Origin: an uncultured Clostridia bacterium
GTDB lineage: Bacteria > Bacillota > Clostridia > Oscillospirales > Ruminococcaceae
Assembly (NCBI GenBank): GCA_947627465.1
Contig: CANQWD010000004.1
Span: 1 to 64,000, forward strand
DNA: 64,000 bases
Direction of reading: 5' to 3'
Shown piece by piece: positions 1 through 64,000 of the stretch. A model generated the notes under the pieces. It did no database searches. It was not told the DNA's origin and saw only the letters and a list, made by a program, of their open reading frames with translations. The stretch's first letter is position 1, and each line of letters opens with the position of its first letter. Made by a program: the position numbers and the translations under genes.

Positions 1-22
1 TTCTTGTCAATTTCATATTTAT

Positions 23-51
23 ATTATAGCATAAATAGTCTTATTTGTCAA
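23..51 (-). promoter_or_regulatory. Sigma-A-type promoter reading out of the left edge
   Basis: On the minus strand a TTGACA box (46-51) and a TATAAT box (23-28) are 17 bp apart, a perfect vegetative promoter. It points left, so it should drive a gene beyond the window; nothing inside the window lies downstream. Confidence 0.75.
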
Positions 52-84
52 TACTTTTATGTGAACAGACTCTAATTTTATTTT

Positions 85-115
85 CGTTTCTGCCCCGCGC
101 AGCGGGGCAGAAACG
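85..115 (-). terminator. GC-rich hairpin after the permease gene
   Basis: A perfect 12-bp stem (85-96 with 104-115) with loop GCGCAGC lies just past the stop codon of the last gene of the minus-strand ABC operon. There is no clear U-run, so it may be a weak terminator, an mRNA-stabilising hairpin or a REP-like palindrome; similar CCCCGC-nnA-GCGGGG hairpins occur at 24085 and 51890. Confidence 0.5.
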
Positions 116-116
116 A

Positions 117-1265
117 TTACGTACTCTTCCTTGTAAATATCACCGCCGAAACGAGATAGCTAAGCGCCGCCGCGAGAGCTAAAATGCACATATTCGGCAG
201 AATGTTTATATCTGCGCCGTCCTCGAAGCCGCGCACCATACCCATAAGCCAATACTGCGGCACGATTTTTGCGATGTTTCCAACAGCGCCCAAGCCGTCG
301 CTTATCGGGAACCACGCGCCGCCCAGCATACTGCCAATAGTCGCGTAGCCCACGCCCACCGTCATAAGCGCCATCGAATTATTCATCAGCAGTCCGAACA
401 CCGTCGAAAGCCCCACGGAGAACAGCCCGAACAGCTCCATAGCCCCGAACACTGCTCCCCACGGTGCGGAAATGTCGCCGCTCGTCAGATACGCGAACGC
501 AATAAATATCACGTTCATCAAGGTGCAGCAGATAAATCCGAAAACGCTCACGCCGAGAACGTATTCCGAGGGCTTTATCGACGAGCATTTCATTCGGTTA
601 TACGTTCCGAGATTTCTGTCGTTCATTATCTGCCGCGAGATCATTATCGTTATCGCCGCGATAATGCAGGTCATAAATCCGATTGCGGAGCGAAACGCGC
701 CGTTCGCCAAAGCCTTTTCGTCAACCGCCGCGTTGCTCTCGGCGATTTTTATTTCGTTTGGCAATTTTTGAGAGCCTAACATTTCGGAAAACATTTCCTC
801 GTTGCCGTCGGCCGCCTTTGAGAGTACCGAAACCCCGCTCATATAGGAGTTCAGATACGCTTCGACAAACGCCGCGTTTTCGTAGTCGCCGAGCGTTGTG
901 AGTTCGAGCTTCTGCGGTTCTCCGTCAGCCGTCTTTTTGTAAAAATCGGTCGGTACTTCTATTATAGCAGAAATTTTTCTGTCAATCAAGTCCTTTGACA
1001 AAGAATCGTAATCTTTTTCGACGACTTCCATTTCGAGAGCGTCCTCAAAATAGCTTTTGAGGTTTTCGGTCGCCGTTTTGTTTTGTTCCGGGGAATGATC
1101 GCAAATACCGACCGTCACAGTGTCCGCGTTTGCAAAAACCTTGTTGTCGGGATTTGATAAGCCGTAGAACTGAAAACACATAAACGCGGCGGCTGTCAAT
1201 GAAATAAGTATCATCAGCTTGTTTTGGAGAACGCTGTTTTTAAATATTAGAGCTATGTTTTTCAC
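117..1265 (-). CDS. ABC-2 type transporter permease (382 aa)
   Basis: Membrane subunit of an ABC exporter. One N-terminal membrane segment (about residues 17-36) is followed by a roughly 165-residue extracytoplasmic region and five or so C-terminal membrane segments, the usual layout of ABC-2 exporters of the linearmycin/antibiotic-resistance kind. The start is the GTG at 1265: it has AAGGAGG upstream and overlaps the previous stop codon (GTGA), whereas a longer reading would run deep into the upstream gene. Last gene of a five-gene minus-strand operon that also supplies a second permease and the ATPase. The substrate cannot be read from sequence; LnrLMN-type export of amphipathic compounds is the closest analogy, and that is an inference. 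Confidence 0.85.
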   Translation of the reverse strand: MKNIALIFKNSVLQNKLMILISLTAAAFMCFQFYGLSNPDNKVFANADTVTVGICDHSPEQNKTATENLKSYFEDALEMEVVEKDYDSLSKDLIDRKISAIIEVPTDFYKKTADGEPQKLELTTLGDYENAAFVEAYLNSYMSGVSVLSKAADGNEEMFSEMLGSQKLPNEIKIAESNAAVDEKALANGAFRSAIGFMTCIIAAITIMISRQIMNDRNLGTYNRMKCSSIKPSEYVLGVSVFGFICCTLMNVIFIAFAYLTSGDISAPWGAVFGAMELFGLFSVGLSTVFGLLMNNSMALMTVGVGYATIGSMLGGAWFPISDGLGAVGNIAKIVPQYWLMGMVRGFEDGADINILPNMCILALAAALSYLVSAVIFTRKST

Positions 1266-2356
1266 GCGTTTTTCCTCCTTGTGTTTACTTTGATCCAGCC
1301 TATCAGCATAAGCGCGGCGAATATCACGAGCGACCATATAATAACGTTTATCGCCCGTTCCGTCCGACCGAATACCGTTAAATCGAAAGCCGCTTCCATA
1401 ATTATGTTGGGCGGAAGATATTCGGAAACTCCCTTTATGGCAATATCCGCTTGAAATGTTCCCGAAAAGAAAAGCATAATCCAGTTTATCGGCATAAGCA
1501 CCGCCCAAGTCTGCATTTTCGGGAACAGAAGATTTACGCAGACCCCGACCGCCAAAGTCGCCAGCGACGCGCAGATAAACATTGCGAACAGCAGAAGATT
1601 TTCGCCGAATGTCGCGCAGAAATGCGCTCCGAAAAACGCTGCGCTGACGCACATAACCACGCCGACCTGCACGAACACCAGCGGCAGATGCCCGACTATT
1701 TTCCCGAAATATACCGTTGTGCGGCTTACGGGCGAGATATTAAGGCGATTTATCGTTTTGCAGGTGTATTCTATGTGGTATGCCTCCGCGCCGCTTATCA
1801 TCGCGCCGAAAAAAATTATCACCACCGTCATTGCCACGGCGTAATAGTCCATCATAGTGCGCGTTCTGCCAAAGTCTTTCGGCTCTACCAAATTTTCATC
1901 GGTGACTTCGATATTTGCGAGAGCCTGCGGGTTCTTTTCCGCGACCGCCGCGTAAGCCGCCGCGTTTTGATTGTAGCCGTCTATAAGTGCCTTTACCGTG
2001 CGGTTTTGCACAGCGTTTTTGCCGTTGTAGACCGTTATTTCCGAGCCGTTTAGCTCCACGGCGGCGGAGTATTTTTCGGCGGCGCTTTCTAGCTCGTCAG
2101 CGCCTATCTTCTCCGCGTTTATCACGTTTTCCTCGTCGAGCGAGAGGATAAATTCCTCAAACGCGTTCGCGGAATAATCGCTGCTTTCCGCGCAGTAGGC
2201 AAGGTTTATTTCGCCTACAACGTCGTCGGAGACCTCGATGTTTTCAAGCAGCGTTCCGAGGAAAAACGTGCAAAGGCTCGGAAACAACATGCTGAAAAAT
2301 ATCGTAGTGCCGCTGCGGAAACAGGAGCGCACCGCGTTTAAAATTACTTGCAACAT
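1262..2356 (-). CDS. ABC-2 type transporter permease (364 aa)
   Basis: Second membrane subunit of the exporter. It has an N-terminal membrane segment (about residues 18-38), an extracytoplasmic region up to about residue 170, then about five membrane segments ending in a basic tail (KVNTRRKNA). It overlaps the following permease by 4 bp, which points to coupled translation and probably a heterodimeric membrane domain. The two permeases share layout but not obvious sequence identity. Membership of the ABC-2 family is clear from layout and from the ATPase upstream; the transported compound is unknown. Confidence 0.85.
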   Translation of the reverse strand: MLQVILNAVRSCFRSGTTIFFSMLFPSLCTFFLGTLLENIEVSDDVVGEINLAYCAESSDYSANAFEEFILSLDEENVINAEKIGADELESAAEKYSAAVELNGSEITVYNGKNAVQNRTVKALIDGYNQNAAAYAAVAEKNPQALANIEVTDENLVEPKDFGRTRTMMDYYAVAMTVVIIFFGAMISGAEAYHIEYTCKTINRLNISPVSRTTVYFGKIVGHLPLVFVQVGVVMCVSAAFFGAHFCATFGENLLLFAMFICASLATLAVGVCVNLLFPKMQTWAVLMPINWIMLFFSGTFQADIAIKGVSEYLPPNIIMEAAFDLTVFGRTERAINVIIWSLVIFAALMLIGWIKVNTRRKNA

Positions 2357-2423
2357 ATTATGATCGTGCTCCCGCGTGGAGCACTACTCCTTTCGAGTTT
2401 TGTATGGAACATTATGAAAATGT

Positions 2424-3053
2424 TCAAGGTGATTTTCGGATCAGCTTTTCAAGCGAAACAATCATAAGCGGAGCATACATACACAACAAACTCAGCCGTT
2501 GCCAGAGTCCCTCATATGAAATGATCGTGCCGGAAAACTGCTCCTTGTCGGACATAATGAACAACGCGAAAAATGCTACAGCCGCCGCAAAAAATATCAG
2601 CGAGACAACGCCGACCGCGGTTTTCTTTTCGCGAAACGAAAGCAGCGCCGTAAACAAGGGGCAAAAGGTCAGCGCCGTAAATCCGACTGTTGAGCCGATA
2701 CCGTGAATTTTCGCCGCTGTCGTTGTCAGCTCCTTTGTTTCACCTACGGGGAAAATTCCCGATAAAATACATCCTCCGACCGCATACACGGCAACGATCG
2801 CCGAAAGCCATACCGCAAGCGGCATGGAGACCGCGGAATATGTTTTGTACAGTGTAACCGCCGAAAAAGCAAAACCCGCTCCCGCGATTATAAGCCAACA
2901 ATTATACAGCGCCGAAAGCGGTCTGCCGTTGTTGCCGAGCGCGCTCATAACCGTTGTAAGATGATCGTATTCGCTGAACGGTGCGATAAAAAACGGTATG
3001 AGAAGATCGCCCGCCGCGGCTATCAAAAGTACTAGAAAGCGTTTATCGGTCAA
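2424..3053 (-). CDS. DUF998-like membrane protein (209 aa)
   Basis: Integral membrane protein with about six predicted helices. The opening segment (residues about 5-60, with SEYDHLTTVMSALG) and the later FPVGETKELTTTAAKIHG region look like the DUF998 family, whose function is not established. It sits between the ATPase and the permeases of the export operon, 35 bp downstream of the ATPase gene, so it is probably co-transcribed and may be an accessory of that transporter. The family call rests on motif resemblance, not a search. Confidence 0.7.
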   Translation of the reverse strand: MTDKRFLVLLIAAAGDLLIPFFIAPFSEYDHLTTVMSALGNNGRPLSALYNCWLIIAGAGFAFSAVTLYKTYSAVSMPLAVWLSAIVAVYAVGGCILSGIFPVGETKELTTTAAKIHGIGSTVGFTALTFCPLFTALLSFREKKTAVGVVSLIFFAAAVAFFALFIMSDKEQFSGTIISYEGLWQRLSLLCMYAPLMIVSLEKLIRKSP

Positions 3054-3088
3054 TATGATTTACCTGCTCCTTTCGGCATTTTCATTCC

Positions 3089-4036
3089 TTACCTCAACTC
3101 TCTGCCCGTAAGCGCGATAAACACGTCCTCAAGGTTCATTGATTCGCTCGTTATGCCCAAAATCGGCAAGCCGCGGCTCTTGATATGCTCCAAATAAAGC
3201 GTGAAATCCTTGGCGGACGCGTTTATTTCGAGGACTATTACACCATCCTCAATACGCGCTTTCTTCACGTCGGGCAGCTTCGACATCTCCGCGAGAAAAT
3301 CCTTTTCATTGAAGTTCGATTTGATTTCCGTAGTGATTTTGAGGACTTTGCTGTCGCTTACCGTTGAGATAAGCTCCCGTTCCGTACCGACAGCTACGGA
3401 TTTTCCGTGGTCGATTATAAGTATCCTGTCGCAGATGTCCTCAACCTCGTTCATATAGTGAGACGTGTAAATTACCGTTGCGCCCCTGTCGCGGAGGGTC
3501 TTTATCGAGCCTAAAATATGTTCGCGGGACTGCGCGTCTACGCCGACCGTGGGTTCGTCCATTATGATAAGTTTGGGGTCGTGAGCTATTCCGCAAGCGA
3601 TATTCAAGCGCCTTTGCATACCGCCCGACATCTTTTTCGGCTTCATTTTCGCCTTGTCGGAAAGCCCGACAAATTCCAGAGCCTCTTTTACCGCCGAATT
3701 AAGTTTTGTGCCTCTTAATCCGTAAAGCGACGCGAAAAATCTCACGTTTTCCTCCGCACTCAAAAACGGATAGAGCGCTATATCCTGCGGCACCATACCG
3801 ATAAGCCGCCGCGCTTTTTCCTTGTCCTTGATTATGTCCGCGCCGTCTACCGTAATGGTGCCCTTGCCGAAATCGCTGAGCGTAGTAATAACGTTCATAG
3901 TGGTGGACTTTCCCGCGCCGTTTGGTCCCAAAAGCCCGAAGATTTCGCCCTCGTGTACGGAGAAACTCAAATCGTCTACCGCGCAAAAATCGCCGTAATT
4001 CTTCGTAAGATTTTTTACGCTTAAAAATTCTTTCAT
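3089..4036 (-). CDS. ABC transporter ATP-binding protein (315 aa)
   Basis: Nucleotide-binding subunit that powers the two permeases downstream. Visible motifs: Walker A GPNGAGKST (residues 37-45), Q-loop glutamine in MVPQD (84), signature SGGMQ (137-141), Walker B LIIMDEP (156-162) and the H-loop in IYTSHYMNE (about 193). The roughly 100-residue C-terminal extension after the nucleotide-binding fold is typical of ABC-2 drug and antibiotic exporters. The start at 4036 follows AAAGGGATAAATAACT. All key catalytic residues are present. Confidence 0.95.
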   Translation of the reverse strand: MKEFLSVKNLTKNYGDFCAVDDLSFSVHEGEIFGLLGPNGAGKSTTMNVITTLSDFGKGTITVDGADIIKDKEKARRLIGMVPQDIALYPFLSAEENVRFFASLYGLRGTKLNSAVKEALEFVGLSDKAKMKPKKMSGGMQRRLNIACGIAHDPKLIIMDEPTVGVDAQSREHILGSIKTLRDRGATVIYTSHYMNEVEDICDRILIIDHGKSVAVGTERELISTVSDSKVLKITTEIKSNFNEKDFLAEMSKLPDVKKARIEDGVIVLEINASAKDFTLYLEHIKSRGLPILGITSESMNLEDVFIALTGRELR

Positions 4037-4089
4037 AGTTATTTATCCCTTTCATGTTCTTAAACTCGAATGCGTAAACAACGCGTTCA

Positions 4090-4557
4090 TTAGTATATGG
4101 GAATAACGCCGTTGTATTTTTCCGCTTTTTCCAACAGCGGACCTTTTGCTCCCATTGTAAAGGCTATATCGCTGCTGCGTATGGAAAGCAGCTCCATTCC
4201 GGGCGCAATATTCAAAAAGTTCATCATATCCTCGGATAGTATGAGTTTCCCGTCTGAAGAAATGTCAGTCCAACAATAAAATCGTCCTTTGTATCTGATG
4301 AACTCACCGGAATGTGATGTGTAATTCATAAGTTCCGGCGTTTCTTTTAGAATATGCCCGAGTTTTGACGGATTTAGCAATCCCTTGCGCGTAACGCAAA
4401 ATCCGCCGGTGATTTTACTTCCGGTAAATAAATACACTTTTTTATCATTTATGATGTGATACTCTTCTATTGCCTGATCGGGAAGCCTAACGGTACCGTC
4501 TTCGCGAATTACGGATTTTCCGAAAATAAACTTCCCGCCCTTGTTCATCTGCGGCAT
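4090..4557 (-). CDS. Small AbrB-like protein of unknown function (155 aa)
   Basis: First gene of the ABC exporter operon. I do not recognise a named family. The chain has two similar halves, GKSVIREDGTVRLPDQAI near residue 13 and SSDGKLILSEDMMNFL near 100, each followed by a hydrophobic, glycine-containing stretch. This resembles swapped-hairpin AbrB/SpoVT-like elements (GKIxIPxEhxxxLxI...G). It could therefore be a transcription factor acting on the repeated GGTGACAT sites just upstream (4561-4642), but this is inference; no helix-turn-helix is visible. Confidence 0.6.
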   Translation of the reverse strand: MPQMNKGGKFIFGKSVIREDGTVRLPDQAIEEYHIINDKKVYLFTGSKITGGFCVTRKGLLNPSKLGHILKETPELMNYTSHSGEFIRYKGRFYCWTDISSDGKLILSEDMMNFLNIAPGMELLSIRSSDIAFTMGAKGPLLEKAEKYNGVIPIY

Positions 4558-4560
4558 AAG

Positions 4561-4642
4561 ATGTCACCGCCTTTCCGTATATCAGTATATCACATTTTCG
4601 GCGCGTGCACAAGTGACATTCGCGGATTTTCGGGGTGACATT
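4561..4642 (-). promoter_or_regulatory. Promoter of the ABC operon with three GGTGACAT-like sites
   Basis: On the minus strand, a -35 TTGTGC (4607-4612) and a -10 TATACT (4584-4589) are 17 bp apart and lead into the 4557 gene. The sequence GTGACATT occurs at 4613-4620 and 4635-4642, and an inverted copy (ATGTCACC) at 4561-4568 next to the start codon. Repeats placed upstream of -35 and downstream of -10 look like operator sites for a repressor or activator. Confidence 0.5.
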
Positions 4643-4667
4643 TGTCATAAAATATCTTTAAAACATA

Positions 4668-4696
4668 TTGAAAAATCAAATAGAGTATGTTATAAT
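4668..4696 (+). promoter_or_regulatory. Sigma-A promoter for the HD-GYP gene
   Basis: TTGAAA (4668-4673) and TATAAT (4691-4696) are separated by 17 bp, about 40 bp ahead of the start codon at 4735. Confidence 0.75.
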
Positions 4697-4734
4697 ATAA
4701 TTATATATTGTAAAAAAAGTCGGGAGAAAAGGCT

Positions 4735-6642
4735 ATGAAAAAGCATTTTGAACGAAATCAGTTAATACTTACAATGATAGTTGTATTCATTGCTTTGACG
4801 ATACTGTCCGTGTTTACTATCTCAACATTCAGTCATAAGTCCCGATCGGATGCCGTCGCTTTGGGGCAGAGCGTTATGATACAGGAGCACGAACAGGTAT
4901 CCTCGTATATGTCCAGAGCGTATGACGCCGTTCAGAACGCCGCCATAAACATTGAGTTTATGATGCGCGAGAATGCGGGCTTGGATAAAATAGAAAAGTA
5001 TATGAAAGAGCAGACGCTTTATTTTTCGGAATTTATAGATGAGAATTTCACGGGCATTTACGGCTGCATAAACGGAAAGTATATGGACGGCACCGATTGG
5101 GTGCCCGAAGACGACTATGTTCCCACCGAAAGAGATTGGTATACAAAGGCAATCAAGGGCAACGGAGAACCCGTGATAGTGGATCCGTATCTTGACGCTA
5201 AAACCAACAGCATTATGCTTTCGATAAGCCGAATGCTGTATGATGGAGAAAGCGTGATCTCGGTGGATATAGTAATGGACAAATTTCAGGAAATAGCCGA
5301 GACCATCACGCTTGACGGCAAGGGCTACGGCTTTATTTGCGATACCGCCCGCCTGATGATAGCTCATTCGGATCCCATGCTCAAAGGCGCGGATTTTGCC
5401 GATGATGAGGAAATGAACCGTCTTTTCGACAGGGTTTTTGAGATCGAAGACAGCGGATATTTTGAGTTCAATCGAAATAACATAGACTGCACCGTTTTCG
5501 CGGACAACGTTATCGGAAACTGGTATGATGTAGTTGTAATAGATAACTCCAAACTTTATCAGGAGACCTTGGAGCTTACGCAAAACAGCATATTCGCCGC
5601 TTCGGTGATCTATCTGATTATCGCGCTTTTCAGTGTGACGTCTTACAGAAGATCGTATAACTATATTAAGATGGTAGAGGAAAGCACCAAAAAAGTGGAG
5701 CACGTCACCAACGCTTCGCTTAGGGCGCTCGCCCGCGCGATAGACGCAAAAGATAAGTATACGCAGGGACATTCGCTGCGCGTTGCTTCATACAGCCGCA
5801 AAATAGCCGAGGCAATGGGAAAGGATATCTTCGAGCAAAACGAGATATACAAATCCGCGCTGCTGCATGATATCGGTAAGATACGCATTCCCGATGATAT
5901 AATCAACAAGCCCGGAAAGCTTACCGACGAGGAGTTCAATTACATAAAGCTTCACACGGTCGCGGGCTATGGAATATTGCGGGATATCACCGAAGATCCC
6001 ATGCCGGCGCTATGTGCAAAGCTCCACCATGAGCGCTACGACGGCAGCGGCTATCCAACGGGAATATCGGGCGAAAATATTCCCGAGTACGCGCGTATAA
6101 TCTCCGTTGCCGATTCCTATGACGCAATGGCTTCAAACCGCAGCTATCGAAACGTTCTGCCGCAGGAAGTTGTAAGAAGCGAGATAGAAAAGGGAAAAGG
6201 GACGCAGTTTGATCCCGATATCGCCGATATTATGCTCGAGATAATCGACAAAGACACGAACTATGAGTTGAAACAGCAAGCCGACGCGAAGAAGAACATT
6301 CTGATCATAGATAAAACCGCGGCAGGCTGCGCACAGCTGATGTCCGCGTTTGAAAGCGAACCACAATACAACGTGCTCGCCGCCGATTCCGAACACGAAG
6401 CTCAGCTGCTTTTGGAAAAGGAGCACATCGACCTCATTATGCTCGATGAAAATACGATTGAAAAGCCGGCTAACGAGATACAACAATTTTATCGGGAAAA
6501 ATACGATATCCCGGTACTTTTCGTAATCAATAAAAAGAGCCAGATTCGCCAATCGTTGACTAATCTTCAAGTCAACGACTACGTAACCAAACCGATATCC
6601 ACCGAAATGTTTCTTGAGATAATTCACAGCACATTGTTTTAA
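4735..6642 (+). CDS. Membrane HD-GYP signalling protein with sensor and receiver-like domains (635 aa)
   Basis: Predicted cyclic-di-GMP phosphodiesterase. An N-terminal membrane helix (about 12-32) and a second (about 286-305) bracket an extracytoplasmic dCache-like sensor (40-280; TERDWYTKAIKGNG near 140). The HD-GYP domain spans about 330-510, with HDIGK near 378 and HHERYDGSGYP near 430, so the metal ligands and the GYP motif are intact. The final 115 residues resemble a response-regulator receiver: the aspartate in LIMLDEN and the lysine in YVTKP are kept, but the usual acidic pair near its start reads IDK. The start has GGGAGAAAAGG upstream. It is monocistronic, with a terminator at 6702. 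Confidence 0.9.
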   Translation: MKKHFERNQLILTMIVVFIALTILSVFTISTFSHKSRSDAVALGQSVMIQEHEQVSSYMSRAYDAVQNAAINIEFMMRENAGLDKIEKYMKEQTLYFSEFIDENFTGIYGCINGKYMDGTDWVPEDDYVPTERDWYTKAIKGNGEPVIVDPYLDAKTNSIMLSISRMLYDGESVISVDIVMDKFQEIAETITLDGKGYGFICDTARLMIAHSDPMLKGADFADDEEMNRLFDRVFEIEDSGYFEFNRNNIDCTVFADNVIGNWYDVVVIDNSKLYQETLELTQNSIFAASVIYLIIALFSVTSYRRSYNYIKMVEESTKKVEHVTNASLRALARAIDAKDKYTQGHSLRVASYSRKIAEAMGKDIFEQNEIYKSALLHDIGKIRIPDDIINKPGKLTDEEFNYIKLHTVAGYGILRDITEDPMPALCAKLHHERYDGSGYPTGISGENIPEYARIISVADSYDAMASNRSYRNVLPQEVVRSEIEKGKGTQFDPDIADIMLEIIDKDTNYELKQQADAKKNILIIDKTAAGCAQLMSAFESEPQYNVLAADSEHEAQLLLEKEHIDLIMLDENTIEKPANEIQQFYREKYDIPVLFVINKKSQIRQSLTNLQVNDYVTKPISTEMFLEIIHSTLF

Positions 6643-6701
6643 TTGACCGCGGACAAAACTCTTTATAGGTACTCTTTAGGTACTCTTAATAAAGAATAAA
6701 T

Positions 6702-6745
6702 CGCTCTCCCTCGTTTGGCAAAATAGGGGAGAGCGTTTAATTTTT
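6702..6745 (+). terminator. Intrinsic terminator after the HD-GYP gene
   Basis: CGCTCTCCC (6702-6710) pairs with GGGAGAGCG (6727-6735), followed by TTTAATTTTT. A second, imperfect GC-rich hairpin (CCGGCT at 6761-6766 with AGCCGG at 6792-6797) follows and resembles the REP-like hairpins elsewhere in the window. Confidence 0.8.
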
Positions 6746-6848
6746 CGGACTTATTTTCTTCCGGCTTTCCGCTCCGCGCAGGCGGGCGGAGAGCCGGATA
6801 AACTATCTAAAGTTTTTAGAGACGCCCTAAAAAATTTCCAAAAAGTAC

Positions 6849-6877
6849 TTGACAAATAAAAAGCTCCATGATATAAT
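6849..6877 (+). promoter_or_regulatory. Sigma-A promoter for the SPFH gene
   Basis: TTGACA (6849-6854), 17 bp, TATAAT (6872-6877). The promoter lies about 325 bp before the SPFH start codon, so the transcript has a long leader that contains a complete miniature element (6971-7164). Confidence 0.8.
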
Positions 6878-6970
6878 ATTACCAAGATATCAATTTGATA
6901 TCACTTCGAGCAAAACGCGCCGAGACACTTTTGTATTGCACAAGAGCGGGGATTTGCGGAAGCGTTTTGA

Positions 6971-7164
6971 GGCAACATCGCGCAATTACCGGCTAACGCC
7001 TTTGCCGCCCGCTTGCTTGCATATTTTACGTCATATTGCACAATTCGTCCTCGCAAGGCGTCAGCCTTGCTTCGTCCTCATTGTACAAGCGTTGAGCAAA
7101 GCTCAACCCGCTGACAGAAAAATCTGACTGCGCAATCGGACAGCAATAATTGTGCGGTGTTGCC
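6971..7164. repeat. Family-1 miniature inverted-repeat element, copy 1
   Basis: The left end GGCAACATCGCGCAATTA and right end TAATTGTGCGGTGTTGCC are inverted copies. The element is flanked by direct TTGA repeats (6967-6970 and 7165-7168), which look like a 4-bp target duplication. It has no coding capacity and sits in the 5' leader of the SPFH gene. Confidence 0.8.
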
Positions 7165-7202
7165 TTGAAAACCTCAATTTAATTAGTTAGGAGTGTGTGA
7201 TT

Positions 7203-8156
7203 ATGAATGATGAAAGAAAAAAGAATATTTATGAGGAAAAGGAGATCCGAGCGGCAAGCGGTTGGGGAATGTTCTTTTTGACGTTCCTGTTGATGCTGGG
7301 GGCGTTGGCGCTGCTGATATACGGCGGTACGCAAAGCACCGAAGATAAGGCTCATTGGGGAGTATTGGTCGGTATTTTGTGGCTGTGTATCGGATGGCTG
7401 CCGTTTAAGGGCTTGAAAATAATCCGTCCGAACGAGGCGGTCGTGCTTACCCTTTTCGGTAAATACATGGGCACGCTGAAAAAAGAGGGCTTCTGGTTTG
7501 TGAACCCGTTTGCGGGGGCTGTACTTCCGGCGGGCGTTACGATTGCGCAAAAAGGCTCGACGTCGGGGCTTGGAAAGATATCGCTAAAAACAATGACCCA
7601 CGACAACGGTATGCAGAAAATAAACGACCTTTCGGGAAATCCGATCGAAGTCGGAATTGTTGTGACATGGCGCGTTGTGAATACGGCAAAGGCGCTCTTT
7701 AACGTGGAAAACTACTCGCAGTTTTTGTCCATTCAAGCGGACACGACATTGCGCGACGTAGCACGGCTCTACCCTTACGACAGCACTGACAGCGACGAGA
7801 AAACTCTCCGCGGTTCGAGCGTTGAGGTTTCGGCGCAGCTGAAAGAATTGCTCCAGAAACGCGTTGAGGGCGCGGGCTTGGAGATAATCGAAGCGCGAAT
7901 CGCACACCTCGCTTACGCTCAGGAGATAGCGGCGGCAATGCTCCAGAGACAGCAGGCTACCGCGATAATCGAAGCTCGCCAGAAGATAGTAGACGGCGCG
8001 GTCGGTATGGTGGAAATGGCGCTGAACAAGCTGTCGGAAAGCAACGTCTGCGAACTCGACGAGGAGCGCAAGGCACAAATGGTATCCAATCTTCTCGTAG
8101 TCCTCTGCGGAAACAAGGACGCGCAGCCTATCGTTAATTCGGGGAGCATTTACTGA
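7203..8156 (+). CDS. SPFH/band 7 domain membrane protein (317 aa)
   Basis: Stomatin/prohibitin-like protein, generally a membrane-microdomain scaffold. Two N-terminal hydrophobic segments (about 20-40 and 50-65) precede the SPFH domain that opens with IRPNEAVVLTLFGKY (about 75) and runs through IEVGIVVTWRV to LRGSSVEVSAQLKELLQ. A helical tail (240-315) with EEIAAAMLQRQQA-type heptads is expected to oligomerise. Start chosen at the ATG 9 nt after AGGAG; a GTG 6 nt earlier is too close. It leads a run of small genes (RHH protein, SdpI-like proteins) on the same strand. Confidence 0.9.
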   Translation: MNDERKKNIYEEKEIRAASGWGMFFLTFLLMLGALALLIYGGTQSTEDKAHWGVLVGILWLCIGWLPFKGLKIIRPNEAVVLTLFGKYMGTLKKEGFWFVNPFAGAVLPAGVTIAQKGSTSGLGKISLKTMTHDNGMQKINDLSGNPIEVGIVVTWRVVNTAKALFNVENYSQFLSIQADTTLRDVARLYPYDSTDSDEKTLRGSSVEVSAQLKELLQKRVEGAGLEIIEARIAHLAYAQEIAAAMLQRQQATAIIEARQKIVDGAVGMVEMALNKLSESNVCELDEERKAQMVSNLLVVLCGNKDAQPIVNSGSIY

Positions 8157-8198
8157 TGAACAAGAAAATAAGCTCGATAAAATAAGAGGTGAAAAGTA

Positions 8199-8393
8199 TT
8201 GAGCGACGAGGAAAAAAACTCAGCTAAAGAAAAGGCGAAAAAGCAGATACCGCTTAGGCTCTCCGCGTCGCTTTACGCGGAGCTTATGCAGTGGGCGGAG
8301 GACGACTTCCGTTCAGTGAACGGTCAAATCGAGTATCTTCTCACCGAGTGCGTGAAGCACCGCAAAAAGAAAAACGGCGGCGATGACAATTGA
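8199..8393 (+). CDS. Small ribbon-helix-helix (Arc-like) protein (64 aa)
   Basis: The core [20 protein letters not shown] followed by [13 protein letters not shown] fits the beta strand and two helices of Arc/MetJ-type DNA-binding proteins. In some Firmicutes such small proteins sit beside SPFH genes. It starts at a TTG with AGAGGTG upstream; no in-frame ATG is available. It lies 42 bp after the SPFH gene and is probably co-transcribed. A DNA-binding role is inferred from the fold pattern only. Confidence 0.75.
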
Positions 8394-8432
8394 CAGCTGA
8401 CAATGTACGGTTGACAGCTACGGAGGTGGATC

Positions 8433-8816
8433 ATGAATTACAACGTGGTGAATCTGTTAAGCGAACTTATCGCGCCCGTAATCGTGACGTTGGTGTCGCT
8501 TGCAATGTGGAAAAATCCGCCCCGAATGAATGAGGGAGTTGGCTATAAAACGCGGCGTTCTCAAAGCTCCGAGGAAGCGTGGAATTTCGCGCAGGTGTAC
8601 TCGGGGCGGCTGATGACGCTTATCTTTGCGGGGTACACCGCGCTTACGGTGATCGTCGGGCTTGTCGGTATTTTGATGAATTTCGGCGAGGGAACGGGTC
8701 TCGCGGTGCTTATCGCGCAGAGCGTTGTGCTTGTGGTTTTAATTATTGTGATAATCGTCATTACGGAAAACAAGCTGAAAACGCTGTTTGACGAGAACGG
8801 CAAGCCGCGCGAATGA
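8433..8816 (+). CDS. SdpI-like membrane protein (127 aa)
   Basis: Three to four membrane helices with the family hallmark GYKTRRSQSSEEAWNFAQ at residues about 37-54, as in the SdpI/YhfL (PF13630) group. SdpI itself is the immunity protein and signal-transduction component against the SdpC toxin, but most homologues have no proven role and no sdpC-like gene is visible here. GGAGG precedes the ATG. A second copy follows 9 bp downstream. Confidence 0.85.
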   Translation: MNYNVVNLLSELIAPVIVTLVSLAMWKNPPRMNEGVGYKTRRSQSSEEAWNFAQVYSGRLMTLIFAGYTALTVIVGLVGILMNFGEGTGLAVLIAQSVVLVVLIIVIIVITENKLKTLFDENGKPRE

Positions 8817-8825
8817 GGTGATCTT

Positions 8826-9200
8826 ATGGGTGAAAAAATTTTGATGGCGGTTTGCGATATGTTTTTGCCGCTTACAATGCTCGGCTTGGGGCTTATGGTT
8901 TGGAAAACTCACCCGCCCTACGGGGATATTTTCGGTTATCGCACGACTCGGTTGCAAAAAAGCCCTGAAGCGTGGACGGCGGCACAGGAACTGTTCGGGA
9001 GAATCTGCACGACAACTTACGCGGTACTTTGCGGAATAACGCTTATAGCTGGTGTCGTGCCGATAGTTTTCAAGCTTGACGGGCTTGTAGTGGGATGGAT
9101 AGCAACCGGCGTGAATTTGATAGACTTCCTCGCGCTTTTCGTTATTATCGGTATCGTTGAGAAAACGCTGAAGCGTGAGTTTCTGCAAGACAACGGATGA
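8826..9200 (+). CDS. SdpI-like membrane protein, second copy (124 aa)
   Basis: Same layout as the preceding gene, with GYRTTRLQKSPEAWTAAQ near residue 37. The pair probably arose by tandem duplication. GAGGTGATCTT precedes the ATG, and the next reading frame begins 11 bp after its stop. A function in envelope-stress or toxin immunity is possible by family, not shown by the context. Confidence 0.85.
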   Translation: MGEKILMAVCDMFLPLTMLGLGLMVWKTHPPYGDIFGYRTTRLQKSPEAWTAAQELFGRICTTTYAVLCGITLIAGVVPIVFKLDGLVVGWIATGVNLIDFLALFVIIGIVEKTLKREFLQDNG

Positions 9201-9211
9201 CGGAGGAGGTT

Positions 9212-9475
9212 ATGGACAATATATTCGAGGCGATTTTGGAGCTGATATTCTGCGGTTTATCCGACGCGGCGGAAAACAAACGCGCTCCGACGCCGCTTAT
9301 AGCGATCCACACAATTAAGGAAACACCGCACAATTACCGCCCTTCGGGCTTTGTCGGCGTTTGCTTGCAAATTTTCCGACATCTTGCACAAAGTCTCCTT
9401 GACGGGCGAAAGCCCGTCTGCGTCGACTTTGTACAATTTGCCGAAAAATTTGACGGCGCAACCGCTCGACAATAA
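9212..9475 (+). pseudogene. Small membrane-protein gene interrupted by a family-1 element
   Basis: After a good GGAGGAGG site, the ATG at 9212 begins MDNIFEAILELIFCGL...NKRAPTPL, which matches the start of the intact downstream protein (MDILLEGLMELIFEI...RRVPMPL). From 9319 the frame runs into a miniature element (9319-9490) and ends inside it, so the normal hydrophobic C-terminal half is missing. The insertion appears to have broken one of two paralogues. Confidence 0.65.
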
Positions 9476-9490
9476 TTGTGCGGTGTAGCC
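9319..9490. repeat. Family-1 miniature inverted-repeat element, copy 2
   Basis: Ends GGAAACACCGCACAATTA and TAATTGTGCGGTGTAGCC are inverted copies, flanked by TTAA on both sides (9315-9318 and 9491-9494). At 172 bp it matches the length of the copies at 23422 and 24136. It interrupts a small gene. Confidence 0.8.
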
Positions 9491-9540
9491 TTAAAACAAC
9501 ATTGTTTTTTTAAACCGCTTGTCCTTAATAAAACGTTTAT

Positions 9541-9777
9541 TTGAAAAAAGGCGTTATTTTCGTGGATTGCTATAGGATATCATGCACGGTGTTTTTTACG
9601 GTTCTGTTCGGCGCGTCGGTCTGCCTTTGCGTGAGGGCGGGGCTTGTGTGTCTTTACAGCAAAGAGCTTGTCAGCGCTCTTTGGCTGTGTGATTTGGAAA
9701 ACCGTGAGATTATTAAGGAACAGAAAGGACTGACGTATGGACATTTTATTGGAAGGCTTGATGGAGCTGATTTTTGA
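9541..9777 (+). other. Doubtful reading frame, possible remnant (78 aa)
   Basis: An open frame with a hydrophobic middle (CTVFFTVLFGASVCLCV) starts at TTG without a ribosome binding site and overlaps the next gene by 41 bp. It may be the displaced 3' part of the gene broken at 9319, but no alignment to the intact paralogue is obvious. Confidence 0.3.
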
Positions 9778-10042
9778 GATAGTTTTTGAGGGTTCATTGG
9801 CTGCGTCCTCAAGCCGCCGCGTTCCAATGCCGCTGCGCGTGCTTGCGGGAATTGTCGCGGGAGCGCTGTTTTTGGGCGTGGTGTTTATTATTGTGTTTGT
9901 CGGGATAATCTGTTTCGGCGAAACAATGAATTTGCCTGTCGTCGGCGTGGGGCTTATCCTGCTTGCCGTATTTTTCGCCGGAACAGTTGTTTACAAATTT
10001 GTCAAAGCCGTTCGCGGGCATTCAAACGATTTCGATGAATAA
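9737..10042 (+). CDS. Small membrane protein of unknown family (101 aa)
   Basis: Two strong membrane helices (about 35-57 and 65-87) follow an acidic N-terminus (MDILLEGLMELIFEIVFEG) and a basic SSSRRVPMPLRV segment. I do not recognise a family. The N-terminal 30 residues match the broken gene at 9212, so the locus originally carried two copies. AGAAAGGAC precedes the ATG. It is the last gene of the SPFH/SdpI run; a nested cluster of repeats begins directly after its stop codon. Confidence 0.7.
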   Translation: MDILLEGLMELIFEIVFEGSLAASSSRRVPMPLRVLAGIVAGALFLGVVFIIVFVGIICFGETMNLPVVGVGLILLAVFFAGTVVYKFVKAVRGHSNDFDE

Positions 10043-10058
10043 GAGCCTGTTTATACTA

Positions 10059-10246
10059 GGGCGTGTTCACATTACCGCTCAACGCCCGTCTTGCGGCGAA
10101 TTTAGCGTTTTGCGCGTAGCGCATAATGCGCGCATTAACTTCGTCAAAAATCCTTGAAATACATACAGTATGTCTGCGGATTTTTTCCTCGTTTTGCGAA
10201 AAAATCGCTTCGCAATCTGAGCATTTCGGGTAATGTGAACACGCCC
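10059..10246. repeat. Family-2 miniature element, copy 1 (nested)
   Basis: Ends GGGCGTGTTCACATTACC and GGTAATGTGAACACGCCC are perfect inverted repeats of 18 bp, with TA on each side (10057-10058, 10247-10248). Read in reverse, the interior matches the copy at 13469-13630 (AAATGCTC..., GACGAGGAAAAAATCCGC-type segments). Confidence 0.8.
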
Positions 10247-10248
10247 TA

Positions 10249-10394
10249 ATTCCCGATTGAAAATAGACAAAGATTTGCGAGGATGATTTTTGCAAGACAA
10301 GGCGGATGACAAAGCAAGGCTGACGCCTTGCGAGGACGACAACGCAGTATTGCAAAAATCAGACCGCAAAGATTGTCTATTTTCTGTCGGGTAT
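10249..10394. repeat. Fourth type of miniature element (nested)
   Basis: The left end ATTCCCGATTGAAAATAGAC and the inverted right end ATACCCGACAGAAAATAGAC agree at 16 of 20 positions. It is 146 bp and non-coding, with an internal stem around CAAGGCTGACGCCTTG. It abuts the family-2 element inside the family-3 element. Confidence 0.65.
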
Positions 10395-10562
10395 TAGTAT
10401 TAGTATCTCAACGTGCGGAGATCGCGCAGCAGATTTTTCGTCCGATGACGGCAATTTTTCGCAGTAATACTTTATGTATTTCAAGAAAAATTGACAAAAT
10501 CGGGCGGAAAATATGCAAGCGAGATGCGTGCGGGGAGATACTGAACAGGCTCTAACAACAAA

Positions 10563-10594
10563 CCGCGGCTTCAAGCACTCGCTTGAAGCCGCGG
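10563..10594 (-). terminator. Terminator hairpin of the zinc-ribbon gene
   Basis: A perfect 14-bp stem (CCGCGGCTTCAAGC with GCTTGAAGCCGCGG, loop ACTC) lies 19 bp past the stop codon and is followed on the minus strand by TTTGTTGTT. Confidence 0.75.
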
Positions 10595-10612
10595 CTGTTT
10601 ACAAATTATTCG

Positions 10613-12796
10613 TTAAGACATAGCCGAAAGGCTTTCGGTCTGTTCCGAAAGCGCATATTCGCACTCCGATACGCATTGAACAAGATCGTTTTCGCAAATT
10701 TCTGCGGCGTGAGAGTTTAGCGACACAATTACCATAATGAAAACTACAATTACGACCAACGCCAATATAATCACGGGAATGCGGTTAATGTCGAATTTTA
10801 CCGCGGTATTGTGCGGAATTTCGTTAACGTGGGGGTTAGCTTCGCCATTCATCGACCTGCCGCATTGAGGACAAAATCCGTCGTCTCCATTTATGATCCT
10901 GCTGCAAAGCGGACATCTTTTTGTAGACGGCATAGATGACGGAGCAGGGCGGCGCGGTGCGGCGCCGTTCGGCTGAGGATTTCTCGGATCGGCATTGCCC
11001 GATTGAGCGGCTCTCGGCGCGGCACCGTTCGGCTGAGGAACTCTCGGCGCGGGATTGCCCGGTTGAGCGGCTCCGGACGCGGCGCTGTTCGGCTGAGGAT
11101 TTCTCGGCGCGGACGTGATATTCAAAGGCTCTGGCAAATCGGGTTTTTCGTCCGATTTAAACGGAGCCACTTTTTTATTGCTATCTTGCGGCTTCGGCGG
11201 TGTGTTCGGCGTAAATTCCGTCACAACCGGAGCGGTCTCCGCAATAAAGGGAGCTTCCTCGGGAACAAAATCATCGTAGTTAAACGGATTGTGCGGCGGC
11301 GCAACAGGCTCAACGGCTTGCGGCGCAACAGGTTCAACAGATTGCGGCGCGACAGGTTCAACAGCTTGCGGCGCAACAGGCTTAACGGCTTGCGGCGCAA
11401 CAGGCTCAATAGCTTGCGGTGCGACAGGTTCAACAGCTTGCAGTGCAACAGGTTCAACAGCTTGCGGCGCGACAGGTTCAACAGCTTGCAGTGCAACAGG
11501 TTCAACAGCTTGCAGTGCAACAGGTTCAACAGCTTGCGGCGCGACAGATCCAACGGCTTGCGGCGCAACAGGCTCAACGGCTTGCGGTGCAACAGGCTCA
11601 ACAGCTTGCGGCGCGACAGGCTCAACGGCTTGCAGTGCGACAGGCTCAACGGCTTGCGGCACGACAGGTTCAACAGCTTGCGGCGCGACAGGTTCAACAG
11701 CTTGCGGCGCAACAGGCACGGCAGTAACAGGTGTCGCCTCAACAGGCTTTTCTTCCGTGATCGGCAGATCCTCATCCATTGAGGTGTTCAAAAACGCGTA
11801 TGGATTGTAGGAATCATCCGCGTTGGGATCGTCCTCCATTGAGTAATCGCCTATAACCGGAACTCCATTTTCGAACAAAGGCACGGTCTCACAAGACAGA
11901 TCATCGATCATGGCAAAGTCTTCGACCTCGCGTTCCTCGCCCTTTTCGGGTTCTTTTTGGCGAATAAGCGTGTTCTCGGCGGCTTCAATGGTCGGCATGG
12001 AAGCGCCCGCGCTGAAATTTGCGAGCTGTTCCGTAAGCTGCGCGAAATCGCTCGGCGTTGCTTGAACGTTAAACTCCGAGCCGCCGCTGTTAAACATCGG
12101 ATCCAGTGCGCCGTTTACGAAATTATCGATACTTGCGGCTTCTTCTTCGGAAATTCCGTCAATGCCGCCAATTCCATTGCTGAAATTATTAAAACTGTTC
12201 AAACCGAAAGGATCGGAATCCGTATTAAACAGCGGTATACCGTTTGAAGCGGTTTGAGGGTTGTTCGGCTTATTTCCCAATGCCATACCGCATTTTTCGC
12301 ATTTTTGCGGATCGTGCTGCATACGCATGCCGCAATTCGGGCAAAAGACCAGCTTTTCCGAGGAGCTGTCCGACGTCGCGGAGGATGATTCCTGCATACT
12401 CGCGTGAACAGCCTGCCCGCTGCCCGCGTCCTGCTCGCCGCCGACAAATTTCGGCTTTAAAGCCGCGCCGGCGGCTTCTTCTCCAACGCTTGTCAGCTGC
12501 GGTTTCAGATCCGCTCCCGAGTTTTCTCCCTCGCCGCCCTGAAGATGCGGTTTAAGCTCCGTGCCCGCATTCTGCTCACCGCCTTGAAGCTGCGGCTTAA
12601 GGTCTCCCGGGACCGCGGAGGGTTCGGGAGGTGCCGCCGCAGCGGGCATTTTGGGGGTATCGTTTTGCGCTCCGCTGTCTATGTTTCTTGGAGGAAGTCC
12701 GCTTTCCTCAAGCAGTTCGGACGGCACAGGCAGCCCGCACTCCATACAATAAGAAAACCCCCGCACCAATTCGGTACCGCATTGTTTGCACTTCAT
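10613..12796 (-). CDS. Zinc-ribbon protein with octapeptide repeats and C-terminal membrane anchor (727 aa)
   Basis: Not a recognised family. It starts with a zinc ribbon (CKQC...CMEC, residues 3-21), has a second near residue 185 (CPNCGMRMQ...CEKCGM), a long acidic low-complexity stretch, then about 17 repeats of VEPVAPQA-type octapeptides (about residues 360-500), a Pro/Asn/Ala-rich linker with QPNGAAPR repeats, a third zinc ribbon (CPLCSRI...CPQCGR, about 635-660) and one membrane helix near 675-700. The start at 12796 has AGGAAGG upstream; a reading from 12958 would run through a repeat element. The zinc ribbons suggest protein or nucleic-acid contacts on the cytoplasmic side of a tail-anchored protein. 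The function is unknown. Confidence 0.75.
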   Translation of the reverse strand: MKCKQCGTELVRGFSYCMECGLPVPSELLEESGLPPRNIDSGAQNDTPKMPAAAAPPEPSAVPGDLKPQLQGGEQNAGTELKPHLQGGEGENSGADLKPQLTSVGEEAAGAALKPKFVGGEQDAGSGQAVHASMQESSSATSDSSSEKLVFCPNCGMRMQHDPQKCEKCGMALGNKPNNPQTASNGIPLFNTDSDPFGLNSFNNFSNGIGGIDGISEEEAASIDNFVNGALDPMFNSGGSEFNVQATPSDFAQLTEQLANFSAGASMPTIEAAENTLIRQKEPEKGEEREVEDFAMIDDLSCETVPLFENGVPVIGDYSMEDDPNADDSYNPYAFLNTSMDEDLPITEEKPVEATPVTAVPVAPQAVEPVAPQAVEPVVPQAVEPVALQAVEPVAPQAVEPVAPQAVEPVAPQAVGSVAPQAVEPVALQAVEPVALQAVEPVAPQAVEPVALQAVEPVAPQAIEPVAPQAVKPVAPQAVEPVAPQSVEPVAPQAVEPVAPPHNPFNYDDFVPEEAPFIAETAPVVTEFTPNTPPKPQDSNKKVAPFKSDEKPDLPEPLNITSAPRNPQPNSAASGAAQPGNPAPRVPQPNGAAPRAAQSGNADPRNPQPNGAAPRRPAPSSMPSTKRCPLCSRIINGDDGFCPQCGRSMNGEANPHVNEIPHNTAVKFDINRIPVIILALVVIVVFIMVIVSLNSHAAEICENDLVQCVSECEYALSEQTESLSAMS
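11298..11720 (-). repeat. 24-bp tandem repeats coding for VEPVAPQA
   Basis: About 17 tandem 24-bp units within the zinc-ribbon gene. Most encode VEPVAPQA, with variants VEPVALQA, VGSVAPQA, IEPVAPQA and VKPVAPQA. Near-identical units suggest recent expansion and probable length variation between strains. Confidence 0.9.
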
Positions 12797-12823
12797 AATA
12801 TATACCTTCCTGCAAAGTATTAA

Positions 12824-13059
12824 GGCAACACCGCACAAAGGTTGTGCGGCAGATACGTCGGCAAGTTTTGTCTGTCGGTCAGCCCCTTTGTCGCTTTGCC
12901 AATAGGTGAGATCACGTCGGAATGCCGAAAACGGCGGAATAATACCGACGTATTTCAAGGAGCTTTTGGCAAAATAACCGAGTGACTATCAGTCATCCTA
13001 AAATTTGCAAGCAGATGCCGCACAAAGCCCGTATAGAGCGGTCTTTGTGCGGTGTTGCC
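12824..13059. repeat. Family-1 element, copy 3 (long form)
   Basis: Ends GGCAACACCGCACAAAG and CTTTGTGCGGTGTTGCC are perfect inverted repeats, flanked by TTAA (12820-12823, 13060-13063). At 236 bp it is longer than other copies and includes CCGACGTATTTCAAGG, which resembles the core of families 2 and 3. It lies in the leader of the zinc-ribbon gene. Confidence 0.8.
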
Positions 13060-13063
13060 TTAA

Positions 13064-13192
13064 GGCAACGCCGCATATTGCTTACTTCATCGGCGGAGAC
13101 ATACCCGCCAAAGATGTTTTGTGAAATACAACAAAATAACGGTAAGATACCGGCGTGCAGATCCGTATGGCAGACTTTGGTATAATATTGCC
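13064..13192. repeat. Degenerate family-1 copy in tandem
   Basis: Immediately after copy 3, and sharing its TTAA, a new left end GGCAACGCCGCA appears. The right end is eroded (TATAATATTGCC at 13181-13192). It is probably a decayed tandem copy; the right boundary is uncertain. Confidence 0.5.
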
Positions 13193-13201
13193 TTTACCTT
13201 A

Positions 13202-13230
13202 ATTATACAATAAATATCAAGAAAAGTCAA
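13202..13230 (-). promoter_or_regulatory. Sigma-A promoter for the zinc-ribbon gene
   Basis: On the minus strand, TTGACT (13225-13230), 17 bp, TATAAT (13202-13207). It points towards the gene starting at 12796, leaving a leader of about 400 nt made almost wholly of the two family-1 elements. Confidence 0.75.
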
Positions 13231-13390
13231 TTGATTTTATGAAATTTGTATAAATAGCTAAAGTGCGGTAGTATTTTTGAGCTAAAATTACAGTAGTTGA
13301 GTAAACTGTTAAAAACATTGAAATTATTAATTCGGAACTGTACAAAGCTATCCAAAACGCTTTGTGCGCGCTTTCTTGAAACTTACAGCA

Positions 13391-13420
13391 AAAGAGACCA
13401 AGATTTCTCTTGGTCTCTTT
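13391..13420. terminator. Bidirectional terminator-like hairpin
   Basis: AAAGAGACCAAG pairs with CTTGGTCTCTTT, loop ATTTCT, with A- and T-rich sequence on the two sides. No gene with a ribosome binding site was found in 13231-13468; the hairpin could end a small RNA or be left from a lost gene. Confidence 0.45.
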
Positions 13421-13468
13421 GCATAATTTTTTCAAAAGCTTTTTGTCTAACTTTTTTAAAGTCAATTA

Positions 13469-13630
13469 GAGCGTGTTCACATTACCCGAAATGCTCGGAT
13501 GGCGAAGCGAATTTTTCGCAGGACGAGGAAAAAATCCGCCGACGTACTTTATGTACGTCAAGAATTTTTGACGAAGTAATGCGAAAAATTCGCCGCCAGA
13601 CGAGCGTTGAGCGGTAATGTGAAAACGCTC
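13469..13630. repeat. Family-2 miniature element, copy 2
   Basis: Ends GAGCGTGTTCACATTACC and GGTAATGTGAAAACGCTC are inverted repeats with one mismatch, flanked by TA. The interior contains CGCCGACGTACTTTATGTAC (13537-13556), found unchanged in the family-3 copy at 47530-47549. It lies just downstream of spoVT. Confidence 0.8.
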
Positions 13631-13698
13631 TAGTAAATTCGGAGCGTTTCAAGACAGCGCCGCGCAGATCCCGCAAGGGGCTTTGTGCGGCTTGTCCT

Positions 13699-14250
13699 TT
13701 ATTCCTCCATTTGTTTTCCGAAATACATTGCCGCCGCCTGAACCAGCGCGGACTGTTCGGCGGTCGCGGTGTCGTTGTCGCTGCCGTTATCGGCGCTAAG
13801 CATAATGACGGCGCCGTTCACGTCGCCGGAAGCTACAATGGGCGAGCAGGCGACGGCGTAGCGGTCAACGCCCTCTATCGGGTTAAAGTGCTGTTGTTCC
13901 GCGTCTTTGAGAACGTAGGACTTGCGCTGTTCTATCAAGTCTTCAAGAGAGCCTGAGACGCGGCGTTCTATAACTTCTTTTTTGCTTATCCCGGAGACCG
14001 CGATAACATGGTCTCTGTCACAGATGACGGCGGGTCTGCCGCCGACTTTGGACAGAACGTCGGCGTATTGTGAAGCCGTCGAGCTGATTTCGCCGATCGG
14101 GGAGTACTTTTTGAAGATCACTTCGCCGTCGGGATTGGTGTAAATTTCCAACGGATCGCCTTCGCGAATACGCATTGTGCGCCGTATCTCTTTGGGTATT
14201 ACTATTCGTCCGAGGTCGTCTATTCTGCGGACTATGCCGGTAGCTTTCAT
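13699..14250 (-). CDS. spoVT: Stage V sporulation protein T (183 aa)
   Basis: DNA-binding regulator of forespore gene expression. Residues 1-47 (MKATGIVRRIDDLGRIVIPK, then IRRTMRIREGDPLEIY) are the swapped-hairpin AbrB/SpoVT domain, and residues about 55-180 match the C-terminal GAF-like domain of SpoVT. The length equals the family norm (about 180). GGAGGAATTTATAT precedes the ATG. With sigK at 52012 it shows that the organism belongs to an endospore-forming lineage. AbrB itself lacks the C-terminal domain, so SpoVT is the better call. Confidence 0.92.
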   Translation of the reverse strand: MKATGIVRRIDDLGRIVIPKEIRRTMRIREGDPLEIYTNPDGEVIFKKYSPIGEISSTASQYADVLSKVGGRPAVICDRDHVIAVSGISKKEVIERRVSGSLEDLIEQRKSYVLKDAEQQHFNPIEGVDRYAVACSPIVASGDVNGAVIMLSADNGSDNDTATAEQSALVQAAAMYFGKQMEE

Positions 14251-14434
14251 ATATAAATTCCTCCAAATATAGTTTTTTTAAGGGATATTGCCGATCGTTT
14301 TCGGCTTTTCCCGCGTATGCTGAATGTATTGTCTGCCATTTTGAGAAATTTATTCATTCTAATCTGCTTAATTTCGACAATAATCGCTTTGGCGCACAAT
14401 ACATGCTATTGCCCAGCCATTTCTCATAAAACTA

Positions 14435-14463
14435 TTGACATTGGAGCGAAAATGTGATATAAT
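14435..14463 (+). promoter_or_regulatory. Sigma-A promoter for the DUF4097 operon
   Basis: TTGACA (14435-14440), 17 bp, TATAAT (14458-14463), about 30 bp before the TTG start at 14495. Confidence 0.8.
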
Positions 14464-14494
14464 TAAAATGTGTAAGTTAAAAAGGAGTGTTCCT

Positions 14495-14818
14495 TTGATA
14501 AAGTTTAAAGTATTTTTAAATTATACGGGCTATTGGCTTGTTTTCGCGTTGTGTTTCGCGGTGATGTTCTGCTTGCTTGTTATCGCTGCTGTTGGTATAC
14601 CGTTCGGCGTCATGCTGACTATTTTCGGGATAGCGTCTCTGATATTTAAGGAAAACCTCATCATAACAGAGCTTGCGCCGCCGTTTATGCTGTTTGGCGG
14701 ACTGTCGCTGATCTGCTTTTCGGCGGCTTGCGGACTTGTCGCCGTAAAGCTGGGCTTTTCCGTTTCACGGCGCTTTTTGAGAGTAAAGCGGCGCTGCGAC
14801 AGATTGAGAGATTGGTAG
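14495..14818 (+). CDS. Small membrane protein upstream of a DUF4097 protein (107 aa)
   Basis: Two or three membrane helices (about residues 12-37 and 50-90) and a basic cytoplasmic tail (SRRFLRVKRRCDRLRDW). The start is the TTG at 14495, preceded by AAAGGAGTG; upstream ATGs fall inside the promoter. DUF4097 genes are often preceded by a small membrane protein of the DUF1700 kind, and position suggests that role, but the sequence match is not clear. The next gene starts 3 bp after its stop. Confidence 0.7.
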   Translation: MIKFKVFLNYTGYWLVFALCFAVMFCLLVIAAVGIPFGVMLTIFGIASLIFKENLIITELAPPFMLFGGLSLICFSAACGLVAVKLGFSVSRRFLRVKRRCDRLRDW

Positions 14819-14821
14819 AAT

Positions 14822-15562
14822 ATGGAGAAAACGATAAATAAATTTCTTGCCGTTTCGCTGATCTTGGCAGCGCTGTTTGGCGGGCTGGCGTTTCTTTTTC
14901 GGAATTATCCGCATTCGTCCGGGGCGGGAGGTACGTTTACATTCCAATTGCTTGAGTATCTCGATATAGAGCTTCAGCGGCTGGACGTAAGCTTTATCCC
15001 GTATGACGGCGAGGAGATAACCGTTGAATACAAAAACGACCGTCCCTTAGATATGGAGATCGGCGACAATAAGCTGACGATAACCGAAAGCGCGGCTTTC
15101 GTGGTGTCGCTGTTCGCCGGAAAGAGATCCGAGTTCGGCGTGAAAATATATCTTCCTAAGAGTGTTTACCGCGATGTGTCCGTATATACGGCGACGGGCG
15201 ATGTAAATATCTTGAACGGCTTTGACTGTCAAAAGCTCTCCGTTGTCACCGAAAGCGGAGATATAACCGTTGAGAATATGGGATTTTTGTCGAATATTTC
15301 CACTACCAGCGGCAATGTTAACGCAAATATCGGATTTACAGTAAACGGCACGCGCTTTCTTAACCGCGAGGGCGACACCGAGATAACGCTTCCGCGTGAA
15401 AGCTCCGTGGCGCTGGATTTCAAGACCGAGGACGGCGAGTGTAAAACCGAGCTTGTAAACGAGCAGATCTACGGGGATTACCTTTATTCGTTCCGCGGCG
15501 GAAAAAAGCAAATAAGCGTCACCGCAGAGCATGGCACGCTTTATCTCAAAGAACGGCAATGA
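14822..15562 (+). CDS. DUF4097-like membrane-anchored beta-repeat protein (246 aa)
   Basis: An N-terminal membrane anchor (about 8-25) is followed by a domain rich in short beta repeats: VYTATGDVNILNGF, VVTESGDITVENMG, ISTTSGNVNAN. This is the pattern of the DUF4097 beta-solenoid family. Members lie outside the membrane and are often linked to envelope-stress modules; the precise role is unknown. It overlaps no neighbour and sits in one transcript with the small membrane protein before it and probably yjbQ after it. Confidence 0.85.
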   Translation: MEKTINKFLAVSLILAALFGGLAFLFRNYPHSSGAGGTFTFQLLEYLDIELQRLDVSFIPYDGEEITVEYKNDRPLDMEIGDNKLTITESAAFVVSLFAGKRSEFGVKIYLPKSVYRDVSVYTATGDVNILNGFDCQKLSVVTESGDITVENMGFLSNISTTSGNVNANIGFTVNGTRFLNREGDTEITLPRESSVALDFKTEDGECKTELVNEQIYGDYLYSFRGGKKQISVTAEHGTLYLKERQ

Positions 15563-15608
15563 TTTTACAAAGAATTTAATATTTAATATACCGAAAGGAA
15601 GTATAAAA

Positions 15609-16016
15609 ATGAATCATTTTAAGCAGGTTTTAACTATCAACACCGACACGCGCGAGCAGTTTTTGAATCTTTCCTACGAGATCGAGGAGTGCGTGAGAAG
15701 AAGCTGCATAAAAGAGGGAATTTGCGTGGTTATCTCGCAGCACACGACCTCTTCCGTATTTTTGGAGCACGATAACGAAAATCTTTACAAGGATTGGCAG
15801 AACCTGCTCTCGCGCGTGGCGTCGGAGGAGACCGAGTATAAGGTGGATTATCAGAGCGCGGGCGCGGCGCATTTAAAACAGCTTTTGGCGGGCGCATCGG
15901 TGACCGTTCCGATTTCCGACGGCAAGCTCGATCTTGGTCCGCGTCAATACATTATGTACGGCGATTTTGACGGTCAGCGCGAAAAAAGCGTTGTTGTGAA
16001 GATCATCGGGGAATAA
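15609..16016 (+). CDS. YjbQ family protein (135 aa)
   Basis: Belongs to the UPF0047/YjbQ family, described as having secondary thiamine-phosphate synthase activity. Signature elements: VVISQHTTSSVFLEHDN (near residue 40), AAHLKQLLAGASVTVPI (near 88) and LDLGPRQYIMYGDFDG (near 110). The histidines of the family active site are present. Start at the ATG with GAAAGGAAG upstream; an earlier in-frame start would lie inside the previous gene. Length is normal for the family. Confidence 0.9.
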   Translation: MNHFKQVLTINTDTREQFLNLSYEIEECVRRSCIKEGICVVISQHTTSSVFLEHDNENLYKDWQNLLSRVASEETEYKVDYQSAGAAHLKQLLAGASVTVPISDGKLDLGPRQYIMYGDFDGQREKSVVVKIIGE

Positions 16017-16030
16017 GAGAGGGCGCGAAA

Positions 16031-18712
16031 TTGAACTCTTGTTTCGGAACGGCTTGCGGTAATATTTGGCGGCGGGTGCGCGGCTTTTGTTTTAAAAACA
16101 AGGCGTACATTCTGGCGGCTTTTTTGCCCGCCGTGCTGCTTTTCGGCTCTTATATGCTTTTCGGAGTTTACCCCGCGGGAGAAAATTCCGTGCTTGCGCT
16201 CGATCTGAACGCGCAGTACGTTTATTACTACGACTATATGTACGATGTGTTCGCGGGCAAGGAAAGCTTATTCTACTGTTGGAGCAGGACGTTTTCGGGT
16301 GAGTTTTTCGGGATTTTCGCGTACTATCTCGCAAGCCCGTTCAATTTCATAGTATGGCTGTTTCCCCGCGCGAATATTACCGAGGGGCTGTTGGCTATGC
16401 TGATTTGCAAAGCGGCGGCGGGCGGATTTATCTGCGCGGTCTTTTTGAAAAAGCACCGCGGATTTTCCGATTTGACAACGACGCTGTTTTCGCTGATGTA
16501 TGCGCTTTCGGGATATTTCGCGGCGCATTCGATAAACCCGATGTGGCTTGACGGAATGATGTTTCTGCCGCTGGTGATAATGGGCGTGGAATATGTCTGC
16601 GACAAAAAGCGCTTTTTGTTGTATGTCATATCTTTGTTGTATGTTTTTGTATCCAATTATTACATCGGATATATGGTCGGGATATTTTCGGCGCTGTATT
16701 TCGCGTATCATATCGCTTCGGGCAGAATAAAGGACGGCGGCGCGGGGTCTGTCGGAAAGTCCGTCCTGATCTACGGAATATCTTCCGCTGCGGCGATCTG
16801 CATGAGCTGTTGGGTGATCGTCCCCGCCTATAAATCTCTGCAAATGGGCAAGCTGGAATTCGGCGACGACGATTTTTCACTTGCCGAGAACTTCAACATC
16901 AGCGACATTTTGATAAAGCTGTTCCCGGGCACATTCGACACGATACGTCCCGAGGGATTTCCCATGCTCTACTGCGGAACGCTCACGCTTATTTTCGCGG
17001 TGATCTACTTCACAATGCGGAAAATACCTCTGCGGCAGAGAGCGTCGGGCGGCGCGCTGCTCGGCGTTATGCTGCTCTCAATGTATATAAAGCCCGTGGA
17101 TATGCTGTGGCACGGCGGCGCCGTACCGATTTGGATGCCGTACCGCTACGCGTTTATCGTGGCTTTTTTGCTTGTGATGTTCGGCGCGGAGGCGTTCGAG
17201 AATATCCGAAACGTCAAGCGCAAAAGCATTGGCGCGGTATTCGCGGCGCTGTTGGGCGTTTTGCTTATCGCCGATCATTACGGGGGCAGTGAAAATTTCG
17301 ACACAACGCTTATCATAGTTATCCCGCTTATCGTGCTCGGCCTTATCGCGGGCGCGGCGGCGTTCTATAAAAAATATCACGCTCACCGCGCCATGAAAGT
17401 TACTTTGCTTGTCCTTGTCTGCGTTGAACTTGCGACAAATAATCTGATAACGTTCAACAGAATGGACGACGATATCGTGTACTCCGCGCGCGAGAATTAT
17501 CTCGGCGATATACCCGGAACGCGCGGCGTTGTAAACGAGGTGAAAACGCAGGACGGCGGCTTTTACAGAATGGAGAAAACATATCACCGCTGCGTGAACG
17601 ACCCAATGGCGGCGGGAATGTACGGTCTGTCGCACAGCACGAGCACGTTCAACGCGAAAGCGATCTCGCTCGCGAAAACACTGGGTTTTGGCGCACGGGA
17701 GCATTATTCGCGCTATGACGGCGCTACGCCGCTCACCGACGACATTTTGGGTGTAAAATACGTTCTGTCGGAAAGCGCTTTGCTGTCGCAATATAAGAAG
17801 ATCGTCAACGCGCCGAACAGCCGCGGCGTCAACGCTTACAGAAACGACGACGCGTTCGGGTGGGCTTATCTCGCGGAAAAAGACGTTATCGGCGGCAAAC
17901 TTGAGGACAAGTCTCCGTTCAGGGCGCAGGAGCGGCTTGCCGCGCAGCTTTCGGGAGAGCCTCAAAGAATGTTCCTCGGCGTTACGGATTACACGACCGA
18001 TTGCGTAAACGTAAACGCGGGTTCGACGACGGACGGTCATCTTTCTTACAAAAAGCGACAAACGGACGACGACGGTTTTGTTGTTTACAAAATCAACGCG
18101 CCGCGTCAAGGGCGGTTCTATATGTATCTCCCTACGCTTTACGAGCGCGAGTGCAGGCTTTATGTAAACGGCGAGTTTATAAAATTCTATTTTGAGAACG
18201 AGAACCACTCAATAGCATATCTCGGTGAATTTGTAAAGGGCGAGACCTTTGAAGTAAAATTGGAGCTGTTGGACAACGAGGTTTATTACGAGCAGCCCGA
18301 GTTCCGCGTGTTGGACGATGAAGCGCTGGAACGTTTTGATGAGAAAATACTCTCGATGAACGCGAAAACCGAGGTAACGCGCACCGATAAAGCAAAGCTT
18401 TCTATCTCGGTGAACGCGGAAAAGGATTGCGCGCTGTTTACATCCATCCCGTTTGAGGAGGGCTGGACGGCAACGCTTGACGGCACGGAAATGCCGATTT
18501 TGAAGTGCGCGAACGATACGTTTATGTGTTTTGAAGTACCCGAGGGCGAGCACAATATAGAACTGTCCTTTAAGCCCGCGGGAATGAAGCTCGGCGTTAC
18601 GGTTTCGGTTTGCGGCGCGGCTTTGTTTGCGGCGATGATCGTGACGAGCGTTCTTTTGCGTAAGAAGCGGTCGAAAAGACCCGCGGAAAATACGAGGACT
18701 TCGGAAAAATGA
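16031..18712 (+). CDS. YfhO family membrane protein (893 aa)
   Basis: Large polytopic protein of the YfhO family, which is related to GT-C glycosyltransferase folds and in Bacillus takes part in teichoic or lipoteichoic acid glycosylation. About 12 membrane helices occupy residues 20-470, with DLNAQYVYYYDYMYDVF near 60 and SPFNFIVWLFPR near 105. A large extracytoplasmic region follows (about 480-850) and a last helix near 860. The start is a TTG preceded by GAGAGGG. Its stop overlaps the next gene's start (ATGA). The family assignment is firm; the sugar and acceptor are unknown. Confidence 0.85.
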   Translation: MNSCFGTACGNIWRRVRGFCFKNKAYILAAFLPAVLLFGSYMLFGVYPAGENSVLALDLNAQYVYYYDYMYDVFAGKESLFYCWSRTFSGEFFGIFAYYLASPFNFIVWLFPRANITEGLLAMLICKAAAGGFICAVFLKKHRGFSDLTTTLFSLMYALSGYFAAHSINPMWLDGMMFLPLVIMGVEYVCDKKRFLLYVISLLYVFVSNYYIGYMVGIFSALYFAYHIASGRIKDGGAGSVGKSVLIYGISSAAAICMSCWVIVPAYKSLQMGKLEFGDDDFSLAENFNISDILIKLFPGTFDTIRPEGFPMLYCGTLTLIFAVIYFTMRKIPLRQRASGGALLGVMLLSMYIKPVDMLWHGGAVPIWMPYRYAFIVAFLLVMFGAEAFENIRNVKRKSIGAVFAALLGVLLIADHYGGSENFDTTLIIVIPLIVLGLIAGAAAFYKKYHAHRAMKVTLLVLVCVELATNNLITFNRMDDDIVYSARENYLGDIPGTRGVVNEVKTQDGGFYRMEKTYHRCVNDPMAAGMYGLSHSTSTFNAKAISLAKTLGFGAREHYSRYDGATPLTDDILGVKYVLSESALLSQYKKIVNAPNSRGVNAYRNDDAFGWAYLAEKDVIGGKLEDKSPFRAQERLAAQLSGEPQRMFLGVTDYTTDCVNVNAGSTTDGHLSYKKRQTDDDGFVVYKINAPRQGRFYMYLPTLYERECRLYVNGEFIKFYFENENHSIAYLGEFVKGETFEVKLELLDNEVYYEQPEFRVLDDEALERFDEKILSMNAKTEVTRTDKAKLSISVNAEKDCALFTSIPFEEGWTATLDGTEMPILKCANDTFMCFEVPEGEHNIELSFKPAGMKLGVTVSVCGAALFAAMIVTSVLLRKKRSKRPAENTRTSEK

Positions 18713-19635
18713 CTTTACAGCAAATAAAATACGCGCTTGCCGTCGCGAAAAAGGGTTCGATGAACAAGGCGGCGGAGGAGCTTTTCATAACGCAGTCCAC
18801 ACTTTCAAGTGCGATTAAAGAGCTTGAAAACGAGGTTGGTATAAGCATTTTTCTGCGGACGGGCAAGGGCGTTACGGTAACGCCCGACGGCACGGAATTT
18901 TTAGCATGCGCGGGCAGAGTTTACGAGCAGTACGAACTCTTGCGTGAGAAGTACGCGAAAAGCGGTAGTGTTAAACGGAAATTCGGCGTTTCTACGCAGC
19001 ATTATTCGTTTGCGGTGAAAGCGTTCGTGGAAACGGTAAAGCGCTTTGACACATTGAAGTTCGACTTTGCTATCCGCGAAACGAAAACCCTTGAGGTCAT
19101 AAGCGACGTGGGCAGTATGAAAAGCGAGGTCGGGATACTTTTCAAAAGCGCGTTCAACGGCAAGGTGATCGATAAAATGCTGGCTGAAAACGCTCTTGAT
19201 TTTCACGAACTGATAAATTGCCGTGCGTATGTCTATCTTTGGAAAAATCATCCGTTGGCGAACGAGCCGTCAATTTCTTTGGAGCAGCTAAAGCCTTATC
19301 CGTGCTTGTGCTTTGAGCAGGGCGACGGAGCGGCTTCTTATTTCGCGGAGGAAATTTTAAGCGATATCGAATATCCGCGCATGATACGCAGTCTCGACAG
19401 AGCCACGCAGTTAAATCTAATGGTTGGCTTGAACGGCTACACGCTCTGTTCGGGGATAATTTGCGAGGAACTTAACGGCGGAGAATATAAGGCGGTGCCG
19501 TTCCGCGAGGAGGGTGAAAATCTCAATTCCAATATGCGGATCGGCTACATCTGCAAGCATTCTAACAGACTTTCGGAATTCGCGGAAGTTTATATAGAAG
19601 AAGTTAAAAAATATTTGAAAAATTGTGAGGTGTAG
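18709..19635 (+). CDS. LysR-type transcriptional regulator (308 aa)
   Basis: Residues 1-60 form the LysR winged helix-turn-helix (MTLQQIKYALAVAKKGSMNK, AAEELFITQSTLSSAIKELE), followed by a periplasmic-binding-like effector domain to residue 300. Length is normal. It overlaps the YfhO gene by 4 bp and is followed 3 bp later by a sugar-phosphate kinase gene, so it may respond to a sugar phosphate; this is inferred from position. Unlike most LysR genes it is not divergent from its neighbour. Confidence 0.93.
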   Translation: MTLQQIKYALAVAKKGSMNKAAEELFITQSTLSSAIKELENEVGISIFLRTGKGVTVTPDGTEFLACAGRVYEQYELLREKYAKSGSVKRKFGVSTQHYSFAVKAFVETVKRFDTLKFDFAIRETKTLEVISDVGSMKSEVGILFKSAFNGKVIDKMLAENALDFHELINCRAYVYLWKNHPLANEPSISLEQLKPYPCLCFEQGDGAASYFAEEILSDIEYPRMIRSLDRATQLNLMVGLNGYTLCSGIICEELNGGEYKAVPFREEGENLNSNMRIGYICKHSNRLSEFAEVYIEEVKKYLKNCEV

Positions 19636-19638
19636 AAA

Positions 19639-20586
19639 ATGGTTTATACAGTAACCTTAAATCCCGCGCTTGACCACGCGGTGTATGTCAGTCACTTGGA
19701 AACGGGTGCGGTGAACAGAATGAACCGCGAGATGTTCGAGGTTGGCGGCAAGGGCGTGAACGTTTCTATCGTCTTGAACGAACTTTCGGTGAAGTCGAAA
19801 GCTCTCGGGTTTATCGCGGGCTTTACGGGAGACGAGATAGAACGCAGACTTTCGGAAAAAGGAATAGCATCGGATTTCGTTAAGCTGAAAGACGGAATTT
19901 CGCGCGTAAACATCAAGTTTAAGAATTTTACGGAAAACGGCGTTACGGAGACGGAGATAAATTCGGACGGTCCGGACATTTCGGACGAGGCTTTGGCGGA
20001 GCTTTTCGTGAAGCTCTCCGCCATTGAGGACGGAGATATTTTAGTGCTTGCGGGGAGCGTTCCTCATACTCTGCCGAAAAACATTTACGAGCAAATTCTG
20101 GAATACGTTTCGGGCAAGAATATCAAGGTCGCCGTTGACGCGTGCGGCGAGTTTTTGACGGCTACCCTTAAATGGCGTCCGTTTATCATAAAGCCCAATT
20201 TCGACGAGCTTGGGGAGATCTTCGGCGAACGTCCGAACTCCGTTACGGAAGCTATGGGTTACGCGAAAACTTTGCAAGAAATGGGCGCGAAAAACGTGCT
20301 TGTTTCAATGGCGGGCGACGGCGCGTTCTTGTTGAACGAACAGGGTAAGACGTTTTTCTGCGGCGGGTGCAAGGGCAAGGTGAAAAACTCCGTCGGCGTG
20401 GGCGACAGTATGCTCGCGGGGTTTCTTTCGGGTATTCTGGACGGCGACACCGACGAGGAATACGCGCTTATGCTCGGCACGGCGGCGGGCGGCGCTACGG
20501 CGTTTTCGGACGGCTTGGCGAAAAAGGCGTCGATTCTCGACCTTATGAAAGTACTCCTTAAAGAACACGGTGAAAAAACGCAATGA
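19639..20586 (+). CDS. 1-phosphofructokinase family sugar kinase (315 aa)
   Basis: PfkB-family kinase, probably converting fructose-1-phosphate to fructose-1,6-bisphosphate. It starts MVYTVTLNPALDHAVYV, typical of FruK and tagatose-6-phosphate kinase, has VGGKGVNVS near residue 36 and the catalytic signature GVGDSMLAGF near 253-262 with the base aspartate present. Length matches the family. No fructose PTS gene is nearby, so tagatose-6-phosphate kinase remains possible. It lies 3 bp after the LysR gene. Confidence 0.88.
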   Translation: MVYTVTLNPALDHAVYVSHLETGAVNRMNREMFEVGGKGVNVSIVLNELSVKSKALGFIAGFTGDEIERRLSEKGIASDFVKLKDGISRVNIKFKNFTENGVTETEINSDGPDISDEALAELFVKLSAIEDGDILVLAGSVPHTLPKNIYEQILEYVSGKNIKVAVDACGEFLTATLKWRPFIIKPNFDELGEIFGERPNSVTEAMGYAKTLQEMGAKNVLVSMAGDGAFLLNEQGKTFFCGGCKGKVKNSVGVGDSMLAGFLSGILDGDTDEEYALMLGTAAGGATAFSDGLAKKASILDLMKVLLKEHGEKTQ

Positions 20587-20706
20587 CAACGGAAAGCGCC
20601 GCGCATTTTATCGCGGAGTCTGCGGTTTTCGGGCTGCTTTTCACGCGGTGATTTTGCGCTGTTGGCGGCTTTTACGGCGGCTGTTTTCTTGTTGGCGAGG
20701 TGAATA

Positions 20707-21438
20707 ATGGCTATTTGGTTGACGGGCGATACGCACGGCGGAATTGATATGGGAAAACTTTCGAGAAAATCCCGAAAGCGTAATAATTTTGAGATAAACG
20801 AGGGCGATTTTCTGATTATTTTGGGAGATTTCGGGTTTCCGTTTTTCGATAAGGAGACAGAGCAAAAAGGCGGCGAATATCACTATTGGATGAAGTGGTT
20901 CAGAGAACGTCGTTACACGGTGCTTTGGCTCGACGGCAATCACGAAAACTTTAACTTTTGGGAACGCCAACCCATAATTGAGAAATTCGGCGGCAAGGTG
21001 CAAATTCACCCGGAAGCGGAGAACGTGTTTCACTTAATGCGCGGCGAGTTTTATGATATTGAGGACAAAAGCTTCTTTGTGTTCGGCGGCGCGGCTTCGC
21101 AAGACAAGGCTTATCGCGAGCCAAACGTCTCTTGGTGGGAGTAGGAGCTTGCCACGGACGAGGAAAAGCAAAATGCTTTATCCAATCTGGCTGAGCGCGA
21201 TTATAAAGCGGACTTCGTGCTTACGCACACGCCGCCGCTCTCGATTGCCCAAGAGATACGCGGGGCGTGCGTTCATGATAAGACCGCGGAGTTTCTCGAT
21301 GAGATAATGGCGAAAACAGAGTATGCGCTTTGGCTTTGCGGACACGTTCACGAGGACTTTGCGATAAAAAGTGCGCGGCTTCGCGTGATGTATCAAAATG
21401 TTAAGCGAATTGAGGATATTATAAGCGAATTTTACTAA
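20707..21438 (+). pseudogene. Metallophosphoesterase with an in-frame TAG
   Basis: The frame begins MAIWLTGDTHGGIDMGKLS, holds the metal-binding GDFGFP and DGNHENF motifs, and continues after a TAG stop (21142-21144) in the same frame through FVLTHTPP and LCGHVHED to a TAA at 21438, giving 243 codons. The TAG stands in SWW-E-stop-ELAT, where a glutamine (CAG) is the simplest ancestor. All motifs on both sides are kept, so the mutation is recent, a sequencing error, or read through. GCGAGGTG precedes the ATG. Confidence 0.8.
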
Positions 21439-21443
21439 AGTAC

Positions 21444-21472
21444 TTGTAATTTTCGGGAAAATATGGTATAAT
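21444..21472 (+). promoter_or_regulatory. Sigma-A promoter for the Uma2 gene
   Basis: TTGTAA (21444-21449), 17 bp, TATAAT (21467-21472), 40 bp before the start at 21512. Confidence 0.7.
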
Positions 21473-21511
21473 ATAAAATAAGGCTATGCAGAGCACAAGG
21501 AGTTGGAATTT

Positions 21512-22087
21512 ATGGAACAGCCCGTTGAAAAGCACTACTCTTACGCCGATCTCCTCTCTTGGGGAGAAGATGTCCGCGCGGAAATAATTTACGGAGATTT
21601 GTATATGATGTCTGCACCATCAAGTGTGCATCAAACGGTGTCTATGGAGTTCTCACGGCAAATTGCCAATTTCTTGTCGGATAAGCCTTGTAGGGTCTTT
21701 GCCGCACCTTTTGACGTGCGTTTGTTCGAGCGCGAGGACGATACTTCCAATAGGGTGGACACGGTGGTGCAGCCCGATATTTCGGTTATCTGCGATAAAA
21801 ATAAACTTGATGAAAAAGGCTGCAAGGGCGCTCCCGATTTTATAATCGAGATACTTTCGCCCTCAAATGAAAGGCGCGATATTTTTATAAAGCTCAATTT
21901 ATACAACCGCGCAAAGGTTCGCGAATACTGGATAGCGGACCCCAAAAACGCTCTTGTGACCGTATACTTGCCCGACGAAACAGGACGGCTTGTAGTGTCG
22001 GAGGTGTACAATTATAAGAACAACGCTCCCGTAACCGTTCTGCCGGGGTGTGAGATCGACCTTTCCAAGGTGTTTATCGAGGAGTAG
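21512..22087 (+). CDS. Uma2 family (DUF820) endonuclease-like protein (191 aa)
   Basis: PD-(D/E)XK nuclease-fold protein of the Uma2 family, common in cyanobacteria and Firmicutes, of unclear biological role. Matching elements: YADLLSWGEDVRAEIIYGDLYMM-type start, QPDISVICDKNKLDE near residue 88, PDFIIEILSPSNERRD near 108 and KVREYWIADP near 136. The predicted catalytic Asp/Glu-x-Lys residues are in these segments. AAGGAG precedes the ATG; an earlier TTG directly abuts that site. Confidence 0.9.
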   Translation: MEQPVEKHYSYADLLSWGEDVRAEIIYGDLYMMSAPSSVHQTVSMEFSRQIANFLSDKPCRVFAAPFDVRLFEREDDTSNRVDTVVQPDISVICDKNKLDEKGCKGAPDFIIEILSPSNERRDIFIKLNLYNRAKVREYWIADPKNALVTVYLPDETGRLVVSEVYNYKNNAPVTVLPGCEIDLSKVFIEE

Positions 22088-22138
22088 CCCAAACGCGTGC
22101 TCTAAATAAAAGACAAAAAGACAAAATCAGAGGTATAT

Positions 22139-23251
22139 ATGATACAATACGACGAAACAAGACTTGCCATTGAGGGTATGAAGCCGCAGATAGAGGAACT
22201 TCGCGGAGCTTTGAACCTCGACGGCATTAAGATAAAGCTCGACGAGCTTGAGATGAAGACCACAGAGCCGAATTTCTGGGACGACCCCGAAAAATCACAG
22301 GCGGTCTTACAGCAAATGGGTCAGTACAAGAATACTATTCAGGGCTATGAAAAGCTCTGTCAAAACCGCGACGACGTTCTCACGATGATAGAGCTTGCCG
22401 AGGAAGAAAACGACGAGAGTATGGTGGACGAAGTCAAAGCTCTCGCCGAGAAAGTCAAAAAAGACTACGAGGAAATGAACCTCTCAACACTTATGACGGG
22501 AGAATATGACAGTTCCAACGCTATCGTTTCGTTCCATGCGGGCGCGGGCGGCACAGAGGCTCAGGACTGGGTGCAGATGCTGCTCAGAATGTACACCAAA
22601 TGGGCGGACAGCCACAGTTTCAAGACCGAAGTGCTTGATATTTTGGATGGCGATACTGCCGGAATAAAGAGCGCTTCTATCCGAATCGAGGGTTTCAACG
22701 CTTACGGCTTTTTGAAGTCCGAGCATGGAGTTCACCGTTTGGTGCGCATTTCTCCGTTCGACGCTTCGGGCAGACGGCAGACGAGTTTCGCTTCCGTTGA
22801 GGTAATGCCCGAGATCGAAAAGGACGTTTCCGTTGAAATTCGCCCCGAGGACATTGAGATGGAGGTTTACAGATCGTCGGGCGCGGGCGGTCAGCACATC
22901 AACAAGACCAGTTCGGCGGTGCGATTGATACACAAGCCCACGGGTATCGTTACGGCTTGTCAAACGCAGCGTTCGCAGCTGCAGAACCGCGATGTCGCGA
23001 TGAAAATGCTCGTGTCAAAGCTTGTGCAGATTAAGGAGCAAGAGCACCTCGATAAAATCTCCGACATCAAGGGCGAGCAGCTTAAGATCGAGTGGGGCAG
23101 TCAGATACGTTCTTATGTGTTTATGCCCTACACGCTCGTTAAGGATGTTCGCACGAAGTTCGAGAACGCGAACGTCAACGCCGTAATGGACGGCGATCTG
23201 GACGGGTTCATCAACTCTTATCTTAAGGCGAAAAGTTTGGGAGAAATATAG
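22139..23251 (+). CDS. prfB: Peptide chain release factor 2 (370 aa)
   Basis: Terminates translation at UGA and UAA. The GGQ peptidyl-hydrolysis motif occurs in SSGAGGQHINKTSSAVR (near residue 246), and the anticodon-like loop region follows GVHRLVRISPFD. The gene is one continuous frame: the programmed +1 frameshift found near codon 25 in most bacterial prfB genes is absent. A CTTTGA string is still present there (ELRGALNLD), but out of frame. Its stop TAG overlaps the GTG of the following broken gene. Confidence 0.95.
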   Translation: MIQYDETRLAIEGMKPQIEELRGALNLDGIKIKLDELEMKTTEPNFWDDPEKSQAVLQQMGQYKNTIQGYEKLCQNRDDVLTMIELAEEENDESMVDEVKALAEKVKKDYEEMNLSTLMTGEYDSSNAIVSFHAGAGGTEAQDWVQMLLRMYTKWADSHSFKTEVLDILDGDTAGIKSASIRIEGFNAYGFLKSEHGVHRLVRISPFDASGRRQTSFASVEVMPEIEKDVSVEIRPEDIEMEVYRSSGAGGQHINKTSSAVRLIHKPTGIVTACQTQRSQLQNRDVAMKMLVSKLVQIKEQEHLDKISDIKGEQLKIEWGSQIRSYVFMPYTLVKDVRTKFENANVNAVMDGDLDGFINSYLKAKSLGEI

Positions 23252-23743
23252 TGCTCGTTCACGTGACGAGAAACAGCGTTTGTATGGGCGACGATGCTTT
23301 TGACAACAGCCGCGATATCGAGTTTCACGACAATGCGGCGGCACGCGATGTTATTCGCGTTTTGAACGAAAATTCGTTTTTCCCCGCGTTTTGGGGAATG
23401 ATGTAATGTGGATCGTTTTAAGGCAACACCGCACAGAGATTGTCGTCCGATTGCGTCGCCTAATTTTTCGTCAGATTGCACAAAATCGACGAATAAGGCT
23501 GGCGCCTATGAGGAGATTTTGGGCAAAAATGACGGAAAATTTGCAAGCAAGTGGGCGGCAAAGCCCGTAGGGCGGTCTTTGTGCGGTGTTGCCTTAAACT
23601 CGCGCTGAGAGCTGATTTTGGAATATTACACGAAGTCGGGCGGCGAGGTTTTTAAAATTCCCGAACGCACGCGGCTTGATCAAATTTGCAATGAAAGCTT
23701 AACGCTTCATTGCGTTTATTATTCAAACTATCGAAAGGGGTGA
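23251..23743 (+). pseudogene. Broken small gene after prfB, interrupted by a repeat element
   Basis: A GTG overlapping the prfB stop (TAGTG, with GGGAG upstream) begins LVHVTRNSVCMGDDAFDNSR. After about 50 codons it stops at TAA, but the neighbouring frame continues as NDVMWIVL up to the family-1 element at 23422. Beyond the element a frame reads LEYYTKSGGEVFKIPERTRL to a TGA at 23741-23743. The pieces look like one small protein gene broken by an insertion plus a frameshift. I do not recognise the family. Confidence 0.5.
23422..23593. repeat. Family-1 element, copy 4
   Basis: Ends GGCAACACCGCACAGAG and CTTTGTGCGGTGTTGCC, flanked by TTAA (23418-23421, 23594-23597); 172 bp. It is nearly identical to the copy at 24136-24307, about 715 bp away, which indicates recent movement or duplication. 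Confidence 0.85.
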
Positions 23744-23747
23744 TCTT

Positions 23748-23855
23748 ATGAAACAATTTATAACGATCTTAGTAGGCACTATCGTGGGCGATCTTTTATG
23801 GGATAGGGTTATCAAGCCCAAAATTGACGAGAAAGACAAAAAGAATGATAAGTAA
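23748..23855 (+). CDS. Very small hydrophobic protein (35 aa)
   Basis: MKQFITILVGTIVGDLLWDR followed by a charged tail (VIKPKIDEKDKKNDK) after a strong GAAAGGGGTGATCTT site, and ended by a terminator 7 bp later. One N-terminal membrane helix is predicted. The site strength and terminator argue that it is real; no family is recognised. Confidence 0.6.
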   Translation: MKQFITILVGTIVGDLLWDRVIKPKIDEKDKKNDK

Positions 23856-23861
23856 GCGGTT

Positions 23862-23888
23862 TGCCCCGATTTTTCGGGGCAGATTTTT
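23862..23888 (+). terminator. Intrinsic terminator
   Basis: TGCCCCGA pairs with the complementary (T)CGGGGCA (23874-23881) and is followed by GATTTTTTG. Confidence 0.8.
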
Positions 23889-23903
23889 TGAGGAGATTTA
23901 AAA

Positions 23904-24066
23904 ATGGGAGAAGTCAAACCGGAGTACAAAATTCGTAAAAACACTTTCCAAAATGGGTTATTATGAGATGTGGAACAAGTATATTGACGATGAGTATTAT
24001 GCCTTTAAATCAGCCTTTATAAAAAAGTGGCGCGATGAAAACAATGTTGAAATTATAGATGATTAG
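23904..24066 (+). pseudogene. Short frame-disrupted gene
   Basis: After GGAGATTTAAAA an ATG at 23904 reads MGEVKPEYKIRKNTFQ and stops at 23966. The overlapping frame from 23953 reads MGYYEMWNKYIDDEYYAFKS to a TAG at 24064 but has no ribosome binding site. A one-base slip would join them into a single protein of about 53 residues. The alternative is a real 20-residue peptide or leader. Confidence 0.4.
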
Positions 24067-24084
24067 AGTTTTTTGGTTTTATAG

Positions 24085-24113
24085 CTCTCCGCCCCGCATA
24101 GCGGGGCGGAGAG
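24085..24113. repeat. REP-like GC-rich hairpin
   Basis: A perfect 13-bp stem (CTCTCCGCCCCGC with GCGGGGCGGAGAG, loop ATA). There is no U-run on either strand. It is similar in design to hairpins at 85-115 and 51890-51914. Confidence 0.6.
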
Positions 24114-24135
24114 TCAAAAAGAAAGAGGTTTTTAG

Positions 24136-24307
24136 GGCAGCACCGCACAGAGATTGTCGTCCGATTGCGTCGCCTAATTTTTCGTCAGATTGCACAAAAT
24201 CGACGAATAAGGCTGGCGCCTATGAGGAGATTTTGGGCAAAAATGACGGAAAATTTGCAAGCAAGCGGGCGGCAAAGCCCGTAGGGCGGTCTTTGTGCGG
24301 TGTTGCC
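24136..24307. repeat. Family-1 element, copy 5
   Basis: 172 bp, with ends GGCAGCACCGCACAGAG and CTTTGTGCGGTGTTGCC. Direct TTAG repeats flank it (24132-24135, 24308-24311); because TTAG is not palindromic, this is good evidence for a 4-bp target duplication. It ends 26 bp before the next start codon. Confidence 0.85.
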
Positions 24308-24332
24308 TTAGGTGATTTCCGAGGAGCACGAA

Positions 24333-25676
24333 ATGAAAAAGAACGATATAATAAAGCTTGAGATAACGGCGCTAACAAGCGAGGGCAGCGGAGTAGGAAG
24401 ATTTGACGGAATGGCGGTTTTCGTACCTAAAACGGCGGTCGGCGACATTATCGAAGCGCGGATAGTCAAGGCGCTGAAAAACTACGCTTACGGAAAAATC
24501 GAGCGCATTTTAACGCCCTCTACTGACAGGGTAGAAAACGACTGCCCCGCTTTCGGAAAATGCGGCGGCTGTGTTTACCGTCACATAGCTTATGAAGCGG
24601 AACTGTCCGCGAAAGAAAAAATCGTCCGCGACGCTTTTGAAAGAATAGGCGGACTTTCTCCCGAGTTTCTGCCGATTTGCGGCGCGGAAAATACCGAGCG
24701 TTACCGCAATAAATTGCAAATGCCACTTGCGAAAACGGACGGCGGCGAGATCGTAAGCGGATTTTTCTCCGAGAGAAGTCACAGGGTAGTCGCGGTGGAG
24801 GACTGCAAATTGCAGCCCGAAATTTTCTCAAAAATCGTTGATTTTATAAAACAAGAATGCAAAACGCTGAAAATTTCCATTTATAACGAACGATCACATG
24901 AGGGAGTTTTGCGGCATGTCTATCTTCGGCGCGGACATTCGAGCGGCGAAATATGCGCGGTGCTTGTCGCGAGACGCAGAGTGCCCGAGTTTAAAAAGCT
25001 CGCGATTGATCTGAACCGTAATTTTCCCGATATTACGGGAGTTGTCCTGAATATCAATCCCGATAAAACCAACGTTATCCTGGGCGATCGCGAGGAACTT
25101 TTAAGCGGCAGGCTTTGCATTACCGATAAAATGTGCGGCGTGAATTTTGAATTGTCACCGAGATCGTTTTATCAGGTGAATACTCCCCAAGCAGAAAAGC
25201 TGTACAAGCAAGCCGCCGAGTTCGCCAAGCCTGTCGGTAAAACCGTTCTCGACCTGTATTGCGGAATAGGTACGATAGGGCTTTCAATGGCGCACGAAGC
25301 CGCTGAAATAATCGGCGCGGAGATAGTTCCGGAAGCGGTGGAAAACGCTCGGAAAAACGCCGCCGAAAACGGTTTTTCAAACGCGAAATTCATCTGCGCC
25401 GACGCGGGAGAAGCCGCCGCGAAGCTTGCCGCGGAGGGGCTTACCCCCGATGTGATACTGCTGGATCCGCCAAGAAAGGGCTGCGATGAGAAAACGCTTT
25501 CGGCGTGCGTAAAAATGGCTCCCGAGCGCATTGTAATAATCTCCTGCAACCCCGCTACCGCCGCGCGTGATTGTAAGCTGTTTACAGAAAACGGATACTC
25601 GGTTCTACAAGTACGCGCGTTCGACTTGTTCCCGAGAACGCGGCACGTCGAGTGCGTGGTGTTGATGTCAAGGTGA
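24333..25676 (+). CDS. 23S rRNA (uracil-5-)-methyltransferase, RlmD/RlmCD type (447 aa)
   Basis: Class I SAM methyltransferase of the RumA/TrmA family that makes 5-methyluridine in 23S rRNA. An N-terminal TRAM domain (1-58) is followed by an iron-sulphur cysteine cluster (DCPAFGKCGGC, with a later cysteine in VEDCKL), the SAM-binding motif DLYCGIGTIGLS near 306 and the catalytic cysteine in ISCNPATAARD near 405. Length matches the family. Start chosen at the ATG after GAGGAG; a GTG 21 nt earlier would place the site inside the gene. It may be transcribed through the adjacent element. Confidence 0.93.
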   Translation: MKKNDIIKLEITALTSEGSGVGRFDGMAVFVPKTAVGDIIEARIVKALKNYAYGKIERILTPSTDRVENDCPAFGKCGGCVYRHIAYEAELSAKEKIVRDAFERIGGLSPEFLPICGAENTERYRNKLQMPLAKTDGGEIVSGFFSERSHRVVAVEDCKLQPEIFSKIVDFIKQECKTLKISIYNERSHEGVLRHVYLRRGHSSGEICAVLVARRRVPEFKKLAIDLNRNFPDITGVVLNINPDKTNVILGDREELLSGRLCITDKMCGVNFELSPRSFYQVNTPQAEKLYKQAAEFAKPVGKTVLDLYCGIGTIGLSMAHEAAEIIGAEIVPEAVENARKNAAENGFSNAKFICADAGEAAAKLAAEGLTPDVILLDPPRKGCDEKTLSACVKMAPERIVIISCNPATAARDCKLFTENGYSVLQVRAFDLFPRTRHVECVVLMSR

Positions 25677-25727
25677 TAAAGGGCGTTGAATTCAACGGAG
25701 CCTAGCATTTTGGACGCTGCTCTGATC

Positions 25728-25755
25728 TTGACAAATTCACAAAAATCGGTATAAT
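25728..25755 (+). promoter_or_regulatory. Sigma-A promoter for the histidine kinase gene
   Basis: TTGACA (25728-25733), 16 bp, TATAAT (25750-25755). A short GC-rich hairpin (CCCCCG...CGGGGG, about 25764-25783) lies between promoter and gene and might attenuate transcription. Confidence 0.7.
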
Positions 25756-25817
25756 AAAAATATCCCCCGTCCGCGGCGGGGGGAAAATGGTAGATTGGTG
25801 AAATAAGGGGTGTAATA

Positions 25818-26696
25818 ATGGCATTTTACATTCTGTGCCTCATATTGGGGATTATCTGCGTGGTATTGATAATAAAGGTGTTTATGATGAAAAGCTCGGC
25901 GCGTGAAATATCGCAAAAGCTTTCCGAGAAAATTGTCGAGGACACCAACACGCTTATAGACTTATCCTCGGCGGACAGAGACATGCAAAAACTCGCCGCG
26001 GAGCTTAATGTTCAGCTTCAAGCTCTCCGCGCGGAGAGGATACGCTGCCGTCGGGGTGACGAGGAGTTGAAAAAGGCGGTCACGAACATCTCCCACGATC
26101 TTCGCACGCCGCTCACCGCGATAAGCGGGTATTTGGATCTGCTCGATCGTGAGGAAACGTCCCAGGATGTGCGCGGTTTTTTAACGCAGATACGCGGCAG
26201 AACCGACGCAATGAACCGTCTTACCGAGGAGCTTTTTCAATATTCGATAGCCGCAGCGAGAGAGCCGAAGCTTGAGAGAGTATGCTTGAACGATGTGCTT
26301 GAGGAAAGCGTCGCCGCACTCTACGGCGCGATAACCGAGCGCGGGATAACGCCGAAAATAGACATTCCCGAAAACCGCGTGGAGCGCATTTCGGACAGAT
26401 CCGCTTTAATGAGGATATTCGGTAATATTCTCAATAATGCCGTCAAATATTCAAGCGGCGATCTTGAGGTAACGCTTACCGAAAACGGCACGATAACTTT
26501 CGTAAACACCTCTGAGCACTTAAAAAACGCCGACGCGGAACGCCTGTTCGACCGCTTTTATACAGTTGAAACGGGCAGCCGATCTACGGGTCTGGGACTT
26601 TCGATAGCCAAGCTCCTTGCCGAGAAACTCGGCGGCGGCATTTCGGCTGAAATAAGCGGCGCAAAACTGAAAATAACAGTCACGTTTCCCAAATAG
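25818..26696 (+). CDS. Sensor histidine kinase (292 aa)
   Basis: One N-terminal membrane helix (about 3-24), a short linker, a HisKA dimerisation domain with the phospho-acceptor His93 in NISHDLRTPLTA, and a HATPase domain with the N box (NILNNAVKYS) and G box (STGLGLSIAKLLAEKLGG). There is almost no extracytoplasmic part, so it senses through its membrane segment, an intracellular cue or a partner, as in BceS-like kinases. No response regulator is adjacent, making it an orphan here. The stop is followed by the bidirectional terminator at 26755. Confidence 0.93.
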   Translation: MAFYILCLILGIICVVLIIKVFMMKSSAREISQKLSEKIVEDTNTLIDLSSADRDMQKLAAELNVQLQALRAERIRCRRGDEELKKAVTNISHDLRTPLTAISGYLDLLDREETSQDVRGFLTQIRGRTDAMNRLTEELFQYSIAAAREPKLERVCLNDVLEESVAALYGAITERGITPKIDIPENRVERISDRSALMRIFGNILNNAVKYSSGDLEVTLTENGTITFVNTSEHLKNADAERLFDRFYTVETGSRSTGLGLSIAKLLAEKLGGGISAEISGAKLKITVTFPK

Positions 26697-26754
26697 AAGA
26701 TAGCCGTTTTCAAAAACGCGTCGGATTGCGAAAAACCCACATTAAATAAAAAAA

Positions 26755-26777
26755 GCGGCGCTGTATTGGAGCGCCGC
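26755..26777. terminator. Bidirectional terminator
   Basis: GCGGCGCT pairs with AGCGCCGC. The A-run before it gives a U-run on the minus strand, and TATTTTT follows on the plus strand. It separates the kinase gene from the convergent small gene. Confidence 0.8.
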
Positions 26778-26786
26778 GGATATTTT

Positions 26787-26915
26787 TCAGCCTCTAAGAC
26801 TGATAACAAACAAAACTATTATCGCCGCAAGGGAGATACCCATAATTATCCAATTGCGGGCGATGGTTCTTTCCAGTTTTTTGTCGTCCTTTTTATTATC
26901 AAAACGCTTTGCCAT
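26787..26915 (-). CDS. Small single-span membrane protein (42 aa)
   Basis: A basic/acidic N-terminus (MAKRFDNKKDDKKLERTIAR) precedes one membrane helix (NWIIMGISLAAIIVLFVISL). GGAGGAAAATT before the ATG and a terminator directly after the stop support a real gene. It lies 19 bp downstream of the transglutaminase-like gene on the same strand and is probably co-transcribed with it. The function is unknown. Confidence 0.65.
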   Translation of the reverse strand: MAKRFDNKKDDKKLERTIARNWIIMGISLAAIIVLFVISLRG

Positions 26916-26934
26916 AATTTTCCTCCGATCTGCT

Positions 26935-27996
26935 TTAAGAATAGTCCGCGGGAGCGCTCGGCAGCGGGAACGGCGTGTTTATCGTGTGAGTTTCTTGAAG
27001 CTTTGCGTCGCTCACAAGGAAGTTGTCGTGAGCGATATCCGGAGAACCGTCCCGATTTAAAGGGTCGTCCCACGTAACATCGACGTTGTACCAATTCCCT
27101 CCGAGCTTCACCAAGTTCCACATGTGATCCTCGCCGTTAGCCGTGCCGACCGCGCAAACGCACTCAAATCCCATAGACTGCGCAAAGTACATAAACGCCT
27201 TTGAATACCCCTCGCACAGCGCCTTGCCGTAAACCACCGCGCCGTCGGCCTCGCTTTCGTAGAGCGCGCCGGTGTTGGTGTAAACGGTGTTTTCGATTAA
27301 CCGGTCGTGAATAAATTTCAGTTTTTCGTATTCGTTGGGCAAATTTTGTGCTTCATCGAGTATGTGCCGCGTTGTTTCGTCAAACTCCTCTTGCGGCACC
27401 TCGCTCGAAGTCCTGCCGTATTTTATCTTGACCGACTTCATTATGTCTTGTCCGTTCGACTGCGAATAGCTCATCGTGTAACCGCTTCCAAGCTCCAAAA
27501 ACTGCGGGTTGTCGTAATCGAACGCCCAGTAGGAGGTGTAAATGTCGTCCTTTGTAAGTCCCAAGCCGTCAACATCGCATTCCACACCGCCGTTTTTCGC
27601 GCATTCAAACAACATCTCATAAACGCGCCGTTGTTTTTCCGATATGTTATTGTACGCCCACTTTGAGGAAAAATCGTCTATTCCCTCGCCCTTTACCGCG
27701 GCAGCCGGACGCTCGTCAACGGAAACGGACGACATCTCCGAAGTCTCCGAGACCTCCGAAGTTTTTGAAACAGCTTCGGAGCTTGCCGCAGACTGTTCAT
27801 TTTCGGAAAGATCGCCTTTTGGGGTGTACGGCTCCAACGAGGACGAGGAAGCCGTTTCGGACGAGGCAGGGCGAACTATCTGCGCGATATCGGGAAAGCT
27901 GTTCGCGTTTTCTTTAGGCTCTAAACCCGAACAGCCCGTCAGCCCGAACAAAACCGCCGCTAATATGACGATCGTTTTACGCTTGTTTCCGCTCAC
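26935..27996 (-). CDS. Transglutaminase-like lipoprotein (353 aa)
   Basis: A lipoprotein signal (AAVLFGLTGC, cysteine near residue 22) is followed by a Ser/Glu-rich linker (about 25-110) and a transglutaminase-like cysteine-protease domain. Catalytic triad candidates: Cys in KALCEGYSKAF, His in GEDHMWNLVKLGGNWYNVD and the Asp in VDVTWDDP. Such proteins act on the outer face of the membrane, possibly as peptidases or cross-linkers. The start is a GTG after GAGGTGAGG, behind a perfect promoter. Confidence 0.88.
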   Translation of the reverse strand: MSGNKRKTIVILAAVLFGLTGCSGLEPKENANSFPDIAQIVRPASSETASSSSLEPYTPKGDLSENEQSAASSEAVSKTSEVSETSEMSSVSVDERPAAAVKGEGIDDFSSKWAYNNISEKQRRVYEMLFECAKNGGVECDVDGLGLTKDDIYTSYWAFDYDNPQFLELGSGYTMSYSQSNGQDIMKSVKIKYGRTSSEVPQEEFDETTRHILDEAQNLPNEYEKLKFIHDRLIENTVYTNTGALYESEADGAVVYGKALCEGYSKAFMYFAQSMGFECVCAVGTANGEDHMWNLVKLGGNWYNVDVTWDDPLNRDGSPDIAHDNFLVSDAKLQETHTINTPFPLPSAPADYS

Positions 27997-28036
27997 CTTA
28001 TCCTCACCTCGCCGCGTTTAATTTTCACCTTATTTA

Positions 28037-28065
28037 ATTATAACAGCCCGAAGCGTTCTTGTCAA
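28037..28065 (-). promoter_or_regulatory. Sigma-A promoter for the transglutaminase-like gene
   Basis: Minus strand TTGACA (28060-28065), 17 bp, TATAAT (28037-28042). Confidence 0.8.
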
Positions 28066-28119
28066 GCGAAAAATTTGTGAAAATTGCCGCCTGTTCCGCG
28101 CATACAATGCTATTTCCAC

Positions 28120-28148
28120 TTGATTTTGCGGAATAAAAGGTGTATAAT
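28120..28148 (+). promoter_or_regulatory. Sigma-A promoter for the pyrophosphatase operon
   Basis: TTGATT (28120-28125), 17 bp, TATAAT (28143-28148), 41 bp before the start codon. Confidence 0.75.
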
Positions 28149-28189
28149 GATATTGACAGTAATTTTCTTTTTATGAAAGGACATTGATC

Positions 28190-28765
28190 ATGAACATTTG
28201 GCACGACGTAAACCCCGCAAGAATTACCCCCGAAGATTTTATAGCTATCGTTGAGATAGAAAAAGGAAGTAAGAAAAAGTACGAGCTGGATAAGCAAACG
28301 GGCTTTATAATTCTCGACAGGATACTCTATACTTCGACGCACTACCCCGCGAATTACGGTTTTATCCCGAGAACTCTCGCCGACGACGGCGACCCGCTCG
28401 ACGTGCTCATTCTCTGCAATGAGCCTATAGACCCTCTTGTCGAGGTTCGGTGCTATCCGATAGGGGTCATCACAATGCTCGACGGCGGCAAGAACGATGA
28501 AAAGATCATCGCGATACCGTTTGAGGATCCGACGTACAACGCTTATCGCGGCATTGAAGCTTTGCCGTCGCATTTGTTCGAGGAAATGCGCCATTTCTTC
28601 TCGGTCTATAAGCAGCTCGAGGGCAAGGAGACAGCGGTAAACGAGGTTCAGGGGCATGATCAAGCCGTGCGGGTAATTAAGCAGTGCATAGATAATTATA
28701 ATGAAATATACGCGCCCGATCACCCGTTTGTTCCCGATCACGCTCCGAGCAAGGAGAAGAAATGA
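28190..28765 (+). CDS. ppa: Inorganic pyrophosphatase, family I (191 aa)
   Basis: Hydrolyses pyrophosphate to two phosphates in the cytoplasm. Visible family I motifs: KKKYELDKQTGFIILDR near residue 25, YPANYGFIPRT near 52 and the metal-binding DDGDPLDVLIL near 66. Start at the ATG 8 nt after AAAGGA. It overlaps the maf gene by 4 bp (ATGA), so the two are translationally coupled; both act on pyrophosphate-linked nucleotide chemistry. Confidence 0.95.
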   Translation: MNIWHDVNPARITPEDFIAIVEIEKGSKKKYELDKQTGFIILDRILYTSTHYPANYGFIPRTLADDGDPLDVLILCNEPIDPLVEVRCYPIGVITMLDGGKNDEKIIAIPFEDPTYNAYRGIEALPSHLFEEMRHFFSVYKQLEGKETAVNEVQGHDQAVRVIKQCIDNYNEIYAPDHPFVPDHAPSKEKK

Positions 28766-29325
28766 TATTGGCAAGTCAAAGCCCGCGCAGGCGGGAGCTT
28801 CTCGGCTATATAACCGATGATTTTTCGGTGATCCCCGCCAAGGGCGAGGAAAAAATACCCGAGGGCGCGTCTCCCGAAGAAGCCGTAAAAGCGCTTTCGC
28901 GGCAAAAGGCGGAGGAGATCTTCTCGGAGCAGTGCTCCGGGCACAGCGGCGAAATAATTATAGCGGCGGATACCGTTGTGGCGATAGACGGTGAGATACT
29001 CGGCAAACCGAGCAGCGAAACAAACGCCGCTGAAATGCTCCGAAAGCTTTCGGGGCGCGTTCACAGCGTGTTTACGGGAGTTTGCGTTATTTTTGAGGAC
29101 GGCAGGACGGAGAATTTCGCCGAGGAGACCAAAGTAGAGTTCTACGCGCTTTCGGAGCGTGAAATTGCCGACTATATAGCCACGGGCGACCCTATGGATA
29201 AGGCGGGCGCTTACGGGATACAGGAGAAAGGTGCGGCTAACGTGAAGGGTATAGCCGGAGATTTTTACAATGTAATGGGACTGCCGGTAGGCAGATTGGC
29301 TCGGCTCCTGCGCGGACACATTTAA
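28762..29325 (+). CDS. maf: Maf family nucleotide pyrophosphatase (187 aa)
   Basis: Hydrolyses non-canonical or modified nucleoside triphosphates to monophosphates; in Bacillus its overproduction blocks septation. It begins with the family signature ILASQSPRRRELL, has AADTVVAIDGEILGKP near residue 69 and GDPMDKAGAYGIQ near 142. Length and motifs are complete. It overlaps the pyrophosphatase gene and probably shares its promoter. Confidence 0.95.
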   Translation: MILASQSPRRRELLGYITDDFSVIPAKGEEKIPEGASPEEAVKALSRQKAEEIFSEQCSGHSGEIIIAADTVVAIDGEILGKPSSETNAAEMLRKLSGRVHSVFTGVCVIFEDGRTENFAEETKVEFYALSEREIADYIATGDPMDKAGAYGIQEKGAANVKGIAGDFYNVMGLPVGRLARLLRGHI

Positions 29326-29386
29326 CGTTTCCGCGCCGCTGTTATGCAGAACAAGAGAAAATAATCATAATTTGGAGGTAAACGCA

Positions 29387-29998
29387 ATGGCTAAAACAAC
29401 TTATAAAGTCAGGCAGCATAAATATCATTTAAGCTATAACTCGCCCGTGATATTGACGTTCGCGGCGATGTGCCTCGCGGTGCTTATCATGGATTGGATA
29501 ACAGGAGGATTCACAAACCGTCTGCTGTTTATCTGCTACGGTCACGGCAGTCCGTTGAACCCGCTTACTTATTTACGCGCGTTTACGTATGTTTTCGGAC
29601 ACGCGGGCTTTTCGCACTTCGCGGGGAATATGACTATGCTGCTGCTCGTGGGACCTATTGTCGAGGAGCGCTACGGCAGCTGGAATCTCGCTGTTATGAT
29701 GTTCGTCACGGCGGTTGCGGGCGGAATTCTCAACACGCTCTTTTTTAGAACGGGAATACTCGGCGCGTCGGGAATAGTCTTTCTGCTGATCATCCTTTCC
29801 GCGTTCGGCAATATGAAAAAAGGCGAGATACCGCTGACGCTTATACTTATTGCGGTAATTTATCTCGGACAGGAGATATATGCGGGCATTACCGCCAATG
29901 ACAACATCTCTCACTTCGGACATATCTGCGGCGGCGTTTCCGGATTGGGCTTCGGCGTGTGGTTTCAAAAAAAGAAGTTTGAAATGCACGGCGGTTAA
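29387..29998 (+). CDS. Rhomboid family intramembrane serine protease (203 aa)
   Basis: Six membrane helices with the rhomboid catalytic pair: serine in GASGIV (about residue 127) and histidine in SHFGHICGG (about 177). The first-loop HAGFSHFAGNM segment carries the conserved HxxxxHxxxN-like pattern. It should cleave membrane substrates; the target is unknown. Start at the ATG after GGAGGTAAACGCA. It may follow the ppa-maf transcript 60 bp upstream. Confidence 0.9.
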   Translation: MAKTTYKVRQHKYHLSYNSPVILTFAAMCLAVLIMDWITGGFTNRLLFICYGHGSPLNPLTYLRAFTYVFGHAGFSHFAGNMTMLLLVGPIVEERYGSWNLAVMMFVTAVAGGILNTLFFRTGILGASGIVFLLIILSAFGNMKKGEIPLTLILIAVIYLGQEIYAGITANDNISHFGHICGGVSGLGFGVWFQKKKFEMHGG

Positions 29999-30117
29999 AC
30001 GTGAAAAGGTTCTGGCGGCGAGAATTTCGATCGTATCGAAGTTCACAGACTTAACGCCTTGTGAAATGATCGGCGCGTAAAACTAAACCACAGGATAAAA
30101 TCGCGTTACAAACAGAT

Positions 30118-30141
30118 TATCCCCGTCAAATGGCGGGGATA
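30118..30141 (+). terminator. Hairpin downstream of the rhomboid gene
   Basis: TATCCCCG pairs with CGGGGATA. No strong U-run follows. The rest of 29999-30231 shows no gene. Confidence 0.45.
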
Positions 30142-30231
30142 TACTGTATCTTAATGTTTGTGATATAAAAAAAGTATGTCATTTTGTTACAAAACGCGTT
30201 GTGCACAATTCACAAAATCTCTTTATTCAGA

Positions 30232-30338
30232 TTGAAATATTTGGAGAATTATGATATAATTAAATAAATGATAGAAAGCCTAAGATCGGCGAACTCTCCT
30301 TAACAGGTAGGATCGCTAACCGAAAGGGATGGGTGTTT
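30232..30338 (+). promoter_or_regulatory. Promoter and possibly structured leader of the chemoreceptor gene
   Basis: TTGAAA (30232-30237), 17 bp, TATAAT (30255-30260). The leader of about 70 nt holds CCTAAG (half of an 11-nt tetraloop receptor), GGTAGG and the GAAA-capped hairpin CCGAAAGG directly before the start codon. This resembles parts of cyclic-di-GMP-I riboswitches, but the leader is too short for the full two-helix fold, so a known class cannot be assigned. Confidence 0.4.
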
Positions 30339-32384
30339 ATGAAGAAGCTAAAAAAACAAAACGTTGCGATAAAAAAACATGAAAGTACGATAAATAAACA
30401 TGGAAGCGCGAAAAAAAAACATGAAGGCGAGATAAAAAAACGCAAAGGCTCGATAAGAAAGGAAATGACGCTGATAGTAAGCTGCGTCATAGTTCTGTTG
30501 ATTGCCGCTTTGTTGGCAGCGGGAATATTCTCGGGGCGTTCAGCTATCTCGAAAACGATAAAGCAGGATCTGAATACAATGACGCAGTTTGCCGATTACA
30601 TGTTTAACAGCGCGATAATACAGCTTAAAAAGGACATCGTAAAGCCCGCTTCGGAATTTAACAGAACCGCCGCGCTGGATATCGGAATGGGACTTTCCAC
30701 TGCCGAGGCGGCGTTTGAATCCACGGATTTCATTGAAAGCGCGTTTGTGGGAAACGACGGAAGCTTTAAGGCTCTAAACGATGTTCTTACCTCGGATATC
30801 GCGGAGTTTGACTGCGTTAAGCGCGCTATTGATGGTGAAACCGTTATTTCAAGTACGGTGCAGCTTGGCGACGAACTGCGGTTTTTCGTAACCACTCCTT
30901 GCAGAAACGGTGCGTTTGTTGCAAGCATTGACGGAATGTTTTTCAGCGACCTCATTTCCGATAAGAAAATATGCAATACCGGTAATGTTTTTATGATCGA
31001 CGGCGAGGGTACGATGATCGCGAATATCCGCCCGCAGCTGGTACAGGAGCGTCAAAACTTCATAGAAATGGCGCAGACCGACGGTACATATAAGTCCGCG
31101 GGCGAGTTGTATGCCAGAATGACCGAGGGCGAGGAAGGCATCGACGAGTATGACTATATGCACATAAAACATCTGTGCGCTTATGGAACGGTAGCAGGCT
31201 CGGACGGTTGGTCTTACGGCATTGCCGCACCCGAAAAGGAAATGTTCTCGGCGATTCAGCCAATGATCATTGCGCTGCTTATCTGTGCCGTGGCAGCTTT
31301 GGTGCTCGGTATCCTTGCAATTACCATATATGCGGGCAAGCTTGCAAGACCCATAGTTCAGATGTCGAAGCGTATGACTCAGCTTGCTCAGGGCGATCTG
31401 TTCACGCCCGTGAATATCAATGACCGCAGCGATGAGATAGGCGTTTTGGCTGAGCAGTTCGGCGATTCGCTCATATCTTTGAAATCCTACATACGAGACT
31501 TGAGCGATGTGCTTCAGGATATGTCCGAGGGCAATATGCTCACGCACCCGCAAATTCACTATAATGGTGATTTTGTAGCGATAGAGAAGTCCCTGCAGAA
31601 GATATTGGCTTCTTTCAACAACATTTTCAGCGAAATAAACAAAGCGTCGAGTAAAGTTGCGAACGGCGCGCAGATCGTGTCCGAAGGCTCCGAAAATCTT
31701 GCCCAAGGCTCGGAGCAGCAAGCTGATGTCGTATCGCAGCTTATGATGACCCTTCAAGAGCTTTCCGAAGCGTCCTCCGATAACGCTTACACCACTATGA
31801 ACGCGGGTAAAAACGCCGATAGGGCGGGTGAGCAGGTGAAGTCCTGCAACGACAGAATGCAGAGCGCCGCAGACGCTATGATGGAGATCAGCGATTCCGC
31901 CGTGCAGATCGAAAAGATCATCGCGACCATTGAGGATATCGCGTTCCAAACCAATATTCTCGCGCTGAACGCCGAAATAGAGGCGGCGAGAGCGGGCGAA
32001 GCGGGCAAGGGCTTTGCGGTAGTTGCCGACGAGGTTCGCAATCTTGCCAATAAATCCGACAAGGCGGCAAAGGCGACAAAGCAGCTTATAGACCACTCGC
32101 TTGACGCGGTAAACCGCGGTTCAGAGGTGGTAAGCGACGTTACCGAGCAGCTTAGTCAGTCGACCGAAAAGGTGCTCCAAGCCGTCGACGATATGAAGAC
32201 CGTCTCCGAAGCCGTGCGCCAAGAAGACGAGCGCATTCAGAAGATAAGCGCAAGCATAATGCAGATAAACGACGTAGTCCAGTCCAATACGGAATCCGCG
32301 TCGGAAAGTGCGGAAACCAGCCGCGAATTGTCTATCCAAGCGGCAAACCTCAAACAGCTTATGGAAAACTTCCGCTGCAAATAG
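30339..32384 (+). CDS. Methyl-accepting chemotaxis protein (681 aa)
   Basis: Transmembrane chemoreceptor. Residues 1-42 form an unusually long basic cytoplasmic tail with heptad-like repeats ([28 protein letters not shown]). A membrane helix (about 46-68), a dCache-like sensor (75-300), a second helix (about 308-330), HAMP (331-385) and the signalling domain follow, with the hairpin tip [23 protein letters not shown] near 530-555. Start at the ATG after AAAGGG. No che genes are nearby, so it works with a distant array. Confidence 0.94.
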
Positions 32385-32416
32385 AATTGATTTTCTTACA
32401 TTATGTTTAAAAAATA

Positions 32417-32449
32417 TTCCCCCCGTTTTTGAACAGGGGGAACGTTTTT
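32417..32449 (+). terminator. Terminator of the chemoreceptor gene
   Basis: TTCCCCC pairs with GGGGGAA (32436-32442), then CGTTTTTT. The convergent small gene ends at the same point. Confidence 0.8.
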
Positions 32450-32613
32450 TACATAGAATCCATAAAATTCCCAAGAACCTTAAACGCTTTAGCGGTTGCT
32501 TTGCGCTTAAAGCGGCGGTTGTTTGAAAGCGTTTTGACCGCCATAAAAGCGATACCGCCCGTTACAACTGCGGCAGCCGCTCCCTTAACATAGCTTTGCG
32601 TCTGCTTGCTCAT
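32449..32613 (-). CDS. Small basic membrane-associated protein (54 aa)
   Basis: MSKQTQSYVKGAAAAVVTGG leads into a hydrophobic segment (IAFMAVKTL) and a basic tail (SNNRRFKRKATAKAFKVLG). AAAAGGAGATG precedes the ATG. It lies between convergent and divergent genes and ends against the chemoreceptor terminator. The family is unknown; the strong ribosome binding site supports a real gene. Confidence 0.65.
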   Translation of the reverse strand: MSKQTQSYVKGAAAAVVTGGIAFMAVKTLSNNRRFKRKATAKAFKVLGNFMDSM

Positions 32614-32870
32614 ATAAACATCTCCTTTTGAAATTTTTTGAAAGTTTACGCAGGTATTTTCTGCAAAAACACAACTCTTATTCAGAGACTTATTAAGCTA
32701 AATTTCGGAAAAACAGTTGGAAACAATAGGGATATATTCCGAGATAACGGCAATTTCGGCATAAATTGAGCGATTTTTGTGTAAAATTTAGCATAGCGGA
32801 CATAAAAAGGTGTATATTTTGTGAAAATCTACAAATTGCAAGTTTAAAATCAAAAAATTGCAAAATCCTC

Positions 32871-32899
32871 TTGACAAATTTTTGAAAAAGGAGTATAAT
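32871..32899 (+). promoter_or_regulatory. Sigma-A promoter of the amt-PII gene
   Basis: TTGACA (32871-32876), exactly 17 bp, TATAAT (32894-32899). The expected transcription start (about 32905-32906) coincides with the beginning of the antiterminator hairpin. Confidence 0.9.
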
Positions 32900-32904
32900 G
32901 TAAA

Positions 32905-32966
32905 CATAGCAAAGAGGCTATGACATACGGGTTCAAAGAAGAGAACGTATGTCATAGCCCTTTTTT
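32905..32966 (+). ncRNA. ANTAR-type antiterminator/terminator leader
   Basis: CATAGC (32905-32910) and GCTATG (32917-32922) form a 6-bp stem closing the hexaloop AAAGAG. A second hexaloop AAAGAA (32935-32940) is closed by C-G, U-A and U-G pairs and tandem G/A mismatches. Both loops have A at position 1 and G at position 4, as ANTAR proteins require. GGCTATGACATACG (32916-32929) also pairs perfectly with CGTATGTCATAGCC (32946-32959), followed by CTTTTTT, making a strong terminator. The GCTATG arm cannot be in both structures, so binding of an ANTAR protein would favour read-through into the ammonium transporter gene. Confidence 0.75.
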
Positions 32967-33006
32967 GTTAGAGAAAAAAAGTTAGAACGGAAAGGAGCGG
33001 TCTTTA

Positions 33007-34833
33007 ATGAACGCAGTATTAACGGCGGTAATGGAAGCGGCGGCGGTTGCCGAACCAACTGCCGAGGAGGTCGTCAACAAAACGATGTTTAACGTCGGCG
33101 ACGGCAACGGAATATGGTATTTGATAGGAGCAGCGCTGGTATTTTTTATGCAGGCGGGCTTCGCAATGGTGGAGACCGGTATGACAAGGGCGAAAAACGC
33201 CGGCAACATCATAATGAAGAACCTCATGGATTTCTGTATCGGCACGGTGGTTTTCGTGCTGATAGGCTTCGGGCTTATGCTCGGCGAGGACGCGTTGGGC
33301 GGACTTGTCGGACTTCCCACGCTCGGCATTTTGTCGAATTTCGAGAGCTTCGACAGATGTGCGGAGTTCGTATTTAACCTCGTGTTCTGTGCGACTGCCG
33401 CGACGATAGTTTCGGGCGCAATGGCGGAGCGTACCAAATTTATAAGTTACTGCATTTACTCGGGTGTTATCTCGGCGATAGTTTACCCGATAGAAGCGCA
33501 CTGGGTATGGGGCGGAGGCTGGCTCGCGAACCTCGGATTCGTTGATTTCGCAGGCTCGGCGGCTATCCACTATTGCGGCGGTATCTGCGCATTGATAGGC
33601 GCGGCAATGGTAGGACCCCGTATCGGCAAGTTCGGCAAAGACAAAAAGCCCCGCGCTATCCTCGGTCACTCGATGACCTTGGGCGCTTTGGGCGTATTCA
33701 TTCTTTGGTTCGGTTGGTACGGATTTAACGGCGCGGCGGCGAACAGCGTTGAAAGTTTGGCGAGAATATTCCTCACCACAACGGTAGCTCCCGCGGTGGC
33801 GACTTGCACGACAATGATATTCACTTGGATTAAAAACGGAAAGCCCGATGTTTCAATGTGCTTAAACGCTTCTTTGGCGGGCTTGGTAGGCGTAACGGCT
33901 CCGTGCGCGGACGTTGACTGTCTGGGTTCGGCGGCTATCGGTTTGGTTTCGGGCTTTATCGTAGTATTCGGCGTATGGCTTCTGGATTACAAGCTCCACA
34001 TAGACGACCCCGTCGGCGCGGTAGGCGTTCACTTCTGCAACGGTATTTGGGGAACTTTGGCGGTAGGCTTGTTCGCTACGGGCACGGGTCAAAATGTCGG
34101 CGTAGGAGGCGAACCCGTAAAAGGTCTTTTCTACGGCGGCGGCTGGGAACAGCTCGGCGTTCAGGCCCTCGGACTTCTGGCAATCGGCGCATGGACGGCG
34201 GCTGCTATCTCGCTTACATTCCTTATCATTAAGAAAACGATCGGCTTGCGCGTATCCCGTCACGAGGAGATCGTGGGCTTGGACGCTACGGAGCATGGAC
34301 TTCCCAGCTCTTACGCGGACTTTATCCCGACTATGCAAGTTGAAACGACGGCTTCCGGACGTGATAAAGAAGTTGACACACTCACACAGGTCGAAGCTAA
34401 AGCGGCGGCATCCTCCGACAGCAGCGACGCTAAGGCTGTGCCTGTGATCAGCAAAAAATACACGCCCTCCAACGGCGATAATATGTCAAAGGTAGTCATC
34501 ATCACAAAGCAGGAGCATATCGAAGATCTCAAAAACGCGATGTCGGGCATCGGCATTACGGGCATGACGGTAACGAACGTGCTCGGCTGCGGAATGCAGA
34601 AAGGCGCAACGGAATATTACCGCGGCGTTCCAATCGAGACGCACTTGCTGCCTAAGATAAAAATGGAGATAGTCGTATGCAAAGTTCCCGTTGAAACGGT
34701 CGTAGAAACTGCAAAGAACGTGCTTTACACGGGCAAGATAGGCGACGGCAAGATCTTCGTTTACGACGTAGCTGACGTAGTTAAGGTGCGTACCGGCGAA
34801 AGTGGCTACGACGCGCTTCAGGACAACGAATAA
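33007..34833 (+). CDS. Ammonium transporter fused to a PII signalling domain (608 aa)
   Basis: Residues about 30-430 are an AmtB-type channel with eleven or so helices. The twin pore histidines lie in SAAIHYCGGICALIG and VGVHFCNGIWGT. After a hydrophilic linker (about 430-490), residues 493-608 form a complete PII (GlnB/GlnK) domain, MSKVVIITKQEHIEDLKNAM onward, with the T-loop segment QKGATEYYRGVPIETHLLPK. The tyrosine that is uridylylated in GlnB (Y51) is replaced by isoleucine, so uridylylation is not expected; nucleotide and 2-oxoglutarate sensing could gate the channel directly. GGAAAGGAGCGG precedes the ATG. The gene is preceded by an ANTAR-type leader. Confidence 0.93.
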   Translation: MNAVLTAVMEAAAVAEPTAEEVVNKTMFNVGDGNGIWYLIGAALVFFMQAGFAMVETGMTRAKNAGNIIMKNLMDFCIGTVVFVLIGFGLMLGEDALGGLVGLPTLGILSNFESFDRCAEFVFNLVFCATAATIVSGAMAERTKFISYCIYSGVISAIVYPIEAHWVWGGGWLANLGFVDFAGSAAIHYCGGICALIGAAMVGPRIGKFGKDKKPRAILGHSMTLGALGVFILWFGWYGFNGAAANSVESLARIFLTTTVAPAVATCTTMIFTWIKNGKPDVSMCLNASLAGLVGVTAPCADVDCLGSAAIGLVSGFIVVFGVWLLDYKLHIDDPVGAVGVHFCNGIWGTLAVGLFATGTGQNVGVGGEPVKGLFYGGGWEQLGVQALGLLAIGAWTAAAISLTFLIIKKTIGLRVSRHEEIVGLDATEHGLPSSYADFIPTMQVETTASGRDKEVDTLTQVEAKAAASSDSSDAKAVPVISKKYTPSNGDNMSKVVIITKQEHIEDLKNAMSGIGITGMTVTNVLGCGMQKGATEYYRGVPIETHLLPKIKMEIVVCKVPVETVVETAKNVLYTGKIGDGKIFVYDVADVVKVRTGESGYDALQDNE

Positions 34834-34894
34834 TAAAAAGAAATTTAAACCCTCCTATATAGAAAAAGTGTAGAATAATAGAATAAAAGTTGGA

Positions 34895-34922
34895 CCCTCG
34901 CGGCAGCCGCCGCGGGGGTTTG
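34895..34922. terminator. Terminator shared by convergent genes
   Basis: CCCTCGCGG pairs with CCGCGGGGG (loop CAGCCG), followed by TTTG. The convergent minus-strand gene ends at 34925. Confidence 0.75.
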
Positions 34923-34924
34923 CG

Positions 34925-35329
34925 TTATTTCAGCAGCAGCCGTGCCGCGAACGCCGCCATTTGGTCGTATTCGGAGAAGTCCGAGGCGGCGGGGGCGGGC
35001 AGTTCAAACGGTTCGCAAACGCCGTTTTTTCCGCGAACGGAACGGTTCAGCGAGAATGTGAGGATCTCGGGAGTTCGCGAGGTTATGGAAACGGTGTTTT
35101 TCGGAGAAACGCCGCAGCTTATCAGTTGAACGGCGCGCGGCAGCTCGGGCGGATCGTCGCCGTCGATGATAACGCCGAGCGCGGCGCGAATTTTGACTTT
35201 CGCGCCGCGTCCGAGAATAACGACCGCGTCCGCGCAGTCAATAATTTCCGCTTCCTGCGCTTTGAGCATGCCGAATTTTTCAAGCAGCCTGTCCGCGCGG
35301 CTTTCTCCGACAATAATAACAGTATCCAT
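34925..35329 (-). CDS. Protein of unknown function (134 aa)
   Basis: Soluble protein beginning MDTVIIVGESRADRLLEKFG. It contains VIIDGDDPPELPRAVQLISC followed by GVSPKNTVSITSRT, loosely like nucleotide-binding folds (alternating beta strands and helices), but no P-loop or Rossmann motif is clear. It stands alone between two plus-strand transcripts. I do not recognise a family. Confidence 0.65.
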   Translation of the reverse strand: MDTVIIVGESRADRLLEKFGMLKAQEAEIIDCADAVVILGRGAKVKIRAALGVIIDGDDPPELPRAVQLISCGVSPKNTVSITSRTPEILTFSLNRSVRGKNGVCEPFELPAPAASDFSEYDQMAAFAARLLLK

Positions 35330-35422
35330 AAACGTTCACCTCGGAATGTAGTTTGCGGAGAATTTGCCTGATTATTACAAAAAGCTTACCCGAAAAAACA
35401 GAAAACTATTTTTCTTTTGTCA

Positions 35423-35450
35423 TTGAATTAACACAAAATCAAGTTATAAT
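35423..35450 (+). promoter_or_regulatory. Promoter of the VTC operon
   Basis: TTGAAT (35423-35428), 16 bp, TATAAT (35445-35450), 28 bp before the start codon. Confidence 0.7.
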
Positions 35451-35477
35451 AAGTTTATAAAAAAACAGGGGTGAAAA

Positions 35478-36185
35478 ATGGCATACGCGAATACGTTCAA
35501 ACGCCGCGAGATGAAATTTCTGCTGGACGAAAAACAGTACGATTTGGTAAACGAAGCCATATCGGATTTCATGACCGAGGATAGCTACGGACTTCATACG
35601 ATACTCAACATCTACCTTGACAACCGTAATAACGATCTTATAAGAAGCTCGCTCGGCAAGCCGATCTATAAAGAAAAGGTAAGACTTCGCTGTTACGGTA
35701 AAGCGGAGGACAATTCCGAGGCGTTTCTCGAAATAAAGAAAAAATACCGCGGCATAACATACAAGCGGCGTTATGAAGGCGTTTACAAAGAATTGCACGA
35801 TTACATAACCGATGGCGTAAAGCCCGAAAAGCGCGGACAGGTTTTTGAGGAGATCGATTACTTGATAAATCGAATGGGGCTTAAACCGAAGATCGTCATC
35901 TGCTACGACCGCATGGCGTTTTACGGTAACGACGACAGGGAATTTCGAGTAACGTTCGACAGCAATATAAGATACCGCCGCCGCGATCTCGATCTGCGGG
36001 CGGGCGATGCGGGCGAGCGCTTAAGCTCGCAGCCGTTTACGGTTATGGAGGTAAAGTCCGTCGGGGCTATTCCGTTAAGACTTGTAAAGATCTTGTCGCG
36101 GTATAAAATTTACAACGGCTCGTTTTCAAAATACGGCAGTATTTATTCGGGCGAGGTTCGTCAAAAAATAAAAATGGGAGTTTAA
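35478..36185 (+). CDS. VTC domain protein (235 aa)
   Basis: Bacterial member of the VTC/triphosphate-tunnel family related to the yeast vacuolar polyphosphate polymerase. Basic and acidic tunnel strands are visible: FKRREMKFLLDEKQYD (5-20), YKEKVRLRCYG (near 62), EAFLEIKKKYRGITYKRRYE (near 82) and FTVMEVKSVG (near 190). In bacteria it occurs next to DUF4956 and CotH or surface proteins, as here. Whether this form makes polyphosphate or binds other polyphosphates is not shown. GGGGTG precedes the ATG; the next gene begins 1 bp after its stop. Confidence 0.9.
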   Translation: MAYANTFKRREMKFLLDEKQYDLVNEAISDFMTEDSYGLHTILNIYLDNRNNDLIRSSLGKPIYKEKVRLRCYGKAEDNSEAFLEIKKKYRGITYKRRYEGVYKELHDYITDGVKPEKRGQVFEEIDYLINRMGLKPKIVICYDRMAFYGNDDREFRVTFDSNIRYRRRDLDLRAGDAGERLSSQPFTVMEVKSVGAIPLRLVKILSRYKIYNGSFSKYGSIYSGEVRQKIKMGV

Positions 36186-36186
36186 T

Positions 36187-36861
36187 ATGTTTTCGACAAT
36201 AATAGATACGACAGTGGGACTTACCGCGCAAAGCGCGATCTTCTGCACGCTGACCTCGGCGGGGCTTGGACTTATCGCGTCGCTGCTTTACAGGCTGAAC
36301 AACCCGCGCGCATCGAAAAACCTTATGGTGACGCTGGTGGTGCTGCCTATCTTGGTTCAGTCGGTGATAATGCTCGTCAACGGTTCCGTGGGCGCTGGGC
36401 TGGCAGTCATGGGCGCGTTCAATCTGGTGAGATTTCGTTCCGCGCCCGGCACGTCAAGAGAGCTTTGTTACGTGTTTTTGGCAATGGGAATAGGTTTGGC
36501 GACGGGCATGGGCTATTTGGGCTACGCGCTGATAATCACCCTCGCGGCGGGACTTATACTGGGGCTTTTGGGATTTATTCCCGCGTTCGGAATTGTCAAG
36601 TCCGCGAAGCTTCTGAAAATTCTTATTCCCGAAGATTTGGATTACATGACCTGCTTTAAAGACTTGTTTGCCGAATACACCGCCTCGCACCGCTTGGTAA
36701 TGTCCAAGACCGTAAGCATGGGAACTCTCTACGAGCTGCGTTACGAGCTTGTCTTAAAGGAAGCTTCAAAGGAAAAGGAGTTTTTGGACAAAATACGCGC
36801 CCGTAACGGCAATCTCACGGTAATGTGCAGCATACTTACCGATAATCATGAGGAAATGTGA
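36187..36861 (+). CDS. DUF4956 membrane protein (224 aa)
   Basis: Three or four N-terminal membrane helices (about 15-130) with GAFNLVRFRSAPGTSRELCYVF near residue 78, then a cytoplasmic alpha/beta domain (140-224). This matches DUF4956, which is almost always adjacent to VTC-domain genes. A joint role in polyphosphate or surface-polymer handling is plausible but unproven. It begins directly after the VTC gene with GGGAG in the end of that gene. Confidence 0.85.
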   Translation: MFSTIIDTTVGLTAQSAIFCTLTSAGLGLIASLLYRLNNPRASKNLMVTLVVLPILVQSVIMLVNGSVGAGLAVMGAFNLVRFRSAPGTSRELCYVFLAMGIGLATGMGYLGYALIITLAAGLILGLLGFIPAFGIVKSAKLLKILIPEDLDYMTCFKDLFAEYTASHRLVMSKTVSMGTLYELRYELVLKEASKEKEFLDKIRARNGNLTVMCSILTDNHEEM

Positions 36862-36926
36862 TAAAAACGTTTTGTTAGCGGAAAGCTGATCGGAGTATTG
36901 TTATTTGATTTCTCGGAGGAGATATT

Positions 36927-38816
36927 ATGAAATTCAACTTTAAAACCTTAGCAGCATTTTGCGCCTTTTCGACTGTAATGACAGGCTGCTCCAATGACAG
37001 TACGGTACCGAACGGCTCGTCAAGCAGTCCGCTTATAAGTACTGCGGACGAAACCGTGAGCGCCGAAACAAGCGCGGAGAAAAGCGAAACTTCCGCACCC
37101 GCTGAAACCAACTGCACAGTGACGTTTTCCGAGGAAAAGATAACCGCGAAAGGCAGCGGCGCACAAGCTTCCGATAATACCGTAAAGATCACGGAAGCGG
37201 GCGTTTACGAGTTTTCGGGCAAAAAAGCCGATTGCAAAATTTATATAGAAGCGGATAAAAACGCCGAGATCACACTGCTTTTGAACAATGCCGAACTTAC
37301 CTCGAAAAGCGGCAGCGTGATCGACTGCGAAAGCGCGAAGACGCTTACGATAATCTCAAAGGACGGCACAAAGAACTACCTTTGCGACAGCGAAAGCTAC
37401 GACAGCGACGACGAAGCGGACGCGGCGGTGTTCGCACGCTCCGATTTGGAGTTTAAGGGCGCGGGAGAGCTTAATATCGAGGGCAAATTCGGCGACGCGG
37501 TCAAATGCAAGGACGCGCTTTCGATAGACGAAGTCACGCTTACCGTAAACGCCGCGGACGACGGCGTTACGGGCAAGGACAGCGTCACGATAAACGGCGG
37601 TACGGTAAACATCATCTCAAACGGCGATGGCATAAAAACCACAAACGACAAGGACGCCGATAAAGGCGGTATGGAAATAAACGGCGGCGAACTTAACATC
37701 ACAAGCGCAAAGGACGGAATTCAAAGCGAAAAAGCTCTCACCGTTAAAGATGGTAAGATCACGATAACTGCGGGCGGCGAAGCTGCGGACGCGGAAATCG
37801 CCGTAAAAGACGAGCCGTGGGATTTTGACCGCAAAAACAGCTCTCAGAGCGATAATTCCTCAGAAACTGCCGACAGCCAAAAGGGAATAAAGTCGGGCGG
37901 CGATCTCGTTATAAACGGCGGCGAGTTGAAAATAAAATCCGCCGACGACAGCGTTCATTCGGGCGGGAATGTTGAGATAAACGGCGGAACGGCGGAGCTT
38001 TCCTCCTGCGACGACGGCATCCACGCGGACGGCGGTCTTACCGTTACCAGCGGATATATCACTGTTTCAAAAAGCTACGAGGGTTTAGAGGGCAAGAGCA
38101 TTGATATAAGCGGCGGCGTTATAGACATTACCGCCGCGGACGACGGATTGAACGCGGCGGGCGGCGACAACGCAAGCTTTTTCGGTTTCGGCGGAGCTAG
38201 CGACGATTATTATATTTCCGTTTCGGGCGGCGAGATCACCGTAAATTCGGGCGGCGACGGAATTGACAGCAACGGAACGATCGCGCAGAGCGGCGGCGTT
38301 ATCACGGTTTACGGTCCCACGAACTCCGGAAACGGCGCGATAGATTACGAACGCTCCTACGCAATGAGCGGCGGTACGCTTATCGCTTTAGGCTCAATGG
38401 GGATGGCTCAGGCTCCGTCGACATTATCGCAGCCTTGCCTTTCGATCTACGCGAACGCTCCCGCGAACAGTAAGATAGAGGTGCGCTCGGAAAGCAGCGT
38501 AATTCTGGAGACCACAACTCTCAAGGAAGCGCAGTCGCTTATCTTTTCGAGCGACAAGCTGAAAGCCGACGCCGATTACGGAATTTATGTAAACGATGAG
38601 CTTGCCGAGACCGTAACGGCGACCGACGGAGTTTCCGGAAGCGGAGCAACGGGAGGAGGCGACAAGCCGGGCGGCTTTGACGGCAAGCCGAACGGTTTTG
38701 GCGGCAATCCCGGTGGATTTGGCGATCCGTCCGATGACCCGAGAGAAAATCGCGGCGAAAAGCCCGGAGACATTAACGGAAGCCCTAATGAAGTGCTTTC
38801 CGAGCAGCAGGGATAA
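36927..38816 (+). CDS. Beta-helix surface lipoprotein, Cthe_2159-like carbohydrate-binding domain (629 aa)
   Basis: Lipoprotein signal with lipobox TVMTGC (cysteine near residue 20), a Ser/Thr/Glu linker, then repeated GGxxxI/V units (INGGTVNIISNGDGIKT, INGGELNITSAKDGIQ, INGGELKIKSADDSVHSGG) typical of the right-handed beta-helix family founded by Clostridium thermocellum Cthe_2159, which binds cellulose and pectin-like sugars and calcium. Asp/Asn-rich turns (GDGIDSNG) fit calcium binding. The tail (about 580-629) is Gly/Pro/Asn-rich. It follows VTC and DUF4956 in one operon, a recurring clostridial arrangement. Confidence 0.88.
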   Translation: MKFNFKTLAAFCAFSTVMTGCSNDSTVPNGSSSSPLISTADETVSAETSAEKSETSAPAETNCTVTFSEEKITAKGSGAQASDNTVKITEAGVYEFSGKKADCKIYIEADKNAEITLLLNNAELTSKSGSVIDCESAKTLTIISKDGTKNYLCDSESYDSDDEADAAVFARSDLEFKGAGELNIEGKFGDAVKCKDALSIDEVTLTVNAADDGVTGKDSVTINGGTVNIISNGDGIKTTNDKDADKGGMEINGGELNITSAKDGIQSEKALTVKDGKITITAGGEAADAEIAVKDEPWDFDRKNSSQSDNSSETADSQKGIKSGGDLVINGGELKIKSADDSVHSGGNVEINGGTAELSSCDDGIHADGGLTVTSGYITVSKSYEGLEGKSIDISGGVIDITAADDGLNAAGGDNASFFGFGGASDDYYISVSGGEITVNSGGDGIDSNGTIAQSGGVITVYGPTNSGNGAIDYERSYAMSGGTLIALGSMGMAQAPSTLSQPCLSIYANAPANSKIEVRSESSVILETTTLKEAQSLIFSSDKLKADADYGIYVNDELAETVTATDGVSGSGATGGGDKPGGFDGKPNGFGGNPGGFGDPSDDPRENRGEKPGDINGSPNEVLSEQQG

Positions 38817-38821
38817 AAATT

Positions 38822-38914
38822 GTTGCGGCGCGGTCTTTTCGCGCCGCAACTTATTGATAGGGATTTGATTTTATAGAAAGCATCGGTGCCGAGCGACAAG
38901 CTCGGCACCGATGC
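38822..38914. terminator. Two strong hairpins between convergent operons
   Basis: GTTGCGGCGCG pairs with CGCGCCGCAAC (38822-38850). GCATCGGTGCCGAGC pairs perfectly with GCTCGGCACCGATGC (38880-38914, loop GACAA), followed by TGTTTATTT on the plus strand and CTTTCT on the minus strand. Confidence 0.85.
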
Positions 38915-38953
38915 TGTTTATTTGGAAGCGCTTAAAAGGTGAGTGATCATGCC

Positions 38954-39376
38954 TTAAAGGTTCATTCTGATAATAGCCATCTCGATCGGCATAAGAGCTT
39001 GAGCCGCGTCGTTAATGCCGTCGACAGATTTTTCGAGCGGACACCTGTCCGATTTGTCCCTGTTAAGGATATCGGGAACTATCATATCGGCTTCGACCTC
39101 AACATGATTGTTTTCCAGAAGCTCCTTGGCGGGTTGGCTTATGACCTCGGCATAAACCGCGCGGATTCCCATTGCGATATCGATAAACGCCGCGGCTCTC
39201 CCGACCACCTTGTCGGCTATCATATATCCCATGTAGTTATTGCCGCTGTTCATCCAGTCCAAAAGCGGCTGAACTCCCTTGTCCGTGCTCTTAAATATAA
39301 CGTTGCCAATTCCAAGAACACAGGTACATTTTTCGTTTTTAAGCGTGTTTCTCAAATTTTCCAATTCGGGGTGCAT
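38954..39376 (-). CDS. DUF1893 protein (140 aa)
   Basis: Small soluble protein similar to Thermotoga TM1506 (DUF1893), a cytidine-deaminase-like fold without proven activity. Signature parts: CTCVLGIGNVIFKSTDKGVQPL (near residue 18) and KVVGRAAAFIDIAMG, with the conserved G-R/K-A-A motif. Start at the ATG after AAAGGAAC; an earlier in-frame start lacks this site. It lies downstream of an ECF S-component gene, a frequent pairing that suggests a cofactor-related role. Confidence 0.85.
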   Translation of the reverse strand: MHPELENLRNTLKNEKCTCVLGIGNVIFKSTDKGVQPLLDWMNSGNNYMGYMIADKVVGRAAAFIDIAMGIRAVYAEVISQPAKELLENNHVEVEADMIVPDILNRDKSDRCPLEKSVDGINDAAQALMPIEMAIIRMNL

Positions 39377-39406
39377 AAATATGTTCCTTTCTATTATCAC
39401 TATAAA

Positions 39407-39952
39407 TTAATGTGAATTTCCGCGTACCCTGTAAACGATAAGCGGTATCAAAGCCCATTGCAAAGCGATTCCGAAAACGCCCGCCGCAATGCTCGTCCAA
39501 ATTATCGAAACAGCGATCGTGCTTCCGAAAAAGCTTGTGCCGATGAGGATAGCTCCCGCGCGAACGGCTCTGCCGGCTATTTGAGCGATAATGACCTTAA
39601 CGAGCGCCGGCATTTTAACGTTTCTCAAAAGACCCGCCGCCAAGCCGTAAACGCAAAGTTCTATGCACATAAACGGCAGCATTTCGATCTTCGGCATTCC
39701 CGTAAGCAGAAAGCTGAGCAGCGGAGAAACCGCGCCCGCCGCCGCGCCCGTACACGGTCCGCAAAGAAGTCCCGCTAAGATTATCGGCAAATGCATCGGC
39801 AAAAAAGCCTCGCCCAACGCCGTACCCAATCCCGAAGCCTGCCCCATCAGATGAAACAGCTGCGGCAGGGCTATTGCGGCGATAATTGTAATAAATCCGC
39901 CAATAACCTGAGTCTTTACGGAGATTTTTTTTGTAGTTAATATTTTTTCCAT
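39407..39952 (-). CDS. ECF transporter substrate-binding (S) component (181 aa)
   Basis: Six membrane helices with LPMHLPIILAGLLCGPCTGA (near residue 50), the usual L1-loop region of ECF S components, and RNVKMPALVKVIIAQIAGR further on. It would use shared EcfA/EcfT proteins encoded elsewhere to import a vitamin. The vitamin cannot be named from sequence. Start at the ATG preceded by GAGGTG; an ATG 12 nt upstream overlaps that site. Confidence 0.85.
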   Translation of the reverse strand: MEKILTTKKISVKTQVIGGFITIIAAIALPQLFHLMGQASGLGTALGEAFLPMHLPIILAGLLCGPCTGAAAGAVSPLLSFLLTGMPKIEMLPFMCIELCVYGLAAGLLRNVKMPALVKVIIAQIAGRAVRAGAILIGTSFFGSTIAVSIIWTSIAAGVFGIALQWALIPLIVYRVRGNSH

Positions 39953-40006
39953 AGGACACCTCATTCTTTGTATATCATGCGCCTTTTGCCTGTCGTAGGA
40001 AAAGGC

Positions 40007-41140
40007 TTATCCCAACATTTTTACAAAATCCGCCATAGTTTCCGATATTTTAATTTGCTGCGGGCAAACCGCTTCGCAGCTTCGGCAGCCGATACACGCG
40101 GTCGGCTTTTTATCCTCGGCAAACGACGAAAGCGCCATAGGCGCGATAAAACCGCCGCCCGAAAACTTGTGTTCGTTGTAAAGCTCCAACAGATCGGGAA
40201 TAGGCAGCCCCTGCGGACAATGAGTGGTGCAGTAGCGGCAAGCCGTACACGGAACGGTAAGACTTCCCTCTATCATTTCGGAAACGATGCCGTCAAGCGC
40301 CGCCAGTTCCATATCGGAAAGCGGTTTCGCTTCCTCGTAGATCTTGATGTTTTCCTTAAGCTGCTCGAAATTTGACATTCCGGAAAGCGTCACTTTAATT
40401 TCCGGCTGAGTTTGTAAAAATCTGAACGCCCATTCCGCGGGAGTGGCTTCGGGACGAAGTTTTTTGAGGATAGTCGTGTATTTGTCCGAGAGGTTCGCAA
40501 GCTTGCCGCCGCGCACGGGCTCCATTACCCAAACGGGAATATTGTGTTCGGTGTAGTATTTCACTTTTTCGCGCGCACCCTGAAAACGCCAATCCACCCA
40601 ATTGACCTGAAGCTGTCCGAACTCCATGTGTTCGCCGTAGGCTTTGACAAACCGCTTTAAAACAGGCATTGCGCCGTGCGCCGAAAAGCCCAGATGACGT
40701 ATGCGTCCGTTCTTTTTCTGTTCGATAAGATAATCGAAAATGCCGTATTTCGGGTCGAGATATTGGTCAATGTTCATCTCGCAGACGTTATGGAACAGGT
40801 AAAAATCGAAATATTCCGTGCCGCACTTTTCAAGCTGCTTTTCAAAGATCTCTTTTACCTTGGGGATATTCGCAAGATCGTAGCCGGGGAATTTATCCGC
40901 CAGCTTATAGCTTTCGCGAGGGTAGTTCTTTAAAGCGTTCGCGACGGCAAGTTCGGAATTGCCGGCGTGATAACCCCACGCCGTATCGAAGTAATTGATC
41001 CCGTGAGAGATCGCGTAGTCCACCATTTCGGAGGTCATTTTAAAGTCGGGGCGGCTGTCGTCGCCGTCCACAGTCGGCAGGCGCATACAGCCCAATCCCA
41101 ACGCCGAGAGCTTTTCGCCTTGAAAATCATTGTAAATCAT
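40007..41140 (-). CDS. Aldo/keto reductase with C-terminal ferredoxin domain (377 aa)
   Basis: The N-terminal 280 residues are an aldo/keto reductase barrel (LGLGCMRLPTVD at 13-24, NYFDTAWGYHAGNSE near 50 with catalytic Asp and Tyr, LGFSAHG near 148). The last 90 residues hold a two-cluster ferredoxin: CTACRYCTTHCPQGLP and CIGCRSCEAVCPQQI. The fusion is common in anaerobic Clostridia and links NAD(P)H or flavin-free reductase chemistry to iron-sulphur electron transfer. The substrate is unknown. GAAAGGACAG precedes the ATG. Confidence 0.92.
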   Translation of the reverse strand: MIYNDFQGEKLSALGLGCMRLPTVDGDDSRPDFKMTSEMVDYAISHGINYFDTAWGYHAGNSELAVANALKNYPRESYKLADKFPGYDLANIPKVKEIFEKQLEKCGTEYFDFYLFHNVCEMNIDQYLDPKYGIFDYLIEQKKNGRIRHLGFSAHGAMPVLKRFVKAYGEHMEFGQLQVNWVDWRFQGAREKVKYYTEHNIPVWVMEPVRGGKLANLSDKYTTILKKLRPEATPAEWAFRFLQTQPEIKVTLSGMSNFEQLKENIKIYEEAKPLSDMELAALDGIVSEMIEGSLTVPCTACRYCTTHCPQGLPIPDLLELYNEHKFSGGGFIAPMALSSFAEDKKPTACIGCRSCEAVCPQQIKISETMADFVKMLG

Positions 41141-41158
41141 AAGCTGTCCTTTCGTTTT

Positions 41159-42034
41159 TTATCCCTTTTGATCCATTTTTTTATAAGAACCCGAAACGCT
41201 CGGTGTGGACGCCGAAAGGCAAACTCCGCGGGAGCCGCGTTCCGCGTTTCGCACCTTTTTGCCCAATTCGGAATTCTGTACTTGAGCCACCGTTCGCTTG
41301 CCGTCTCCCGGCCGCTTCACTTGCTTTTTCTTTTTGCGATTGGCGTTCAGTTTTTTGGCGGCTTGTTTTTCGCGTTCAAATTTACGCGCCTTGGCAAGTT
41401 CCATATAGTACTTGTCGCGTTCGGCAGCGGTGGGCAGCGATTTATATTTCCCGCTTTTTGAGAACGAGCTTATCTCATGTTCCAAAGCCATATTCAAGCT
41501 TGCCGCCTCCGAACCGTCGCCGCCGTGCTTTATCGCTTTTTTGTAGGCGGATAAAGCGGAAAGCGCGTTGGAAAGCCGTAAACCGTTTACCTCGTCGCGT
41601 GTCCTGCACGCGTTTAACTGGCACCTCATCATTTTGCGTGCGGAAACGGTGGTTTGGTAGTTTGAGTACGCGTCGGGGTCGTTTTTTGACAGAAACTGCT
41701 GTTCGTCATGGCTAAGAGTATGCCCGGACCACATTTTCAGCTTGATCTCGCAAAGTTTCTGTTTATTGACTTCATTGGAGCCTTTGTCGCCGAATAGCTT
41801 GTCAATCTTCTCGGTTTGCTCGGCAACAAGCTCGGCGAGAGATTTGATTTTTTCGCCTGCGTCGGCTTCAGACTTTGCCGCTTCGTTTGCGGTTTCCCAA
41901 ACGGCTTTTTTAGCAGTATCCGAAAAATCCGCGCTGTCTCTCGCCGAAGTTTTTGTCAAAGCTGCGCGAACCGCCCTGCCGCCCGTCGCGGCGACCGACC
42001 TCGAATACGCGCGATTTATCGCGGAAACGCTCAT
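41159..42034 (-). CDS. Basic helical protein of unknown function (291 aa)
   Basis: No signal peptide or membrane helix. Largely helical and charged, with KIKSLAELVAEQTEKIDKLF near residue 65 and a very basic region KREKQAAKKLNANRKKKKQV-like near 235, then a Ser-rich tail. The middle (KLCEIKLKMWSGHTLSHDEQ, about residues 95-114) recurs in some uncharacterised clostridial proteins. Start at the ATG after AAGGAGGGATCGTT. It lies 18 bp upstream of the aldo/keto reductase gene; no functional link is evident. Confidence 0.7.
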   Translation of the reverse strand: MSVSAINRAYSRSVAATGGRAVRAALTKTSARDSADFSDTAKKAVWETANEAAKSEADAGEKIKSLAELVAEQTEKIDKLFGDKGSNEVNKQKLCEIKLKMWSGHTLSHDEQQFLSKNDPDAYSNYQTTVSARKMMRCQLNACRTRDEVNGLRLSNALSALSAYKKAIKHGGDGSEAASLNMALEHEISSFSKSGKYKSLPTAAERDKYYMELAKARKFEREKQAAKKLNANRKKKKQVKRPGDGKRTVAQVQNSELGKKVRNAERGSRGVCLSASTPSVSGSYKKMDQKG

Positions 42035-42133
42035 AACGATCCCTCCTTGCAATAATATTATATATGATATTATCGGCAGCGAATAGGCGTTTCTTTAGCT
42101 TTGGCGGCTATTTTGTTGTTATGCATAATAACA

Positions 42134-42168
42134 TTCGGCGTTTTGCACAATATGTTGGGAACGCCGAA
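42134..42168 (-). terminator. Hairpin downstream of the FAD oxidoreductase gene
   Basis: TTCGGCGTT pairs perfectly with AACGCCGAA around a 17-nt loop. It lies between the 3' end of the oxidoreductase gene (42217) and the next gene; no long U-run is present. Confidence 0.4.
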
Positions 42169-42216
42169 GTTTTAGGATAAACCGTACAAGGCGCGGCACG
42201 TTTTTTGTCCGTTGAA

Positions 42217-43614
42217 TTATTCCGAAGACAACTCTCTGCCCATAAGCACGCCCATAACCGAAGCCATCATAAGCCCGCGCGTCCAGCCGCTGGAGTCGCC
42301 CAGACAGTGCAGTCCCTTGATGTTGGTGTTGAAGTGTTCGTCCATTTTTATGCGGTTGGAGTAGAATTTGAGTTCGGGCGAGTAGAGCAGCGTTTCGTGG
42401 CTTGCAAATCCCGGAACCACCATATCCACCGACTTAATAAAGTTGATGATATTCGTCATGGTGCGGTAGGGAATGGCGGCGGTGATGTCGCCCGCGACCG
42501 CGTCGGGCAGCGTGGGCTTCACGTTCGAAAACGACAATTCTTTGTCCCATGTGCGCTTGCCGTCAAGGATGTCGCCGTAGCGCTGCACGAGAATTTGTCC
42601 GTTGCCGAGCATGTTGCACAATTCGCCGACTTTCTGCGCGTAAGCTATCGGCTGATTAAACGGCACGCTGAAGTTGTGTGAACAAAGTATAGCGAGGTTG
42701 GTGTTGTCGCTTTTCAGTTCTTTAAACGAGTGACCGTTCACGACAGCCAAGCCGTTGTCGTAGTTCTCCTGTGCGACAAATCCGCCGGGATTTTGGCAAA
42801 ATGTGCGGACTTTATTGCGGAACGGCGCGGGATATCCGATAAGCTTCGACTCGTAGAGTACGGAGTTTACTTCCTCCATAATTTCGTTGCGGACTTCCAC
42901 GCGCACGCCGATATCGACCGTGCCCGAGCGGTGTTCTATTTCGTGCGTTTCGCAGATCTTTTGCAGCCAATCCGCGCCTTTTCGTCCTGTCGCGATAACT
43001 ATTTCGTCGCCGAAAATCGTCTGTTCGACTCCGTGGTTATCGGCGATAACAGCGCCCTTGCAGACGTTGTCCTCGACGATTATGTCAAGGCAGGAATGCG
43101 AAAGCAGCACTTCAACGCCATTCTCAAGCAGATATTTTTCAATTCTGCCGTAGAGCTGCTGAGCCATTTCTGTGCCCAAGTGCCGAATGGGGCAGTCTAC
43201 GAGCTTCAAGTTTGCGCTGATGGCTTTCTTGCGTATCTCCCGTATCTTCTCGGGGTTTGAAATGCCCTCGACCCTTGTATCCGCGCCGAATTCAAGGTAA
43301 ATTTTGTCCGTGTACGCAATGGTTTCCATAGCCTTTTGCTCACCGATAAGCTCGGGCAGCAGACCGCCCACCTCGCTTGAAAGCGAGAGTTTTCCGTCCG
43401 AAAAAGCGCCCGCGCCCGAAAACCCCGTTGTGATGTGGCAGTAGGGCTTGCAGTTCATGCATTTTTTCGTTTTGGATTTGGGACAGCTTCTCTGCTCAAC
43501 GGACACGCCTTTTTCCACTATCAATATCTTCTTTTTTGAACCTCGGCGCAGCATTTCGATCGCCGTAAAGATACCGGCAGGACCCGCGCCGACTATTACA
43601 ACGTCATACTTCAT
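42217..43614 (-). CDS. NAD(P)/FAD-dependent oxidoreductase (465 aa)
   Basis: Flavoprotein with an N-terminal dinucleotide-binding motif (DVVIVGAGPAGIFTAIEM, residues 3-20), a cysteine-containing segment (CPKSKTKKCMNCKPYCHIT near 47-65), GAGAFSDGKLSLS near 70 and a C-terminal FAD motif ending GLHCLGDSSGWTRGLMMASV. This matches the group of putative FAD-dependent dehydrogenases related to HI0933/UbiH-like proteins in Firmicutes; the substrate is unknown. Start at the ATG 9 nt after GGAG; a TTG 6 nt earlier is too close. Confidence 0.88.
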   Translation of the reverse strand: MKYDVVIVGAGPAGIFTAIEMLRRGSKKKILIVEKGVSVEQRSCPKSKTKKCMNCKPYCHITTGFSGAGAFSDGKLSLSSEVGGLLPELIGEQKAMETIAYTDKIYLEFGADTRVEGISNPEKIREIRKKAISANLKLVDCPIRHLGTEMAQQLYGRIEKYLLENGVEVLLSHSCLDIIVEDNVCKGAVIADNHGVEQTIFGDEIVIATGRKGADWLQKICETHEIEHRSGTVDIGVRVEVRNEIMEEVNSVLYESKLIGYPAPFRNKVRTFCQNPGGFVAQENYDNGLAVVNGHSFKELKSDNTNLAILCSHNFSVPFNQPIAYAQKVGELCNMLGNGQILVQRYGDILDGKRTWDKELSFSNVKPTLPDAVAGDITAAIPYRTMTNIINFIKSVDMVVPGFASHETLLYSPELKFYSNRIKMDEHFNTNIKGLHCLGDSSGWTRGLMMASVMGVLMGRELSSE

Positions 43615-43639
43615 TATCAATCACTCCAAAATTTTATAT

Positions 43640-44010
43640 TTGCCGCAGACCGCGTTACAATGCGGCTTGCGGATGTGTGTACGAAATAAATGGCTTAGTA
43701 TCGCGGTTTTGTGGTTTGTGTGCTGCTTCCCTAAAGAATAAACGCGACAGCAATGCGCTTTTTAAACACACGAATTTCGGCAAATGGCTTCGTACCGCGA
43801 TTTTTCGGCTCGATATATTTTCGCACAAATCATAAACGCGACAGCAATGCGATTTTTAGATTGGCGGTATATGACAAATGGCTTCGTACCGCGGATTCAC
43901 GGCTCGTTAAGTTTTCGGCTGAAAGCGCAAATGCGATAACAATGCGGTTTTAAAGTGCACAATTTTTAGAGAATGGCTTCATACCGCGGCTTCGCAAAAT
44001 AAATCGACCT
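43640..44010. repeat. Four degenerate ~94-bp direct repeats
   Basis: The motif AATGGCTTcgTACCGCG begins at 43689 (variant), 43783, 43877 and 43972, spacing 94, 94 and 95 bp. Each unit also carries a GCGACAGCAATGCG(n)TTTT segment. Between the two conserved blocks the sequence varies. No credible reading frame is present. The region lies upstream of both divergent genes (43614 and 44276). Confidence 0.8.
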
Positions 44011-44047
44011 AAAGCGCCGACCGAAAGTTACCTGTCATTTATAATGT

Positions 44048-44155
44048 GGGCGTGTTAACAAAGTACACTTTTTGAAAAATCACGTATGTAAAACCGCATT
44101 GTTACGTGGCATTTTTTGACGATTTTCAAAAAAACACCACTTTGTAAACAGCCCC
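44048..44155. mobile_element. 108-bp miniature element with 11-bp target duplication
   Basis: The left end GGGCGTGTTAACAAAGT and inverted right end GGGGCTGTTTACAAAGT match at 14 of 17 positions, with further similarity inwards. ATTTATAATGT flanks it directly on both sides (44037-44047, 44156-44166), an 11-bp target duplication. Its centre TAAAACCGCATTGTTA (44089-44104) is the exact reverse complement of 43937-43952 in the neighbouring 94-bp repeats. Confidence 0.8.
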
Positions 44156-44275
44156 ATTTATAATGTATCACAAATTTCGGAATATGTCAACAGTTTTTTG
44201 AGCGCTATCCGCATTTTTTTTACCGTGAATGAATATATTTTTACAAAATGAAAGTTCAAAGCAAGGAGAAAGAAA

Positions 44276-44959
44276 ATGGAAAATGTTGTAAAAATAACGA
44301 ATGCGGGAGCATTGCCCGTCGAAAATTTACCCGAAGAACCGATCGCGGAGATTGAGACCACGGGCGAGGTCAAGCCCGAGGAACCGCATAACGAAGCCGA
44401 AATTTTCGAGGAAGTCTCTATCGAAAACTCGGACAAGCCGATTGAGCATGTGCGCTCGCCCGAATTGCGGCGGCGCGGCTCGAAACTAATTATGACGTTT
44501 GCGGCGGCGGTCGGAGCGGCAGCGGCGGCGCGGCTGGCGCTCACGGACAGCGCGGCTTTGCAAGCTGTTTCGCAGAGTTTTTCGGGTACGTTCGGGGCGA
44601 TCTTTCTGCGGCAAACGGCGTTCGGCGCTGTGTTTTTAAGCGCGGAGCTGCTCCTCGGATTTTTCGCGCTCGGCGACTTTTTGGTGTGGGCGCTGCCGTT
44701 TTTGTGCGCCTCGGGAACCGTGCTGCGGCTGTTTGCAAACGGCTCTCCAAAGCCGATCGCGGGCAGCGTGATATGCGTCGGCGCGGTGATATTCGGCGCG
44801 GCGTTTTCCGCGGAAATGTCCTCGCTTTTAATGCGGCTGTCGCGCGGCGGCACGGTGCACCTTGGCGAAAGTCCGCGCGCGGCTTTTTCATTTAAGATCT
44901 TGGGGTGTTTTGCCGCAGTGCTTCTCGGAGCGATCTTAACGGCGGCTTTATCAAGTTAA
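44276..44959 (+). CDS. Membrane protein with acidic N-terminal tail (227 aa)
   Basis: An acidic hydrophilic stretch (about 1-65; EEPIAEIETTGEVKPEE) is followed by about five hydrophobic helices (70-225) rich in Ala, Leu and Phe. I do not recognise a family; the topology faintly recalls SpoIIM-like proteins but no motif confirms it. GCAAGGAGAAAGAAA precedes the ATG. Its last 9 bp overlap the convergent phosphodiesterase gene. Confidence 0.7.
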   Translation: MENVVKITNAGALPVENLPEEPIAEIETTGEVKPEEPHNEAEIFEEVSIENSDKPIEHVRSPELRRRGSKLIMTFAAAVGAAAAARLALTDSAALQAVSQSFSGTFGAIFLRQTAFGAVFLSAELLLGFFALGDFLVWALPFLCASGTVLRLFANGSPKPIAGSVICVGAVIFGAAFSAEMSSLLMRLSRGGTVHLGESPRAAFSFKILGCFAAVLLGAILTAALSS

Positions 44960-45496
44960 AACATATTCCGCAAATGTTCCGCCGATCAAGTTCTGCCATG
45001 TGAAAACGCCGTTTTCGTAAAGCAGGCAGCTGTGCGGCGAATTTTCTTTCGGAAGCGCAACAGAACCGCAATTTAAGCAATGTATCCCGTTTGTAAAGTC
45101 CGTTTTCGGGATGTGCGTGTGACCGTTCAGCAGAACCGCGCCCTCTGGCAGCGGCGGCAGATTTTGCGGATTAAAATGATGTCCGTGCGTGAGGAACAAT
45201 TCGCGACCGTCCGCGTAAACAAGCGCGTAATCGGCAAGCACGGGAAAATCCAACACCATTTGGTCGACCTCCGTATCGCAGTTGCCGCGAACGCAAATTA
45301 TCTTGTTTTTAAGCGGATTTAAGAGTTTTATAACTTCTTTCGGCGCGAACCCCTCGGGGAGATCGTTTCGCGGTCCGTGGTACAAAATATCGCCGAGCAG
45401 ACAGAGCTTTTCGGGCTTCTCGCGCTCATAGACCGAAAGCATTTTCTCGCACCACAACGCGCTTCCGTGGATATCGCTCGCAAACATCAGCTTCAT
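44951..45496 (-). CDS. YfcE-type phosphodiesterase (181 aa)
   Basis: Calcineurin-like metallophosphoesterase of the YfcE/MJ0936 family. The metal ligands are visible in FASDIHGS (8-10), GDILYHGP (35-42), VRGNCD (near 70), THGHH (near 103) and NGHTHIP (near 124). YfcE homologues hydrolyse phosphodiesters such as bis-pNPP in vitro; the natural substrate is unknown. The length fits. It is followed by overlap with the convergent membrane-protein gene. Confidence 0.92.
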   Translation of the reverse strand: MKLMFASDIHGSALWCEKMLSVYEREKPEKLCLLGDILYHGPRNDLPEGFAPKEVIKLLNPLKNKIICVRGNCDTEVDQMVLDFPVLADYALVYADGRELFLTHGHHFNPQNLPPLPEGAVLLNGHTHIPKTDFTNGIHCLNCGSVALPKENSPHSCLLYENGVFTWQNLIGGTFAEYVLT

Positions 45497-45505
45497 AATT
45501 ACTCC

Positions 45506-46363
45506 TTAACTGCACTGCAAAATCAGCCAAACGCGGCTGAAATCGCACTTTTGCAAATCCTCGCGGCGAATGTAGAAATAGAGCCGCCCCGAGTCGCCGA
45601 ACATCAGTTCAAAGCCGTCCTCGGCGTCGAAAGAGCTTAACTGAAACAGCAGCTGCCAATCGCGGTTTGCCCACTGTTCTGCTTCCTGTTCATCCTGCGG
45701 GGTGACGTGCGCTTCCCAATCGCTGCCGAGATAGTAACCGCGGTTTACAAGCTCGCACTCTTTTGTCATATTTCCCTGAATGGGGTCTGCCCATCCGAGC
45801 AGCTTTGAACGCCCCTCGATATCGTCCGCTTCCTCTATTCCGAGACTTTCTGCGGCTTCGTCGAACGCGTCCCAATCTTCAATGAGTTTTTCACGCTGAA
45901 GCAGAAAATCCTCGTAACTTTGATAGGATCTTTCGGATTTAGCCGTAAAAGCTATCTCGGGAAAACGATAATATTCTTCCAAATCTTCGGGAAAATCCGC
46001 CGCGTGAAGTTTGCTTTTGTCTTCAAACCAATAAGCCCGGGCGCAGCCGCGGTCTTTCGGGTCAAAGCCCCATTTTTGCGAATCAAGTTCGTAGAAAAAA
46101 GACAGCACGCCCGTTTTGGGGAGCAGGTTATCTTTGTCATATTTGCAAATTTCCTCCAGATCAAACTGCGCCAAAAACGCCAAAGGACGGGAGCTTACTT
46201 CATCTTCAAATCCCTTGCCCTCGTAATACGCCCACTCAAAGTCATCGGGAACGTCGGGCGCACCGCCGAATTTTGTCGCGCCGACTGCCTTGCCGGGTTT
46301 CCCGCCTATTTCAAGCAATATTGAGTTTTTCGCCGATTTTATCAGCTCTTTTTTTATATTCAT
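45506..46363 (-). CDS. YwqG family (DUF1963) protein (285 aa)
   Basis: Matches the DUF1963/YwqG family: GATKFGGAPDVPDDFEW near residue 27, RPLAFLAQFDLEEI near 60, TGVLSFFYELDSQKWGFDP near 83, LLGWADPIQGNM near 187 and LLFQLSSFD further on. Members may be associated with toxin-immunity (SUKH-like) loci in some genomes, but their function is not known. It lies just upstream of the phosphodiesterase gene on the same strand. Confidence 0.88.
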   Translation of the reverse strand: MNIKKELIKSAKNSILLEIGGKPGKAVGATKFGGAPDVPDDFEWAYYEGKGFEDEVSSRPLAFLAQFDLEEICKYDKDNLLPKTGVLSFFYELDSQKWGFDPKDRGCARAYWFEDKSKLHAADFPEDLEEYYRFPEIAFTAKSERSYQSYEDFLLQREKLIEDWDAFDEAAESLGIEEADDIEGRSKLLGWADPIQGNMTKECELVNRGYYLGSDWEAHVTPQDEQEAEQWANRDWQLLFQLSSFDAEDGFELMFGDSGRLYFYIRREDLQKCDFSRVWLILQCS

Positions 46364-46364
46364 A

Positions 46365-46691
46365 TTAACCTCCGATCAACGTTTGGACAAGCTCCACCGC
46401 GAAAACTCCCGCGCAGGCGGCGACTGCGGTAAGCAGCAGACCGCGCTCGAACAGCGACAGCACTACAGCAACGATAAATCCCGCCGCCGCGCTTAAAAGT
46501 CCGTTTGAGCTGTAAAAAACCGCCGGAACGGTCATTGCCGCCAAGACAGCGTAGGGTACGTAATACAAAAAATCCAGCACGAATTTGTTTTTGATTTTTT
46601 TGCGGAACGCGGCGATAGGCAGCATTCTAATAAAGTAGGTTACCAGCGCCATTACCGCGACGCTCGCGAAAAGATAAGCAGAATCACTCAT
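46365..46691 (-). CDS. azlD: AzlD-type branched-chain amino acid export subunit (108 aa)
   Basis: Small protein with four hydrophobic segments, including the AzlD signature YFIRMLPIAAFRKKI (residues 20-34) and FLYYVPYAVLAAMTVPAVFY. With AzlC it forms a two-component exporter of branched-chain amino acids or analogues. It overlaps azlC by 8 bp, as expected for the pair. Confidence 0.9.
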   Translation of the reverse strand: MSDSAYLFASVAVMALVTYFIRMLPIAAFRKKIKNKFVLDFLYYVPYAVLAAMTVPAVFYSSNGLLSAAAGFIVAVVLSLFERGLLLTAVAACAGVFAVELVQTLIGG

Positions 46692-47388
46692 TTGAAGCCG
46701 CCTCCTTTTCGCGCGGGAACAGCAGCGCTCCGAGCGCCGCCGCTATTATCGTGCAGATAATTATGGAAATTCCGCTTGATATCGCGGAGAAGTTTGCCAA
46801 GCAGCAGCTTAAAGCGGCGGCAAAGAGCACCGTAAACAGCACTCCCTTGCTCTTTTTTGCCGGAGGTATTATTATCGCTAGGAACATTCCGTAAATGGCT
46901 ATTCCGAGCGCCGATTTTATCATTTCGGGCAGAACCGCTCCCAGAAACGCTCCAATAGCCGTTCCGCCGCTCCAGAACAGAAACGGCAGCAATTCCAATC
47001 CGTAAATATACCGCGGCGGCAGTTCGCCGCTTTGTCCCGAAGCCACCGCGAAAACCTCGTCCGTTATGCAGAACGCCGTTGTTATTCTGTGGAACAGCGT
47101 GTACTCTTTATTAAGCTTTTGCGACAGCGACAGGCTCATCAGCGCGTAACGCAGATTTATTATAAGCTGCGCCGCCGCCATTTCCGCCAAGCCGCCGTGC
47201 GCCGCGATTATTCCTATCCCCGCGACCTGTCCCGCGCTTGTTACGTTAGTCAGCGAGATGAGTATCGCCGTGATCGGCGGTATTCCCATACTCACCGCCG
47301 TTATCCCGAATGTGAAAGCCACCGACAGATATCCCAGCGCTATCGGAATGCCATCGTTCAATCCGTTCAGAAAACTTAACTTTTTCAT
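46684..47388 (-). CDS. azlC: AzlC-type branched-chain amino acid exporter subunit (234 aa)
   Basis: Polytopic membrane protein with the AzlC start GLNDGIPIALGYLSVAFTFG (residues 8-27) and LINLRYALMSLSLSQKL near 77. It forms an export complex with the downstream AzlD. The ATG follows a purine-rich GAAAGAGGAAAAGGAAG leader, and a perfect promoter lies 44 bp upstream. No Lrp-type regulator is present in the window. Confidence 0.92.
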   Translation of the reverse strand: MKKLSFLNGLNDGIPIALGYLSVAFTFGITAVSMGIPPITAILISLTNVTSAGQVAGIGIIAAHGGLAEMAAAQLIINLRYALMSLSLSQKLNKEYTLFHRITTAFCITDEVFAVASGQSGELPPRYIYGLELLPFLFWSGGTAIGAFLGAVLPEMIKSALGIAIYGMFLAIIIPPAKKSKGVLFTVLFAAALSCCLANFSAISSGISIIICTIIAAALGALLFPREKEAASNE

Positions 47389-47431
47389 TTCCGTTTTCTT
47401 CCTTTTCCTCTTTCCACAATTTTACCCTAAC

Positions 47432-47460
47432 ATTATAACACAATTCCCCCTTTTTTTCAA
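47432..47460 (-). promoter_or_regulatory. Sigma-A promoter of azlCD
   Basis: Minus strand TTGAAA (47455-47460), 17 bp, TATAAT (47432-47437). Confidence 0.75.
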
Positions 47461-47483
47461 GTACAAACCGCCTTTTATTTTTA

Positions 47484-47624
47484 GAGCCTGTTTAGTAACT
47501 CGATGTGCACAGATCGCGCAGCAGATTTTTCGCCGACGTACTTTATGTACTTCAAGAAAAATTGCCTAAGTACGGCGGATAATATGCAAGCGAGATGTGT
47601 GCGGAGAGTTGCTAAACAGGCTCT
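47484..47624. repeat. Family-3 miniature element, intact copy
   Basis: Ends GAGCCTGTTTAGTAACTC and GAGTTGCTAAACAGGCTC are inverted repeats with one mismatch, flanked by TA. The interior holds CGCCGACGTACTTTATGTAC (47530-47549), shared with family 2. It serves as reference for the interrupted copy at 10043-10552. Confidence 0.8.
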
Positions 47625-47644
47625 TATCCGCGTTTCTTTTTTGA

Positions 47645-47733
47645 GGGCGGGGGCGCGAGCGCTCGCCTTGGGAGCGCGTCAGCTTTTCGGTTTGCGGCAC
47701 GACGAAGTCGGGCGAGTGCGAGTGCCCCCGCCC
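47645..47733. repeat. GC-rich inverted repeat before uvrC
   Basis: GGGCGGGGGC (47645-47654) and GCCCCCGCCC (47724-47733) are perfect inverted 10-mers in a stretch (about 47640-47840) clearly richer in G+C than its surroundings. No gene is credible here; it may be a further repeat type or a large RNA hairpin. Confidence 0.5.
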
Positions 47734-47881
47734 AGCTTTTCCGAATGTCCCCGAGGGAAACGCGGCGCAGCCGCGCGACCCGAGGGGGCGTGAGGAAAAG
47801 CCTCCCGGTTTCGCGGCGGCTTTTGGCGGAGCTGAGATCGCGCTCTGTTGACGGGCAAACTCACTTTTTTCAAAATACCCC

Positions 47882-47910
47882 TTGTAATTCTCGACAAAAT
47901 GTGATACAAT
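47882..47910 (+). promoter_or_regulatory. Sigma-A promoter of the uvrC operon
   Basis: TTGTAA (47882-47887), 17 bp, TACAAT (47905-47910), 32 bp before the uvrC start codon. Confidence 0.7.
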
Positions 47911-47942
47911 ATAAGATGTATAGGTTTGAGGAGAGTGAGATA

Positions 47943-49763
47943 ATGAACGAGCGTCTGCCGTATTTGCGGGATAAAGCAAATCATCTTCCGCTTGAACCCG
48001 GCGTGTATCTTATGAAGAACGCCGAGGGCACGATAATTTACGTCGGCAAGGCTAAGGCGCTGAAAAACCGCGTAACAAGCTATTTCCGTTCCAATTCGCA
48101 GCACAACGCGAAAACCATCAAACTTGTGGAGCACATTCACGACTTTGAGTTTATCGTAACGCAGACGGAGCTTGACGCTCTTGTGCTGGAATGCAGCCTG
48201 ATAAAGCTGCACCAGCCGAAATACAACATTCTGCTGAAAGACGACAAGGGATACAACTATATCAAGATATCGCGCGAGGAATATCCGCGCATTACCTATA
48301 CGCTCAATAACAGCGACAAAAACGCGGACTACATCGGTCCGTTTACAAGCGGGTTTACCGTAAAACAGGCGGTCGAGGAAGCCAACACTATCTTCTGTCT
48401 GCCGACCTGCAAGAAAAAATTCCCGCGTGATTTCAACAAAGAGCGCCCGTGTCTTAACCATGACATCAAGCGGTGTATGGGCGTGTGCGAGGGGAAAATT
48501 TCATCGGAGGAATACAAGAAGATCATCGCTGAAGCTATCAAGTATCTTGAGGACGGCAGCAAGACATCCGTCGAGGAGCTTACCGCTCAAATGGAGCAAG
48601 CCGCCGAAAACCTCGAGTTTGAAAGAGCCGCGCGGCTCCGCGACAGAATTGCGGCGATAACAAGGCTTACCGCTCAGCAGAAGATACTCGACTACAAACA
48701 GGAATATGATATCGTGGGAATGGCTGTGAACGTCGGACAGGCGAGTTTCGCCGTGATAAAATACCGCAAGGGCAGACTTGTCGATAAGGAAAACTTCTTT
48801 GTCGGCGATGAATATCAGACAAGCGAAATGCGCCGCGATTTCCTTTTAAGTTATTACACAAAGCAAGAGGATATTCCGAAAGAAATATACGTCGATGAGG
48901 AATTTGACGAAATGGAGCTTTTAACGGAGCTTTTGAGAAGTCAAGCAAATCACGCGGTAAAATTTGTTGTTCCGCACCGCGGCGACGGAATGGCTCAGGT
49001 TTTGCTTGCTCAAAAAAACGCGGGCGAATATCTCGCGCTGCGGGTGGGCAGAACGGCTAAGGAAATTAAGGCTCTCGAGGATTTGAAAATGCTTCTCGGT
49101 TTGGAAAAAGTACCGAACATCATAGAAAGCTACGATATCTCTAATTTTGGCGATACGGGCGTTGTCGGCGGTATGATAGTTTACCGCAACGGCAGACCGT
49201 TCAAGGCGGGTTACAGAAAATTCGCGATAAAAACCGTGGACGGGCAGAACGACTACGCTTGTATGCAGGAAGTTTTAAGGCGGCGAATGACGCGCTATCT
49301 TGACGGCGACGAGAGCTTTATGCCGCTCCCCGACTTGATACTTCTCGACGGCGGCAAAGGGCATATCAGCGCGGTCTCGGAGGTGTTCGACGAACTTAAA
49401 ATTGACGTGCCGCTGTTCGGTCTGGTTAAGGACAGCAAGCACCGCACACGCGCCATAGCCAAAGAGGGCGGCGAGATTGAGATCAAGTCAAACCGTCCGC
49501 TGTTCGCGCTGCTGACTAACATACAAGACGAGGTTCACCGATTTTCGATAACGTTTCAGCGGGTTCGGCACAAGCAGAAAACGTATTCGCTGGAGCTTAC
49601 CGAGGTAAAAGGTATCGGCGAGGCAAAGGTGAAAGCGCTTCTGAAAACGTTCAAGACCAAGGCGGCGATGAAAGACGCTTCTGCCGAGGAACTGCAAAAG
49701 GCGGCTAAGGTGAGCGTGGAAAAGGCGCGGGAGCTTTACGATTTTATACAGGAAAGGTTTTAG
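47943..49763 (+). CDS. uvrC: Excinuclease ABC subunit C (606 aa)
   Basis: Makes the dual incisions of nucleotide excision repair with UvrA and UvrB. GIY-YIG nuclease domain at the N-terminus (PGVYLMKNAEGTIIYVGKAK, residues 20-39), a UVR motif for UvrB binding near 210 (QMEQAAENLEFERAARLRDR), the RNase H-like second nuclease (ESYDISNFGDTGVVGGMIVY near 397), and a C-terminal helix-hairpin-helix (EVKGIGEAKVKALLKTF). The start is the ATG at 47943 after GAGGAG; reading further upstream enters the GC-rich repeat. It opens the run uvrC, unknown, rsmD, coaD. Confidence 0.96.
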   Translation: MNERLPYLRDKANHLPLEPGVYLMKNAEGTIIYVGKAKALKNRVTSYFRSNSQHNAKTIKLVEHIHDFEFIVTQTELDALVLECSLIKLHQPKYNILLKDDKGYNYIKISREEYPRITYTLNNSDKNADYIGPFTSGFTVKQAVEEANTIFCLPTCKKKFPRDFNKERPCLNHDIKRCMGVCEGKISSEEYKKIIAEAIKYLEDGSKTSVEELTAQMEQAAENLEFERAARLRDRIAAITRLTAQQKILDYKQEYDIVGMAVNVGQASFAVIKYRKGRLVDKENFFVGDEYQTSEMRRDFLLSYYTKQEDIPKEIYVDEEFDEMELLTELLRSQANHAVKFVVPHRGDGMAQVLLAQKNAGEYLALRVGRTAKEIKALEDLKMLLGLEKVPNIIESYDISNFGDTGVVGGMIVYRNGRPFKAGYRKFAIKTVDGQNDYACMQEVLRRRMTRYLDGDESFMPLPDLILLDGGKGHISAVSEVFDELKIDVPLFGLVKDSKHRTRAIAKEGGEIEIKSNRPLFALLTNIQDEVHRFSITFQRVRHKQKTYSLELTEVKGIGEAKVKALLKTFKTKAAMKDASAEELQKAAKVSVEKARELYDFIQERF

Positions 49764-49766
49764 CAA

Positions 49767-50159
49767 ATGCATCACGTTGAACCGATGCCTTACGGAATGT
49801 ACCGTGTGGATAAAAAATATCTTGAATATATGAAAAGCCGTCAGCCGAAAATAATGGGCTATGAGGAAACCGACCTTTATTGCGGTCCGGTAATGAACGT
49901 TGACGGGGAGTTTGGATTTTACGTTCCCGTGACATCAATGCCCGAGGGCGGCGACGCCGATAAGCAGCTTTTGTCTTTTATCCACATTTTTAAAATGCTG
50001 CCGTGTTGTGCGAAAGTCCTAACTCCGGATAGGGAGGACACTCCCGAAAGCAGGTATTGCTTAAACAAAGAAAACCGCGGCTTTTTGGAACTTACGGCGA
50101 AAACGATATATGAAACAAGCGAGGAAATGCGCGAGAACGGCGAGTGGGAGGAAAAATGA
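49767..50159 (+). CDS. Protein of unknown function between uvrC and rsmD (130 aa)
   Basis: Soluble acidic protein starting MHHVEPMPYGMYRVDKKYLE, with Tyr/Met-rich N-terminal sequence and a cluster CCAKVLTPDRED near residue 72. No known motif. It is in a tight operon: 3 bp after uvrC and overlapping rsmD by 4 bp (ATGA). Its ribosome binding site lies in the end of uvrC (AGGAAAGG). Confidence 0.75.
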   Translation: MHHVEPMPYGMYRVDKKYLEYMKSRQPKIMGYEETDLYCGPVMNVDGEFGFYVPVTSMPEGGDADKQLLSFIHIFKMLPCCAKVLTPDREDTPESRYCLNKENRGFLELTAKTIYETSEEMRENGEWEEK

Positions 50160-50719
50160 GAGTTATTACGGGAAGCGCGAGAGGGCGCAGACTTATCACG
50201 GTCGAGGGCGCGGACTTGGTTCGTCCTACCACCGACCGCGTGAAAGAAGCGATCTTCAGCGCTATACAGTTTGAGATAGAGGGAAGAACGGTTCTGGACT
50301 TGTTCGCGGGTAGCGGACAGCTCGGCATTGAGGCGTTATCGCGCGGCGCGGCGGAATGTTATTTCGCGGACAGCGCGGCGCAGTCGATCTCCGTCACTCG
50401 CAAAAACGTTGAAAGCACGGGCTTTTCGGAGCAGGCGCATATTGTCAATATGCCGTTTTCGGCGTTTCTGAAATCTGCGCGCGTCAAGTTCGATATCGCG
50501 CTGCTTGACCCGCCCTACGAACGGCGGCTGATACAAAAGGCGCTGCCGCTTTTGATACCGAAAATGAACGACGGCGGCGTAATTCTCTGTGAGCACGAAA
50601 AGGAATGCACGCTTCCCGCAAAAGAGGGCGATTGGAACTTGGTAAAGCTTTTAAAGCACGGCGGCACGAGCGTTTCGATTTACAGAAAGGTTGACGAACA
50701 GGAGAGTGACAGCGAGTGA
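50156..50719 (+). CDS. rsmD: 16S rRNA (guanine966-N2)-methyltransferase (187 aa)
   Basis: SAM-dependent methyltransferase acting on G966 of 16S rRNA. It starts MRVITGSARGRRL, contains the RsmD motif RPTTDRVKEAIFS near residue 22, the SAM site VLDLFAGSGQLGIEALSRGA near 45 and the catalytic LLDPPYE near 118. Start at the ATG overlapping the previous stop, with GGGAGG upstream. rsmD-coaD adjacency is a common clostridial arrangement. Confidence 0.95.
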   Translation: MRVITGSARGRRLITVEGADLVRPTTDRVKEAIFSAIQFEIEGRTVLDLFAGSGQLGIEALSRGAAECYFADSAAQSISVTRKNVESTGFSEQAHIVNMPFSAFLKSARVKFDIALLDPPYERRLIQKALPLLIPKMNDGGVILCEHEKECTLPAKEGDWNLVKLLKHGGTSVSIYRKVDEQESDSE

Positions 50720-51243
50720 AAACGGCTATTTACCCGGGAAGCTTCGATCCCGTTACCAACGGACACATGGACATAATACAGAGAGCGTCGACCATGTTTG
50801 ATAAACTGATTGTCGTGGTTTTGATAAACCCCCTTAAGAGTTACAGTTTTTCCATTCCCGAGCGCGTCAAGCTGCTAAGCCAGGCGACAAAGGGAATAAA
50901 GAACATTGAGATAGACAGCTACGACGGCTTGCTTGCGGATTATTTTAAGAAGCACGACGTCGACGTTATAGTGAAAGGCTTGCGCGCGACTTCGGATTTT
51001 GAGTACGAATTTCAGATGGCGCACACCAACAAGGACTTAAACCCCAAGGCGGAGACGGTTTTTATTCCCGCAACCGCGAACACGACGTTTATTTCGTCGA
51101 GTATGGTCAAGCAGGTGGCGATGTTCGGCGGAGATCTGTCGAAATATGTTCCCGCGGTCATTCACGAGGAAATAAGCCGAAAACTGACAAGGGAGTTTGC
51201 CCAAAAAAGAAAAGCAGCCGCCGAAAAACGCGGAGAGGAATAA
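50716..51243 (+). CDS. coaD: Phosphopantetheine adenylyltransferase (175 aa)
   Basis: Catalyses the penultimate step of coenzyme A synthesis, adenylating 4'-phosphopantetheine. N-terminal nucleotidyltransferase motif YPGSFDPVTNGHMDII (residues 5-20; TxGH-type), KGLRATSDFEYEFQMA near 88 and ISSSMVKQVA near 126. It starts at a GTG overlapping the rsmD stop (GTGA). The C-terminus is slightly longer and more basic than usual. Confidence 0.96.
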   Translation: MKTAIYPGSFDPVTNGHMDIIQRASTMFDKLIVVVLINPLKSYSFSIPERVKLLSQATKGIKNIEIDSYDGLLADYFKKHDVDVIVKGLRATSDFEYEFQMAHTNKDLNPKAETVFIPATANTTFISSSMVKQVAMFGGDLSKYVPAVIHEEISRKLTREFAQKRKAAAEKRGEE

Positions 51244-51267
51244 TTATCGGGAAAGGACAAAATCATC

Positions 51268-51780
51268 ATGGAAAACAACTATGCAATAGAGGAACTTATA
51301 GACGCTCTTGAGGATCTTATTCACGACGCGGTGCGCGTGCCGTTCGGCAAAAAGAGCATGATCGACGTTGACAAGGTAGCCGATATAGTATCAGACATCA
51401 GAATAGCTCTGCCTACGGAGATCAAACAGGCGCAGAACGTCGTCGCCGACAAAAACAACATAATCGCCGACGCTAAGCGCGAAGCCGAACTTATTATACG
51501 CAAGGCCGAACAGCGCCGCGCGGAGCTTATCGATAACAACGAAATTATGAAAGAGGCGCAGCGCCGTTCCACGGAGATCATCAGACAGGCGCAAAATCAG
51601 GCTATTGACACTCGCGCGTCCACTACCGAATTCGCCGACAAGATGCTTGGAAAAATAGAGACTTTGCTTGCCGACGATATCAACAAGATCAGAGTTCTCC
51701 GTACCGGAATCAGCGGTTCTATGAACGGCATTCCCACGCCCCCTCAAAACATTGCTCCTCTTGAAAAACCGGGAGAATAA
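51268..51780 (+). CDS. Coiled-coil protein, often annotated as ATPase (170 aa)
   Basis: A helical protein with a long charged coiled coil (residues about 55-135: IIADAKREAELIIRKAEQRR, EAQRRSTEIIRQAQNQ), resembling ATP synthase b-subunit or DivIVA-type stalks. No nucleotide-binding motif is present, so 'ATPase' labels given to homologues reflect stalk similarity only. It follows coaD by 24 bp in the same transcript, a conserved clostridial position, and ends at a terminator. A cell-division or scaffold role is possible but unproven. Confidence 0.8.
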   Translation: MENNYAIEELIDALEDLIHDAVRVPFGKKSMIDVDKVADIVSDIRIALPTEIKQAQNVVADKNNIIADAKREAELIIRKAEQRRAELIDNNEIMKEAQRRSTEIIRQAQNQAIDTRASTTEFADKMLGKIETLLADDINKIRVLRTGISGSMNGIPTPPQNIAPLEKPGE

Positions 51781-51800
51781 ACGTCTGTTTTTTATCTTTT

Positions 51801-51857
51801 GGGCATCTCTAAAAATCTCGTTTGAGCAAAAACCGGTTTTTAGAGGTGCCCTTTTAT
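51801..51857 (+). terminator. Terminator of the uvrC-coaD operon
   Basis: GGGCATCTCTAAAAA pairs with TTTTTAGAGGTGCCC, followed by TTTTATAATTTT. Confidence 0.85.
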
Positions 51858-51889
51858 AATTTTGATATCCGCATTTCAAAACCAATGAT

Positions 51890-51914
51890 TTCTCCCCCGC
51901 GAAGCGGGAGAGAA
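51890..51914. repeat. REP-like hairpin upstream of sigK
   Basis: TTCTCCCCCGC pairs with GCGGGAGAGAA (one mismatch) around GAA. Same design as the hairpins at 85 and 24085. Confidence 0.5.
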
Positions 51915-52011
51915 AATGTTATTTTGAAGTGCGATTTTTATGTAATACTGCCCAAGCGTTGTCGAATATAATAATTTATCGCAGACTTTTGTCGAACTTC
52001 GGGAGGGCTTT

Positions 52012-52383
52012 ATGGGTATTTTACTGCTTAAACTGGCACTGCAAAATTTGTTATTTTTCGGGCTGCATTTTGAGGGAAAAAATATGTTCCCAAAACAGCT
52101 GTCGTCAAAAGAGGAGGCTGAATGTATCAAGGAAATGTCGGAGGGAAACGAACAAGCCCGCAATAAGCTGATAATTCATAATTTGCGGCTGGTGGCTTAT
52201 ATCGTAAACAAAAATTATCCCGACGCCCGCGACCCCGACGACCTTGTGTCTATCGGAACTATCGGACTTATCCGCGCCGTTGAGACTTTTGATTTCCGAA
52301 AGGGAAATCAATTCAGTACTTATGCTTCAAAATGTATAGATAATGCTATTGCACACTTTCGGAAACATTTCCTTGCAGCTTAA
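52012..52383 (+). CDS. sigK: Sigma-K, 5' part (pro-sequence and region 2), interrupted
   Basis: N-terminal part of the late mother-cell sporulation sigma factor. It begins with a hydrophobic pro-sequence (MGILLLKLALQNLLFFGL) like that removed from pro-sigma-K by SpoIVFB. FPKQLSSKEEAECIKEMSEG follows, then region 2: HNLRLVAYIVNKNYPD and DLVSIGTIGLIRAVETF. The true sequence runs to TYASKCIDN (codon AAT, 52342-52344); the last 12 codons (AIAHFRKHFLAA, then TAA) belong to the intervening element. GGGAGGG precedes the ATG. Alone it lacks regions 3 and 4 and cannot be a working sigma factor; joined to 59088-59456 it gives 233 residues, near the 241 of B. subtilis pro-sigma-K. Confidence 0.92.
   Translation: MGILLLKLALQNLLFFGLHFEGKNMFPKQLSSKEEAECIKEMSEGNEQARNKLIIHNLRLVAYIVNKNYPDARDPDDLVSIGTIGLIRAVETFDFRKGNQFSTYASKCIDNAIAHFRKHFLAA
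52336..52344 (+). other. Left recombination site of the sigK element
   Basis: ATAGATAAT, matching ATAGCTAAT at 59079-59087 at 8 of 9 positions with TAAT identical. Crossing over here joins codon Asn (AAT) to CAA at 59088 in frame and gives CIDNQIKMHFRK, the spacing of other sigma-K proteins (CIENEILMHLR in B. subtilis). The B. subtilis skin crossover is at the same Asn codon. Confidence 0.8.
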
Positions 52384-52412
52384 ATGCCTGTCAAAGCGGG
52401 CGTATATCAATA

Positions 52413-54056
52413 TTATTCGCACGCCGCCTTGATAAAAATATGCGCGTTTTCTCCGTCCCACTCTATGCGGTCGATTATCTGCCGCATAAAATTGCGCTTC
52501 TCAACTACCGTTAAGCTATCGAAACACTCTTTGAATTTTTTCAGCGAGTTCAGAATATTGTCGATAAGATTATCTCGCTCGATATTTTCCGCGCCGACAG
52601 ACACAAGTTCGGTAATCTCTTTTTTGAGCGTTTTTATTTCTCCGTCAAGGCTCTCTATTTCGGCTTTAGTGTAAGAGACCATTGCCGCGCTGTCTTCGGA
52701 TTTGGCGAGAGCTTCCATTAAATTAGCGATCATTTTTTGCTTTACGGCGATCTGCTTTTGCAGGTCGGATATTTTTTCGGAATTGTCGGCGGCGCTGTTA
52801 TTCGAATGTTTCATCAATAAATTCAACTGCTTTCCCACAACCGAATTCGGCTGACTGAATTTCAGGATCTCGTCGCAAATTAACTTGTCTAGCACGTTTC
52901 CGTTGACGTTTTTCATCTCGCATTTCGATTTGCGCGAACGCTCTTTAAATTCGCACATATAGCAAAATGTTTGAGTGCTGTCGGCGTTTTTTCGCTTGTT
53001 GGAATTGACGCGCGGGCGCATTATACTGCCGCAATTCGCACAGCGGACAAGTCCCGAAAAAATGCTGATCTCGTTTCGCACGGGACGGTAAAACGTTTTG
53101 TGCGCGTTCTCTCCTATCAAATTCTGCGCCTTTATCCATACGTCCGAGGGGATAATTCCCGTGTGCTTTCCCAGTGCGATTATCCATTCCTCCGGGGGAG
53201 TTCGGCGCTGCTGTCTGCCGGTTTGAGCGGTTCGGCGAAACGGCATAAGACCGCGCTTGCCGTCCGTTTCGGACAGCTCGAAGCAAACGCTACTTGAAAG
53301 GTCGTTGAAATAATCAATAGCGGATTTATCGGCAATACAATAAACGGGGTTTTTCAGAATATCTTTGACTGCCCGCAGGCGAAATTCGCGCCTCTCGCGG
53401 GTCTTTATATCGTGTTGAATAAGCCAAGCTGCGACTTTTGTCATTGACTGAAATTCCAAGAATTTTTCGTAGATCATTTTAACGGTTTTTATTTCGGCGG
53501 GCACTTGTTTTAACTTATACGCGGAGCGTTTTTTGCCCTCGCCGTCGATTATCTCCGTTTTTTCACCGACATACCCGAGCGGCGTCACACCGCCGAGCCA
53601 GCGCCCGGTTCGCGCCAGCAAAATAAGATTATCGCGTACTCTTTCGGCAATGGTTTCGCGCTCCAACTGCGCGAAAACCGCCGCTATATTCATCATTGCT
53701 CTGCCCATTGAGGTCGAGGTGTCGAACTGCTCCTTTATGCAGATAAACGCGGTGTGCATACCGTTCAGCTCTTCGATAAGGTTCGCGAAGTCGCCGACGT
53801 TGCGGCTTATCCTGTCCAAGCGGTAAACGACTATGCAATCGAAAGGAGCTTTTTTCGCTTCGGTCATCATCGCGCGGAACTGCGGTCTGTCAAGGTTTTT
53901 CGCGGAAAATCCCTCGTCTTCGTAAATAAAAATCTCATTGTCCGCCGCTTCGGGGAAATGACTTGAAATGTACTCTCGGCAAAGCTGTATCTGGTTTCCT
54001 ATGCTCTCGCCTTTGCCCGTGAATTTCGATTTTCTGGAATATATAGCGGTCTTCAT
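52413..54056 (-). CDS. Large serine recombinase of the sigK element (547 aa)
   Basis: SpoIVCA-type site-specific recombinase expected to excise the element. The N-terminal resolvase domain has the catalytic Ser10 in IYSRKSKFT, the active-site arginines in VVYRLDRISRN (near residue 80) and ERETIAERVRDNL near 130. A recombinase domain follows (about 165-290), then a zinc ribbon CANCGSIMRP...CYMCEF near 350-380 and a coiled coil (about 430-490) typical of large serine integrases. The gene ends 30 bp from the left sigK part and reads opposite to sigK. GAAAGGAGCAG precedes the ATG. No domain is missing. Confidence 0.93.
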   Translation of the reverse strand: MKTAIYSRKSKFTGKGESIGNQIQLCREYISSHFPEAADNEIFIYEDEGFSAKNLDRPQFRAMMTEAKKAPFDCIVVYRLDRISRNVGDFANLIEELNGMHTAFICIKEQFDTSTSMGRAMMNIAAVFAQLERETIAERVRDNLILLARTGRWLGGVTPLGYVGEKTEIIDGEGKKRSAYKLKQVPAEIKTVKMIYEKFLEFQSMTKVAAWLIQHDIKTRERREFRLRAVKDILKNPVYCIADKSAIDYFNDLSSSVCFELSETDGKRGLMPFRRTAQTGRQQRRTPPEEWIIALGKHTGIIPSDVWIKAQNLIGENAHKTFYRPVRNEISIFSGLVRCANCGSIMRPRVNSNKRKNADSTQTFCYMCEFKERSRKSKCEMKNVNGNVLDKLICDEILKFSQPNSVVGKQLNLLMKHSNNSAADNSEKISDLQKQIAVKQKMIANLMEALAKSEDSAAMVSYTKAEIESLDGEIKTLKKEITELVSVGAENIERDNLIDNILNSLKKFKECFDSLTVVEKRNFMRQIIDRIEWDGENAHIFIKAACE

Positions 54057-54184
54057 TTTACTGCTCCTTTCTGCGGTTATTTTAGATTATAATATTTTTA
54101 TGGAAGATATGTCTAAAAATGCGTTTCGTGTAATTATGTACAAACTCCGCCGCATATTATAAAAATGCCAAGGAGTTGACAGCA

Positions 54185-54379
54185 ATGTCCAAGTCTCAGA
54201 AAATAAACGTTATTATACATTTGCCCGAGGACAAGAGATCACTTGAAGCGCTTCAAGAGAAAACGAACGAGCTGTTCTGCAAAATCGTGGAAAAGAAGTT
54301 AAAAAACGCCGGTCTCTCCTACAAAGAAAGAGCCTATGTGGTAAAGAAGATCATCGAGAATTTGAAATCCGCTGCATAA
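54185..54379 (+). CDS. Small helical protein beside the recombinase (64 aa)
   Basis: MSKSQKINVIIHLPEDKRSL leads into a helical, charged body (ALQEKTNELFCKIVEKKLKN, then YVVKKIIENLKSAA). It has no similarity that I recognise. It is divergently placed 128 bp from the recombinase gene inside the sigK element, with CCAAGGAG before the ATG. Serine recombinases need a separate directionality factor to excise, and such factors are small and unrelated between systems, so this is the best candidate in the element; that role is inference from position and size. Confidence 0.75.
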   Translation: MSKSQKINVIIHLPEDKRSLEALQEKTNELFCKIVEKKLKNAGLSYKERAYVVKKIIENLKSAA

Positions 54380-54385
54380 TTTTAA

Positions 54386-54426
54386 GGCAACACCGCGCGC
54401 GAAACGCGGTCTTTGTGCGGTGTTGC
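54386..54426. repeat. Short family-1 remnant, copy 7
   Basis: GGCAACACCGC and GCGGTGTTGC, the two ends of family 1, lie only 41 bp apart with TTAA before and TTGA after. It now forms a compact hairpin that may help terminate the small gene before it. Its presence shows the family also invaded the sigK element. Confidence 0.7.
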
Positions 54427-54436
54427 TTGAACAAAA

Positions 54437-54465
54437 AAACGCGGAAGAAGATTCTCCGCGTTTTT
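54437..54465 (+). terminator. Terminator of the small element gene
   Basis: AAACGCGGA pairs with TCCGCGTTT (loop AGAAGATTC), with TTTTT at its end. Confidence 0.8.
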
Positions 54466-54482
54466 GTTTGCGTAAAAAGATC

Positions 54483-54514
54483 GAAACGCGGGAATTTAAA
54501 CGTTCCCGCGTTTC
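54483..54514 (-). terminator. Terminator of the mannanase gene
   Basis: A perfect 12-bp stem (GAAACGCGGGAA with TTCCCGCGTTTC), followed on the minus strand by GATCTTTTTACG. Confidence 0.8.
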
Positions 54515-54544
54515 ATTTGCCATTATGTTATTTTGTGCTTGCGA

Positions 54545-57500
54545 TTATCCGGGATAGCAGCAGCATACGGAGTAAACCGTGATGCCGTCGTCCTTTGCTC
54601 CGACATTGATCCTGTCGAGGGATCCGAAATCGGAACCAAACGCGCTTACCATATCCTTGTAGCTGAACTTCGCATAATTGTGACCGTTGGCAGTGCCGTT
54701 TTCAAACGACTGAACCTTTGCCCAATTTGCGCCGCCCGACCAGCTTTGCAGAATAAGCTCAAGATCGGAACCGGTGTACTCTACATAGAAGTAGCTGTCA
54801 GAAGTAATGGAGCTTGCCTCGAATTTGCCGCCATTCTTTGCAAGGTCAATGCTTACTGCCTGACCCCACGCGCCGCAGCTCGCTTCGCCCCAGAATGCCG
54901 ATACATAAGGATCGCTTTCCGTGGGCTTGTCATCGTCCTTATCGTCGTCCTTGTCGTCATCCTTGTCGTCATCCTTGTCGTCATTGCCGCTGTCGCCGCC
55001 GGTTACATAACTTGCGCTGTAAACAGTTATAGCGTCCTCAATTGCCGCAATATGGAATCTGTCAAGCTTGCCGCTGAAATCGGAAGAACCGAATTCGCTT
55101 ACCATATCTGCATAGCTGAACTTAGCATACTTGTGACCGTTTGCGCTGCCTGTTTCATAAGGAGTTACACGCGCCCAGCCTTCAGCGCCCGACCAGCTTT
55201 GAAGGATCAATCCAATGCTGCCGTCGCCTTTGTATTCAACATACACATAACCGTCTTTGGTAAATACAGACGGATCGAAGTCGCCGCCGATCTTCTTGGT
55301 ATCAAGAGATACCGCTTGATTCCATGCGCCGCAGGACGCATTGCCGCTGAAGAAGTTCGTTGTTTCTTCCTTATCGTCATCGCCTGTGGGAGCGATAACT
55401 TCTGTTTTGAGCGTTGCTCCGCATACCGTACACTCGGTATGCTTAGAACCGCTTGTTGTTGCGGTGGGCTTCTTATCAACAATCCAATCGCTTTCGTTGT
55501 GTCCCTTTGCGTGAATGGTTTCGGTGTAAGTGTCGCCGCAGTCGCCGCAAGTATACGTTATAATTCCATCTGTTGTGCAAGTCGCTTCCTTAGTGATCTT
55601 GGAAGTATAATTGTGAGTGTGGGGCTTTATGGGATCTACAAACTCGCGCTTCTCGGTATGACCGCATCTTTCGCACTTGTAGATCGAATAACCCGCTTCG
55701 GTTTCGGTAGGCTCTACCTTGCTTGAGAACTTCATATCGTGTCCAAGAGAGGGAATAGCCTCTGTATATGTATCGCCGCATTCACATGTAAATGTAACGG
55801 TACCCTGTTCGGTGCAAGTTGCCGATTTTGTTACCTTAGACGTATAGCTGTGTACATGAACGTCGCCGCCCTTATTAACGGTAAGCGTAAATACCGCTTC
55901 TTTATCGTTGCTAAATTTGAATACGAGATCATAAGTACCGTTATCAAGTGTTGCAAGATATTGACCGTTTATCATTGTCTGACTGCCGTTAACGGAGTAA
56001 TCAACACCGCCTACAAGCGTCTTATTGCCGTTGGAAACGGAATCTACGCTCTTTCCGTTAAGCACAAGATCAACTCTGACGCCGGAGGTTTTGCCGTCAT
56101 AAGTTCCGCTTGTATTGATGATGTATGGATCAAGGTCGATAGGCTTATCGTCCTTATATCCCATAATGTTATCTAAATAATATACGCCTGTTGTAACACT
56201 GCCGCCGTTGCCCGCATAAAGCGAGAACTGGTTGATTTTGGTCGTATCAAGCTTTGCGTTGCTGCTTTCCTGCCAACTTGCGAGCTTGAACTCGTCAAAC
56301 GGAACCTTAATGGTTTTAACACCCGTAAAATCTACCGTGATGTTTTTCTCGAAATATTTGTCGTTAGCGTCGCGCAGCTGCAAAGTGAAGCTGTTGCCCG
56401 AACCGTCGCCCTCGATATCAAACGAAATGCCTTTGAACGAGCTCATATCTTTAGCCGCTATCGGGTGGTTAACGCCGCAATATCCATCGCTGCCTGCAAC
56501 GTTATAGGTAAATGCCAAAGCCTTGCTGCCGTTTTTGTCAACAAGCTTAAGACCTACCTCATTACCGCCCTCATTCTTGGAATATGCCGCCCAAAGATCG
56601 TCGTCGCTCTCATATTTCTCGAACGTATCAAGCTCGTCGAGACCAGTCGTATCGGAAACGGCAACGTTCAATATGCTGTCCTCGCCCTCATAGAAGTCAA
56701 ACGTGATCTCTTTCGCGCCCGTTTTCAAGGTCTTGAGGAAAGACGCGCTGATAGTAACCGTATCGCCGTCTACAGTGTAATCGGAATTTTCGGAGAGTTT
56801 CTTGCCGTCAAACAAAAGTCCTCTAAACTCGCTTGTTTTCTTGTCCATTGTAATAACAATGTCACTGCAGGACTTGGGGTTTATGTCGACAGAAACGTCC
56901 GTAGGAGAAATTGTGGGTTTGGGAAGCTGGCTGTCCATTGTTATAACGGAGAACTTAGGAGAGTTGCCCGCCGTCATAATGATCTTCGCGCTGTGCTTTG
57001 TAAGCTCTTTGTCCTTAAGGAACGAAGACTTGATTTTAATGGTGTTTCCGTCCTTTGTGTAGTTGGAGCTTGAAAGCGTTTTGCCGTCAAATTCAACGCC
57101 GTTTATACTGCCCTCGTTGACTGTTACTTTTACTGTAACATCCTGTCCCGAAGCTCTGTCATAAGTATATTCGGACTGATCTGTGATGTTGATAATGTTC
57201 TTTTCGTTCATTATCTTAGCGGTGCCCATAAGAAGTTTTCTTGTGGACTCCGTCGCCGTTCCCTCGGGACCGTAAACGGTGTAGCCGTCATAGTCTTGAT
57301 AAAGGCTTCCGTCATCGAGGTAAGAAGCGATCATCCAATAGTTGAAGCCCTGATATTCGATATCCTCGAACGTCTTGCCCGTAATTATATCCATCCACTT
57401 CTGATAAGTAGAATCGCGCTTGGTTTTATCGGTAAGACCAAATTCTTCAAAGATAACGGGCTTATTGTATTTTTGTGTGGTTTCGGCATGGCGCTTGATC

Positions 57501-58543
57501 CAATTCGTATCGTCCTCGCCGCTGTCGCCGAATTTCAAGCCCCATTGATCCACATACATGTGAGGCGTACCGAAGTCAACGGTTTTCAAAGACATCAGCT
57601 TATCGAAATCCGCGCCTTCATAGCCGGAATAGGGGTAGTTGGGAAGTCCGGAAGAATTTATTTCGTTTCCGCTCAGATTGTAAAATCCCTCGTCGCCGAC
57701 AGATACCATGTGATTGGGATCAAGAGATTTTACATAAGCGCTCATTTCCTTTACCCAATTATAAAGTATATCGTCCTCGCAGCCGATATCGGCAGGACAG
57801 CGCGGCTCGTTGGAAAGTTCCCAAGCAAATACTGCCGAAGAATTCTTTAAAGTCTCGCCGGTATAATAATTTTTGTGGTTAAGGAGAGTTTTAACGTAGT
57901 CTTTATACCAGCCTTTCATTGTTTCGTTAGTATAAAACTCACAACAATCGGTTGTTTGTACTTTACCGGAGGATACCGATTTACCTTGCAGCATCTGATA
58001 CCATTTTACATACTGACCCATGCCGCCGAACGCTTCCCAATAGTTGGTGAACGTAATGATAAGCTTCATATCATGTTCTTCGGCTTGTTTGATAATGTAA
58101 TCGAGGCGGCGCAAACCGTCCGCGCCCTCGTTGACCTTGGGCTTTTTCTCGTCGTCATCCCAATACTGGAAGTATATGCCGTCTTTTTGACCGTCACCGT
58201 CGTTATTGCCTTCAAACACAGGATAACCGTTTTTGTCTACTTTGCCGGTTTTTCTGCCGACATCAAGGTTGCCCCAAATTCTTATTACCTTAAGTCCCAT
58301 ATCCTTTGCGTTGTCAAATACATTTTTGACTTCGCTGTCGGACTTGTACGTAAGATAATAGCAGTTAGTGCCTCCATAGTAGTACGGACTTCCATCGCAC
58401 ATAAAGCACCCGTTGTCTGCATAAACAAAATCTTCGGGATAAGTTTGTGCAGAAGTAATGCGATTTATCAACGGAATTGATGCTGCCACAACTACTGCTG
58501 CAACTGCGCCCGAGACAAACCGTTTCATGAATGTTTTACCCAC
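54545..58543 (-). CDS. Secreted modular GH5 (subfamily 7-type) endo-beta-mannanase (1332 aa)
   Basis: Signal peptide (1-33), then a GH5 barrel (about 36-450). The acid/base Glu246 is in WELSNEPRC, a pattern typical of GH5_7 mannanases, and the nucleophile Glu367 is in FEEFG. Two X2-like modules (451-540 and 542-632), a CBM11/CIA30-like module (635-800), a third X2-like module (805-892), a Cys-rich stretch with CxxC repeats (895-1050) and two copies of a module with CGAW(N/G)QAVS and LILQSWSG (1066-1182 and 1216-1328), probably carbohydrate binding, joined by a DDDK-repeat linker. No dockerin or sortase signal; it ends CCCYPG. It starts at a GTG 8 nt after AAGGAGG. It is the main cargo of the sigK element. 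Cellulase activity is the alternative. Confidence 0.88.
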   Translation of the reverse strand: MGKTFMKRFVSGAVAAVVVAASIPLINRITSAQTYPEDFVYADNGCFMCDGSPYYYGGTNCYYLTYKSDSEVKNVFDNAKDMGLKVIRIWGNLDVGRKTGKVDKNGYPVFEGNNDGDGQKDGIYFQYWDDDEKKPKVNEGADGLRRLDYIIKQAEEHDMKLIITFTNYWEAFGGMGQYVKWYQMLQGKSVSSGKVQTTDCCEFYTNETMKGWYKDYVKTLLNHKNYYTGETLKNSSAVFAWELSNEPRCPADIGCEDDILYNWVKEMSAYVKSLDPNHMVSVGDEGFYNLSGNEINSSGLPNYPYSGYEGADFDKLMSLKTVDFGTPHMYVDQWGLKFGDSGEDDTNWIKRHAETTQKYNKPVIFEEFGLTDKTKRDSTYQKWMDIITGKTFEDIEYQGFNYWMIASYLDDGSLYQDYDGYTVYGPEGTATESTRKLLMGTAKIMNEKNIINITDQSEYTYDRASGQDVTVKVTVNEGSINGVEFDGKTLSSSNYTKDGNTIKIKSSFLKDKELTKHSAKIIMTAGNSPKFSVITMDSQLPKPTISPTDVSVDINPKSCSDIVITMDKKTSEFRGLLFDGKKLSENSDYTVDGDTVTISASFLKTLKTGAKEITFDFYEGEDSILNVAVSDTTGLDELDTFEKYESDDDLWAAYSKNEGGNEVGLKLVDKNGSKALAFTYNVAGSDGYCGVNHPIAAKDMSSFKGISFDIEGDGSGNSFTLQLRDANDKYFEKNITVDFTGVKTIKVPFDEFKLASWQESSNAKLDTTKINQFSLYAGNGGSVTTGVYYLDNIMGYKDDKPIDLDPYIINTSGTYDGKTSGVRVDLVLNGKSVDSVSNGNKTLVGGVDYSVNGSQTMINGQYLATLDNGTYDLVFKFSNDKEAVFTLTVNKGGDVHVHSYTSKVTKSATCTEQGTVTFTCECGDTYTEAIPSLGHDMKFSSKVEPTETEAGYSIYKCERCGHTEKREFVDPIKPHTHNYTSKITKEATCTTDGIITYTCGDCGDTYTETIHAKGHNESDWIVDKKPTATTSGSKHTECTVCGATLKTEVIAPTGDDDKEETTNFFSGNASCGAWNQAVSLDTKKIGGDFDPSVFTKDGYVYVEYKGDGSIGLILQSWSGAEGWARVTPYETGSANGHKYAKFSYADMVSEFGSSDFSGKLDRFHIAAIEDAITVYSASYVTGGDSGNDDKDDDKDDDKDDDKDDDKPTESDPYVSAFWGEASCGAWGQAVSIDLAKNGGKFEASSITSDSYFYVEYTGSDLELILQSWSGGANWAKVQSFENGTANGHNYAKFSYKDMVSAFGSDFGSLDRINVGAKDDGITVYSVCCCYPG

Positions 58544-58576
58544 CGCGTTTTCCTCCTTAACTTAAAAACACACTTT

Positions 58577-58677
58577 AGTAATCGTTTTCAGTTAACCTAA
58601 TATTAACTGTGATTTTATTTTATCACAGCTTTTGATTTAAGTCAATATAATTTTCAAAAAATGTGTAATCGTTTTCA
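58577..58677 (-). promoter_or_regulatory. Mannanase promoter with two LacI/CcpA-type operators
   Basis: Minus strand TTGACT (58640-58645), 17 bp, TAAAAT (58617-58622). TGAAAACGATTACT (58577-58590) lies downstream of the start point and TGAAAACGATTACA (58664-58677) upstream of -35; both fit the catabolite-responsive/LacI-type consensus TGnAAnCGnTnnCA. TGTGAT-N8-ATCACA overlaps the -10 box. Repression by a sugar-responsive LacI-family protein or CcpA is likely. Confidence 0.7.
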
Positions 58678-58756
58678 GTTTTTCTCTGTTTGTTACAATT
58701 TTCCAACTCTATCTTTGTTGATTATTGCTATATGTTATTTTCAAAGTAGAAAATTT

Positions 58757-58800
58757 TAGGTAAATGCTCATAATATTTACCTAATCTGTTAGGTAAATAT
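58757..58800. promoter_or_regulatory. Palindromic TAGGTAAATAT sites
   Basis: ATATTTACCTA (58773-58783) and TAGGTAAATAT (58790-58800) are perfect 11-bp inverted copies 6 bp apart, with a third half-site TTTTAGGTAAAT from 58755. They may bind a protein or form a hairpin. The rest of 58801-59078 (AT-rich, then a GTCCGAT...ATCGGAC stem near 58952-58998) shows no convincing gene; it may contain the right recombinase-binding arm. Confidence 0.4.
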
Positions 58801-59078
58801 CAGCTTATAATTTACTTAAATTATAGAGCTACATTACTTAAAATATTTTTGGCAGTATTTCTTTGTACCTCGCATGACGGAGAAAACAGCCGAATATATT
58901 ATTCATATAATCACCGCGTCTTGTTCTGTTGATCAAGAGCCGCTGAACGCTTGTCCGATCTCCAAGGGGTAAGCTTTTCAAAATCGGACGAGAACAAAAG
59001 TGCGCGGGCGGGGTATTTTGTTCCGACGACCCTACATTATTATATAAGCGGCGCTGCAAGCGTTTCCGTTGATGTGTA

Positions 59079-59087
59079 ATAGCTAAT
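59079..59087 (+). other. Right recombination site of the sigK element
   Basis: ATAGCTAAT, partner of 52336-52344. Codon phase (ATA GCT AAT CAA) matches the left site (ATA GAT AAT), so excision keeps the sigK frame. Confidence 0.8.
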
Positions 59088-59456
59088 CAAATAAAAATGC
59101 ATTTTCGCAAAATCAAGCATCAGCAAAACGAGCTTAATTTATTCGATCCTATCGAAAACGACGGCGAGGGAAACGCTCTGACTTTGGCGGATATTTTCGC
59201 GAGCGAAATTAACGTTGAAAAGAACGCGGAGCTTACCATTTACTCCGAAAAGCTGTACAAATTCATTAAAGAAGAACTCACCAAACGCGAGCGGGAGATA
59301 ATATGCAAGCGCTATGGGATCCCCGATCTGGACGGAAGCGTATGCAAGCCCATGCCGCAGCGCGAGATCGCCAAGGAAATGAGAATTTCACGAAGCTACG
59401 TTTCAAGGATCGAAAAAAAGGCGCTCCAAAAGCTTAGGGCGCGGTTTGAGGAATAA
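59088..59456 (+). CDS. sigK: Sigma-K, 3' part (regions 3 and 4)
   Basis: C-terminal 122 residues of sigma-K: QIKMHFRKIKHQQNELNLFD, ENDGEGNALTLADIFASE (the family's DKEGNEISLIDVL segment), a region 3/4 linker, then region 4 with KREREIICKRYGIPD and the helix-turn-helix QREIAKEMRISRSYVSRIEK. There is no ribosome binding site or usable start at its own 5' end; it is expressed only after joining to the part at 52012. Residues before CAA (59088) belong to the element. Followed by alaS behind its own promoter. Confidence 0.92.
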   Translation, partial: QIKMHFRKIKHQQNELNLFDPIENDGEGNALTLADIFASEINVEKNAELTIYSEKLYKFIKEELTKREREIICKRYGIPDLDGSVCKPMPQREIAKEMRISRSYVSRIEKKALQKLRARFEE

Positions 59457-59512
59457 GCGAGGAGCGCCGCGCTTTATGAGGTCGAAAACTCGGATTTTTA
59501 CGGAAAAGTATA

Positions 59513-59541
59513 TTGACAAAAATCGAGAAATGAGGTATAAT
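59513..59541 (+). promoter_or_regulatory. Sigma-A promoter of alaS
   Basis: TTGACA (59513-59518), 17 bp, TATAAT (59536-59541). The leader of about 75 nt is too short for a T-box, and no T-box motif is seen. Confidence 0.85.
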
Positions 59542-59619
59542 AAAATATGTATGTATTTTTGGGAGAAGCGGTTTGAGATCTCCTGTAAAGCGAAAGCCAT
59601 GTGAAAGGACGTAAAGATT

Positions 59620-62247
59620 ATGAAATGGATGGGACTTAACGATCTGCGCGAGAGTTATTTGAAGTTTTTTGAGAGCAAAGGGCATTTGAGACTGCCCAGT
59701 TTTCCGTTGGTGCCGCCCGCGGACGACAACTCTATTTTGCTGATAAACGCGGGTATGACGCCGCTTAAAAAGTATTTTCAGGGTATCGAGGAGCCGCCGC
59801 GCCACCGTGTGACGACCTGTCAGAAGTGCATTAGAACGCCCGATATCGAGAATGTTGGACACACTTCGAGACACGGCACTTATTTTGAGATGCTCGGCAA
59901 CTTCAGCTTCGGCGACTACTTCAAGCATGAGGCTATTTCGTGGGCTTGGGAGTATCTTACAAAGGTGCTTGAGATACCTGAGGAAAAGCTCTGGGTCACT
60001 ATTTACGAACAGGACGACGAAGCGGGCGACATCTGGGCGAACGAGATAGGCGTGCCGCGCGACCGCATCGTAAAGCTCGGCAAAGCCGATAACTTCTGGG
60101 AGCACGGCAGCGGTCCCTGCGGTCCGTGTTCCGAGATCCATTTCGACCGCGGCGAGAAGTACGGTCCTTTAAACAGCTTTGAGGAAGCCGAGGAAAACGA
60201 CCGCATTATCGAAATCTGGAACAACGTTTTCACGCAGTTCGATAACGATGGCAAGGGCAACTACACTCAGCTTGCCACAAAGAATATAGATACGGGAATG
60301 GGTTTGGAACGTCTCGCGTGCGTAATGCAGGGCGTGGACAACCTTTTTGAAGTCGATACCGTTAAGAATATAATGGGCAAGATCTGCTCGATTATCGGCG
60401 TGAATTATCACGACGACGATAAAAAGGACATCTCTATCCGAGTTATCACCGACCACATTCGCTCCACAACGTTTATGGTGGGCGACGGTATTCTGCCGTC
60501 CAACGAGGGCAGGGGCTATGTTCTGCGCCGCTTGCTCCGCAGAGCCGCTCGTCACGGCAGACTGCTCGGTTATCACAACGCGTTCCTGTACGAGGTTTGC
60601 GACACCGTAATCGACGAGAACCTGTCCGCTTACCCCGAACTCGGCGAGAAGCGCGCCTATATTAAAAAGGTTATCCAAACCGAGGAGGAGAGCTTCTCCA
60701 AGACGATCGACAAGGGCACGGAAATTCTCGGCGAGATGATAGAAAACCTCAAGAAAACGGGCGAGAAAACCCTTAAGGGCGAGGACGTTTTCAAGCTTCA
60801 CGATACTTACGGATTCCCCGTAGACCTCACAAAAGAGATACTTCACGAAAACGGCTTTGAAGCGGACGAAAAGGGCTTCGAGGAGTGTATGAAAGTCCAG
60901 AAGCAGACCGCGCGCGAGAACAAAAAACTCGGCGGCGGCTGGGATAACGCGAAAAATTCCGAACTGGACAAGTTTACCACCGAATTTGTGGGCTACGATA
61001 CCCTTGAATTCGAAACGAAAATACTCGCGATCACCAAAAACGGCGAGATTTCCGATTTGTGCGGCGCGGGCGACGAAGTCGGCGTTATTATCGAGAAAAC
61101 TCCGTTCTACGCGGAAATGGGCGGACAAGTCGGCGACCGCGGCTCTATATGCAAGGGCGGTTCGGACATTATCGAGATAAGCGACACCAAGAAGCTCGGC
61201 GGCGGACAATTTATGAGCTTCGGCAAGGTTATTTCGGGCGGATTTTCCGTTAATGACGGCGTGACCGCGAGAGTTGACGCGAACTCCCGCAAGGCTACCG
61301 AGAGAAATCACACCTGCTGTCACATTTTGCAGGCGGCGCTTCGCGAGGTGCTCGGCGAACACGTTCATCAGAGCGGCTCTTATGTAGACCCCTACCGCTG
61401 CCGTTTCGACTTCACGCATTTCAGCGCGATGACGAAAGACGAAATAGCGCGGGTTGAGCAAGCCGTAAACGCCGAAATTCTGAAAGCGGTTCCCGTAGTT
61501 ACCGAGGTTCTGCCGATAGAAGAAGCGAAGAAAAAGGGCGCCATGGCGCTGTTCGGCGAGAAGTACGGCGACACCGTGCGCGTTGTTTCCGTGGGCGATT
61601 ACTCTACGGAATTCTGCGGCGGTACGCACCTCAAAAATTCCGCCGAAGCGGGCTTGTTTAAGATAGTAAGCGAAAGCTCTGTAGCAAGCGGCGTGCGCCG
61701 TATCGAAGCGGTTACGGGCGCGAATACGCTTAATTTACTGTACGATACTCTTGAAACCGTGGATAAGGCGGCTGCGGTTCTCAAAACGCAGAACTCCGAG
61801 CTTGTGAACCGTTTGACAAGCGTGATGAGCGAACTTCGTGAAAAGGACAAGAAGATAGAGCAAATGCAGCAGGCGGCGGCTAACGCTCAACTCGGCAATC
61901 TGGACGAGACGGACGTCCTCGGCGTGAAAGTCATCACGGCGGCGTTTGACGGCACGGGCGCGGACGGCTTGCGCAAGATCGGCGACGGCTTGGCGGACAA
62001 GTACGACTGCTTTATCGCGGTTCTCGCGGGCACTAACGAGGGAAAGAGCAACATTCTTTGCAAGTGCTCCAAGAGCGCGGTGGCAAAGGGTGCGAACGCG
62101 GGTACTATCGTTAGAGAAGTCGCGGCTGTCGCGGGAGGAAAAGGCGGTGGAAAGCCCGATCAGGCTATGGCGGGCGTGCCCGACGCTTCCAAGATACCCG
62201 AAGCGCTGAAAGCTGTCGGCGAGATAGCGGGCAAATATATCAAGTAA
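59620..62247 (+). CDS. alaS: Alanine-tRNA ligase (875 aa)
   Basis: Charges tRNA-Ala. Class II catalytic core at the N-terminus (RESYLKFFESKGHLRLPSFP, then FEMLGNFSFGDYFK), an editing domain with HTCCHILQAALREVLGEHV and CGGTHLKNS (zinc/editing ligands), and the C-terminal oligomerisation domain ending GGKGGGKPDQAMAG, the glycine-rich C-Ala region. Length is normal. GAAAGGACG precedes the ATG. It is independent of sigK, with its own promoter. Confidence 0.97.
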   Translation: MKWMGLNDLRESYLKFFESKGHLRLPSFPLVPPADDNSILLINAGMTPLKKYFQGIEEPPRHRVTTCQKCIRTPDIENVGHTSRHGTYFEMLGNFSFGDYFKHEAISWAWEYLTKVLEIPEEKLWVTIYEQDDEAGDIWANEIGVPRDRIVKLGKADNFWEHGSGPCGPCSEIHFDRGEKYGPLNSFEEAEENDRIIEIWNNVFTQFDNDGKGNYTQLATKNIDTGMGLERLACVMQGVDNLFEVDTVKNIMGKICSIIGVNYHDDDKKDISIRVITDHIRSTTFMVGDGILPSNEGRGYVLRRLLRRAARHGRLLGYHNAFLYEVCDTVIDENLSAYPELGEKRAYIKKVIQTEEESFSKTIDKGTEILGEMIENLKKTGEKTLKGEDVFKLHDTYGFPVDLTKEILHENGFEADEKGFEECMKVQKQTARENKKLGGGWDNAKNSELDKFTTEFVGYDTLEFETKILAITKNGEISDLCGAGDEVGVIIEKTPFYAEMGGQVGDRGSICKGGSDIIEISDTKKLGGGQFMSFGKVISGGFSVNDGVTARVDANSRKATERNHTCCHILQAALREVLGEHVHQSGSYVDPYRCRFDFTHFSAMTKDEIARVEQAVNAEILKAVPVVTEVLPIEEAKKKGAMALFGEKYGDTVRVVSVGDYSTEFCGGTHLKNSAEAGLFKIVSESSVASGVRRIEAVTGANTLNLLYDTLETVDKAAAVLKTQNSELVNRLTSVMSELREKDKKIEQMQQAAANAQLGNLDETDVLGVKVITAAFDGTGADGLRKIGDGLADKYDCFIAVLAGTNEGKSNILCKCSKSAVAKGANAGTIVREVAAVAGGKGGGKPDQAMAGVPDASKIPEALKAVGEIAGKYIK

Positions 62248-62262
62248 AATTTGGAGGGTAAA

Positions 62263-63390
62263 ATGGCTGTAAACTCTACACACACACGGCATTCATTTGA
62301 AATTGATTGCAAGAACGAACTGAAAAGCGGCAGAAATTACGAGCTTGATTTTTTGAAACTCGTAATGGCAGTGTTGGTGTTTGTTACGCATACGCATTCA
62401 TTTGTGTCAAAGGATTCCTCGCTTTACGGATATTTAACTCATTTCGGTCCGGCGAGCGTTCAATTCTTCTTTATTATTTCGGGAATGCTTATGGCGAACA
62501 GCATTGTGAAGCAGGGTGAAGTTGAAGATTGTGGCAAGCGTTCGGCGCAATATGTGGTGAATAAGTATAAGGGAATGTTTTTGCCGCTTACGGTGGCATT
62601 GTTCATTGTTATTGTAATTCAACTGGCGGTTAAGATTCTTTCCGGTACGAGTGTTTCAAATTGTTTGAAGTACGTTATAAACGCCATACCCGAATTTTTT
62701 ATGGTTCAGCTGTGCGGCACTTATGTCGCATACAACAGACCTGTTTGGTATATTTCGGCAATGCTTTTGTGCATGCTGCCGCTGGCTTATATGTTGTTCC
62801 GCAGGAAACAGTTCACATTGTATGTTTTCGCGCCGATAACGGCGTTGTGCACTTTGGGTTTTATGTCTCAAACCGATGTGAAGTGGTCTGTGCTTACCGC
62901 GGAGAAGATGTACGGCGCGGTGACCGGCGGCGTTATTCGCGGAATGTGCGGCTTATGCTTCGGCATTTGCGCGTATACGATCTACGACAAAATCAAGAAC
63001 ATGGAGTTTGATAAGCAAAAGCGCATAAAACTTACGGTGTTGGAAGTCTTTCTGTATGCGGTTTATTACTTTGTTTTGATTTTTTCGAGATTTGGAAATC
63101 AGTCGTATATGACCGTGTGGCTGCTGCTGCCGATCGCCATAGCTATAACGTTCAGCGGCAAGAGCTATGTCGCACGGCTGTTTGAATTCCGTTGGATGAG
63201 ATTTTTCGCGCCGCTGTCGCTGAGCATTTATCTAAATCATCACGCGGCGCGCGTGGTGGTGACGAATTTTTATCCCGGTCGCGGATACTTGCAGAGTTCC
63301 GCAATCATGGCGGTCTATACCGTCGGATTTTGCTTGTTGAATTATATTGTTGTAAGCGCCATAAAGCGCTTGAGAAAAAAAGGAGCGTAA
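62263..63390 (+). CDS. Acyltransferase 3 family membrane protein (375 aa)
   Basis: About ten membrane helices. The N-terminus reads GRNYELDFLKLVMAVLVFVTHTHSF, where the histidine corresponds to the conserved acyltransferase-3 histidine, then FFFIISGMLMANS. These enzymes transfer O-acetyl or similar groups to sugars or peptidoglycan. Start at the ATG after GGAGGG; an upstream TTG lies in that site. It is followed by a related, interrupted gene; the two are tandem duplicates. Confidence 0.9.
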   Translation: MAVNSTHTRHSFEIDCKNELKSGRNYELDFLKLVMAVLVFVTHTHSFVSKDSSLYGYLTHFGPASVQFFFIISGMLMANSIVKQGEVEDCGKRSAQYVVNKYKGMFLPLTVALFIVIVIQLAVKILSGTSVSNCLKYVINAIPEFFMVQLCGTYVAYNRPVWYISAMLLCMLPLAYMLFRRKQFTLYVFAPITALCTLGFMSQTDVKWSVLTAEKMYGAVTGGVIRGMCGLCFGICAYTIYDKIKNMEFDKQKRIKLTVLEVFLYAVYYFVLIFSRFGNQSYMTVWLLLPIAIAITFSGKSYVARLFEFRWMRFFAPLSLSIYLNHHAARVVVTNFYPGRGYLQSSAIMAVYTVGFCLLNYIVVSAIKRLRKKGA

Positions 63391-63464
63391 ACTTTCATTG
63401 TGAAAGGAACTTTTAAAGCGTTTTTCTATGCTTAAGGCGCTCCTGTATTATGGAGGAATAAATA

Positions 63465-64000
63465 TTGAAAAACGCACAAAGTTCGTGTGAAAGCGGCTCG
63501 ATGAAACAAGGCGGCAGAAACTACGAGCTTGATTTTTTCAAGCTAATGTTTGCGATAATAATATTCTTTTATCATATGAGAATCTTTTTGTCAAAGAATG
63601 ATCCCGCAAGAACAGCGTCAAATCACCTTGGCACATATTGCGTGCATTTTTTCTTTATTGTATCGGGAATGCTGATGGCAAACAGTATCTCAAAGCAGAA
63701 CATCACCGAAAACTTCGGTAAAGCCTCGATAGATTTTGTAATGCGCAAGTTTAAGGGCTTATTTGGAAAAATACTGTTGGCTTTGTGTTTTGTACTGCTG
63801 GTTGACGTTTTCATCTATGTCGGCAGCGGCGCCCCAAAAGGAATATCGGGAATAGGGGAGATACTTGTAGAAACCGTGTAGGAGCTGTTAATGATCAAGA
63901 TGAGCGGCGTTTACATTGAAAACAATTTAGTGACATGGTATATTTCGGCAATGCTTCTGTGTATGCTGCTGTTGGCATATATGCTTTACAAGAAAACAGA
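63465..64000 (+). pseudogene. Second acyltransferase 3 gene, in-frame TAG, cut by the window edge
   Basis: Starts at TTG after TGGAGGAATAAATA and reads GGRNYELDFFKLMFAIIIFF and FFFIVSGMLMANSIS, closely like the preceding gene. At 63879-63881 a TAG interrupts ETV-stop-ELLMIKMSGVY, yet the same frame continues to the window end (WYISAMLLCMLLLAYML), matching the paralogue's WYISAMLLCMLPLAYML. Either a recent nonsense mutation, an assembly error or suppression. The remaining 3' part lies outside the window. Confidence 0.8.

Follow-up and report, generated by a model that had tools for sequence, protein, structure and literature searches.

Does the interrupted sigK gene of an uncultured gut bacterium carry a skin element that is still removed during sporulation, and how did a putative mannanase gene come to lie inside it? 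The window analysed here, a stretch of 64,000 nucleotides, belongs to a genome (G000) assembled in 52 contigs and 97.35% complete. Its sigK gene breaks off after codon 111 (position 52344) and resumes at 59088, and the 6.74-kb insert between the two parts holds three genes, encoding a large serine recombinase, a small protein termed Orf64 and a GH5 protein. The latter is the only large cargo, in agreement with the preliminary description of a compact element of about 6.7 kb dominated by a glycoside hydrolase. The 5' part of sigK (52012-52344, plus strand) comprises 111 codons up to the crossover, with a pro-sequence-like start and region 2 (Pfam Sigma70_r2), and the 3' part (59088-59456, plus strand) encodes regions 3-4 (Pfam Sigma70_r4); the best NCBIfam matches of both parts are SigK models. 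Without rearrangement, the 5' part is read through the start of the p half-site (52345-52383, plus strand) to a stop, giving a truncated product of 123 aa.

Removal of the insert restores a single 233-aa frame, as first proposed, which reads ...KCIDNQIKMHFRKIK... across the junction. The identical peptide is found in the uninterrupted SigK of G063, a genome of the same genus, and 206 of the 233 residues are the same in the two proteins. Alignment of intact and split relatives places the crossover inside TAAT, at 52341-52344 (the attL core, plus strand, with AA as the central dinucleotide according to the dyad centre) and at 59084-59087 (the core within the q half-site of attR, 59042-59087, plus strand), and the predicted joined junction is ...GATAATCAAATAAAAATG.... 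The same alignment ruled out our first idea, drawn from the window alone, of a TGCA crossover at the HFR codons. When the q and p halves are combined, the reconstructed attP forms a dyad with 20 of 30 complementary positions, a value matched by one of 20,000 shuffles. That two distant half-sites combine in this way argues against a chimeric assembly in which an unrelated GH5 contig was placed into sigK; the 52 contigs leave some room for such an error, but the recombinase, Orf64 and both half-sites match independently assembled relatives, and we regard it as extremely improbable. In G030, contigs with the 5'-to-3' form and the q-to-3' form have a common 119-base suffix, and each shares a 101-base overlap with a third contig; a similar pair is present in G018. 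These assembly forks were rejected as proof of excision because the two forms differ at at least one single base just before the suffix, so that two copies or strains account for them equally well.

The recombinase (547 aa, 52413-54056, minus strand) has Resolvase, Recombinase and Zn_ribbon_recom domains and the motif YSRKS with Ser10; the insert thus encodes a serine recombinase and has half-sites at both ends. Among 43 genomes of the genus, a full-length recombinase (E ≤ 2.1e-207, at least 59% identity) is present in all 13 with a split sigK and in none of the other 30, a distribution with a chance of 2.7e-11 if the genomes are independent. The sigK halves are contiguous in 24 of the 43 (20 whole genes, one cut at the 5' end in G024 and three cut in the 3' half in G018, G027 and G030), which supplies the uninterrupted relatives sought earlier. 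An intact second sigK, which would have spoken against a skin, was not found in the 97.35% complete G000, where only the two pieces were seen. Together, the exact junction, the dyad attP, the lack of another sigK in this genome and a recombinase confined to split-sigK genomes identify the insert as a sigK skin element, confirming the original assignment. A split sigK is not a constant companion of the wider recombinase family, as G064 combines a contiguous sigK with a full-length relative (40% identity) on another contig. A scan of viral contigs retained 80 relatives of the recombinase with 34%-52% identity. Phage structural and replication genes are absent from the 6.74-kb insert (Pfam on its genes, PHROGs on the recombinase and Orf64), and the element does not belong to the prophage-like subtype of skins. 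An Rfam scan of positions 50000-62000 gave no match.

A selfish or stray insertion could instead have broken sigK in a host that no longer sporulates, with no programmed excision. Loss of sigK may occur in the genus, since its 5' half was not seen in six of the 43 genomes (three of the six are less than 86% complete). Against this stand the exactly rejoined frame and the open reading frames of the sigK 5' part, the recombinase and the cargo. Rough dN/dS ratios, with synonymous sites near saturation, are 0.05 for the sigK 5' part, 0.07 for the recombinase (compared with G020), 0.10 for GH5 (compared with G063) and 0.22 for Orf64 (compared with G020); synonymous sites in the sigK 3' part are saturated and yield no ratio. 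These values indicate that the sigK 5' part, the recombinase and GH5 are under purifying selection. Sporulation regulators are also present in G000, which encodes Spo0A, a SpoIIID match just under the cut-off (109 vs. 111.5 bits), and sigE, sigF and sigG, these other sigma genes being named by reading translations; sigE lies beside a SpoIIGA-like gene and sigF beside SpoIIAA/AB-like genes. A decayed sigK in a non-sporulating host therefore appears improbable.

Orf64 (64 aa, 54185-54379, plus strand) would be 67 aa long if it starts at the TTG at 54176; our analyses used this 67-aa form, and the preliminary description the 64-aa form. The protein has no match in Pfam, NCBIfam or PHROGs, and its predicted structure of two helices (mean pLDDT 88.5) found no Foldseek match in the PDB. 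A family member lies between the halves in all 16 fetched skins in which both halves flank the recombinase, although the HMM for the family was built with the matches from these 16 loci. Each of the 13 split-sigK genomes also has a homologue, which lies on the contig of the recombinase in 12 cases. Upstream of Orf64, genus comparison reveals a conserved block, GTAAT..TGTACAA..CATATTAT (54130-54160, plus strand), in which CATA(T/A)TAT is found in all ten genus members printed and TGTACAA in nine (absent from G003). By their consensus sequences, this block contains a SigE-like -10 element and a SpoIIID-like box. By shuffling, the SigE-like -10 of the window is no better than chance (p = 0.68). 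Values of p < 0.05 were obtained for five of 30 loci, none of them in the window's genus: L165, L145, L137 and L186 without mismatches (p = 0.004-0.014) and L109 with one mismatch (p = 0.044). In the window's genus, the suggested control of Orf64 is the weaker case and builds on the conservation of the upstream block.

The partnership with the recombinase makes Orf64 a candidate directionality factor. It might alternatively be a repressor or accessory gene of a mobilizable element that moves by its recombinase alone and outside developmental control. A larger, 39-kb related element in G020 bears a relaxase, Orf64 homologues are found away from any seen sigK part in G008, G019, G027 and both copies in G029, and those of G019 and G029 adjoin relaxase-like genes (named by reading). 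However, the constant company of Orf64 and recombinase in the compared skins and split genomes and the conserved upstream block point away from such an element, which we consider unlikely. Our preferred reading is a functional 6.74-kb sigK skin, excised in the mother cell through Orf64 and the recombinase and carrying GH5 as a captured passenger; as a joint statement, we give it a probability of roughly 0.84. How the element would be excised and in which cell, what Orf64 would do and what the cargo would bring are inferred as follows. During growth, and in the forespore too, the element would be retained and sigK would be off, yielding the truncated product. In the mother cell, Orf64 would be made under SigE/SpoIIID control and would make the serine recombinase recombine attL with attR, releasing the element as a circle with attP and restoring sigK to one frame. 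The tie to a sporulation-essential gene may maintain selection on the recombinase, and a mother cell that is dying anyway would forfeit little by losing the passenger. Orf64 would then represent a testable small protein family whose members may serve clostridial skins in general as directionality factors.

The cargo gene (54545-58543, minus strand) is separated from Orf64 by a gap with terminator-like inverted repeats (54380-54544, identified by eye) and encodes a protein of 1332 aa with a signal peptide recognized by reading. Domain searches matched CBM_X2 (three stretches), CBM_11 and CBM65 (two stretches). Among 16 PDB sequences at E ≤ 1e-5, the best 12 are annotated as mannanases, including characterised GH5 enzymes, and the translation contains the family motifs NEP and EEFG. 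By homology, the protein is a putative beta-mannanase, probably secreted, as previously suggested. Its upstream region (58544-58800, minus strand) contains two GTAATCGTTTTCAGTT repeats (58578-58593 and 58665-58680), presumably LacI/CcpA-operator-like, and homology to a G063 copy extends to 58798. Relatives of the gene lie outside sigK in G063, G011 and G021, all with a contiguous sigK. In G063 and G011 they adjoin a purine-nucleoside phosphorylase gene, and the corresponding locus of G000 lacks a GH5 gene; the gene was thus probably captured, having moved into the skin from another chromosomal site. If the mannanase instead had a required function, whether on the spore or in the mother cell, its removal would be part of its regulation. 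The status of GH5 as the only large cargo would suit this idea, as would G003, where sigK5, recombinase and Orf64 are followed in the same order by a xylanase/xylosidase-like gene with CBM6 in place of GH5 (the contig ends within this last gene). Yet the relatives outside contiguous sigK genes and the retained upstream region make such a role very unlikely. As a captured passenger, GH5 would serve growth on plant mannan; lying inside a sigK skin, its gene should pass via the spore, whereas the dying mother cell should lose it by excision. The sporulation switch might also protect the gene, as first proposed. The element would thereby exemplify a chromosomal gene apparently relocated into a skin, and programmed DNA elimination in bacteria may be a means by which ordinary genes are kept solely in the lineage of the spore.

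Several known systems resemble this arrangement. In C. difficile, a recombinase with a Ser10 nucleophile (CD1231) and a 72-aa factor (CD1234) under SigE/SpoIIID control excise the skin, and no significant similarity of CD1234 to database proteins is reported (PMC5025042). The window element likewise interrupts sigK, encodes a large serine recombinase with Ser10 and a small companion protein (64 vs. 72 aa, a comparison of length), and has att sites with inverted repeats. It differs from the C. difficile skin as described there in having three genes with a glycoside hydrolase cargo rather than 19 genes called prophage-like, in the position of its recombinase beside the 5' instead of the 3' half, and in a SigK with a pro-sequence-like start, which the C. 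difficile protein lacks. The B. subtilis skin also interrupts sigK and is excised by a site-specific recombinase, but it is a large prophage remnant of 48 kb whose adaptive, non-phage cargo is an ars operon for arsenic resistance, not polysaccharide breakdown (PMC12607644, PMC13141910). In Bacillus cereus ATCC10987, the gin element lies in gerE; it is similarly gene-intervening, without phage genes, and relies on a recombinase and an extra factor (GirC, GirX), but is 28.6 kb long and has three serine recombinases (PMC5595907).

Closer counterparts are the skins of Lacrimispora and relatives (L137, L165, L186, L189, L191), which are compact and combine a related recombinase, an adjacent Orf64 family member and other metabolic genes, among them an alpha-galactosidase family protein (L137, L165, L189, L191) and NiFe hydrogenase genes (L137, L186, L189). 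Cultured bearers of related skins with metabolic cargo include Lacrimispora algidixylanolytica SPL73, L. celerecrescens 152B and L. amygdalina. Unlike in the window, the recombinase of the Lacrimispora-type skins adjoins the 3' half, and of the 16 skins compared, 14 have it nearest to that half; the 5' position in the window counts against the preferred reading. Given these clostridial cargoes and the B. subtilis ars operon, the window element is a variant of known skins. The suggestion that the arrangement was undescribed holds insofar as no glycosidase-bearing skin was found in the literature, judged by titles and the start of abstracts, but falls short in that non-phage and metabolic cargo has precedent. 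The range of skin elements may thereby widen beyond prophage remnants and include compact elements, free of phage genes, that carry genes for plant-polysaccharide and central metabolism.

Tentatively, and with considerable doubt, clostridial sigK could be seen as a docking site for growth-phase metabolic genes, on elements that the spore inherits, that the mother cell eliminates and that depend on a serine recombinase together with a directionality factor of the Orf64 family, with further elaboration in the window's genus by sets of 3' halves and permuted gene order. The metabolic cargo named for such a site comprises mannanase, alpha-galactosidase, NiFe hydrogenase, and shikimate and biotin genes. 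Some genomes of the genus contain sets of alternative sigK 3' halves, each on its own cargo unit; G016 has seven extra 3' halves, and the six tested are under purifying selection. In others, the order is permuted and the 3' half precedes the 5' half by approximately 47-58 kb; there, a complete sigK could form only on a released circle that also carries housekeeping genes.

In the genome of the window (G000), sigK is divided into a 5′ part (52012-52344) and a 3′ part (59088-59456), both of which match the NCBI SigK models best. The insert encodes a large serine recombinase of 547 aa (52413-54056, minus strand), the small protein Orf64 (54185-54379, plus strand; analyzed as a 67-aa version with a TTG start at 54176), and a secreted 1332-aa protein (54545-58543, minus strand) with a GH5 domain, CBM_X2 (three stretches), CBM_11, and CBM65 (two stretches); no Rfam families were found in 50000-62000. 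The preliminary description of a compact sigK-intervening (skin) element with a secreted mannanase as cargo had placed the junctions exactly, as aligning split with intact sigK of relatives located the crossover at TAAT (52341-52344 and 59084-59087). The att half-sites q (left of the 3′ part) and p (right of the 5′ part) combine to the dyad GTTTCCG...GTGTAATAGC-TAAT-GCTATTGCACAC...CGGAAAC with 20 of 30 positions complementary, which was equalled by 1 of 20000 shuffles (same 12 centres). Since both att copies have the same orientation and the AA at the dyad centre is not palindromic, recombination between them would remove the insert. Joining the two parts gives a frame of 233 aa, 206 of them identical to the uninterrupted SigK of G063, a genome of the same genus. 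By the properties of skins that can be examined in a sequence, with Orf64 as a candidate for the directionality factor, this element works like one, and excision in the mother cell, the event that defines a skin, is predicted. Rough dN/dS estimates are 0.05 for the sigK 5′ part, 0.07 for the recombinase, 0.10 for GH5, and 0.22 for Orf64, while the sigK 3′ part was saturated in this comparison.

Searching the G000 assembly (2.52 Mb, 97.35% complete) with the SigK model for an intact copy elsewhere gave no further sigK. The model matched 12 places, and only the two window pieces were assigned to sigK. The other sigma genes were named from their translations: a 247-bit match is sigE, adjoining a SpoIIGA-like gene, and the remaining matches are sigG, sigF next to SpoIIAA/AB-like genes, a pair of RpoD-like genes, and a sigma-like protein with a weak score of 24 bits. 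Spo0A scored above the cut-off, and SpoIIID reached 109 vs. a cut-off of 111.5.

Uninterrupted sigK genes were indeed found in relatives, with both halves contiguous in 24 of the 43 genomes of the genus; 20 of these genes are whole, that of G024 is cut at its 5′ end, and those of G018, G027, and G030 are truncated in the 3′ half by a contig end. A separate 5′ half is present in 13 genomes (G000, G002, G003, G005, G006, G007, G010, G013, G020, G029, G031, G034, and G066), and in six no 5′ half is seen (G004, G008, G019, G022, G032, and G036). In exactly the 13 split-sigK genomes, the recombinase is matched at E ≤ 2.1e-207 with an identity of at least 59%; treating the genomes as independent, although they are not, this co-occurrence has a probability of 2.7e-11. 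A strict rule tying the recombinase to split sigK is contradicted by G064, which has a contiguous sigK and a full-length recombinase (40% identity) on another contig, and by recombinase fragments adjoining a sigK 3′ half in G012 and G065. Assembly forks were observed in G030 (C111, C110, C9) and G018 (C8, C11), where contigs with contiguous sigK and with the q half join in one 3′ half; differences at single bases suggest that two copies or strains are present. In G020, a 39-kb element with a relaxase lies in sigK (C4:29556-68705), with a second, degenerate 3′ half beyond, suggesting that the compact skin descends from a mobilizable element.

The arrangement of the halves is also variable within the genus. 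Extra 3′ halves occur in G016 (seven, plus an intact sigK; C13 (L080-L083), C41 (L085), and C5 (L086)), G032 (four, without a 5′ half; C7 and C19 (L087-L089)), G015 (two, plus intact; C131 and C57), and G012 (one, plus intact; C55), all behind q-type half-sites, one of them altered (L086), and cargo genes were seen in between. Six of the seven G016 copies (L086 was omitted for its shorter start) differ with a dS of 0.81 at synonymous sites and a dN/dS of 0.02, so that the extra halves may either be in use or have been recently gathered from donors that used them. In G005, G007, G010, and G066, the two halves are on one strand, but the 3′ half precedes the 5′ half by ~47-58 kb (C2:37255 and 85157 in G010, with an interval full of genes read as housekeeping), and thus deletion between the att sites would place the rebuilt sigK on the released circle. 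The flanks of these permuted loci match those of the intact locus in G023, with a response regulator and a kinase preceding and MATE and SpoVT following; the stretch from the 5′ half to the recombinase carries genes for biotin synthase, BioY, and biotin ligase (Pfam for the G010 set).

Orf64 is a candidate recombination directionality factor without a match in Pfam, NCBIfam, or PHROGs. An HMM seeded with the window protein (phmmer with a threshold of 1e-5, followed by four iterations at 1e-4) matched 18 of the 43 genus genomes, namely all 13 with split sigK plus G008, G015, G016, G019, and G027. The match is on the recombinase contig in 12 of the 13 split genomes; the exception is G029, with both matches on other contigs and a recombinase contig that begins 386 bases before the gene. 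Because the matches in G008, G019, G027, and G029 are remote from any seen sigK part, those in G019 and G029 near relaxase-like genes (translations read), the family is not confined to skins. Upstream of Orf64, all 10 genus members compared have CATA(T/A)TAT, and nine of them (all but G003) have TGTACAA, a block that resembles SigE and SpoIIID sites. By itself, the SigE-like -10 lacks significance in the window (p 0.68); of 30 loci tested, five gave p<0.05, all of them from outside the genus. The C. difficile skin is described as requiring a serine recombinase and CD1234, a factor of 72 aa produced under the control of SigE and SpoIIID (PMC5025042).

The 411-aa GH5 catalytic part matched 16 PDB sequences at E ≤ 1e-5, of which the best 12 are annotated mannanases and the last four MAN5A or exo-mannosidase. 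At E ≤ 1e-20, its only further bearers among 120 genomes searched are G063, G011, and G021, all with contiguous sigK. Both G063 copies (87% and 71% identity) and the single G011 copy follow a purine-nucleoside phosphorylase gene; in G021, the two genes are on different contigs. The phosphorylase locus of G000 (C18:5946-6773) is present without GH5; the genes around it can otherwise still be recognised, although one segment is inverted. At the DNA level, homology to the 87% copy of G063 extends from 55740 to 58798 and thus includes sequence upstream of the start codon. Given the location of the relatives' copies by the phosphorylase gene and this upstream homology, the GH5 gene most likely moved into the skin together with its own control region. 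The earlier statement that the sporulation switch protects this gene is better put as the gene being inherited with the spore.

A recombinase-alignment scan of public genomes yielded at least 533 relatives, of which the best 80 were kept. The recombinase lies between two sigK halves in 16 of these (L136, L137, L145, L148, L160, L161, L162, L165, L170, L179, L183, L184, L185, L186, L189, and L191; in L137 the 5′ half is truncated by the locus edge). The other 64 loci, which have at least one half missing or not flanking, were excluded from the counts; many of them are truncated, either by the 10-kb flank or by the end of a contig. Inserts range from ~2.7 to 11.5 kb, bounded by the 10-kb flank. 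In 14 of the 16, the 3′ half is the one closest to the recombinase, and in L160, L162, and the window the recombinase adjoins the 5′ half, so that its end of the element faces different halves in different lineages. All 16 contain, between the halves, a 55-136-aa open frame matching the Orf64 HMM, which includes these matches, so that their E-values are not independent. In Faecalibacterium prausnitzii, usually held to be non-sporulating, a recombinase relative adjoins a weak SigK-3′-like stretch (L169, 37%).

Among these skins, L145 and L160 are nearly empty, and others carry metabolic genes. No description of skins with glycosidase or hydrogenase genes was found in the open-access literature, judged by titles and the beginnings of abstracts. 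An ars operon is reported as cargo of the B. subtilis skin (PMC12607644). By Pfam, Melibiase_2 proteins (alpha-galactosidase family) are encoded in L137, L165, L189, and L191. The large subunit of a NiFe hydrogenase is encoded in L137, L186, and L189, accompanied in L137 by the maturation proteins HypF and HypD and by an AIRS-type protein, likewise by Pfam. A hydrogenase was named from reading only in L191, and the hydrogenase-bearing skins (L137, L186, L189, L191) are from Lacrimispora and related clostridia. As L137, L165, L186, L189, and L191 look like a related group, their cargo may represent one capture. In G003, the contig starts in a xylanase/xylosidase-like protein with CBM6, followed by Orf64 and the recombinase in the gene order of the window, with one element end seen. 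Finally, the skin of an Oscillospiraceae assembly (L179:1637-9818) contains shikimate and aromatic amino-acid genes, encoding 3-dehydroquinate synthase, chorismate synthase, EPSP synthase, and chorismate mutase/prephenate dehydratase (Pfam).
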